Assembly (NCBI GenBank): GCA_937934275.1
Contig: CALHAM010000141.1
Location: 1 to 32,383, forward strand
DNA from: an uncultured Saprospiraceae bacterium
GTDB lineage: Bacteria > Bacteroidota > Bacteroidia > Chitinophagales > Saprospiraceae
Length of the DNA stretch: 32,383 bases
Reading direction: 5' to 3'
Shown here: positions 1 through 32,383 of the stretch, piece after piece
How positions within the stretch are numbered: the stretch's first letter is position 1
How the letters are laid out: every line of letters starts with the position of its first letter
The notes under the pieces: model-generated
Told to the model about the DNA's origin: nothing
Seen by the model: only the letters and a program-made list of their open reading frames with translations
Database searches by the model: none
Program-made: the position numbers and the translations under genes

Positions 1-469
1 GTCGGTCGGCATTCCGTCCTCATCCAGTTGAAACACGGCATTCTCGCGGGGCGGTATAATGGGCTCTATTTCAACCTCAAGAAGCATATCCCAACACTCG
101 TAATGGTCATAGGCCCCGTCTGTCCCAACTTTATGGATGTCGACGCCTTCGTCAAAAGTGTCCGCCACTAAATCTACCAGCACCGCAGCGTCATCGGTCT
201 TGTTGTCCGTCAGCGCCTGCGCAGTGATTTCTCCAGTCTTTTCATCAACCTCAAGAGCGTCAACAACAACACGATACATTCTGCTGAATAGATCTGTTGA
301 CCTCCTCTCTTGTTCGGTCCCTGATGGTACCAACTCCCAGATATTGATTCGTCAATCCACAGCGTCAGGCTGCCCCGACGCCTTAGCCCGGCGTTGTACT
401 CCGAGCAGTTTGTAAGCTTATAGCGGTCTTTAGGCTTGTTTGGGGTGCAATAGCATCTATCTTTGCCAT
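1..469 (-). pseudogene. IS5-type DDE transposase, internally deleted and frameshifted
   Basis: Read on the minus strand, about 415 down to 270 encodes the family N-terminus, including RYKLTN, YNAGLRRRGSLTLWIDES and WYHQGPNKRGGQQIYSAE. In another frame, about 285 down to 1 encodes the later part, with VDEKTGEITAQALTDN and the second catalytic Asp in GTDGAYD, then PPRENAV. The stretch that normally joins them, with the first catalytic Asp, is missing, apparently some 70-80 residues by comparison with the family (my estimate). The ATG at 467-469 is also out of frame with the N-terminal block. The gene therefore cannot make an active transposase. It runs off the left edge, so the C-terminal Glu cannot be assessed. 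Confidence 0.75.
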
Positions 470-560
470 GAGCCGGGAAGTCCTTTTTTTGTTTCGGAAC
501 TCAAAGGTACACTTCTCGGCTCGCTTTTAAGCCTATGACCCAACCCATCAAAATGAAGAA

Positions 561-577
561 TTCATGCAACAAAGCCC
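561..577 (-). repeat. IS5-type terminal sequence, copy 1
   Basis: TTCATGCAACAAAGCCC, identical to 974-990. It forms the outer boundary of the left IS5-type remnant. The adjacent sequence to the right (ATTGGACTTGC) differs from that next to copy 2, as expected for an element end abutting different host DNA. Confidence 0.7.
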
Positions 578-679
578 ATTGGACTTGCTAAAGATGGACA
601 ACCCAAAAACTTCGCAATATTTAGACCTAAGAAAAATTATATACGACTTGAATCAAAATTGCCAAAGTGTCATTTTTGA
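578..679 (+). pseudogene. possible C-terminal fragment of a gene interrupted by the IS element
   Basis: Immediately after the IS end, one frame reads GLAKDGQPKNFAIFRPKKN, continues with YIRLESKLPKCHF and stops at 677-679. The alternation of basic, aromatic and hydrophobic residues looks like a real protein C-terminus, but I do not recognise the family. It would be the stump of a host gene cut by the IS5-type element. The stretch is short, so chance coding is possible. Confidence 0.3.
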
Positions 680-890
680 GGTGATTTGATATTTCTGCGT
701 CAAATTTTATGAAATGGTTTTTGACGTAAAATGCTGCCATAAATGTGGCTCTGAACAAATTGTGAAAAACGGGTCGAACACATCAGGCAACCCGAAGTAC
801 AAATGCAAGGCTTGCGGGTTCGGCGGGGTGTTTCAAACGCTTCGGAAAAGCGAGGAATCTAAAGAAATGGTCGTCAAGGCCGCCGTTGAG
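680..890 (+). pseudogene. IS1-type InsA transposase N-terminal fragment
   Basis: From ATG 714 the product begins MVFDVKCCHKCGSEQIVKNG and continues with KYKCKACGFGGVFQT. This is the CxxC...CxxC zinc ribbon of the IS1-family InsA protein, followed by the start of the linker (KAAVER). Family identity is lost after about 890, where the helix-turn-helix should begin, so the protein is cut there. GGTGATTTGATATTT at 680-694 may be the left end of the element, by resemblance to IS1 ends. No InsB or DDE part is present, so the fragment cannot move by itself. Confidence 0.7.
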
Positions 891-990
891 CGAGTTCATC
901 CAGGTTGCCGCTCCGAAGTTCATCAGAGTCGCTTGACCCACAGGGGGAAGGGAACGCCGGCGCTGGTAGGGGATTCATGCAACAAAGCCC
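891..990 (+). mobile_element. right end of a second IS5-type element
   Basis: 974-990 repeats the 17-nt IS5-type end found at 561-577 in the same orientation. An element ending there must lie to its left, but no matching left end occurs between 578 and 973, so only its right tip survives. A frame through about 891-936 reads FIQVAAPKFIRVA and stops, about 40 nt before the end, as a transposase C-terminus would. That last assignment is weak. Confidence 0.5.
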
Positions 991-1019
991 CTTAAGCCAT
1001 AACCTTCCGCCTCCTGTGC

Positions 1020-1060
1020 ACAACCCCTGCCGATGCGCGCATCGACAAGGGTTGTTTTTT
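1020..1060 (+). terminator. hairpin followed by a T-run
   Basis: ACAACCC (1020-1026) pairs with GGGTTGT (1049-1055), and CGATGC pairs with GCATCG inside, with two mismatches, followed by T6 (1055-1060). On the plus strand this is a classic intrinsic terminator shape. No intact plus-strand gene precedes it. On the minus strand it lies just past the tRNA 3' end but has no U-run in that direction. Confidence 0.5.
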
Positions 1061-1063
1061 CGG

Positions 1064-1135
1064 TGGTCCCGACAGGAATCGAACCTGTATCAAAGGTTTA
1101 GGAAACCTCTATTCTATCCGTTGAACTACGGGACC
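1064..1135 (-). tRNA. tRNA-Arg (anticodon CCU)
   Basis: On the minus strand the cloverleaf is complete. The acceptor GGTCCCG pairs with CGGGACC, the anticodon stem GAGGT pairs with ACCTT around loop TTCCTAA (anticodon CCT), and the T-stem ACAGG pairs with CCTGT around TTCGATT. The discriminator is A and CCA is not encoded. A canonical Bacteroidota promoter lies just upstream. The 3' end faces the insertion-sequence patchwork, the usual arrangement where mobile DNA accumulates at a tRNA. Confidence 0.95.
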
Positions 1136-1153
1136 GGTTGCTTTTCGGCTGGG

Positions 1154-1185
1154 CAAAGGTAAGGGCCTTTATTGGCTACAGCAAA
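1154..1185 (-). promoter_or_regulatory. promoter of tRNA-Arg
   Basis: On the minus strand, TTTG (1185-1182), a 20-nt spacer and TACCTTTG (1161-1154) match the Bacteroidota primary sigma pattern TTTG-N19/20-TAnnTTTG. The tRNA begins 19 nt downstream at 1135. It is the best-formed promoter in the window. Confidence 0.75.
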
Positions 1186-1685
1186 GCCCCGCGCGGCCCT
1201 AATTCGATCACCTCAACGCCTTGGATGGCGCCTGCTTCCAGTCGAGCGCGGACGATCGTTTTCACCCGATGCCAGCCCTCGTTGCCGCAGGCGCCTGGGT
1301 TGATGTGCAAAAAACCCAAGGTGTGATCGGGCATCACCTTAAGGATGTGCGAATGACCGCAGATGAACAGCCCACCTCGGGGCGGGTCGGCCTGCAGGAT
1401 GGCGCGCACGCGCGGCGCATACTTGCCCGGGTAGCCGCCAATGTGCGTCATGAAAACCGGCATGCCGGCGCACGTGAAGCGCAGGTCTTGCGGCATTTCA
1501 GCCCGAATACGCGCATCGTCGATGTTGCCGTAAACGCCGCGCAGCGGCTTAAACGCGCGCAGGCGACTGACGACTTCCAAACTGCCAAAGTCGCCTGCAT
1601 GCCACACCTCATCGCAGGCGGCAAAGTGCTCGAAGATGCGCTCGTCGACTACGCCGTGCGTGTCCGACAGGAGTCCGATAAGCAT
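1176..1685 (-). CDS. YfcE/MJ0936-type metallophosphoesterase
   Basis: A 169-residue protein of the small calcineurin-like phosphodiesterase family. The metal-binding motifs are all present: SDTHG (Asp8, His10), GD (Asp32), GNID (Asn54), H81 and GHSH (His111, His113). Relatives hydrolyse phosphodiester bonds with two divalent metals in the cytoplasm; the physiological substrate is usually unknown. The length is normal for the family. It follows the LuxE-like gene on the same strand with only 15 nt between them, so the two are probably one operon. The 3' end sits inside the upstream region of tRNA-Arg. Confidence 0.92.
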   Translation of the reverse strand: MLIGLLSDTHGVVDERIFEHFAACDEVWHAGDFGSLEVVSRLRAFKPLRGVYGNIDDARIRAEMPQDLRFTCAGMPVFMTHIGGYPGKYAPRVRAILQADPPRGGLFICGHSHILKVMPDHTLGFLHINPGACGNEGWHRVKTIVRARLEAGAIQGVEVIELGPRGALL

Positions 1686-1700
1686 GAATGTAAAAATGCG

Positions 1701-2714
1701 TTATTCTACCATCAGGTTGCAACCGCGCCATTCGGCGGCGTCTAAGCGGCCCAGCACTTCAAACGAGCCATCGGCATAGACGCGCCCAACGTCTTCGGTG
1801 GCGATGAAGCTGCAGGTGTCTAAGTTGGCCAAGTCCGCAAAACAGAGCACGCCTGTCTGTCCAGGAGCCGTGCGAGTGAGCGGGTCGTAGACCTCTACAG
1901 CAGCAGCGCGCAGCGTTGGTGCAGGCCAAAAACGCGCCGACTGCCCAGGCCGAGGCTGGCTGTAGGCCTGCGAGAACAGCTCCGTCATGCCGTATTCCGA
2001 GTGCACACCCTCCAGGCTAAAGGCTCGGCAGAGCAGGGCATGCAAGGTTTCGCGCGTCAGCTCTTGCCGCCGACCTTTCATGCCGCCCGTCTCCATGACA
2101 ACCACGCCGGGCAGTGGCATAGGGTGTTGCTCGGCAAAGTCGAGCAAGGCATAGCTGACCCCCAGCAAGAGGGTAGGGGTGCGTTGCTCTAAACAAGTTT
2201 GGAGCCGTTGCACCAGCGTTTGGCTGCTTTTCAGAAAAAAACCGCTCTCTGCATAGCGCGACAGACCGATAAAGTAATCCACCATTGCCACCAAGGACGA
2301 GCCTTGGCGTTCCAAATATGAGGGCAAGAGGGCTAGAATACACCATTGCGACGGATCGCCGTAATAGTGGGCGAAGCCGCGCCGTGCATTTTCCCGATAA
2401 AAAAGGCGGTCGCGAACAGCATGGCGCGAGGGTTGTTGCCCCGTAGTACCGCTGCTGGTAAATACCTCTTGGGGCTTCCAGTGCCCACTTTTCATCAAAA
2501 AGTGTTTGAACAGGCTAATGGGTAAGAAAGGTATCTCGTCGGGGGCTGCAATGCGGGCGGGGCTGCACCGCAATAGCTGAAGAAAACGAGCGTACAGCGC
2601 ATTGTGCGTTGCTTGGTAGCGAAAGACTTCCAAAGCAACCTCTTCCCACGAACAAGCATCCAGGCGAGAGAGTTTAGCCAGTAATTCTGGGCGACGCGGT
2701 GTTCGAAACGACAC
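1701..2714 (-). CDS. LuxE-like acyl-protein synthetase / acyltransferase
   Basis: A 337-residue protein if it starts at GTG 2714 (MSFRTPRRPELL). The open frame continues upstream to 3038, but that part runs antisense to the lipoprotein gene at 2748-3251 and lacks family character. Adenylate-forming motifs are visible: SSGTTG at about residues 87-92, ETGGMKGRR at 208-216 and EYGMTE at 240-245. The family (PF04443) activates acyl groups as acyl-adenylates and passes them to a protein or other acceptor. In Bacteroidota its natural substrate is not known. The gene is divergent from the lipoprotein gene, with 33 nt between starts, and leads into the phosphoesterase gene. There is no sign of lux-type bioluminescence genes. 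Confidence 0.85.
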   Translation of the reverse strand: MSFRTPRRPELLAKLSRLDACSWEEVALEVFRYQATHNALYARFLQLLRCSPARIAAPDEIPFLPISLFKHFLMKSGHWKPQEVFTSSGTTGQQPSRHAVRDRLFYRENARRGFAHYYGDPSQWCILALLPSYLERQGSSLVAMVDYFIGLSRYAESGFFLKSSQTLVQRLQTCLEQRTPTLLLGVSYALLDFAEQHPMPLPGVVVMETGGMKGRRQELTRETLHALLCRAFSLEGVHSEYGMTELFSQAYSQPRPGQSARFWPAPTLRAAAVEVYDPLTRTAPGQTGVLCFADLANLDTCSFIATEDVGRVYADGSFEVLGRLDAAEWRGCNLMVE

Positions 2715-2747
2715 AGAAATGCGTTTTTTGCCACAAAATAAGCAGTT

Positions 2748-3251
2748 ATGAAAAAAATGTTCGGTGCTTTGGCGCTTGTGTTGTTTTTGGGCTGGATGAC
2801 TTGGCGATGCATAGAACCGCCAGACTATCCTGTGGAGCCGGTAATTGAGTTCATCAGTTTTTCCAAAAACACCCTTCTGCAGACGCCGCTGGGGCAAGAT
2901 AGTGTTGTCCTCACTATCGGCTTTACGGACGGGGATGGCGACTTGGGCTTTAAAGACCCAGAGCCGAGCATTTTCCTCATTGATGGGCGCGACTCGTTCT
3001 CTAAGCCGCCCTATCGCATTCCTTACATCGATGAACAAGGTGCAGGTAACGGCATCTCAGGCGAGATTTATATCCTCTTGCCCACTACCTGCTGCATCTA
3101 CACCGACCCCTTGACGGGCTTTAAACTTTCGTGCGAAAATGTGCCCGTCCCCTTCGATAGTGTGTTCTACTACGTCCAGATTCGCGACCGGGCAGGCCAC
3201 TACAGCAACCAGATTGCCACCCCTAAGCTGCGGCTCATCTGCAAGCAGTAG
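2748..3251 (+). CDS. small lipoprotein, Bacteroidota-specific, unknown function
   Basis: A 167-residue protein with a hydrophobic N-terminal helix ending in a Cys near residue 21 (WMTWRC), so it is probably a lipoprotein, although the residues before the Cys are not a standard lipobox. The mature part has an FTDGDGDLG motif, resembling a calcium-binding DxDxDG loop, and a run of Cys residues (TTCCIY). The later part (FYYVQIRDRAGHYSN) suggests a beta-sandwich. I do not recognise a named family. It is the only plus-strand gene here and ends 4 nt before the convergent rsmD stop. Confidence 0.75.
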   Translation: MKKMFGALALVLFLGWMTWRCIEPPDYPVEPVIEFISFSKNTLLQTPLGQDSVVLTIGFTDGDGDLGFKDPEPSIFLIDGRDSFSKPPYRIPYIDEQGAGNGISGEIYILLPTTCCIYTDPLTGFKLSCENVPVPFDSVFYYVQIRDRAGHYSNQIATPKLRLICKQ

Positions 3252-3255
3252 TCCG

Positions 3256-3798
3256 CTATTTCTCAGAAAAAAAGGAAAAATACGTCTGCCCGTAGTGGCG
3301 CACGTCGGTTAGATGGGGGTGGTTCGAAAAGTCGCGCTGCGGGTTGTGCTCCAGCACCAGGAGGCCACCTGGGCGCAATAGCCCAGCTCCTAAAATTTTA
3401 TCGGGCAAGGTTTCTAAGGCGGGCAGAGCGTAGGGAGGCCCCGCAAAAATGTAGTCGTATTGCTCGGTCGTCAGCGCGATAAAGCGCCGCACGTCCATGA
3501 GGTAAATTTTTAAGTACGGCTCGATACCCCACTGAGCGGCCATTCGCCGAACGAAGCGCACACAGCCGGGGAATTTATCGACATATGTGGCATCTGTGCA
3601 GCCGCGCGAGATGAACTCATAGCAGTGACTACCCGTGCCCCCGAAGAGGTCGAGCATCTTCACGGCCTCAAAGTCGAGCTGATGAGTCAGGATATTGAAC
3701 AGCGCCTCTTTGGCGAAGTCCGTCGTTGGGCGCGTAGGCCAGTTCGACGCCGGAGGCTCGAAGCGCCGCCCTTTCAATTTTCCTCCAATGATGCGCAT
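3256..3798 (-). CDS. rsmD: RsmD-like 16S rRNA (guanine-966-N2) methyltransferase
   Basis: A 180-residue class I methyltransferase. The start MRIIGGKLKGRRFEPP and the segment RPTTDFAKEALFNIL are typical of RsmD, which methylates G966 of 16S rRNA during small-subunit assembly. The SAM-binding motif DLFGGTG is at 50-56. Motif IV, normally (D/N)PPY, reads GPPY at 120-123: the family's Asp is Gly here, and the codon GGG is clear. The gene starts 6 nt after the DUF3822 stop, so the pair is very likely co-transcribed. The rRNA target is inferred from the family; activity with GPPY is uncertain. Confidence 0.9.
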   Translation of the reverse strand: MRIIGGKLKGRRFEPPASNWPTRPTTDFAKEALFNILTHQLDFEAVKMLDLFGGTGSHCYEFISRGCTDATYVDKFPGCVRFVRRMAAQWGIEPYLKIYLMDVRRFIALTTEQYDYIFAGPPYALPALETLPDKILGAGLLRPGGLLVLEHNPQRDFSNHPHLTDVRHYGQTYFSFFSEK

Positions 3799-3804
3799 AA
3801 CAGC

Positions 3805-4656
3805 TTAGCGCATGGATAGGCTTAGTAACTCAAAGAAGCAGTGATAGGGCAAGACGTTGGCCGCCGCTGGCGAAAGGCGCCAGCGACCGAACGGCTGGGC
3901 AAACCGCACTTCGCGGATGTAGGCGTGCAGTTTGAGGTAGAGCTCTGATTGGGGCATAATGTTTCCGGCCAACCACACCGGTATCTGTCGGGGCGAGAGA
4001 CGAAACTGGTGGTAGGCCAATAAGACGTAGTAAAGTAAGTCGTTGGCGTTCGAAAAAGAAAAGGTATTGTAAAAAAGCAAATTTTGGCGCTCAAGCGCCA
4101 CGATCTGAACAACTCGATGACGCACGTTGACCAGCAGCGTGTGCTCTTGCTGAGCCGCCAACTCGCGCGCTGCCAGTAGCAGCGAAACGGCTGAATGGCG
4201 CGGTCGGGTCTCCGGAAATAGCCCTTGGAAAAACCGCGCTTGTGCTCGGTCTGTAGCCGACACTAAGTAGGCGTCCCAGGACTGCACCTCTTCACACGAG
4301 TAGGAGTAGTCGTCGGGTTCGAGCAGCAATCGAAAATAGGCAGAGAGGTCACCGTGCTGAAACAGCCGGCGAGGCACCAACGTAGTGCGGGAGTGAAACA
4401 AAAAGCCCTGCCGCTGCCCAAACGGCAAATGCCAAACAGGCGAAGACTCCAACATGCGTTGCACGTGCGGCTCGATGCGCCAGAACGGCGCCTCAGGCTC
4501 TGCGTAGTCGCGCTGAACAGCGGCCAATACTTCGCCGCGCCCATCCACTGCGGCATAGGCAGCACTGTCGGTGCCCACCACCACCCACAAGGTGCAGCTG
4601 GGCGCCAACTCCGCCGTTAGCCGGTTATCTATCCAATCCACAGTGTGCGAATTCAT
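3805..4656 (-). CDS. DUF3822-like protein
   Basis: A 283-residue protein from ATG 4656 (MNSHTVDWIDNRLTAEL). The frame stays open to 4878, but the upstream part is low in family character, and a CACCTTTG promoter-like element at about 4690 favours the short form. It has no membrane segment or signal peptide. The C-terminal half alternates hydrophobic strands and helices (LLVNVRHRVVQIVALE, NDLLYYVLLAYHQF, VWLAGNI), resembling an actin/ASKHA-type fold, which is my inference. The family assignment rests on these features and on the position directly before rsmD. The function is unknown. Confidence 0.75.
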   Translation of the reverse strand: MNSHTVDWIDNRLTAELAPSCTLWVVVGTDSAAYAAVDGRGEVLAAVQRDYAEPEAPFWRIEPHVQRMLESSPVWHLPFGQRQGFLFHSRTTLVPRRLFQHGDLSAYFRLLLEPDDYSYSCEEVQSWDAYLVSATDRAQARFFQGLFPETRPRHSAVSLLLAARELAAQQEHTLLVNVRHRVVQIVALERQNLLFYNTFSFSNANDLLYYVLLAYHQFRLSPRQIPVWLAGNIMPQSELYLKLHAYIREVRFAQPFGRWRLSPAAANVLPYHCFFELLSLSMR

Positions 4657-4823
4657 GCTCGATCTGAGTGCGCAGCGAAATTTTAGTTTGCAAAGGTGCG
4701 GAAAACCGCTGAGGTTTGAGCAATCCCAAAGCCTTTTTGGCGCAGAAAGCGGCCATTGCTGGACTTTTTCTGCTCTTAAAAAAGGAGTGGCTAGCGCTTT
4801 TTGAGTGGAGAGCAGTGGTCGCA

Positions 4824-5543
4824 CTACGCCTTGCTCTGTTCCAGCACCTCTCGGATGTGGCGGGCGCTGCTTTCCCAATGCGCCTGCTCCAATTCAGGTA
4901 GAGTGTTGCGAGTAGGGTAGGGCGATTGTACGCGCTCTTTAGCACTGAGGTGGAATTCGGTGGCGCCAGTTGCCTCGGCTAAGGTGCGGATATTGTACGC
5001 CGTGATACCTCCAGCCGGCATGATGGCAATTCGGCCAGTGGCTTGCTCTACGAGTTGGCGCAACTGCTGTCGCCCCTCCCAAGCGGAAGGCGCCTGGCCA
5101 GAGGTCAGTATGCGCTGGAAGCCCAAGGCAACCAGTATCTCTAAGGCTTCGGCCGGGTTGGGCACTAAATCAAAAGCGCGGTGGCAGGTTAGGCCCATGC
5201 CGCAAGCAGCCTCAGCTAAGCGGCGCAAGTGCCGCTCATGTAGCCGACCTTGCGCATCGAGTGCTCCTATGGCAACCCCATCAGCACCCGCGCTGCGGCA
5301 CAGAGCGATATCGCGAAGCATGATTGATAATTCCCCCTCCGAGTAGCAAAAGTGGCCCTCGCGCGGGCGAATGAGCACGTACATCGGTATGTATACGCAA
5401 GTGCGCACAGCTTGCACAAGGCCCAACGAAGGAGTGAGGCCTCCTACCTCAAGACCACTGCACAACTCGATGCGGTGTGCCCCAACCGCCTGAGCAGACA
5501 ATGCTGAGCCGAGAGTGGCGGCGCAAATTTCTATAGTGAACAT
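4824..5543 (-). CDS. cutC: CutC family protein
   Basis: A 239-residue TIM-barrel protein beginning MFTIEICAATLGSALSAQAVGAHRIELCSG at ATG 5543; nine extra in-frame codons lie upstream but do not match the family start. Typical blocks are RIELCSGLEVGGLTPS, IPMYVLIRPREGHFCYS, GVAIGALDAQG, TCHRAFDLV and IMPAGGI. CutC was first linked to copper homeostasis in Escherichia coli, but the biochemical role is unsettled. A TACCTTTG element at 5570-5577 lies 26 nt upstream of the start. The gene is on the same strand as the DUF3822 gene, 167 nt apart, so it may be transcribed separately. Confidence 0.9.
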   Translation of the reverse strand: MFTIEICAATLGSALSAQAVGAHRIELCSGLEVGGLTPSLGLVQAVRTCVYIPMYVLIRPREGHFCYSEGELSIMLRDIALCRSAGADGVAIGALDAQGRLHERHLRRLAEAACGMGLTCHRAFDLVPNPAEALEILVALGFQRILTSGQAPSAWEGRQQLRQLVEQATGRIAIMPAGGITAYNIRTLAEATGATEFHLSAKERVQSPYPTRNTLPELEQAHWESSARHIREVLEQSKA

Positions 5544-5569
5544 AGCAAACACGGCGCTTACCGCCTCCA

Positions 5570-5577
5570 CAAAGGTA
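5570..5577 (-). promoter_or_regulatory. -7 promoter element before cutC
   Basis: TACCTTTG on the minus strand, matching TAnnTTTG, 26 nt before the cutC ATG. No clear TTTG is seen about 20 nt further upstream, so only the -7 part is supported. Confidence 0.5.
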
Positions 5578-5601
5578 GGGCTGCACGCCGCTGAACGCGT
5601 G

Positions 5602-5643
5602 AAAATAAAAATTCGGCAGTGCGTCGCTGCCCACGCGCTGCCG
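5602..5643 (-). terminator. intrinsic terminator after the S41 gene
   Basis: On the minus strand CGGCAG (5643-5638) pairs with CTGCCG (5619-5614), extended by GCGT/ACGC after one mismatch, and is followed by ATTTTTATTTT. It sits 27 nt past the end of the S41 peptidase gene and just before the cutC promoter, so it insulates the two. Confidence 0.8.
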
Positions 5644-5669
5644 ATACATCGAGGCGCCTGAATGCGCCC

Positions 5670-6791
5670 TCATTGAGGCAATCTCTGCAGGGCTTGCTCC
5701 AATTGATTATCGCGCCCTGTTGTCTTAAAGAGATTGATGTCGAAAGGCACTACGACATCGGGCGGGAAGCCTATACCTTCATACACATTGCCATCAGCAT
5801 GGCGAAACACTTCAACCCCCATAGTAACCTCCCATCCATTTGGAAGATTAAACTGGCCAGCATAGGTAATATCTCTCCCTTCTTTATCCGAAATAATAGG
5901 TGCGTGGGCGCCAAAGGTACGATCGCCCAAGACGGTTACCTGGGGCAGCAGGCTCATGGCCATCGTAGTGCGCTCCGCAGCACTTATTGAAAAACCATCG
6001 CACAAGACTACCACAGGTAGAGGGTTGTATCCAATCGAACTCGGGAATATCTTTATAGGTATCCACGGGCCAAACTCGTTGCGGTTGTTGCCATACTTGT
6101 AGCGGCTATGACCCAATACCAGTTCCTTCTCTGTGAAGTTACCTACAAAGAGAGGAACTTCATCAGCAAACCCTCCAGGATTAAAGCGCAAGTCCATAAT
6201 AACGCCTCTGTATTGAGGCGCGGGATTAGCTATGAAATTCAGCATGTCCAAGAAGAATTCTGAATTCTCTGCAAACGTCTCAAATACATTGAATTGCGGA
6301 ATTCTGATGTACTGATATTTATTATCAATCACTCCATAAACAAAGCCCGCAAACTTCTTACGGGTACTCGGCGATAAGCGGCCAAAAAGTTTACCCTCAA
6401 AATAAGCACTATCTAAAAGATAATGATAGTTCAAAGATTTTTCCACAACTCGTTTCGAACTAATCGCGTCAGGCTGCCCATCAATTTCTACATAAATACT
6501 GTAGTGACTGTCAATCAAATTTTCCACCATGCCTACGAAGATTTTGGCTAATTCTAGCTCAGTTGTTTCGTCAGTTACTTGACCGGCATATTTGTTGTAC
6601 ATAGCATCCCAGTCCGTAGGGTCGTAGCCCCAAAAGGCATATCGCCGGCTCATCCCATCCCAAAAAGCTTGAAAGTTGCCCTTAGGTGAGTTCTCGTATC
6701 TGTCGAATTCTATAAGTGGCTCTTTTTCTTGAACACAACCTAAGAAGAAAAAGAAAAGAGAAAAAAGTACAATATAATATTTATTTTTCAT
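5670..6791 (-). CDS. S41-family (C-terminal processing / tricorn-like) peptidase lipoprotein
   Basis: A 373-residue lipoprotein with a signal peptide rich in Phe and Leu and lipobox LGC (Cys19). The peptidase fold is recognisable from GVIMDLRFNPGG (about 196-207), DGFSISAAE with the probable nucleophile Ser270 and Glu273, and TFGAHAP. In the Ser-Lys branch of S41 the general base sits in TFGKG; here that Lys is Ala295. LIDSHYS (His96) resembles the LxDxHS motif of the Ser-His branch (tricorn/NSR-like), so His96 may be the base. No PDZ domain is obvious. It follows the beta-barrel-like gene by 9 nt and ends at a strong terminator. Codon use is richer in A/T than in the flanking genes. Confidence 0.88.
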   Translation of the reverse strand: MKNKYYIVLFSLFFFFLGCVQEKEPLIEFDRYENSPKGNFQAFWDGMSRRYAFWGYDPTDWDAMYNKYAGQVTDETTELELAKIFVGMVENLIDSHYSIYVEIDGQPDAISSKRVVEKSLNYHYLLDSAYFEGKLFGRLSPSTRKKFAGFVYGVIDNKYQYIRIPQFNVFETFAENSEFFLDMLNFIANPAPQYRGVIMDLRFNPGGFADEVPLFVGNFTEKELVLGHSRYKYGNNRNEFGPWIPIKIFPSSIGYNPLPVVVLCDGFSISAAERTTMAMSLLPQVTVLGDRTFGAHAPIISDKEGRDITYAGQFNLPNGWEVTMGVEVFRHADGNVYEGIGFPPDVVVPFDINLFKTTGRDNQLEQALQRLPQ

Positions 6792-6800
6792 GATGCTTTA

Positions 6801-7586
6801 TTATTTTTTTCTGTTAACAATAGGAAAAGTTAGACCAGCATTCAGAAGGCGACCGGCATTCCTGCGCTTTTCAAAATCCTTTATCTCGCGAGTATTCGAA
6901 TAAATAGCGGTAAGTCCCATTGAGGCATTGAGGCCCAAAAAGATGCGAAGGCCGCTCTGGGTTTGGTATTTCAAGCCGCCGCCGCTCCAGGCTCCCAGTT
7001 CTGCTCTGTTTTCTTTGATGCCAACGTCGCTGCCGGTTGAAAATTCATAAGGAGCCTCAAAGCTCAAGGAGTATAATCCTCCGAAATCGTAATTCTCATC
7101 GTAGGGATTGTTTATCATTTGGTACACGCTACCCGTCCATTTGCCACTGACCCAGTAAGCTCCATAGATGCCGATACCGATGTAGGGCGAAAACTTCGAG
7201 TCGAACAGGTCGATAGCAATACCCAACGGTAAATTGACATAGGTACGCATTAGCGTAAAGTCGTTTACACCTGCGAACTTCTGAAACGTTTCAACCTTTT
7301 GCCCGCGCTGTAGGACATTCAACCCGAAGGTAGCCAACACGCGTGGCCCCAATGAATAATGTACCTCTAAACCCGGATACTGCCAGCTGCCGACAACGCT
7401 GTAGCGCCAAAGAGGTTTGTCGGAGAAGTCCATCTCAACGGTATTTGCCAGTGCTCCAAAACTCAGTCCGATATGCCATCCTGTAGCCTCTTTGGGCCGA
7501 GTTGGCTGCACAGCCCTACTGGGTTGGCTCAAACATATGGAGCACCCTGACAGAAACACCAATAGAAGAACGATAGAAGGTTTCAT
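6801..7586 (-). CDS. outer-membrane beta-barrel-like protein
   Basis: A 261-residue protein with a hydrophobic N-terminus (MKPSIVLLLVFLSGCSICLSQ) that could be cleaved by signal peptidase I after LSQ or lipidated at the LSGC Cys. The rest is a series of amphipathic strands rich in Gly, Tyr and Trp (LEVHYSLGPRVLATFGLNV, LPLGIAIDLFDSKFSPYIGIGIYGAYW, SGLRIFLGLNASMGLTAIY). This pattern is typical of small Bacteroidota OMP-beta-barrel proteins (about 8 strands). The function is unknown. It is the first gene of a two-gene operon with the S41 lipoprotein, so the two may act together at the outer membrane. Confidence 0.75.
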   Translation of the reverse strand: MKPSIVLLLVFLSGCSICLSQPSRAVQPTRPKEATGWHIGLSFGALANTVEMDFSDKPLWRYSVVGSWQYPGLEVHYSLGPRVLATFGLNVLQRGQKVETFQKFAGVNDFTLMRTYVNLPLGIAIDLFDSKFSPYIGIGIYGAYWVSGKWTGSVYQMINNPYDENYDFGGLYSLSFEAPYEFSTGSDVGIKENRAELGAWSGGGLKYQTQSGLRIFLGLNASMGLTAIYSNTREIKDFEKRRNAGRLLNAGLTFPIVNRKK

Positions 7587-8293
7587 ATTGCTGAAAAATT
7601 TAGTTTAAACATTGTTTATCGTTCCAAAGGAGGAAGAAAACTCTGGAGATGCAGGGTGGTTTTTCGCCTCTGCACCTGGGTAATTAGAAGGGATCTTTGG
7701 GTAATTCCTTAGCCGCTTGAATGCTGTAAGACTTACGGGATCGAACTTGCCCGCTTGTTTTTGAGAAGTATGTGGACCTTTCGTTCTGTAAAGAGCTCTA
7801 TTGATAGAGGCTTCGCACCACTGAGGTTTTCTACTCCACGAGAGAAAGGGAAGTTTTGCCAAGTTGCCTCTTTGCCCGCTCAGCGGTGGAACAGAGTGAA
7901 CAAGGTAGTAGGGCGTGCACAAAAGTATTTCTGCATGCATGGTAAGTGACTTTTTTGCGAAGATGGGCTTCGGCGACCCTGCTTCTCAACGAAATGTGAC
8001 AACCCGTTCCTTTTTGAGGGTCAACAGGCTAGAGGCAAATAGCATTCTGTAGGCTACCTCTTTTTCTGAGAAAGGAGGTTGTCAAAGCCTTTCGCAAAAG
8101 AGACGACACAGAAATCCATCTGAAGGTCTGAAAAGGAGGGCCAACCTTCTGTTTGGCAACCGCGGAAGGCCATGGTGCGAGTTTATGGGCAGTGCAGTTG
8201 CAACAGAGGTTTCGCAGGTGGCAAGGCGCGACTTTCGAGCGGCAGCTGTTGTTTTTAGTCGGGTCGTTGAAAATCTCGACGGCTATCTACTTT
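7587..8293. other. 707-bp stretch without a supported gene
   Basis: An AT-leaning region between the barrel gene promoter side and the 3' end of the TolC-like gene. A 111-codon open frame on the minus strand (7605-7940) has no recognisable family, no signal and an unusual composition rich in Pro, Ser and Lys; I do not call it. An imperfect inverted repeat (AGAGG at 8031-8035, TAGC at 8040-8043, GCTA at 8053-8056, CCTCT at 8057-8061) is followed by TTTTCT and may be a weak plus-strand hairpin. Otherwise I see nothing I can support. Confidence 0.5.
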
Positions 8294-9742
8294 TTACTGC
8301 GCCAGAACTCCAGCACTCCACTGCAAGCCTGCTTCTGTTTTTCGATAGGTGGCCAGCAGTTTGAGGTATTTCACTTGAGCATCGAGCCAGCGCTGTTCGC
8401 GCACGTTGATGAGGAAGACCGAGCTTTCGCCGAAGCGGAACTTTTCGTATTCGCCGTCGAGTAGAGTGCGATAGTTGTTAGTGATGTCGCGATAGAGGGC
8501 CACTTGGCCGGCCAACGTGTTGAGTTCGTTGAGGTATTGCTGGGTTTTGTTTTCGATCTCCAAGCGTTTTTGGGCCAGTTCGAGGTTGTTCTGAGCGATT
8601 TTAATTTGGGTAAGTTGCCAATCGCCGCGGGCCTTTCGGTTGAGGATAGGGTAGCTGAATTGGACGCCCCATTTGATGTCGTTGGCCAATACTTGAGGCC
8701 CTTCGAGTCCGGGGGTGGTAAAGAATTGCCAGCCGTTTCCGAGCAATTGATAGCTGAGGTCGAGCTGTGGTTTTCGCTTTTCCAGCTTAAGGCGGCGCTC
8801 TACGTCCAGGATGAGGAGTTTTGCGCTGTAGGTGCGCAACAGAGGGTGTTGTGTTCGCGCTTGTTGCAGCAGTTGGCGCGCTGTGGCCTCAGTGGGGGGG
8901 GGATAGGTGGCGGCCATGAGGGCTTCGGGCGGGGCGGGTATGCCGTTAAGGCCAGCGGGGTCTCCGTTGGTACCCCACAGAAAGGTGGTTAGGGCGATGA
9001 TGGCATTTTGCAGGTCTACGCGGGCGAAATTGACATCGAGTTGGCGATTTTGCACTTGAATAAAGGCTTCAAGGGTATCGATGGCGGGTTTGTCGCCTTG
9101 GTAGAAGCTTTCCACGATGCCCTCGTATCGAATTTGGGCTTGGCGAAGAGCCTCTTCGTAGATGTTTAGGGCGTTTTGGGCGAAGGCCCAGTCCCAATAA
9201 ACTTTAGCAGCGTCGAAGAGCAGGTCGTTGAGCAGAGCGGCGCGCTCAGCTTGGCGCTGTTCGAGGCCAATTTTTCCTATTTGCAGGTCGGCTCGGCGCT
9301 CATCCATGAAGAGACCTCGGCCCAACGTCCAGCTCAGGCCGGCGGCGAGTTGTCCGCGTTGGGGTAGGGAAGACTCTGGATTCACAAAGGCTCCTTCAGC
9401 GCGGTTGAAGTTACTTTTGAGTTCGATGCCCAACCAAGTAGGGACCTTGAGGCCCACTTCGGAGTATTGGAAATATTGCTTGCCGTTAAAATTTTTGCCG
9501 CTCCAGTCGCCGTAAATTTTAGGGTCGAAGCCTCCGCGGGCGCGCAGCAGTTCGGCTTGGGCTTGCTCTAAGAGCAGGTTGGCTTGCTGGGCGGTGGGGT
9601 GTTGCTGGAGCACGACGGAACGGAAGCTGGGCCAGTCCCAGTGCGTGGTGGAGGGCTGGCTACATAGCGGTAGGGCAGCGCCTGCTAAGATGAACAGAAG
9701 AGCAAAGGGGGTGCAATAAGGCATGACTTGAGTCGGTATCAT
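8294..9742 (-). CDS. TolC-family outer-membrane channel
   Basis: A 482-residue outer-membrane efflux protein. The start is fixed by an ATGA overlap with the HlyD stop (9739-9742), and it is followed by a signal peptide (MPYCTPFALLFILAGAALPLC). The long helices typical of TolC are visible: QQANLLLEQAQAELLRARGGFDPKIYG near the N-terminus and KRLEIENKTQQYLNELNTLAG plus KYLKLLATYRKTEAGL near the C-terminus. TolC trimers form the outer exit duct of type I export or efflux systems. It is the last gene of the ABC-HlyD-TolC operon. Confidence 0.92.
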   Translation of the reverse strand: MIPTQVMPYCTPFALLFILAGAALPLCSQPSTTHWDWPSFRSVVLQQHPTAQQANLLLEQAQAELLRARGGFDPKIYGDWSGKNFNGKQYFQYSEVGLKVPTWLGIELKSNFNRAEGAFVNPESSLPQRGQLAAGLSWTLGRGLFMDERRADLQIGKIGLEQRQAERAALLNDLLFDAAKVYWDWAFAQNALNIYEEALRQAQIRYEGIVESFYQGDKPAIDTLEAFIQVQNRQLDVNFARVDLQNAIIALTTFLWGTNGDPAGLNGIPAPPEALMAATYPPPTEATARQLLQQARTQHPLLRTYSAKLLILDVERRLKLEKRKPQLDLSYQLLGNGWQFFTTPGLEGPQVLANDIKWGVQFSYPILNRKARGDWQLTQIKIAQNNLELAQKRLEIENKTQQYLNELNTLAGQVALYRDITNNYRTLLDGEYEKFRFGESSVFLINVREQRWLDAQVKYLKLLATYRKTEAGLQWSAGVLAQ

Positions 9743-11130
9743 TTTACCTTTTTGATAGGTGCCTTGGGCAGCAGCCCTTCCTCCTTTTTCTCCTGGTCTT
9801 TTTGGCCTCCCCATGCGTACAAGTCCGGTGGAAAGCCGTTGAGAATGCGCCACAGTTCATACCATACAGGCACCACATTGAGGAGGGCGATACCGCGAGC
9901 GCCTCCTCCCACCTGAAGGGCAGAGGGCCAAGGTTCTTCCTTCGGGTCGGGCTTCACTAAGACGCGAAAGCGACCGTTGTCGCTGATGTTGCGGTCTATG
10001 GCTACTACTCGCCCAGCAAAAGTGCCCACCGAAATGCCGGGCCAGCCGCTAAAGAAAAAGGCGGGCCAGCCATCGAACAAAAAACGCACTTGATTGCCCG
10101 GTTTGATGAGGGGCACATCCATAGGGCGGATGTACATTTCTACGGCCAACTGATAATCGGCCGGTAGTACGCTTACTACCGGCTCGCCCTCTTTGATGAT
10201 TTCGCCTACCCCCGGGGTGATGGCCTGCACAATGTAGCCGTCTTGCGGAGCTACGATGTAGTAGAAAGCTGTCCGACGGCTGTAATTCTCGCGGTCAATG
10301 CGCAACTTATTGACGGAGGCTTGGGCATCGAACATTTCGGATTGTGTGCTGAATTTATCGCTTTCGGCCTTTGAAATCTTATTGTCGTACTCATTGCGCG
10401 TTAGGCTGAGCTCCGTGCGCAGGATGTCCAGATCGTTCTGAGTGACAGCCAGTTTATTTTCGGCGCCAACCAACTTGGCTTCACTTTCTTGGAGCTTGGC
10501 GCGCTTTTCTTCCAATTCGGTCAGCGATTTCAGGCCGCGGTCGTAGAGGTTTTTCACCGCTTCGAACTGACGGCGGGCAATTTGGATGTCCACCTTGGCT
10601 TGCTCTAAGGCGGCGCGGTCGGCCTCAATCTTCAGTTCTGTTTGGCGAATCTTGTTCGCAATTTGCTGAAGTTTATTGTCGCGCTCGCGCTGCATGGCCG
10701 CTATTTGTGCCTCCAGGGCCGCTATTTTGTTTTGATAGGAGACGATGGCGCTCTCTTTGGCCTGTACCTGGTTAGAAACGCGCTGTACCAGCTCAGGGTC
10801 GAAATACTCGGCTTTGACCTCAGAGAGGCGCACGATGGTGTCTCCAGCCTTGACGTATTGGCCTTCCATCACGTACCAGTGTTCTATTCGGCCGGCAATA
10901 GTGGCGTGTACTGTTTGGGGGCGGTGTTCGGGCCGCAAGGTAGTTATGCGCCCGGTGGCCTGTATGTTTTGCTGCCAGGGCAGAAAGAGGATAATTAAAA
11001 AAATGGCGATGATGACCAGCAAAAGCCGGCGCATCATAAAGTGCCAGCGAACCAGCCGATTGCGCTGAGGCGCTTGCAGGTTTTCCAGATCGCGCTGGCA
11101 TTGAACGGTGTTTTCGGATATGTCTAACAT
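9739..11130 (-). CDS. HlyD-family periplasmic adaptor (membrane fusion protein)
   Basis: A 463-residue adaptor. One transmembrane helix lies at about residues 34-52 after a short cytoplasmic N-terminus. A lipoyl half follows (ATIAGRIEHWYVMEGQYVKAGDTI), then a long coiled coil (about 110-300, rich in Gln, Glu, Lys and Arg), the second lipoyl half (YYIVAPQDGYIVQAITPGVGEIIKEGEPV) and a beta-barrel domain. Adaptors of this type bridge an inner-membrane ABC transporter to TolC. It starts 15 nt after the ABC gene and overlaps the TolC start by 4 nt, so the three genes are translated as a unit. The proline- and lysine-rich C-terminal tail after about residue 435 is a small extra. Confidence 0.92.
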   Translation of the reverse strand: MLDISENTVQCQRDLENLQAPQRNRLVRWHFMMRRLLLVIIAIFLIILFLPWQQNIQATGRITTLRPEHRPQTVHATIAGRIEHWYVMEGQYVKAGDTIVRLSEVKAEYFDPELVQRVSNQVQAKESAIVSYQNKIAALEAQIAAMQRERDNKLQQIANKIRQTELKIEADRAALEQAKVDIQIARRQFEAVKNLYDRGLKSLTELEEKRAKLQESEAKLVGAENKLAVTQNDLDILRTELSLTRNEYDNKISKAESDKFSTQSEMFDAQASVNKLRIDRENYSRRTAFYYIVAPQDGYIVQAITPGVGEIIKEGEPVVSVLPADYQLAVEMYIRPMDVPLIKPGNQVRFLFDGWPAFFFSGWPGISVGTFAGRVVAIDRNISDNGRFRVLVKPDPKEEPWPSALQVGGGARGIALLNVVPVWYELWRILNGFPPDLYAWGGQKDQEKKEEGLLPKAPIKKVK

Positions 11131-11145
11131 AGCTCGACTAGAGAT

Positions 11146-12906
11146 TTAGCTTTCTTCGATGCTTTCGGATTTAGAGCGGAAAATGCGCTCGAAATGTTCC
11201 GATTTTTCCACTTCTTCAAAAACCGTGTCCATGATGATTTGACCGTCGCGCAGTACAAGAACTCGGTCGCACAAAGACGCCAGCAGTGGGTCGGCAGTAG
11301 CACAGATAAACGTCCAGCGGTTTTGCGGGTCTGTGAGCAACCGCCCGATACACAGGCGGTCGCGGAAAGTAAGGTTGCCTAAAGGTTCCTCCATCACCAG
11401 TAGGTTTGGCTCCGTGATGATGGCCCGCGCAATCAGGATTTTAGTAATCGTGCTGCGAGGAACGTTCTGCCCTCCAGGCAGTAGCTCCGTGTTCAAGCCC
11501 TGTGGACTTTTGCGAATGAAGTCGGTCAACCCGATCTTGTCCGCAATTTCAAGCACGTGTTGCGTGGGCACTTCGGAGCGTCCTAATGTGATGTTTTCCA
11601 AGATCGTGCCTCTGAAGATATCTTCTTGTGAAGAGTAATCTCCGATGTGCTCGCGCAGGCTGCGCAAGTTGATGTTTTGCTTGGGCAGGCCGTTGAACAA
11701 CAGCATGCCCGAAAAGTCGCGTTTGACGACAGCCAGGATGTTGATCAGCGTACTCTTTCCGGCGCCGGGGTAGCCTGTGATGGCTACGCGCTCGCCCGGC
11801 TTTATGTCCAATGATAGCCCTTTTAAGACAGGCTCTGGCGAGTCGTCGTACTGGTAGGATAAGTTGCGCAGCTCTACCCGAAAGGGCTGGTGGTTGTCGC
11901 AAAACTCCTCGACTCGAATACCGTCTTCGCGCTCTAAAGGCAAGTCGGCCACCTGACCGATCTTCTCCGTAGCTGTCAGCACATCATAACCCACTTCGTG
12001 TAACAAGATGAGCTTCTCGACGGACTCTACAATGAAGATCACCAAAATTTCAGCCGCGACAAACTGGCCAATGTTGATTTGGTTGTCCATGACCAAAATG
12101 CTGCCCAGCACCAAATAGGCGCCCAACACCAAGACGCGAAATAAAATACTGGTGCTAAACTGAAGCAGCAAAATGCGCCAAAGCCGTCCGCGAGCATCTA
12201 AATACCCCACCGCAAGGCTATCGGTGCGGTCAATGGGAAAGCGGTTTTCTCCGGCCAGCTTGAACGTGCTCGACACTCGACCCACCTCTTCAAGCCAGTG
12301 CGCCAGCTTGTACTTGTATTTCGACTGCTCCAAACTGGCCTTTATGCCCAAGGGTACCGTCCACCGAAAAAGCAGAGTCAACCCCCCCAACAGCAGCAAA
12401 GAGGACAACACGAACGTGGAGTGATAGAACGAAAGCAGGATGAGGCTGAAGAGGATTTGTAAAACGGCCGTGGTGCCTTCCAACAGGATTTTGGGCAGCC
12501 CCTTCTGAATGGCCATCGTGTCGAAAAAACGGTTGATCAACTCCGGTACGTACTCCTTGCGCAGCAACTCTAAATTGAGCCGCGGAATGCGCACGGCAAA
12601 TTCGAGAGCGGCATCGGTGAACACTTGGCGCTGCATGTGCTCCAGAATAGACAGCTGCATCAACTTCAGAACGCCGACAATCAGGGCGCCTAACACCACT
12701 ATGGCCACCAAAAGCACCCACGATACGGAGATCGCTCCGCCGGCAATAAGGCCGATGATGGCCTGAATGCCCAAAGGAAGCGAAAGGCTGATCAGCCCTG
12801 AAACGGCAGCATAGAGAACAATGAAGCGCAGCTCGCGTCGGTATTTCGACAGTAGCCGCACAAAGCGCTGCAGTGGGGTCAAGGTGCTCTTGTGTTCTGT
12901 TGCCAT
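11146..12906 (-). CDS. ABC transporter, fused permease and degenerate ATPase
   Basis: A 586-residue half-transporter: six-helix exporter domain (about 25-310) followed by a nucleotide-binding domain (about 340-565). There is no C39 peptidase domain. Walker A is intact (GYPGAGKST, 378-386) and a Q-loop is present (YSSQEDIF). Other motifs are not: the LSGGQ signature position reads VPRST (482-486) with GGQ displaced upstream, Walker B ends MEEP instead of LDEP (505-508), and the H-loop His aligns with Ala538 (CATADP). ATP may bind but normal hydrolysis is doubtful. It is the first gene of the export operon; the substrate is unknown. Confidence 0.88.
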   Translation of the reverse strand: MATEHKSTLTPLQRFVRLLSKYRRELRFIVLYAAVSGLISLSLPLGIQAIIGLIAGGAISVSWVLLVAIVVLGALIVGVLKLMQLSILEHMQRQVFTDAALEFAVRIPRLNLELLRKEYVPELINRFFDTMAIQKGLPKILLEGTTAVLQILFSLILLSFYHSTFVLSSLLLLGGLTLLFRWTVPLGIKASLEQSKYKYKLAHWLEEVGRVSSTFKLAGENRFPIDRTDSLAVGYLDARGRLWRILLLQFSTSILFRVLVLGAYLVLGSILVMDNQINIGQFVAAEILVIFIVESVEKLILLHEVGYDVLTATEKIGQVADLPLEREDGIRVEEFCDNHQPFRVELRNLSYQYDDSPEPVLKGLSLDIKPGERVAITGYPGAGKSTLINILAVVKRDFSGMLLFNGLPKQNINLRSLREHIGDYSSQEDIFRGTILENITLGRSEVPTQHVLEIADKIGLTDFIRKSPQGLNTELLPGGQNVPRSTITKILIARAIITEPNLLVMEEPLGNLTFRDRLCIGRLLTDPQNRWTFICATADPLLASLCDRVLVLRDGQIIMDTVFEEVEKSEHFERIFRSKSESIEES

Positions 12907-13101
12907 TTCTTTTAGAAAAACAAGTCAATAAGGGCTTTTCAGTCTTAGTATTCAGCCGATAAGAAAACGGCTGGTTCGTTGGCTGGTTTAGCACTTGCTC
13001 CGCCTCAAAATGGCTTTTTGCTAAAAAAGACATTTTGACGGTGGAAGATGAGGTATATCTGCCGGTTTGTCAGCCGCTCAGGGGGTGCTGCCCAAAGGTG
13101 T

Positions 13102-16100
13102 TTACAGGCGAACGAAGACGGCTGACCTGTGCGGTTGTCCTTCTGCGCGCACCCGAACGGCGTAGCGCCCAGGTGGCAATGCCGACACGTCGAGGACGTA
13201 GCGCCCGTCTGAGCTGAGCGCTGGGCGCAGGGGCGCAAGCACCACCTGCCCAAGGGTATTGACCACCGTTAGCTCTAAGCCATTAGGCGGGTTGGCTGCG
13301 CCCAACAACACGACATTCAACTGCTCGCCGGCTGGGTTAGGGAAAATAAGCAATTCCGCGCGCGAGAGCTGCCCTTCTGGAGCAGCAGTGCTGTTCAGCA
13401 CCACAATATCTTTTTCAGCCACATTGGAGCAACCATCGGGAGTAGTGGCGACCAATCGGACGCGGTACGTGCCTTCTTGCAGATAGGTGGCCGTTTCTTG
13501 CGCTGTGGTGCCCGTTTGGCCGTTGCCAAAGACCCAAAGCCAAGAGGTGGCTCCTGCCGTTTGATCGGTAAAGGTTACCGTCCCCGGGCCGGGTAAAAAG
13601 ACCGTATCTGCGGAGGTGGTAAAGGACACTGTCGGCGCAGCATCGGGCCTTACCTCCAGAGGTACTGCTGTGCGCCCACACACGGAAGGGACTTCAATTT
13701 CCCAGTCAAAGAAGTAGTAGTAGAACAGGGTAGTACTGCCGCCTGAGGGGGTACGGCCCGCGGTAATGTTGACGACGCCCGGCACGATGTAAGGAAAGCC
13801 CGTAGTACCCACGGAGTGCCGCAGCGGGTTGGTGCCCGTGAGCACTAAGGCGAGTTTGTCGGCTTTGGGCACCCGAAGGTTCAGCGCAATGCGCTGTTCT
13901 CCCGTTTGCGTGATGATGATGGGCCGAGTAACGAGTACGTTGCCGTCTCTGTCCAGCAGGCGCACGGTGCGCACACCGGTCTGGTCGGCATACACCTTCA
14001 CCGAGCGCAGCGTAAAAGGTTTGAGCGCATTGAAGATAAGCCCCCCGTCAGTGCTGTTAGAGCTGTTGGTGCCGGCCGACAGGTTGGGCCTTCCTACGGT
14101 GTAAAAAGCCGACTCACTGACGTAGTAGGTCGTGTTTTGCGTGAGCGGTGGTGTCAGGAAATACGGCCCGCGGGCGATGGGTGAGGCCACCAAAGCAGTG
14201 TTGAACCACTGCGCCTCCTCTTGAGGAGTTAGGTCGGCCTTGTATTCCAACAACACGCGCGCCCCAGAGCAGATGGGCTGTTGTTGGAGCGCTTCGGCGC
14301 GCGGGTATTCTTCGTTGGCCATTTCAAAGACGCGCTTGAAGCGGTTGTTCAGCGGGCGGTTGTCGGCTTGTCCGTTGGGGTTGCGCAGTTCAACGAGGTA
14401 ATTGTGTTCGCCCGGTGCAACCCCGCTAAGGGGCGGCAGTTCGACCGTAGTGAAGGTGTTGGGCAGCAGATTGCCTGTCCACCAGAAGCTTTGCAGCGAG
14501 CCACCTTCAATACCGTAGCGGATTTCAAGCGAAGTAATGGGCGTTGTTCCGGCGTTTTCAAAGGTAACGGAGGCATTCACAGGCCCGAGGCATTGTCCGC
14601 TGACTTGGGTGTTTACCGTCAGTACATCCAGCGTTTGAGCAGGCGCCTGAGCGGGCGTGTGGCCTTGCTGGAGGAGGTAGTTGTAGGCGGCTTCTAAGTC
14701 AATCATGCCTCGGCCGTAGACGTTGTCTTCGCCCGGAGCGCCCAAATCCTTGGCCGAATAGTACAAAGCGAGTTTCAGCTGTATGCCCGATAGGTTAGGA
14801 AAGGCTTGGCGGAGCAGCACCAGCGCTCCGGCAGCGTGGGGCGCAGCCATCGAAGTGCCGTTGAACGACTGGTACCCCGTGCCCGGCACGGCCGAGCGCA
14901 CCGCTACTCCGGGAGCTACCACTTCGGGTTTGATGGCCAAAGCCCCCGAGCCACCGCAAGGGCTGGGGCCTCGGCTCGAAAAGTCGGCGATGGGAAAGCT
15001 CGGGTTGGTTGCCTGAACGGCCCCTACAGCAAACGTGTTGACTAAGTCCATGTTCATGGCAGCGCCCGAGTCTACCGTACTATTGCCGGGGCCGCTGTTG
15101 CCGGCCGCCCACACTACGCCAATGCCGGCGGCCTCGAGCGCGTTCAGGGCATTGATGGCAATGGAGTTGCCACAGGCAAAAGGAGCCGCGCGCCACGAGC
15201 AGTTTACCACGTCGGGCTGGTCAGCAGTGGTGGATGCGTTGCCGTCGGGGTCGAGCGCCCACTGCATCGTGGCCACATTGGAGAAAATCGTTTGGTTGAA
15301 CGACGAGGCGCAACCCAACTCATTGCCAACCGGGAAAAACATCGGCCCGCCCATCCAATGGGCGTCGAAAGCCACCCCAATGGTGTCGTTCGTCAGGCGG
15401 TCAATACCGCATACGATGCCCGTTACGTGCGTGCCGTGTTCAGCGCAGTCTTCAGGCTGACCACTGCCGTTCCAAGCTTGCCATTTGGGCACTTGATGGC
15501 CCCAGTAGTTGGCGCGCATGGCCGGGTGTTCGGCGTCGTTGCCGGTGTCGATGACCAGAGCCTTGCGCCCATAGCCCGTGTAGCCCAAATTCCACATAAA
15601 CGGCGCCTTGATGGCCGCCAATCCCGGCTCTTTGCCGTTGGGGCCGCCCGCAGCGATCTGGCGGCTGACGGGCGCTATGATTTGCACCGGTGCATTCCAG
15701 ACAATTTCCGCCACTTCAGGCCAGCTGGCGATGCGCTGAAGGGCTGCGGCGTTGGCCTGCACGAAGATGGCGTTCACTATCCATACCGGGTAAATGCTGC
15801 TCAACTCCACTCCGTTCAACCGGCGCAGGCGCTCCAGCACGGCCGGCTGGGTAGCCGCTGCTTTGGCCTGCAATTGAGTGATCACCTGAAAAGAGCGCTC
15901 GGCCAAAGGCGTTTGTTCGCTTTCAAAGCGCACCAACAAAGCGCCTGCATCTACCTGGTCGGCCAAGACCACAATGGCTTGGTGCAGCCCTGTAGGGTCG
16001 GCGGCTAAGCGTTGAGCGAGTTCTACGTCTATCTTACCCGACTGGGCCAACAGGGGGAAGGGAATTAGCGCTGCCAAAAGCCCCCAAAAAAAGCGGGCAA

Positions 16101-16134
16101 CGCTCACGGTGAAGGAGGGAAGAAATGCACGCAT
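13102..16134 (-). CDS. secreted subtilisin-family (S8) peptidase with PKD and type IX sorting domain
   Basis: A 1010-residue protein. It has a signal peptide (cleavage near LLAQ, residue 31), a propeptide-like region to about 160, then an S8 catalytic domain with Asp196 (VIDTGND), His233 (EHGTHVTG), oxyanion Asn346 (AAGN) and Ser428 (NGTSMAAPHAAG). Beta-rich spacer domains follow, including a CARDB-like segment (about 505-610). A PKD domain with WVFGNGQTG lies at about 830-895, and the last 80 residues are a type IX secretion sorting domain (FPNPAGEQLNVVL, VSALPPGRYAVRV). It is exported across the outer membrane and anchored or released by the type IX system, probably for extracellular protein degradation. 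A TACCTTTG element lies 45 nt upstream. Confidence 0.95.
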   Translation of the reverse strand: MRAFLPSFTVSVARFFWGLLAALIPFPLLAQSGKIDVELAQRLAADPTGLHQAIVVLADQVDAGALLVRFESEQTPLAERSFQVITQLQAKAAATQPAVLERLRRLNGVELSSIYPVWIVNAIFVQANAAALQRIASWPEVAEIVWNAPVQIIAPVSRQIAAGGPNGKEPGLAAIKAPFMWNLGYTGYGRKALVIDTGNDAEHPAMRANYWGHQVPKWQAWNGSGQPEDCAEHGTHVTGIVCGIDRLTNDTIGVAFDAHWMGGPMFFPVGNELGCASSFNQTIFSNVATMQWALDPDGNASTTADQPDVVNCSWRAAPFACGNSIAINALNALEAAGIGVVWAAGNSGPGNSTVDSGAAMNMDLVNTFAVGAVQATNPSFPIADFSSRGPSPCGGSGALAIKPEVVAPGVAVRSAVPGTGYQSFNGTSMAAPHAAGALVLLRQAFPNLSGIQLKLALYYSAKDLGAPGEDNVYGRGMIDLEAAYNYLLQQGHTPAQAPAQTLDVLTVNTQVSGQCLGPVNASVTFENAGTTPITSLEIRYGIEGGSLQSFWWTGNLLPNTFTTVELPPLSGVAPGEHNYLVELRNPNGQADNRPLNNRFKRVFEMANEEYPRAEALQQQPICSGARVLLEYKADLTPQEEAQWFNTALVASPIARGPYFLTPPLTQNTTYYVSESAFYTVGRPNLSAGTNSSNSTDGGLIFNALKPFTLRSVKVYADQTGVRTVRLLDRDGNVLVTRPIIITQTGEQRIALNLRVPKADKLALVLTGTNPLRHSVGTTGFPYIVPGVVNITAGRTPSGGSTTLFYYYFFDWEIEVPSVCGRTAVPLEVRPDAAPTVSFTTSADTVFLPGPGTVTFTDQTAGATSWLWVFGNGQTGTTAQETATYLQEGTYRVRLVATTPDGCSNVAEKDIVVLNSTAAPEGQLSRAELLIFPNPAGEQLNVVLLGAANPPNGLELTVVNTLGQVVLAPLRPALSSDGRYVLDVSALPPGRYAVRVRAEGQPHRSAVFVRL

Positions 16135-16178
16135 AGCGGTAGGTTGAGTTCGATTGATGAATAGGTGAAAACGAATAG

Positions 16179-16186
16179 CAAAGGTA
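16179..16186 (-). promoter_or_regulatory. -7 promoter element before the S8 peptidase gene
   Basis: TACCTTTG on the minus strand, 44 nt before the ATG at 16134. It matches TAnnTTTG; no clear -33 TTTG is visible at the expected distance. Confidence 0.45.
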
Positions 16187-16210
16187 ATTCACCATCGCAC
16201 TGCTCGGCGG

Positions 16211-17617
16211 CTATTCGGGCGGCAGTCGGCTCAGCAGCCACTCTTTTTCCGTCAGCACTGCCTCGGCCGCAATTTGGCGGCGCAGTTCGGCAACGGCTTG
16301 CGCATCGCCGGGAGCCAGGCGCACGAGCGCGCGCGCGTAGCGGACAATGTTGAGGTAATTATCGCGGTGATAGCCTACGGCCTGCTGTCGGCGCAAGAAG
16401 TGCTGGAGGCTGTCCAAGTGGCTCTCCAGCAGGTCGAATTCGCAGCTCTCGTAGTAAATTTTGAGTTGCAGGATGCGCGCATTCATCCCGTTGATAAAGT
16501 CCTTGTAATCGGCCCGCTGCAAGTACAGCAGTGCTTCGCCATAGGCCCCGCGCACGTAAGCTACGCGGGCCAAATTGAAACTGAAGGCTGCTTCTCGACA
16601 GCTTTTCTCCAGCATAGGCCGATATTGGTGGATGAATTGCTCGGCCCACTCTACCTCGCCTAAGCGCACGGCTACCCCTACGATGTTGTGGTAGGCAAAG
16701 CGCGAAAGCATGCCGTTTTCTAACAGGAGCGCTCGCTCGAGTGCTTGTTGGTAAAGGTTGAGGGTGAAACGGTACCAATCGGTTCGGCCCGTCTCGTTGC
16801 TTTTTTTAATGCTAAAATTGAGGCCCAACAAGTATAAAGCGCGCAATTCGTCGGTCGGAAATTGTTCAGAAGCCGTCAATAGCCCTTGGCAAAAAGAGAC
16901 AAAATGGGTTTCGGCTCCAGAGTCTGCTAAAAAGTGGCAAGCGTGATAGTATAGAGCAATGGCCGGTACGTCGAGCCAGCCTTCTCGCTCCACGTGAGCC
17001 AGCACCGCCTGCAACAGACCAAAGCGGTAAGGCTGCCGCGTCACGGCGTGATGCGACAGGGCAAAACATACGTGGCGCAACTTGCGCGCCGCGTAGGTTT
17101 TGTCCAATAAATCGGAAATCTCTTGCAAGTTGAACGACTCGTAACGCTTGGTGGCCGAGGCCAACTGAAAAGCCTCTAATTCAAGGCGGTATAGGTCATC
17201 AAAATATTCTGCATGTCGCCAGGGGCGCTTACAGCGACTTTCACGCGCCTCGCGCAGGGCTGTCTGAGAGTGTTTGGGTAGGTTGCGTTTCCGATAGGCA
17301 CTGGCCAGGCGTATTTTATTGCGCTCAAAGTCGGCAAAGGCCTCTTCATACATCCAAAAGTGCTCAAGCAACGCCAGCAGATCGCTGTTGGCTAAGCGCA
17401 ACTTCTGGTCGTCGTACTCCTGGCCGGGGTATGCTGCGGCAAAGGCGGCCTCGGCGTCGGGTTGCTGTTCAGTCTCACGGCACTCGCGCAGGTAGTTGCA
17501 CAAGCGCACGAGGTGCTCCTTTTGGTTGAAAAAAGGCGAGCGAACCCACTTGTCAAAGGTGCGCAACTCACTTCTACTCAGGGCGGAGAAGGCTTCCCAA
17601 AGACGGGTCTTTTGCAT
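16211..17617 (-). CDS. helical repeat protein of unknown function
   Basis: A 468-residue soluble protein without signal peptide or membrane segment. It is almost entirely helical, with paired amphipathic helices (HSQTALREARESRCKRP, VEWAEQFIHQYRPMLEKS, YGEALLYLQRADYKDF, MNARILQLKIYYES) that resemble degenerate tetratricopeptide-type repeats. I do not recognise a named family. It lies between two genes for type IX-secreted proteins. It starts at ATG 17617 and ends 76 nt before the subtilase start on the same strand, so read-through into that gene is possible. A scaffold or regulatory role would be a guess. Confidence 0.7.
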   Translation of the reverse strand: MQKTRLWEAFSALSRSELRTFDKWVRSPFFNQKEHLVRLCNYLRECRETEQQPDAEAAFAAAYPGQEYDDQKLRLANSDLLALLEHFWMYEEAFADFERNKIRLASAYRKRNLPKHSQTALREARESRCKRPWRHAEYFDDLYRLELEAFQLASATKRYESFNLQEISDLLDKTYAARKLRHVCFALSHHAVTRQPYRFGLLQAVLAHVEREGWLDVPAIALYYHACHFLADSGAETHFVSFCQGLLTASEQFPTDELRALYLLGLNFSIKKSNETGRTDWYRFTLNLYQQALERALLLENGMLSRFAYHNIVGVAVRLGEVEWAEQFIHQYRPMLEKSCREAAFSFNLARVAYVRGAYGEALLYLQRADYKDFINGMNARILQLKIYYESCEFDLLESHLDSLQHFLRRQQAVGYHRDNYLNIVRYARALVRLAPGDAQAVAELRRQIAAEAVLTEKEWLLSRLPPE

Positions 17618-17987
17618 GAAAAAGGCGATGTATTTAGGTTAGATACGAATGCTTCTGCGAGAGGGAGGACTTAGCCGCCAATAAGGTCCGCCATGAGTTG
17701 CCCTGAAAAGTACGGTCGTCGTCATTTCGAGCCACTCCTAATGCCTTGCAGGAGGACACGGAATGTCGTACGGGCGGCTGTTTGCTCGCTCTAAAATAAT
17801 CAGGTGAAAGTACTACTAAGTGCTACAATAACCCAGCATAGGGTTAATTCAACCCTTTGTTTTCCAGCGTTTATGAGCAATGAGCGTCTTTTGGCGGCGC
17901 TACAATTTCAAAATTTTGTCTTTGTGTCCCCTCGGGTGGCAGCGCACCTTTGTGCCATCGTTAACCCGTAGACTATTTTCGCAAGGT
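17618..17987. other. 370-bp divergent intergenic region
   Basis: It separates the helical protein gene (minus) from the SprB-repeat gene (plus) and must hold promoters for both. A short perfect inverted repeat, AGGGTT (17840-17845) and AACCCT (17851-17856), is followed by TTGTTTT; it could be an operator or a weak plus-strand hairpin. No open frame with protein character is present. The frame upstream of ATG 17988 could extend to 17880 but has no signal peptide there. Confidence 0.4.
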
Positions 17988-20930
17988 ATGAAACAGAAAG
18001 ATTGGATATTCACTTTCCTGTTGCTGGGGTGCAGCCGCGCCTTAATGGCGCAGTGTACGGCAGATGCAGGTCCTGATCAGGCGATCACGTGTGTGGACTC
18101 TTTTGTCGTCCTCATGGGGAACTCCAACGTATCCAATGCGCAATACATGTGGTCGGGCCCCAATGGTTTTACTTCCACGCAGCAGCAGCCTATTGCTTGG
18201 TTTCCGGGGGTGTATTCGCTGACGATTACCGACCCAGGCACCGGTTGCACTGCCACAGACGAAATGGTCGTAACAGAAGACACTGCATTACCCGATGTTT
18301 CGGCTACGGGCGGTTTTTTGTCTTGCAGCTCTACATTGGTGCTAAGCGGCGTTTCTAATACACCGGGAGTGGCCTTTCTTTGGTCGGGGCCGGGTGGGTT
18401 CTCCAGTACTCTTCAGAACCCGACCATCTCGACGGCCGGTGTTTACACGCTTTGCGTATTCAGTCCGGTCAATGGCTGCTCGGCCTGCGATACGGCGGTG
18501 GTGGAGCAGCCTCCTGTCATTAGCTTACTGCCCAACCTCAGCCCCATCCGATGCTTTGGCGGCTCCGATGGCGCCATCACCGTAACGGCCGTCGGAGGAG
18601 TACCGCCGCTGTCGTTCCAGTGGTCAACAGGAGCAACGGGACCAACGATAGCCAACTTGTCAGCGGGCGTTTACACGGTTACGGTTACCGATGCTGAGGG
18701 CTGTTCCTCCAGCCAAACCTTTGTGCTGACCCAACCCGATTCCATCCTCATCTCTTCTGTTTGGATCAGCCCAGTCGCCTGCTTTGGCAAAGCCGATGGC
18801 TCTATTTTCCTTGGCTCCCTCACGGGCGGCACTCCGCCGTACCTCTTTTCGTGGTCTGGGCCAAACGGCTTTAACGCTACGACCCAAAGCATTCAGTCGT
18901 TGGCAGCAGGGGAGTATGTGCTGACCATTACCGACTCGCAAGGCTGCACCTCCGTACACGAATTCGTCGTGGGAGGGCCGATAATGCCGCTGGAGGTAAC
19001 ACGTGTGCTGATTTGCGACGAGCAGGCTACCCTTAGTGTGCGCGGCGGTACAGGGCCTTATTGGGCCGAGTGGGAACGCCTGGATACCTCCTGGATATAC
19101 TATGGCTTAACGATATACCAGCCGGCGGTAGGATTATACGAGGTTAGGGTTTACGACACGATGGGCTGCTCCCTGACCTTAAAAGTCAATGTGCCTGCCG
19201 ATGCACCGCCTTGCACGCGCATTGCTGGCCGAGTGGTCTACGACAAGGACAAAAACTGCCAGGCCGACCCTGCCGAAACCGGGCTGTTTGCTTGGATGGT
19301 TACCGCACAAGGAGCCCACGACACCTTCTACGGCATCACCGACGCACAGGGCTATTACGTAATGCTCGTCTCTCCGGACATCTACACCGTGCGGCTGATC
19401 CCCCCAAACAGCCAAGACATCGTTTGTCAAAACGACGTACTTGTGCAGCTCAATCAAGCCGGCGACGCAGCCGTGGTCAACTTTGAGGCGCAGGTGGCGG
19501 ACCCGCCCTGCCCGCGCCTGACGGTAGACCTAAGCACCCCCTTTCTCCGGCGTTGCTTCACGGGCCTCTATTCGGTGCGCTATTGTAACCAAGGCGTCGA
19601 ACCCATCCCTCAAGTCCGCGTTGAGCTGGAGTTGGACCCTTTCTTGACCTTCTCGGATGCCACCGTTGCGGCCATACCCTTAGGCAACAACACCTTCCAG
19701 TTCAACCTCGGCACGGTGCCGCCTGGCTTTTGCGGTCAGTTTTGGGTGAGCGTCCAGGTCTCTTGCCAGGCTGCATTAGGCCAGATACACTGTTCAAAAG
19801 CTCGCATTCTGCCCGACACCCTATGCGAACCCCCTCACCCGCTGTGGTCGGGCGCGCACGTTCAGGTGCGCTCGCAGTGCACGGGCGACTCGCTGCTCTT
19901 CCTGTTGCACAACATAGGCCCTCAGCCCATGAGTGTTCCGCTGGAATACATCGTCATTGAGGACGGCATCATGCTGCGTCAGGGAAGCGCTGCTCCGCTC
20001 GCTGCGGGCGAGACGATGCCCGTCGCCGTGCCGGCCAACGGCGCTACTTGGCGCCTTGAGGCGATTCAGGAGCCGTACACTCCGCGCAACGACCGGCCGG
20101 TACTGTCGGTAGAGGGGTGTACGACCACCGGATCGTTTACCACGGGCTTTGCCGCCCAGTTTCCTACCGGCGAAAATAGGCCCCAAGAAGATGTAGATTG
20201 CACGGACAACGTGGGTTCCTACGACCCCAACGATAAACAGGCTTTCCCCATCGGCTACGGCCCGGCGCACTACGTACGCCCGGGCACCGAAATCGAGTAC
20301 CTCATCCGCTTTCAAAACACTGGCACCGATACAGCCTTTACCGTCGTCGTGCGCGATACGCTTTCTCCCTGGCTCGACCCCCTCACCGTTCGCCCAGGCA
20401 GCAGCAGCCACCCTTACCGCTTCGACCTGATGGGGCCGAGCGTCCTGCTGTTCGAGTTTCAAAACATTCTACTGCCCGACAGCAACACCAACGAGGCGGC
20501 CTCGCACGGATACGTCAAGTTTCGCATCCGCCCCCGCACGAACACGCCCTTGGAGACAGACATCTTCAACAGCGCAGCCATCTATTTCGATTTCAACGAA
20601 CCCGTCATGACCAACACTACCCGCCACCGCATCGGCCAAAACTTCCTATCCGTAAGTAGTTGGGTACCCGTGCAGCCTCAGCTCAAGGTAAGTGTTGTCC
20701 CTAACCCTCTCACTCACAGCGCCTGGCTCGCGCTAGACGCTGCCCCCGCCACCGGCCGCTATACCCTCCGCCTGTGGGACGCCACCGGCCGCCTCGCCCG
20801 TGAAGCTAGCGCCGACGCGCCACAATTTCTGCTGCAAGCCGAAAATCTCCCCCCCGGCACTTATGCATTCTCCATCAGTCGAGAGGGGGTGCCCGTAGGC
20901 AGTGGTAAACTCGTCGTGGTTCAGCGCTGA
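17988..20930 (+). CDS. large secreted SprB-repeat protein with type IX sorting domain
   Basis: A 980-residue protein from ATG 17988, chosen because it gives a signal peptide at once (MKQKDWIFTFLLLGCSRALMAQ). Two Ig/PKD-like modules come first (each with WSGPNGF or WSGPGGF and YSLTITD-like strands), then SprB-type repeats starting CFGGSDGAI (about residue 188) and CFGKADGSI (about 263), with GVYTVTVTDAEGC and GEYVLTITDSQGC. A CNA-B/SdrD-like domain follows (GRVVYDKDKNCQADPAE), then a conserved DPNDKQ...FQNTGTDTAFTVVVRDTL domain (about 743-885). The last 85 residues are a sorting domain (VVPNPLTHSAWLAL, ENLPPGTYAFSI). Such proteins are surface adhesin-like; SprB repeats are known from gliding adhesins. 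A terminator follows. Confidence 0.92.
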   Translation: MKQKDWIFTFLLLGCSRALMAQCTADAGPDQAITCVDSFVVLMGNSNVSNAQYMWSGPNGFTSTQQQPIAWFPGVYSLTITDPGTGCTATDEMVVTEDTALPDVSATGGFLSCSSTLVLSGVSNTPGVAFLWSGPGGFSSTLQNPTISTAGVYTLCVFSPVNGCSACDTAVVEQPPVISLLPNLSPIRCFGGSDGAITVTAVGGVPPLSFQWSTGATGPTIANLSAGVYTVTVTDAEGCSSSQTFVLTQPDSILISSVWISPVACFGKADGSIFLGSLTGGTPPYLFSWSGPNGFNATTQSIQSLAAGEYVLTITDSQGCTSVHEFVVGGPIMPLEVTRVLICDEQATLSVRGGTGPYWAEWERLDTSWIYYGLTIYQPAVGLYEVRVYDTMGCSLTLKVNVPADAPPCTRIAGRVVYDKDKNCQADPAETGLFAWMVTAQGAHDTFYGITDAQGYYVMLVSPDIYTVRLIPPNSQDIVCQNDVLVQLNQAGDAAVVNFEAQVADPPCPRLTVDLSTPFLRRCFTGLYSVRYCNQGVEPIPQVRVELELDPFLTFSDATVAAIPLGNNTFQFNLGTVPPGFCGQFWVSVQVSCQAALGQIHCSKARILPDTLCEPPHPLWSGAHVQVRSQCTGDSLLFLLHNIGPQPMSVPLEYIVIEDGIMLRQGSAAPLAAGETMPVAVPANGATWRLEAIQEPYTPRNDRPVLSVEGCTTTGSFTTGFAAQFPTGENRPQEDVDCTDNVGSYDPNDKQAFPIGYGPAHYVRPGTEIEYLIRFQNTGTDTAFTVVVRDTLSPWLDPLTVRPGSSSHPYRFDLMGPSVLLFEFQNILLPDSNTNEAASHGYVKFRIRPRTNTPLETDIFNSAAIYFDFNEPVMTNTTRHRIGQNFLSVSSWVPVQPQLKVSVVPNPLTHSAWLALDAAPATGRYTLRLWDATGRLAREASADAPQFLLQAENLPPGTYAFSISREGVPVGSGKLVVVQR

Positions 20931-20957
20931 TTATTTTTCTATGCTTTCAAACCTGCA

Positions 20958-20989
20958 AAGCGCCGCCTCCCCGCCGGGCGGCGCTTTTT
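20958..20989 (+). terminator. intrinsic terminator after the SprB-repeat gene
   Basis: AGCGCCGCC (20959-20967) pairs with GGCGGCGCT (20977-20985), followed by TTTTTG. It lies 28 nt past the stop codon and is the clearest terminator in the window. Confidence 0.85.
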
Positions 20990-21203
20990 GTTTCCGTAAA
21001 AAAAAGCAAAGACCGACGCCTCTTTTGTCGCCTATCTCGCCGGGCGCTTGGCTCGACAGCAAAATAGCCCGCCTCGTCAAGGTCGTGCCGTTGTAGGAAT
21101 TTGCACCGGCAACCTCAAAGACTTTGCAGCCCAAAGACTGTGCTGCTTTTTCTGCGGCCAGCTCGCTGGCAGCAGCGCCGCCCAGAAGCCTATTTTTGCC
21201 CCC

Positions 21204-22025
21204 ATGGATCGCCAGTCTCTGATCACAGCCATTTTTCAAAAGAAGACGTTCCTGTGCGTGGGCTTAGACGCGGAACCCGCTCAACTTCCGCAGCCGTTGC
21301 GAGGGCAGCCCGATGCAGTATTCGAGTTCAACCGCCGCATCATCGACGCTACGCGCGACTTGTGTGTGGCCTACAAGCCCAATATTGCTTTTTACGAAGC
21401 GCGTGGAGCAGAGGGCTGGCGCGACTTGGAGCGCACGGTGCAGTACATCGGCGCTGAGCATTTCATCATTGCCGATGCCAAACGCGGCGATATCGGCAAC
21501 ACCTCTCGCCTCTATGCGGAGGCCTTCTTTCAGCACCTATCCTGCGATGCCGTTACGGTGGCCCCCTACATGGGGGCCGACAGTGTGATGCCCTTTTTGG
21601 CCTTCGAAGGCAAATGGGCCATCGTGTTGGCTCTCACCTCCAACGCCGGCAGCGCCGACTTTCAGCAGCGCCGCCTCGTGCTCACCGGGGCCTCTCTGTG
21701 GGAGCGCGTCCTCGAACAGGCCCAACACTGGGGCACGCCGCAAAACCTGATGTTTGTCGTGGGCGCCACCCATCCACAGGCCTTGGCGCGCGCCCGAGCC
21801 ATAGCCCCCGAACACTTCTTCTTGGTGCCCGGCATCGGCGCTCAGGGCGGCCAATTGGAGGCCGTCTGTCGGCATGGCCTCACCCCTGAGGTTGGGCTGC
21901 TGGTCAATGCTTCGCGCAGCATTCTGTACGCCTCCGCAGGCGAAGACTTCGCCTCCGCCGCTCGCGCCGAAGCCCAGCGCTTGCAGCGGGAAATGGCGCA
22001 TTGGTTGGAAACCCTCACTGGTTGA
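21204..22025 (+). CDS. pyrF: orotidine 5'-phosphate decarboxylase, type 2
   Basis: A 273-residue enzyme from ATG 21204. The open frame extends upstream to 21048, but those 52 residues are unlike the family. Key blocks are FLCVGLDAEP, YKPNIAFYEARGAEGW, the catalytic DAKRGDIGNTS, TVAPYMGADSV, FVVGATHP and VPGIGAQGG. It converts OMP to UMP, the last step of pyrimidine synthesis. TATTTTTG at 21191-21198 fits a -7 element only 5 nt before the ATG, so a very short or absent leader is possible. The 3' end overlaps the convergent prohibitin-like gene by 11 nt. Confidence 0.95.
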   Translation: MDRQSLITAIFQKKTFLCVGLDAEPAQLPQPLRGQPDAVFEFNRRIIDATRDLCVAYKPNIAFYEARGAEGWRDLERTVQYIGAEHFIIADAKRGDIGNTSRLYAEAFFQHLSCDAVTVAPYMGADSVMPFLAFEGKWAIVLALTSNAGSADFQQRRLVLTGASLWERVLEQAQHWGTPQNLMFVVGATHPQALARARAIAPEHFFLVPGIGAQGGQLEAVCRHGLTPEVGLLVNASRSILYASAGEDFASAARAEAQRLQREMAHWLETLTG

Positions 22026-22923
22026 TGAGAATGGGCGCCGTTTTGCCCCCGCTCATGATGACCACTTTGGCGTTGGGCGAAGCCGCCAACTCGCGTTGCA
22101 CCTTAATCTGCTCGTATTGCAGCAGCTTATCGGTCAGCGAAGCCGTCAAAATGCGCTGGTAATCGGCAATACCCTGGGCCTCTACTCGCTTGCGCTCGGC
22201 CTCTTGGCGTTCCTTCTCCAGGATGAATTTCATCTTTTGCGCCTCCTGCTCGGCATTGATCTTAGCCTCAATCGCTGCCTTGACCGAAGGCGGCAGGTTG
22301 ATGTTGCGGATGAGGACTTGCTCCAGCACCAGCCCTCGCTCCTTGAAATCCTTTTCAATGGCATCCGAAAGCCGCTGCTGAAATTCGTCGCGTTTGGTGG
22401 AATACAGCGATACCGCATCGTAATAGGCAGCGTAGTCGCGAATTTTGGTGCGCACCAACGGGCGCACAATCACATCGCGATAGCCCTGCCCAATGCTGCG
22501 CAAAATGTTGGGCGCCTCATCGGGAATGACGCGAAAAAGCACCGTCAGGTCAATGACTACTTCCAAACCATCGGACGACAACACCCGAATAGCGTCATCG
22601 CCCATGCGCTGGCTCTCGTCATGGACGCCCGACATGGTGTAGTTCTGCGTTTTAATGTCAAAATTGATGACCTCTACCAGCGGATTGACTACGTTGAGGC
22701 CTTCGGTTAGGATGCCGGGCTGCACCTTGCCGAAAAGCGTCTGCACACCCACCGTGCCGGGCGAAATCTGGACAAAACAGGCGCTAAGCACCCCCAAGAC
22801 GATTAGCCCAACCCCTATCATGCGGCCGATGCGGCCAAACTGGCCAAAGGGCGTACCCGGAATGGGGCGGCGAAGAGTGAGCGAAATGGCCAGAATAACC
22901 AGGCCGAGAAAGACAAGAGCCAT
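22015..22923 (-). CDS. prohibitin-like SPFH/Band 7 membrane protein
   Basis: A 302-residue protein with two hydrophobic N-terminal segments (about 2-17 and 34-50), then an SPFH domain (VQISPGTVGVQTLFGKVQPGILTEGLNVVNPLVEVINFDIKTQ is split across its start, about 51-95) and a charged coiled-coil region (EAQKMKFILEKERQEAERKRVEAQGI). VLEQVLIRNINLPP is a typical prohibitin block. Such proteins form ring assemblies that organise membrane microdomains and affect membrane proteases. It lies 53 nt downstream of pheS on the same strand and is probably co-transcribed with it. Confidence 0.9.
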   Translation of the reverse strand: MALVFLGLVILAISLTLRRPIPGTPFGQFGRIGRMIGVGLIVLGVLSACFVQISPGTVGVQTLFGKVQPGILTEGLNVVNPLVEVINFDIKTQNYTMSGVHDESQRMGDDAIRVLSSDGLEVVIDLTVLFRVIPDEAPNILRSIGQGYRDVIVRPLVRTKIRDYAAYYDAVSLYSTKRDEFQQRLSDAIEKDFKERGLVLEQVLIRNINLPPSVKAAIEAKINAEQEAQKMKFILEKERQEAERKRVEAQGIADYQRILTASLTDKLLQYEQIKVQRELAASPNAKVVIMSGGKTAPILINQ

Positions 22924-22976
22924 AACTGTGTCGTTGGGATGTGGTGAAAGTGAGAAAAGAAGCGGGTGCGGAGGCC

Positions 22977-24023
22977 TTACAGGACGCTCGCAAACTGGCG
23001 CAGCAGCCGCACATCGTTTTCAAACAACAGGCGGATGTCTGGGATGTTGAACAGGCGCAGGGCTTGCCGCTCGATGCCCATGCCGAAGGCAAAGCCCGAA
23101 TAGCGGCTGCTGTCAATGCCGCAGTTGTCGAGCACTTGCGGGTCGACCATGCCACAGCCCAAAATCTCTAACCAACCCGTGCCTTTGGTGAGGCGGCGAT
23201 TTTCCTCGGTTTCGGTGCCCAGCCAAATGTCCATTTCAGCGCTGGGTTCGGTGAAGGGAAAGAACGAGGGCCTCAGCCGAATTTTGGGAGCCCCAAACAT
23301 TTCTTGGGCAAAGTAGAGCAGCGTTTTCTTCATGTCGGCAAACGAAACGCCTTCGTCCACGTACAACCCTTCCACCTGATGGAACTGAGCGTGCGAGCGG
23401 GCGGAGATGGTCTCGTTGCGATAGACGCGCCCCGGAGCGATGATGCGAATGGGCGGCTTGCGCGTGGTCATGACGCGCGCTTGCACGTTACTGGTGTGGG
23501 TGCGCAGGAGCATGCCGGGCGCATCCACCACGTAGAAGGTGTCTTGCATGTCGCGCGCTGGATGGTCTTCGGGCGTATTCATGGCCGTAAAGTTGTACCA
23601 GTCGTGCTCGATTTCTGGTCCATCGGCCACGACAAAACCGATGCGCTCGAAGATGCTGATGATGCGCTCCAGGGTGATGGCTATCGGGTGGCGCGCGCCC
23701 AGCGGCAGCGCTTCGCCCGGAGCCGTCAGGTCGAGGGCCGCCGCGCTGGCCTGTTCGGCTTGGGCCTCCCACTCGGCTTTGGCGCTCTGATAGCGCTCCT
23801 CAGCCGCTTGCTTCAGGGCGTTTACGAGCTGTCCGTACTCGCGTTTACGCTCGGCGGGAATGTGGCGCATTTGCTCCATGTACGCTTTGACCAAACCCTT
23901 CGTGCCCAAATAGCGCACGCGAAATTGCTCTAAAGCTTCGGGGGTGGTTAGCTCCTCGGCGCTTACGGCCTCCACCCATTGTTTTACTTCTGCAAATAGG
24001 TCGTTGTTGACGGGATGAGACAT
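22977..24023 (-). CDS. pheS: phenylalanyl-tRNA synthetase alpha subunit
   Basis: A 348-residue protein from ATG 24023 (MSHPVNNDLFAEVKQWVEAV); an upstream extension to 24101 lacks family character and would cover the promoter. Class II motifs are clear: HPARDMQDTFYV, LLRTHTSNVQAR, APGRVYRNETISARSHAQFHQVEGL (motif 2 region) and GFAFGMGIERQALRLFNIPDIR (motif 3). It forms the alpha2beta2 enzyme that charges tRNA-Phe; pheT is not adjacent here. A TACCTTTG element lies 22 nt upstream. Confidence 0.97.
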   Translation of the reverse strand: MSHPVNNDLFAEVKQWVEAVSAEELTTPEALEQFRVRYLGTKGLVKAYMEQMRHIPAERKREYGQLVNALKQAAEERYQSAKAEWEAQAEQASAAALDLTAPGEALPLGARHPIAITLERIISIFERIGFVVADGPEIEHDWYNFTAMNTPEDHPARDMQDTFYVVDAPGMLLRTHTSNVQARVMTTRKPPIRIIAPGRVYRNETISARSHAQFHQVEGLYVDEGVSFADMKKTLLYFAQEMFGAPKIRLRPSFFPFTEPSAEMDIWLGTETEENRRLTKGTGWLEILGCGMVDPQVLDNCGIDSSRYSGFAFGMGIERQALRLFNIPDIRLLFENDVRLLRQFASVL

Positions 24024-24045
24024 GCGGGTGTTTTTTAATGCACAA

Positions 24046-24053
24046 CAAAGGTA
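24046..24053 (-). promoter_or_regulatory. -7 promoter element before pheS
   Basis: TACCTTTG on the minus strand, 22 nt before the pheS ATG, matching TAnnTTTG. It also argues against the longer open frame as the real start. Confidence 0.5.
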
Positions 24054-24139
24054 CGAGCTGAGGCGTGAAACGCGGCAGCCTGCCGTTGGATGCCGCAGCA
24101 TGCATTCCCAAGTAGGGCGCTTAGGGGGCTTTGCCGCTG

Positions 24140-25144
24140 CTAAGCCTTGCGCCTGTTCGCCTCGTAGGCCCTCAACACCTGCTCTGCGGCGGCAAAGGGC
24201 GACAGCCGACCGGCCAACACCGCTGCTTCTAAGGCAGGCAGCAGGGCCTGCACCTCAGGGTGTCGGTAAAAAGCCTGCCGCAAGCCCTCCTCGATGCTTT
24301 CGCGCAGCCAGTAGAGCGTTTGCTGTTGGCGCTGTTGGGCCAAGTAGCCGCTGCGTTGAAATTGGTGTGCGCACTCCTGAACGGCCGCCCATACCTCAGT
24401 GATGCCTAAGCCCTCGGTGCTGCTGCAGGTCAGGACGCGCGGCGTCCAGCCGCTGGGGTGAGGAGGTAATAAGCGTACGGCGTTCAAGTAGTAGCCCTGC
24501 GCTTGGCGAGCCAACTGCAGCCGCTCTCCGTCGGCTTTGTTGACCACCAGCAGGTCGGCCATTTCGACAATACCGCGCTTGATGCCCTGCAGCTCGTCGC
24601 CCGCACCGGGCAGCAGCAGCAGCAGAAAAATGTCGGTGATGTGGCGCGCGGCAATTTCAGACTGCCCCACGCCTACCGTCTCTACGAGCACCAGATCGTA
24701 GCCCGCGGCCTCCACTAAGCGAATGGTTTCGCGCGTCTTGCGGGCAACGCCTCCCAGCGAAGTGCCGGCAGGCGAAGGGCGAATGAAGACCGCCTCCGAG
24801 GCCGATAGGCGCTCCATGCGCGTCTTGTCGCCCAGAATGCTGCCGCCGCTAACGGCGCTAGAAGGGTCAATGGCCAATACGGCCACGCGCCGCCCTTGCC
24901 CTAGGGCGCACATGCCCAGCGCTTCGATGAACGAGCTCTTGCCCACTCCCGGTGAGCCGGTGATGGCTAAGCGCAGGGTGTTTTCGCCAGCGGCATCGGT
25001 CAACTGCTCCAGCAGTTGTTGGGCCAACGCCTGATGGTCGGGCCGTGCGCTCTCCACCAGCGTGATGGCGCGCCCCAGCGCCACGCGGTCGCCGGCGCGA
25101 ATGCCTTCGGCGTACTGTTCTATAGACCACTGCAGGCGCGGCAT
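24140..25144 (-). CDS. meaB: MeaB/ArgK-family GTPase (methylmalonyl-CoA mutase chaperone)
   Basis: A 334-residue G3E-type GTPase. The P-loop GSPGVGKSS is at 63-71, the Mg-binding block DPSSAVSGGSILGDKTRM at 93-110, the switch region VETVGVGQSE at 154-163 and NKAD at 202-205. The C-terminal helices are typical of the dimerisation arm. MeaB protects and loads adenosylcobalamin-dependent methylmalonyl-CoA mutase; the mutase genes are not in the window. It lies 66 nt downstream of the hydrolase remnant on the same strand. CATCTTTG about 20 nt upstream of the start is a near match to the -7 consensus. Confidence 0.93.
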   Translation of the reverse strand: MPRLQWSIEQYAEGIRAGDRVALGRAITLVESARPDHQALAQQLLEQLTDAAGENTLRLAITGSPGVGKSSFIEALGMCALGQGRRVAVLAIDPSSAVSGGSILGDKTRMERLSASEAVFIRPSPAGTSLGGVARKTRETIRLVEAAGYDLVLVETVGVGQSEIAARHITDIFLLLLLPGAGDELQGIKRGIVEMADLLVVNKADGERLQLARQAQGYYLNAVRLLPPHPSGWTPRVLTCSSTEGLGITEVWAAVQECAHQFQRSGYLAQQRQQQTLYWLRESIEEGLRQAFYRHPEVQALLPALEAAVLAGRLSPFAAAEQVLRAYEANRRKA

Positions 25145-25210
25145 GAACGGAAAGGATTTCGGGCAAAGATGCGGCGCCTCGACCGCACTTTTAGCAAGAA
25201 AACAGCGCGC

Positions 25211-25888
25211 TCAGCCCAAGCAACGCTCCAGGGCGGTGCGCAGCCACGGCGCCAGCACTTCTACGGGCACTTGCTCGATGGGGTGCGGAACGCCGAGTAG
25301 ACGCTCGAAGCGGCCCCTGGGCAGCCAGCGCGCCGCCTGTTCCGACTCCTCTGGGCTAACCATCCGATCGCACTCGCCCAGGCCAATGCACACTGGGCAG
25401 GTGATGCGCCTCAGTTCGGCCTCGCCCAACGCTTCACCCGCCCTCAGGCGGCGCAACAAGTTAGCCGTTTGGCGCACTACCGCGCGCCACTCTTGCGTGC
25501 GGTGGCGTTAGGCCAGCGCCTCGGCTATTTGGTCGGCGTCTGAGCGCTGCGCTTCGCGCTCCGCCACTTCAGGTCTCCAGTCGAACTTCGTGCCCAGCGT
25601 AACGATGGCGCGCAGGCGCTGCGACGCTCGCAAGGCCATGCGCAAGGCAACGTATCCGCCCATGCTGTATCCGAAAACAACAACGGGCCGGCAGATGTCG
25701 CGCGCGTCCAGCAGCTGCAGCATCGCCTGGGCAAAGGCCTCTGTGGAAAATGGCCCGTCGGGCTGGGCATCGCCGTGGCCCGGAAAGTCGGTGGTCAGCA
25801 CTTGCCCATCGCTCGCCCATTCGGTGTGCAAGGCGTCAAATTGGGCCGCCGACCCCAGCGCGCCGTGCAAAAGCAACACAGGCTCCAT
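25211..25888 (-). pseudogene. alpha/beta hydrolase interrupted by one in-frame stop codon
   Basis: Read through, this is a 225-codon alpha/beta-hydrolase with every catalytic element: LLLHGALGS, nucleophile Ser75 in GYSMGGY, acid Asp174 in GECDRMVS and His202 in PHPIEQV. Codon 127 is TAA (25508-25510), and the same frame continues without any length change as RHRTQEWRAVVRQTANLL. The context EALA*RH and the single-base change from CAA suggest a lost Gln. The first half alone (126 residues) lacks Asp and His. It could be a recent pseudogene, a sequencing error, or, less likely because TAA is used, read-through. It is on the same strand as gcvH, 33 nt downstream. Confidence 0.85.
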
Positions 25889-25921
25889 GTTCCTCTCAGG
25901 CGGTGGCCCAAGGGTGGGCGG

Positions 25922-26314
25922 TTAGGCCAAATGCGCCTGATAGGCGGCGGCATCCATGAGCGTGTTGAGGTCGTCCGGATTGGCCACCTCCACTTTGACG
26001 ATCCAGCCCTTGCCGTAGGGATCCTCGTTGATGAGCCCTGGGTTGCCGCCGCGCGCATCGTCAATGTCGGCGTTGAATTCCAGCACAGTAGCCTTGACGG
26101 GCATGAACAAGTCGGAGGTCGTCTTGACGGCTTCTACGGTGCCAAAAACACCGTGGGCGTCAACGGTTTGTCCGACCGTCTCCACTTCAACGTACACCAA
26201 TTCTCCCAGCTCGCTTTGGGCAAAGTCGGTGATGCCTACGTAGGCGATGTTGCCGCTCTCTAAGCGGATCCACTCGTGGTCTTCCGTGTATCGGCAGTTG
26301 TCAGGAAAGTGCAT
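25922..26314 (-). CDS. gcvH: glycine cleavage system H protein
   Basis: A 130-residue lipoyl-carrier protein. The family start ([35 protein letters not shown] is spread over residues 9-43) and the lipoylation site Lys64 in [15 protein letters not shown] are clear. The tail has [14 protein letters not shown]. It shuttles the methylamine group between the P, T and L proteins of glycine cleavage in the cytoplasm; none of those genes is adjacent. A promoter with TTG, a 19-nt spacer and TACCTTTG lies upstream. Confidence 0.97.
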
Positions 26315-26381
26315 GAAAGGAAACAGGTTTTGTTGTTGAAGAAAGTTCAGATGCGGTGGCGAGCCCTTTTATCGGGCGGCC

Positions 26382-26411
26382 CAAAGGTAAAGCGCTGCCA
26401 AAGTTGGCCAA
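26382..26411 (-). promoter_or_regulatory. promoter before gcvH
   Basis: On the minus strand, TTG (26411-26409), 19 nt, then TACCTTTG (26389-26382). It matches the Bacteroidota consensus in both boxes and leaves a leader of roughly 60 nt before gcvH. Confidence 0.55.
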
Positions 26412-26530
26412 GCGGCTTTTGCAGCTTTTGCGCTGGCTCCCCCTTTGTGGGGCTTTTGTTTTCTTTGCAGCATCATCGCCTCGCGCAGGCGCACCCACAC
26501 AGCGGTGGACGGGTCTAAAAAAGGATGCCT

Positions 26531-27016
26531 ATGAAAGAGCAGGTCAGCGAACACGAAGTTTTCATGCGCTTAGCCATCGAGCAGGCGCGGCGGGGCATGT
26601 CCAACAACGAAGGCGGTCCGTTTGGAGCAGTCGTTGTCAAAGAGGGTCGAGTTATTGCAGCAGGCCACAACCGCGTAACGAGCACCAACGATCCTACGGC
26701 CCACGCCGAGATCGTCGCCATTCGGGAAGCTTGCCGTCGCTTGGGCAGCTTTCAGCTCGACGGCTGTGTGCTCTACACCTCCTGTGAGCCGTGCCCGATG
26801 TGCTTGGGCGCCATCTACTGGGCCAGGCCTTCTCAAGTCTTTTTTGGCTGCACGCGCCGCGATGCGGCGGCCATTGACTTCGACGACGATTTCATCTACC
26901 GAGAGATGGCTTTGCCGCCGGGCGAACGCCGCATCGAGATGAGGCCGCTGCTGCGCGCAGAGGCGCTGCAAGTGTTTGCCGCTTGGCGCGAGAAGGCGGA
27001 TAAGAAGCCGTATTAG
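26531..27016 (+). CDS. guaD: guanine deaminase, cytidine-deaminase fold (GuaD-like)
   Basis: A 161-residue zinc deaminase. I chose ATG 26531 because AAAAAAGG then lies at a usable distance; ATG 26525 is the alternative. GGPFGAVVVK, the zinc ligand and proton-shuttle motif HAE (His58, Glu60), TSCEPCPMC (Cys88, Cys91) and GAIYWARP match Bacillus GuaD closely, as does the C-terminal KKPY tail, which in that enzyme reaches the partner's active site. It converts guanine to xanthine. The stop overlaps the convergent aroB stop by 2 nt. Confidence 0.88.
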   Translation: MKEQVSEHEVFMRLAIEQARRGMSNNEGGPFGAVVVKEGRVIAAGHNRVTSTNDPTAHAEIVAIREACRRLGSFQLDGCVLYTSCEPCPMCLGAIYWARPSQVFFGCTRRDAAAIDFDDDFIYREMALPPGERRIEMRPLLRAEALQVFAAWREKADKKPY

Positions 27017-28104
27017 GCTTGGCCGATTTGCTCTAAGCTGCGCCGCCAGCGGTGCTCGGCTTCGACAGCCGTCAGGGTTGTTTTGCGCAGGGAATACGGC
27101 GTTTGGCCGGGGATAGTCGCGATGACTTGGCCATTGAGGTTCTTCTTGTCCTGTTGCATCGAGGCCCACACTTCGGGCCAAGGCACTTGGGCTAAGGGCA
27201 CTGGCGGCAGCAACGGCCGAAGCAGGGCCAGGTCGGCGGGCGAAGGGTCTTCCAGTTCGCATAACATCCCTACAGCAATGGCCTCGCCATGGGTAATGGG
27301 TTGCTCGAGACGGAGGAAATAGCTCTCCAGCCCGTGGCCGAAGGTGTGGCCGAAGTTGAGCAGGGCGCGCAGGCCTCGCTCGAGCGGGTCTTCGTTTACG
27401 ATGCGCGCCTTGACGGCGATGGAGGCCCGCAGTAGGCGCTGCCATTCCTCCGGAGGGATGGCCTGCGGAGTGTTCATGAGGTTTGGCTGCTGTTGCAAGT
27501 ATTGCAACAGTTTGGGTGCTCCGATGTAAGCGTGTTTGACCACTTCGGCCAGCCCGCTGTGCCATTCGCGCGGCGGTAGCGTTTGCAGAAAAGTGGGGTC
27601 GGCAAAGACGGCTACTGGCTGGCAGAAGGCGCCGACGGCATTTTTAATCCCCCTAAAGTCTAGCCCTACTTTTCCGCCCAAGGCGGCATCGGTCATGGCC
27701 AGCAGAGTAGTAGGGATGTGGGCAAAGGCGATGCCGCGCTTGTAGGTGGCTGCACAAAAGCCGCCCACGTCGCCTAAGGCACCGCCGCCGAAAATGAGCG
27801 CAAGCCCTCGGCGGTCGAGTTGGGCCTCCAGCATGGCTCCCCAAAGCGCTTGGCAGGTATCCAGCGTCTTTAAAGCCTCCATGCCCCCCGGCACATAGGA
27901 CCCACCCGCCGGCATCACATAACGGGGCGCTTGGCCCATGGTGGCCTCTACAGCCTCTCCCCAATGCGTGTAAACGTTGCCGTCAATCATGCCGAAAAGA
28001 CCCGAGTAGGCCGCCCGATGCTCCTGCAACCACGGCAGCAGCGTCTGGGCAAGTGGGCCAAGCCACACTGGGCTGCCCGCCACCACAAAGTCTGGCGCGC
28101 TCAT
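27013..28104 (-). CDS. aroB: 3-dehydroquinate synthase
   Basis: A 363-residue enzyme of the shikimate pathway that turns DAHP into 3-dehydroquinate using NAD and zinc. The NAD-binding GGGALGDVGGFCAATYKRG (106-124), PTTLLAMTDAALGGKVGLDF (131-150) and zinc ligands Glu187 (LAEVVKHA), His253 (NFGHTFGHG) and His272 (THGEAIAVGM) are all present. Its ATG shares four bases (ATGA, 28101-28104) with the stop of the histidine kinase gene, so its translation is coupled to a signalling gene, an unusual partner for aroB. Confidence 0.96.
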   Translation of the reverse strand: MSAPDFVVAGSPVWLGPLAQTLLPWLQEHRAAYSGLFGMIDGNVYTHWGEAVEATMGQAPRYVMPAGGSYVPGGMEALKTLDTCQALWGAMLEAQLDRRGLALIFGGGALGDVGGFCAATYKRGIAFAHIPTTLLAMTDAALGGKVGLDFRGIKNAVGAFCQPVAVFADPTFLQTLPPREWHSGLAEVVKHAYIGAPKLLQYLQQQPNLMNTPQAIPPEEWQRLLRASIAVKARIVNEDPLERGLRALLNFGHTFGHGLESYFLRLEQPITHGEAIAVGMLCELEDPSPADLALLRPLLPPVPLAQVPWPEVWASMQQDKKNLNGQVIATIPGQTPYSLRKTTLTAVEAEHRWRRSLEQIGQA

Positions 28105-29396
28105 GCGTGTCCGTTGGCTGAAGGCATCTGAATGCTCACCGTAGTGCCACGCCCGGGCTCACTGTCTAAGTGCAGCTTCCAGTGGTGCTCGCGGCAGATG
28201 GTCTGCACGTAGTACAGGCCCAAGCCAAAACCCTTGACGTTGTGCACATTGCCCGTAGGCACGCGATAGAACTTCTTAAAGACGTGTCGCTGGTGTTCAG
28301 GTGCAATGCCGATGCCGTGGTCTCTGACGGCTAACACCAAATGGCTGTTGACGGCAGTGAGTTCCACCTCAATATGCGGAGGGCTTTTGGAGTACTTGAT
28401 GCCGTTGTCCACCAAGTTGTGCAGGATGTTGGTCAAGTGCAAGCGGTCGGCCCGCACCCAGGCGTGGTCGGTGTGCAATTTCAGCTCGAGCTTGCCTTTC
28501 TTCTCCTCCGTTTTCATTTCTAACGAAGGTTGTAAGCCCTTGATGAGGTCGGCCAAATCCACCTCTTCCAAGTTGAGCTTCAGGTGTTCGCGCTCGATCT
28601 TGGCCAACTGCAGCACTTTTTCCACTTGGGTGTTGAGGCGCATGATTTGCTCCTTGATGATGCCCGCATAGCGCAACAGGCGCGCATCGCTCTGAATGAG
28701 CGGATTTTGCAAAAAGACGTCGGTCGAAATGTTGATGGTCGCTATCGGAGTTTTAAACTCGTGTGTCATGTTGTTGATAAAATCTCGCTGCAGCTCCGAC
28801 AGGCGCTTTTGCTGCAAAATGACACCAATGGTATAGATAAAGAACAACACCGCTAAAAGCACCAACGCCGTAAAGGCGAGCACCACCCACATGTTGGCCA
28901 TGAGGTTCACCGCCTTGTTCGGAAAGCGCACGCCGAAATAGTAGATAAAGTCGCTGTCGTGATGGGCAGGCAGCGGCAGGTGAAGCTGCGTGCTGGCGTC
29001 GCCCTCTGCCTTCTTTTCGTATTTGACCAAGCGGCCGCTAACCATCTGATTGCTGGAGCAGTCGAAAATGCCGTACTGAAAGTCTTCGCGCAGGCCTTGT
29101 TGTTCAAAAGCCTTCTTCAAATAAAACTCCAGCGAGGCCTCGTCAAATTGGTTGTTGATGTTGACGACGTAGTAGTTAGACTGCACCCTCTGGATGAGGT
29201 TAGCGTCTTCGAGCACAAACAAGCCCACGCGTGCTAAGTCGCGCGCCGTTTCTAAAAGCGCTTGCCGAACGCGGCGGTCAAAGTCCTGCTCCTGCAAATC
29301 CCACATGCGCATGACCCAGTAGGTCTGCACCGAAATCAGGCCTATCACCGTCAGCGTGCCCAATAAAATAACCCTTCGAATCGCGCGGTTCGTCAT
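28101..29396 (-). CDS. sensor histidine kinase, membrane-bound
   Basis: A 431-residue kinase. Transmembrane helices lie at about 8-27 and 169-191 and enclose a sensor region of about 140 residues without a recognised fold. The H-box is FINNMTHEFKTPI (phospho-acceptor His212), the N-box HNLVDNGIKYS, the G1 box RDHGIGIAP (Asp359) and the G2 box GFGLGLYY. All residues needed for autophosphorylation are present. No response regulator gene is adjacent: downstream is aroB, overlapping by 4 nt, and upstream is a divergent TIR gene. TATGTTTG on the minus strand at 29482-29489 is a likely -7 element. Confidence 0.93.
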   Translation of the reverse strand: MTNRAIRRVILLGTLTVIGLISVQTYWVMRMWDLQEQDFDRRVRQALLETARDLARVGLFVLEDANLIQRVQSNYYVVNINNQFDEASLEFYLKKAFEQQGLREDFQYGIFDCSSNQMVSGRLVKYEKKAEGDASTQLHLPLPAHHDSDFIYYFGVRFPNKAVNLMANMWVVLAFTALVLLAVLFFIYTIGVILQQKRLSELQRDFINNMTHEFKTPIATINISTDVFLQNPLIQSDARLLRYAGIIKEQIMRLNTQVEKVLQLAKIEREHLKLNLEEVDLADLIKGLQPSLEMKTEEKKGKLELKLHTDHAWVRADRLHLTNILHNLVDNGIKYSKSPPHIEVELTAVNSHLVLAVRDHGIGIAPEHQRHVFKKFYRVPTGNVHNVKGFGLGLYYVQTICREHHWKLHLDSEPGRGTTVSIQMPSANGHA

Positions 29397-29481
29397 GAGA
29401 AAAGAAGAAGAAGCGCTCGTCAGACCTTCTCAACAACGCCCACTACAGGCAGCTTTTGAGCGAGACGGGCCAAAACGACTG

Positions 29482-29510
29482 CAAACATAAAGAATCCCCG
29501 CGTTCCCAAA
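29482..29510 (-). promoter_or_regulatory. possible promoter of the histidine kinase-aroB operon
   Basis: Minus strand TTTG (29510-29507), 17 nt, TATGTTTG (29489-29482). The spacing is slightly short of the 19-20 nt norm. It lies about 86 nt before the kinase ATG. Confidence 0.4.
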
Positions 29511-29600
29511 GCCTCGCATGCGCCTGTCGCCTCCAAGAGTAGCCCTCCTTTTTCAAAAAGGGAAAATGCGGCTTTAGATGCGGATATACTCTTTTTTTTC

Positions 29601-29627
29601 TACGTTTGCCGCGATCACCTACTTTTG
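29601..29627 (+). promoter_or_regulatory. possible -7 elements of the TIR operon
   Basis: TACGTTTG (29601-29608) and TACTTTTG (29620-29627) both match TAnnTTTG and lie 76-102 nt before the TIR ATG at 29703. Neither has a clear -33 TTTG at the usual spacing. Confidence 0.35.
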
Positions 29628-29702
29628 CTGTGGCAACAGCATCCGACGAAAACACCGCACCTGTGCCCCGAGTACCGCTGCGGATAGCGTATCGAATACT
29701 CT

Positions 29703-30902
29703 ATGAGCCACAAAAACACACAAATATTCATCGCCTACGCGCGCAAAGATGCCGAATTGCTAAACCAATTTCGGACGCACCTGCGCCCCTTGGAGCGTGC
29801 GGGTAAGGTTCAGGTCTGGTACGACGGCCTCATCGAGCCGGGCGCCGTGTGGGAGGCGCAGATCAAAAAAAACCTGCACGCCGCAGACATCGTCTTGCTC
29901 ATGGTGAGCGCCGACGCCATTGCGTCGGATTACTTCTACGACAAAGAAGTGGCCGACGCTTTGGAGCGCCACCGCGCGGGCGCTGCCCGCGTCGTGCCCA
30001 TGATCCTGCGCCCCTGCGCCTGGTATGCTACGCCGTTGGCCGAGCTGCAAGCCATACCCCAAAACGGCAAAGCCGTCACCACCTGGGCCGACCGCGACGA
30101 GGCCTACGCCGACGCCGCCCAATCGCTCCTGAACATAGTCAACAACATCGAACAGCACAAGAGAGAACAAGCCGAAGAAGAACAGCGCCGCCGCCAAGGT
30201 GAGGAGGAGCGTCGCCTGCGCCAAGCCGAAGAACAGCGCCGCCAGAAAGAAGCCGCCGAGGCCGAGCGCCGAAGAGCCGCCGAAGAACAGCGCCGCCAGA
30301 AAGAAGCCGCCGAGCGCAAGGCCTTAGAGGAACGACAAGCTCAATACGCGTACCACATGGCTGAGGCTCGCAAGCTCCTGCGCCGCCGCGATGGGTTGTC
30401 GGCCATCCATCACGCGCAGGCCGCGCTGGCCATAGAGCCCGGCGACGCCGACGCTTTGCAGCTCATCCGCCAGGCCGAACACCTACGCCTTCAACCGCCG
30501 CCGCCCCAACCGCCCTACCTGCGCTGGGCTGCCATCGGCATCGGCGCCCTGCTGGCACTCTTCCTCATTGCCAGAGCCATTGGCGGCGGTGGCGGCGAAG
30601 ATGCAGCCGCGCAAGCCTATCGGGAAGCCTGGCGACAGGCTGAAGCAGAAAGTACGCTGCCCGCGTGGAAGGCTTTCTTGGCGCAATATCCCGACGGCGA
30701 GCGCTGGGAAGCAGCCCAGCAACAATTGGACAGCTTAGAAAACCAACGCAACGCCTTGCTGAACGATGCAGCGGTGCTCGCCGAAGCAGGTGTGACGGAA
30801 GCAGCTTGCGAAAACCTGCGCGCCGCGCTGCGCATAGACCCTTCAGACCGCGACATACAGCGGCGCATAACGCAAATGGGCTGCCCGTCATTGAAAAAAT
30901 AA
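29703..30902 (+). CDS. membrane-anchored TIR-domain protein with coiled coil and C-terminal repeat region
   Basis: A 399-residue protein without signal peptide. Residues 1-145 are a TIR domain: QIFIAYARKDAELLNQF, VWYDGLIEPGAVWEAQI, ADIVLLMVSADAIASDYFYDKEV. Glu82 in DKEV fits the catalytic Glu of NAD-consuming TIR enzymes. Residues 150-215 are a highly charged coiled coil rich in Glu, Gln and Arg with a 54-nt internal duplication. A TPR-like helix pair follows (215-262), then a Pro-rich hinge, one transmembrane helix (about 274-293) and a non-cytosolic tail with another helical module. The TIR should face the cytosol. It is 18 nt upstream of the FGE-like gene and clearly co-transcribed. An effector role in defence or conflict is inferred. 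Confidence 0.88.
   Translation: MSHKNTQIFIAYARKDAELLNQFRTHLRPLERAGKVQVWYDGLIEPGAVWEAQIKKNLHAADIVLLMVSADAIASDYFYDKEVADALERHRAGAARVVPMILRPCAWYATPLAELQAIPQNGKAVTTWADRDEAYADAAQSLLNIVNNIEQHKREQAEEEQRRRQGEEERRLRQAEEQRRQKEAAEAERRRAAEEQRRQKEAAERKALEERQAQYAYHMAEARKLLRRRDGLSAIHHAQAALAIEPGDADALQLIRQAEHLRLQPPPPQPPYLRWAAIGIGALLALFLIARAIGGGGGEDAAAQAYREAWRQAEAESTLPAWKAFLAQYPDGERWEAAQQQLDSLENQRNALLNDAAVLAEAGVTEAACENLRAALRIDPSDRDIQRRITQMGCPSLKK
30225..30314 (+). repeat. 36-nt repeat, two identical copies 54 nt apart, inside the TIR gene
   Basis: 30225-30260 and 30279-30314 are identical over 36 nt, and the 54-nt offset keeps the frame (18 codons). They encode AEEQRRQKEAAE twice in the coiled coil. A shorter related copy occurs near 30174. 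This suggests slippage or unequal recombination that changes coiled-coil length. Confidence 0.85.
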
Positions 30903-30920
30903 CACAAAAATAAATAACAT

Positions 30921-32261
30921 ATGAACCATTCTTTTCTACCCTTTCTGCTTCCGGCGCTGCGCCCTCAACGGCTTTGCGCGCTCTGCTGTCTCCTCTGGCT
31001 TGCTACGCCGGCAATATCCCAGCAGACGTCTTGTTGCGAGCCAATCAAGAGGCAAGGTCAGACCGCATTCGATCAAAAAAACTACGATAAGGCCATCGAG
31101 ATCTGGTCTCAAGGTAAAAAATGCTCCGATGCCGCCAAGTGCCCCGATCTTGATGACCTCATTAAAAAAGCCCAAGTCGAAAAACAAAAAAATGCGGCTG
31201 CAATAGAGCAAAAACGAAAGAACGAGCAAGACCGCCAGCGCCAAGCCGAGCAGCAGGCTGCTGCCGCCAAAGCTTGCGACGACGCCTATGCCGTCGCCAA
31301 GGCCGCCGACACCAAAGCTGCTTACGAGACTTTCCTCAGGCGGTATCCCGACTGCCGACACGCCGCTGCCGCCCAAAAGCGCATAAATGAAATAGCAAAA
31401 CCTGTGCCGCCCACACCTTCCCCTACCCCCGCCCCCCCGCGCCCCGACATGGTCTTCATCCGCGGCGGTACTTTTTGGATGGGCTGCACGTCGGAGCAGC
31501 GGGATTGTTATAGTGGTGAGTCGCCTACGTTTGAGGCGACGGTGTCGGATTTTTATTTGGGTCGGTACGAGGTGACGGTAAGGGAGTTCAAAGCGTTTGT
31601 AGATGCTACGGGTTACAAGACCGATGCCGAGAAGGAGGGTTGGAGTTGGGTTTGGACAGGTTCATGGGAGAAAAAAGAAGGCTTAAATTGGAAGCACGAT
31701 GCGAATGGTAACATTCGCCCTGCCTCGGAGATGAATCATCCGGTGTTGTATGTGAGTTGGTACGATGCGGTAGCGTACTGCAACTGGCTGAGCGAGCAGC
31801 AGGGTTTGCGGAAGGTTTATACGATCAGAGGGAGAGAGGTTGAGGCGGATTGGAGCGCGAACGGCTATCGCTTGCCGACGGAGGCGGAGTGGGAGTATGC
31901 GGCGCGTGGCGGCGCAGAATCCAAAGGGTACAAATATGCGGGCAGCAACAATTTGGATGAGGTGGCATGGTTTGGGGAAAACTCGGGCGGTAAAACGCGT
32001 CCTGTGGGAGAGAAAAAGCCCAACGAGTTGGGCTTGCACGACATGTCGGGCAATGTACGGGAGTGGTGTTGGGATTGGCGAGCTGCTTACACGTCGTCAT
32101 CGAAGACGAATCCGCGGGGACCGGAGAGTGGCTCCGACCGCGTGCTGCGCGGCGGCTCGTGGATCAACATCGCCGAGAGCTGTCGCGTGTCTTACCGGAG
32201 CAGCGACCTCCCGGTCAACCGCCTCGTCGTCATCGGTTTCCGCGTGGCTTTCGTCCCTTAG
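30921..32261 (+). CDS. exported FGE/SUMF1-like (C-type lectin fold) protein, probable DGR target
   Basis: A 446-residue protein. A signal peptide is cleaved near AIS (about residue 33), so the protein is exported. Residues 40-160 are helical and charged, with a YETFLRRYPDCRHAAAAQKRI module related to one in the TIR protein. After a Pro-rich linker (161-175), residues 176-446 form an FGE-sulfatase domain: FIRGGTFWMGC, YEVTVREFKAFV, PVLYVSWYDAVAYCNWLSE, GYRLPTEAEWEYAARGG, GLHDMSGNVREWCWDW, RVLRGGSW and GFRVAFVP. It lacks the CxxxxC pair of true formylglycine-generating enzymes, so a binding role is more likely. The tip (about 414-438) has the codon signature of a DGR variable region. Codon use changes sharply near 31490 and again near 32130. 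Confidence 0.9.
   Translation: MNHSFLPFLLPALRPQRLCALCCLLWLATPAISQQTSCCEPIKRQGQTAFDQKNYDKAIEIWSQGKKCSDAAKCPDLDDLIKKAQVEKQKNAAAIEQKRKNEQDRQRQAEQQAAAAKACDDAYAVAKAADTKAAYETFLRRYPDCRHAAAAQKRINEIAKPVPPTPSPTPAPPRPDMVFIRGGTFWMGCTSEQRDCYSGESPTFEATVSDFYLGRYEVTVREFKAFVDATGYKTDAEKEGWSWVWTGSWEKKEGLNWKHDANGNIRPASEMNHPVLYVSWYDAVAYCNWLSEQQGLRKVYTIRGREVEADWSANGYRLPTEAEWEYAARGGAESKGYKYAGSNNLDEVAWFGENSGGKTRPVGEKKPNELGLHDMSGNVREWCWDWRAAYTSSSKTNPRGPESGSDRVLRGGSWINIAESCRVSYRSSDLPVNRLVVIGFRVAFVP
32136..32249 (+). other. candidate DGR variable region at the 3' end of the FGE-like gene
   Basis: Between the conserved frames RVLRGGSW and GFRVA, the positions where known DGR-target relatives carry Asn in the template are here I, N, I, S, Y, S, S, D, L, V, N, L, V, V, and every one of these codons ends in C. 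This is what adenine-directed mutation of AAC codons produces. Fixed residues in between (CR, R, P, R) use other codons. Boundaries are approximate. The template repeat and reverse transcriptase would lie outside the window. Confidence 0.6.
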
Positions 32262-32322
32262 TTGGGTGGCTTGCTCATCTTGCCGTGCCCTGGAGCTAAG
32301 GGTAGCAGGCAGGTTAAGCGAG

Positions 32323-32383
32323 CCGGTGGCGGATCCTGGAGCGTCGGCTGCGGAGCGCCGACGGCGTAAGGATACGCTACCGG
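32323..32383 (+). other. long hairpin downstream of the candidate variable region, reaching the window edge
   Basis: CCGGTGGCGGATCCT (32323-32337) pairs with AGGATACGCTACCGG (32369-32383), with one G-U pair and one mismatch over 15. Inside, CGTCGGC (32342-32348) pairs with GCCGACG (32357-32363) around an 8-nt loop. There is no T-run, so a simple terminator is unlikely. It begins 61 nt after the stop codon. DGR targets often carry a hairpin or cruciform just after the variable region, which this may be. Confidence 0.6.

Follow-up and report, generated by a model that had tools for sequence, protein, structure and literature searches.

A probable retroelement-diversified tail in an FGE-fold protein encoded next to a TIR gene at a contig end of an uncultured Saprospiraceae bacterium

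Does the last gene of contig C141, from the draft genome of an uncultured Saprospiraceae bacterium, end in the variable region of a diversity-generating retroelement (DGR), and if so, where are the template and the reverse transcriptase (RT) that would rewrite it? In a DGR the RT makes mistakes at adenines as it copies a template repeat (TR), and the resulting cDNA takes the place of the variable region (VR); because these errors are directed at adenines, AAC codons of the template show up as NNC codons in the VR. The window, by which we mean the whole stretch of DNA analysed here, is the entire contig (32,383 nt) and belongs to a draft assembly of 3.43 Mb in 157 contigs, 99.93% complete. The gene in question encodes a protein with a formylglycine-generating enzyme (FGE) domain, starts 18 bases 3' of a TIR gene, and is the last one on the contig, which stops 122 bases past this gene and 235 bases past the start of its VR. 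The features discussed below are the following:

29703 to 30902, plus strand: gene for a TIR-domain protein of 399 aa (Pfam TIR_2, E 3.9e-14; hydropathy; homologous to the TIR genes found 5' of FGE-VR genes in two same-genus loci, L071 and L073)
30921 to 32261, plus strand: gene for an FGE-sulfatase/C-type-lectin-fold protein of 446 aa, the probable DGR variable (target) protein (Pfam FGE-sulfatase, E 3.8e-64; 2Y3C; structural model)
32148 to 32243, plus strand: probable VR, the block RGGSW...GFR (14 NNC codons within 32163-32231; register as in same-genus templates)
32324 to 32383, plus strand: imperfect palindrome of 60 bases, a candidate hairpin 3' of the VR (fold of 32259-32383)

None of 200 shuffles of 32259-32383 was equally stable (z -2.97), and no second good copy of this contig tail was found. 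At the 3' end of the VR, where a DGR would have its initiation-of-mutagenic-homing site, we noted a conserved GFR and, close by, the palindrome, which terminates precisely at the contig end. A different short hairpin (TTCGGCGAAGCCGAA) lies between VR and template in L071, L073, L077, and L083. The context of the TIR/FGE pair looks chromosomal, since the nine further window proteins scanned include a histidine kinase (gene at 28101-29396), DHQ synthase, MeaB, and Phe-tRNA synthetase; T9SS sorting domains and SprB repeats are also present among them and, together with a GldK-like gene on C41, suggest a member of the Bacteroidota.

The tail of the FGE gene (30921-32261) reads RGGSW-INI-AE-S-CRVS-Y-R-SSDL-P-VN-R-LVV-I-GFRVA. 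The original prediction had placed 14 clustered residues, all with NNC codons, between RGGSW and GFRVA, and frame and codons are exactly as it described them (14/14 listed positions, 32163-32231, within a block of 32 codons). Its statement that fixed residues use mixed codons is likewise accurate for the remaining 18 codons of the block, nine of which end in C. With the residues taken as fixed and codon usage drawn from 21 window ORFs (hand-picked, with the FGE ORF counted only as far as its tail), the probability of 14 NNC codons is 2.6e-6, and under the usage of the FGE domain of the same gene it is 3e-10. The strongest indication comes from Leu and Val, whose codons end in C in 5/5 cases versus 20-24% in window usage. 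The caveat already attached to the prediction, that the surroundings favour C at third positions, has some substance in view of the nine C-ending fixed codons, but the signature survives a shuffle confined to the 32-codon tail (P = 0.0017; 0.003 without TGG). When the 14-position mask was laid over the 21 window ORFs (8,400 placements), 14/14 was reached once, at the FGE tail, and 13/14 also once. Two FGE-domain genes elsewhere in the genome, on C71 and C41, scored 6/14 each under the same mask; a third, on C74, was left unscored as the motif did not fit. The NNC codon signature of the tail is therefore real.

Relatives provide the templates against which these positions can be read. An FGE relative was found at E 1e-20 in 37 of 60 genomes (own genome counted). 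Of the 41 same-genus genomes, 25 have RVT_1, a domain not confined to DGRs; among the other 16 are the own genome and its close relatives G010 and G035. Twenty stretches were fetched, 16 of them selected for an FGE match close to an RT match (16 of the 49 RVT_1 matches fall in these RT-FGE stretches), and a VR/TR repeat pair was present in all 16 of the RT-FGE loci so selected from the same genus. Over one 90-base window per locus in the 16 loci, 200 of 203 mismatches face a template A, a share inflated by the pair search, which required at least 80% template A. One pair was counted per locus, which at L080 was the best of three forward pairs and at L081 the pair of the FGE gene, taken over higher-scoring low-complexity pairs; pairs of L075 and L086 with 4-5 mismatches and a minus-strand pair of L080 were omitted from the count.

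Nine templates could be read in frame, e.g., RGGSWNNNPENCRVANRNRNNPNNRNNNIGFR; the other entries among the 18 pairs were eight with "no motif" and one in a shifted frame (L076). In the eight in-register templates (L083, with one extra residue, is excluded from this count) Asn accounts for 94 of the 112 residues at the 14 positions, with 8 to 13 per template, versus 5 of 144 at the other 18 positions. The NNC codons of the window tail therefore share their register with the Asn-codon sites of real same-genus templates. We base this on the RT-adjacent templates because a set of 25 template-like tails had been picked on those same 14 positions. Among 181 scanned FGE-type tails, 160 were without a template partner in the fetched stretch, a figure that includes the templates themselves and stretches ending early. 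In one stretch (L080, G034:C51) three FGE tails (4497, 5717, and 11333) share a single matching template, at 7514, and another (L086, G022:C34) holds two more 14/14 NNC FGE tails, at 7837 and 12944, with the template absent from the fetched stretch.

The FGE/C-type-lectin target fold with a C-terminal variable part, also proposed originally, is a point on which Pfam, the 2Y3C match, the model, and the fold matches agree. By sequence, the top PDB match (of 32) is TvpA of Treponema denticola (2Y3C, E 5.5e-41), which outranks the formylglycine-generating enzymes in an alignment that spans the variable block; TvpA is described as a member of a DGR in excerpts of PMC7159879. A model of 31443-32258, built from an alignment of 21 sequences including that of the window, reached a pLDDT of 92.3. 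In a fold search with this model FGE enzyme structures lead, and 2Y3C comes at rank 21 (TMq 0.79). The protein thus has an FGE/C-type-lectin fold of the TvpA/FGE type with the VR at its C-terminus.

The coupling of a TIR gene to a diversified FGE gene recurs in the genus. Apart from the window it was seen in L071 (G032) and L073 (G020), both with the order TIR, FGE-VR, template, bAvd, RT and with TIR and FGE proteins homologous to those of the window; in L274 (G016:C556), which is the L073 operon at about 91-92% identity; and, as a fusion, in L275 (G034:C17), where one chain of 652 aa comprises TIR, a hydrophobic segment, and FGE-VR. Next to this fusion lie an RT and, on the other strand, an inverted template; between that template and the assembled variable region of the fusion there is also a one-gap difference. 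In L071, L073, and L274, VR and RT share one strand, and the bAvd gene between template and RT is on the other. Ten further stretches were fetched, nine of them for TIR matches, and an RT was present in 2 of these 9, L274 and L275, both also with FGE. L278, L281, and L282 are TIR-FGE fusions with no RT seen in the stretch and with the hydrophobic segment missing, no FGE tail and no RT was seen in the TIR stretches of L277, L279, and L280, and the L276 stretch stops within the TIR gene. From these three fusions and three FGE- and RT-less stretches, it appears that neither the membrane layout nor the DGR is general for such TIR proteins.

The codon signature, the register shared with same-genus templates, the fold, and the recurring TIR-FGE pair together leave us with very little doubt that the FGE tail is the variable region of a DGR. 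That part of the original prediction, which had the gene diversified by a DGR with template and RT outside the window, is upheld by the fold (FGE/TvpA), by the operon context, and by same-genus pairs in the same register; the other part is not, as neither an adenine-bearing repeat nor a DGR-type RT turned up genome-wide in the 157-contig draft. A search of the own assembly for RVT_1 at E 0.001 gave no RT (the control was positive in 3 of 14 named genomes), and a profile of two DGR RTs reached a best E of 3.5 in it, while the same profile found RTs in G020, G032, and G018. No template-like repeat was present in the assembly, the best non-self match to the VR scoring 35.6 bits. Four of the 21 non-self DNA matches to the VR were inspected as candidate templates and rejected, those on C65, C69, and C40 as they hold no template-like repeat and that on C41 as it sits in another FGE-domain gene, itself best matched by GldK (a partial protein, just below the cut-off). 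A single bAvd query found no match in the own genome, nor in G018, whose DGR has another neighbour-gene type; it did detect targets in relatives. FGE-domain scans gave at most 52% identity among the matches listed from genome contigs (at least 80 loci) and at most 45% among those listed from viral contigs (at least 79 loci), with no same-species second copy in either, though near-own records may be omitted. The histidine kinase gene is followed, directly or past short ORFs, by a conserved gene of 391 aa in G018, G035, and G010. Bridging to the next contig by this synteny was tried and given up, the 391-aa gene of the own genome being located on C62 near the peptide chain release factor 1 gene with no DGR part seen adjoining.

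The related operons indicate where a template might be expected. It begins 217 bases after the VR start in L071 and 244 bases after it in L073. The L073 spacing would put the window template just past the contig end; with that of L071 it would already have begun inside the window, where none was seen. In L274 (1864-3522) the assembled FGE gene continues straight into an AAC-rich template and the VR-template interval is absent, which looks like the mis-assembly expected of near-identical repeats, although a real deletion is possible.

The explanation that we favour, and consider probable, is an intact DGR in the order TIR, FGE-VR, template, bAvd, RT, with the last three lost beyond the contig end. 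The TIR and FGE-VR genes, with their 18-base gap, would form one operon; the DGR would rewrite the C-terminal block of the FGE protein, AAC of the template becoming NNC at the 14 positions; and by homology the template, bAvd (on the opposite strand), and RT would follow just past the contig end and have been dropped in assembly. Template and RT would then exist in this strain and be active. With RT, template, and bAvd all missing from the matches in a 99.93%-complete draft, we infer this intact element by homology. A contig with template and RT should have assembled unless it was broken again, and it further counts against an intact cassette that many TIR genes of relatives have no nearby RT (2/9, see above) and that the close relatives G010 and G035 are also without RVT_1. 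An assembly gap is nevertheless likelier than a loss of the RT, itself possible, because the contig ends at about the template site of two related operons and because the L274 assembly is without its VR-template interval. Loss is the substance of a second explanation, unlikely in our view but deserving serious consideration, in which the tail was once written by a DGR, template and RT have since disappeared, and the last variant became fixed. The failure to find the three components in so complete a genome fits it well, as do the 16/41 same-genus genomes without RVT_1 (own, G010, and G035 included) and the 160/181 FGE-type tails without a partner, templates themselves and early-ending stretches included. 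It fits less well with a contig that stops about where the template would start, with the likewise absent interval in the assembly of the similar L274 operon, and with the intact 14/14 NNC, a pattern that drift should have eroded in a tail fixed for long.

Two other explanations appear far less plausible. Template and RT might act in trans from a plasmid, a phage, or a distant locus missing from this genome bin; excerpts of PMC7517822 describe cyanobacterial DGRs whose variable proteins are encoded remotely, and one of the three tails matching the L080 template lies 3.8 kb off. Such an arrangement is very unlikely here, given that the L071, L073, and L274 operons and the L275 fusion carry RT and template in cis and that no mobile-element gene was seen among the nine further window proteins scanned. 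It is harder still to credit that the tail is a normal FGE C-terminus among C-rich codons and owes nothing to a retroelement. Half of the fixed tail codons (9/18) do end in C, against 20% in the FGE domain of the gene, but the within-tail P of 0.0017, the single 14/14 in 8,400 mask placements, the coincidence of the 14 positions with those of real templates, and the 6/14 of the own FGE-domain genes on C71 and C41 all speak for something else.

What stands out most about this probable DGR target is the transmembrane TIR protein with which it is paired. The window TIR protein has an N-terminal TIR, a hydrophobic segment at aa 276-294 (about 30528-30584), and then a C-terminal part, and the TIR proteins of L071, L073, and L274 likewise have one hydrophobic segment. 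The FGE proteins of L071 and L073 open with signal-peptide-like stretches. The start of the window FGE protein is hydrophobic by eye, but its export is uncertain since no 19-mer at the N-terminus reaches the 1.6 cut-off. A natural reading is that the FGE domain would serve as a variable sensor with the TIR protein as its effector, in agreement with proposals for DGR-diversified FGE domains in excerpts of PMC10907252, PMC8195603, and PMC7159879. Tentatively, the two proteins may make up a split receptor, with the TIR protein in the inner membrane, its C-terminal part outside the cytoplasm, and an exported FGE-fold protein whose binding face the DGR rewrites. If true, this would resemble a Toll-type receptor with a self-randomising ectodomain, for which a one-chain counterpart (TIR, transmembrane segment, FGE-VR) is known in the same genus. 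Split or fused, the TIR coupling gives a compact pair on which one could test what DGR-diversified sensors recognise and whether they trigger TIR activity. The locus also illustrates that a DGR target can be recognised by its codon pattern and the templates of relatives in a draft genome without template and RT, so surveys requiring both repeats may undercount such targets.

Compared with known systems, the window resembles the Treponema denticola TvpA DGR (2Y3C) in its FGE/C-type-lectin fold and in the block between RGGSW and GFR; the comparison covers the target protein. The window target, unlike TvpA, sits behind a TIR gene, and its cassette is not in the assembly. TIR-bearing, transmembrane, and secreted DGR targets are already mentioned in excerpts of PMC10907252, PMC7159879, PMC8195603, and PMC7517822; a pair of membrane TIR and exported FGE-VR was not met in the excerpted literature on DGRs with TIR or transmembrane receptors. 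The DGRs of Thiohalocapsa PB-PSB1 diversify C-type-lectin/FGE domains in putative conflict systems, with one target having CHAT and TIR and with both cytoplasmic and periplasmic targets predicted, although in the same excerpts most have STAND NTPases or MoxR/vWA ternary systems as partners (PMC10907252); neither was seen among the window proteins scanned, the right-hand side lying beyond the contig. In cyanobacteria, as excerpted from PMC7517822, the variable proteins are multidomain, TIR-like domains are among the less common partners, and some targets have transmembrane segments or signal peptides; unlike the window pair, protein-kinase-type partners are commonest there and most targets are predicted to be cytosolic. 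Related as well are the FGS-domain conflict systems with a DGR, in which FGS/FGE is the proposed variable sensor next to an RT and a four-helix accessory protein (excerpts of PMC7159879 and PMC8195603). According to the latter excerpts, FGS and TIR can occur on the two proteins of one gene pair, and TIR/FGS effectors are found in a filamentous bacteroidete; a Death-like domain and a STAND NTPase link the two members of that pair, whereas here a membrane TIR goes together with a separate or fused FGE-VR.
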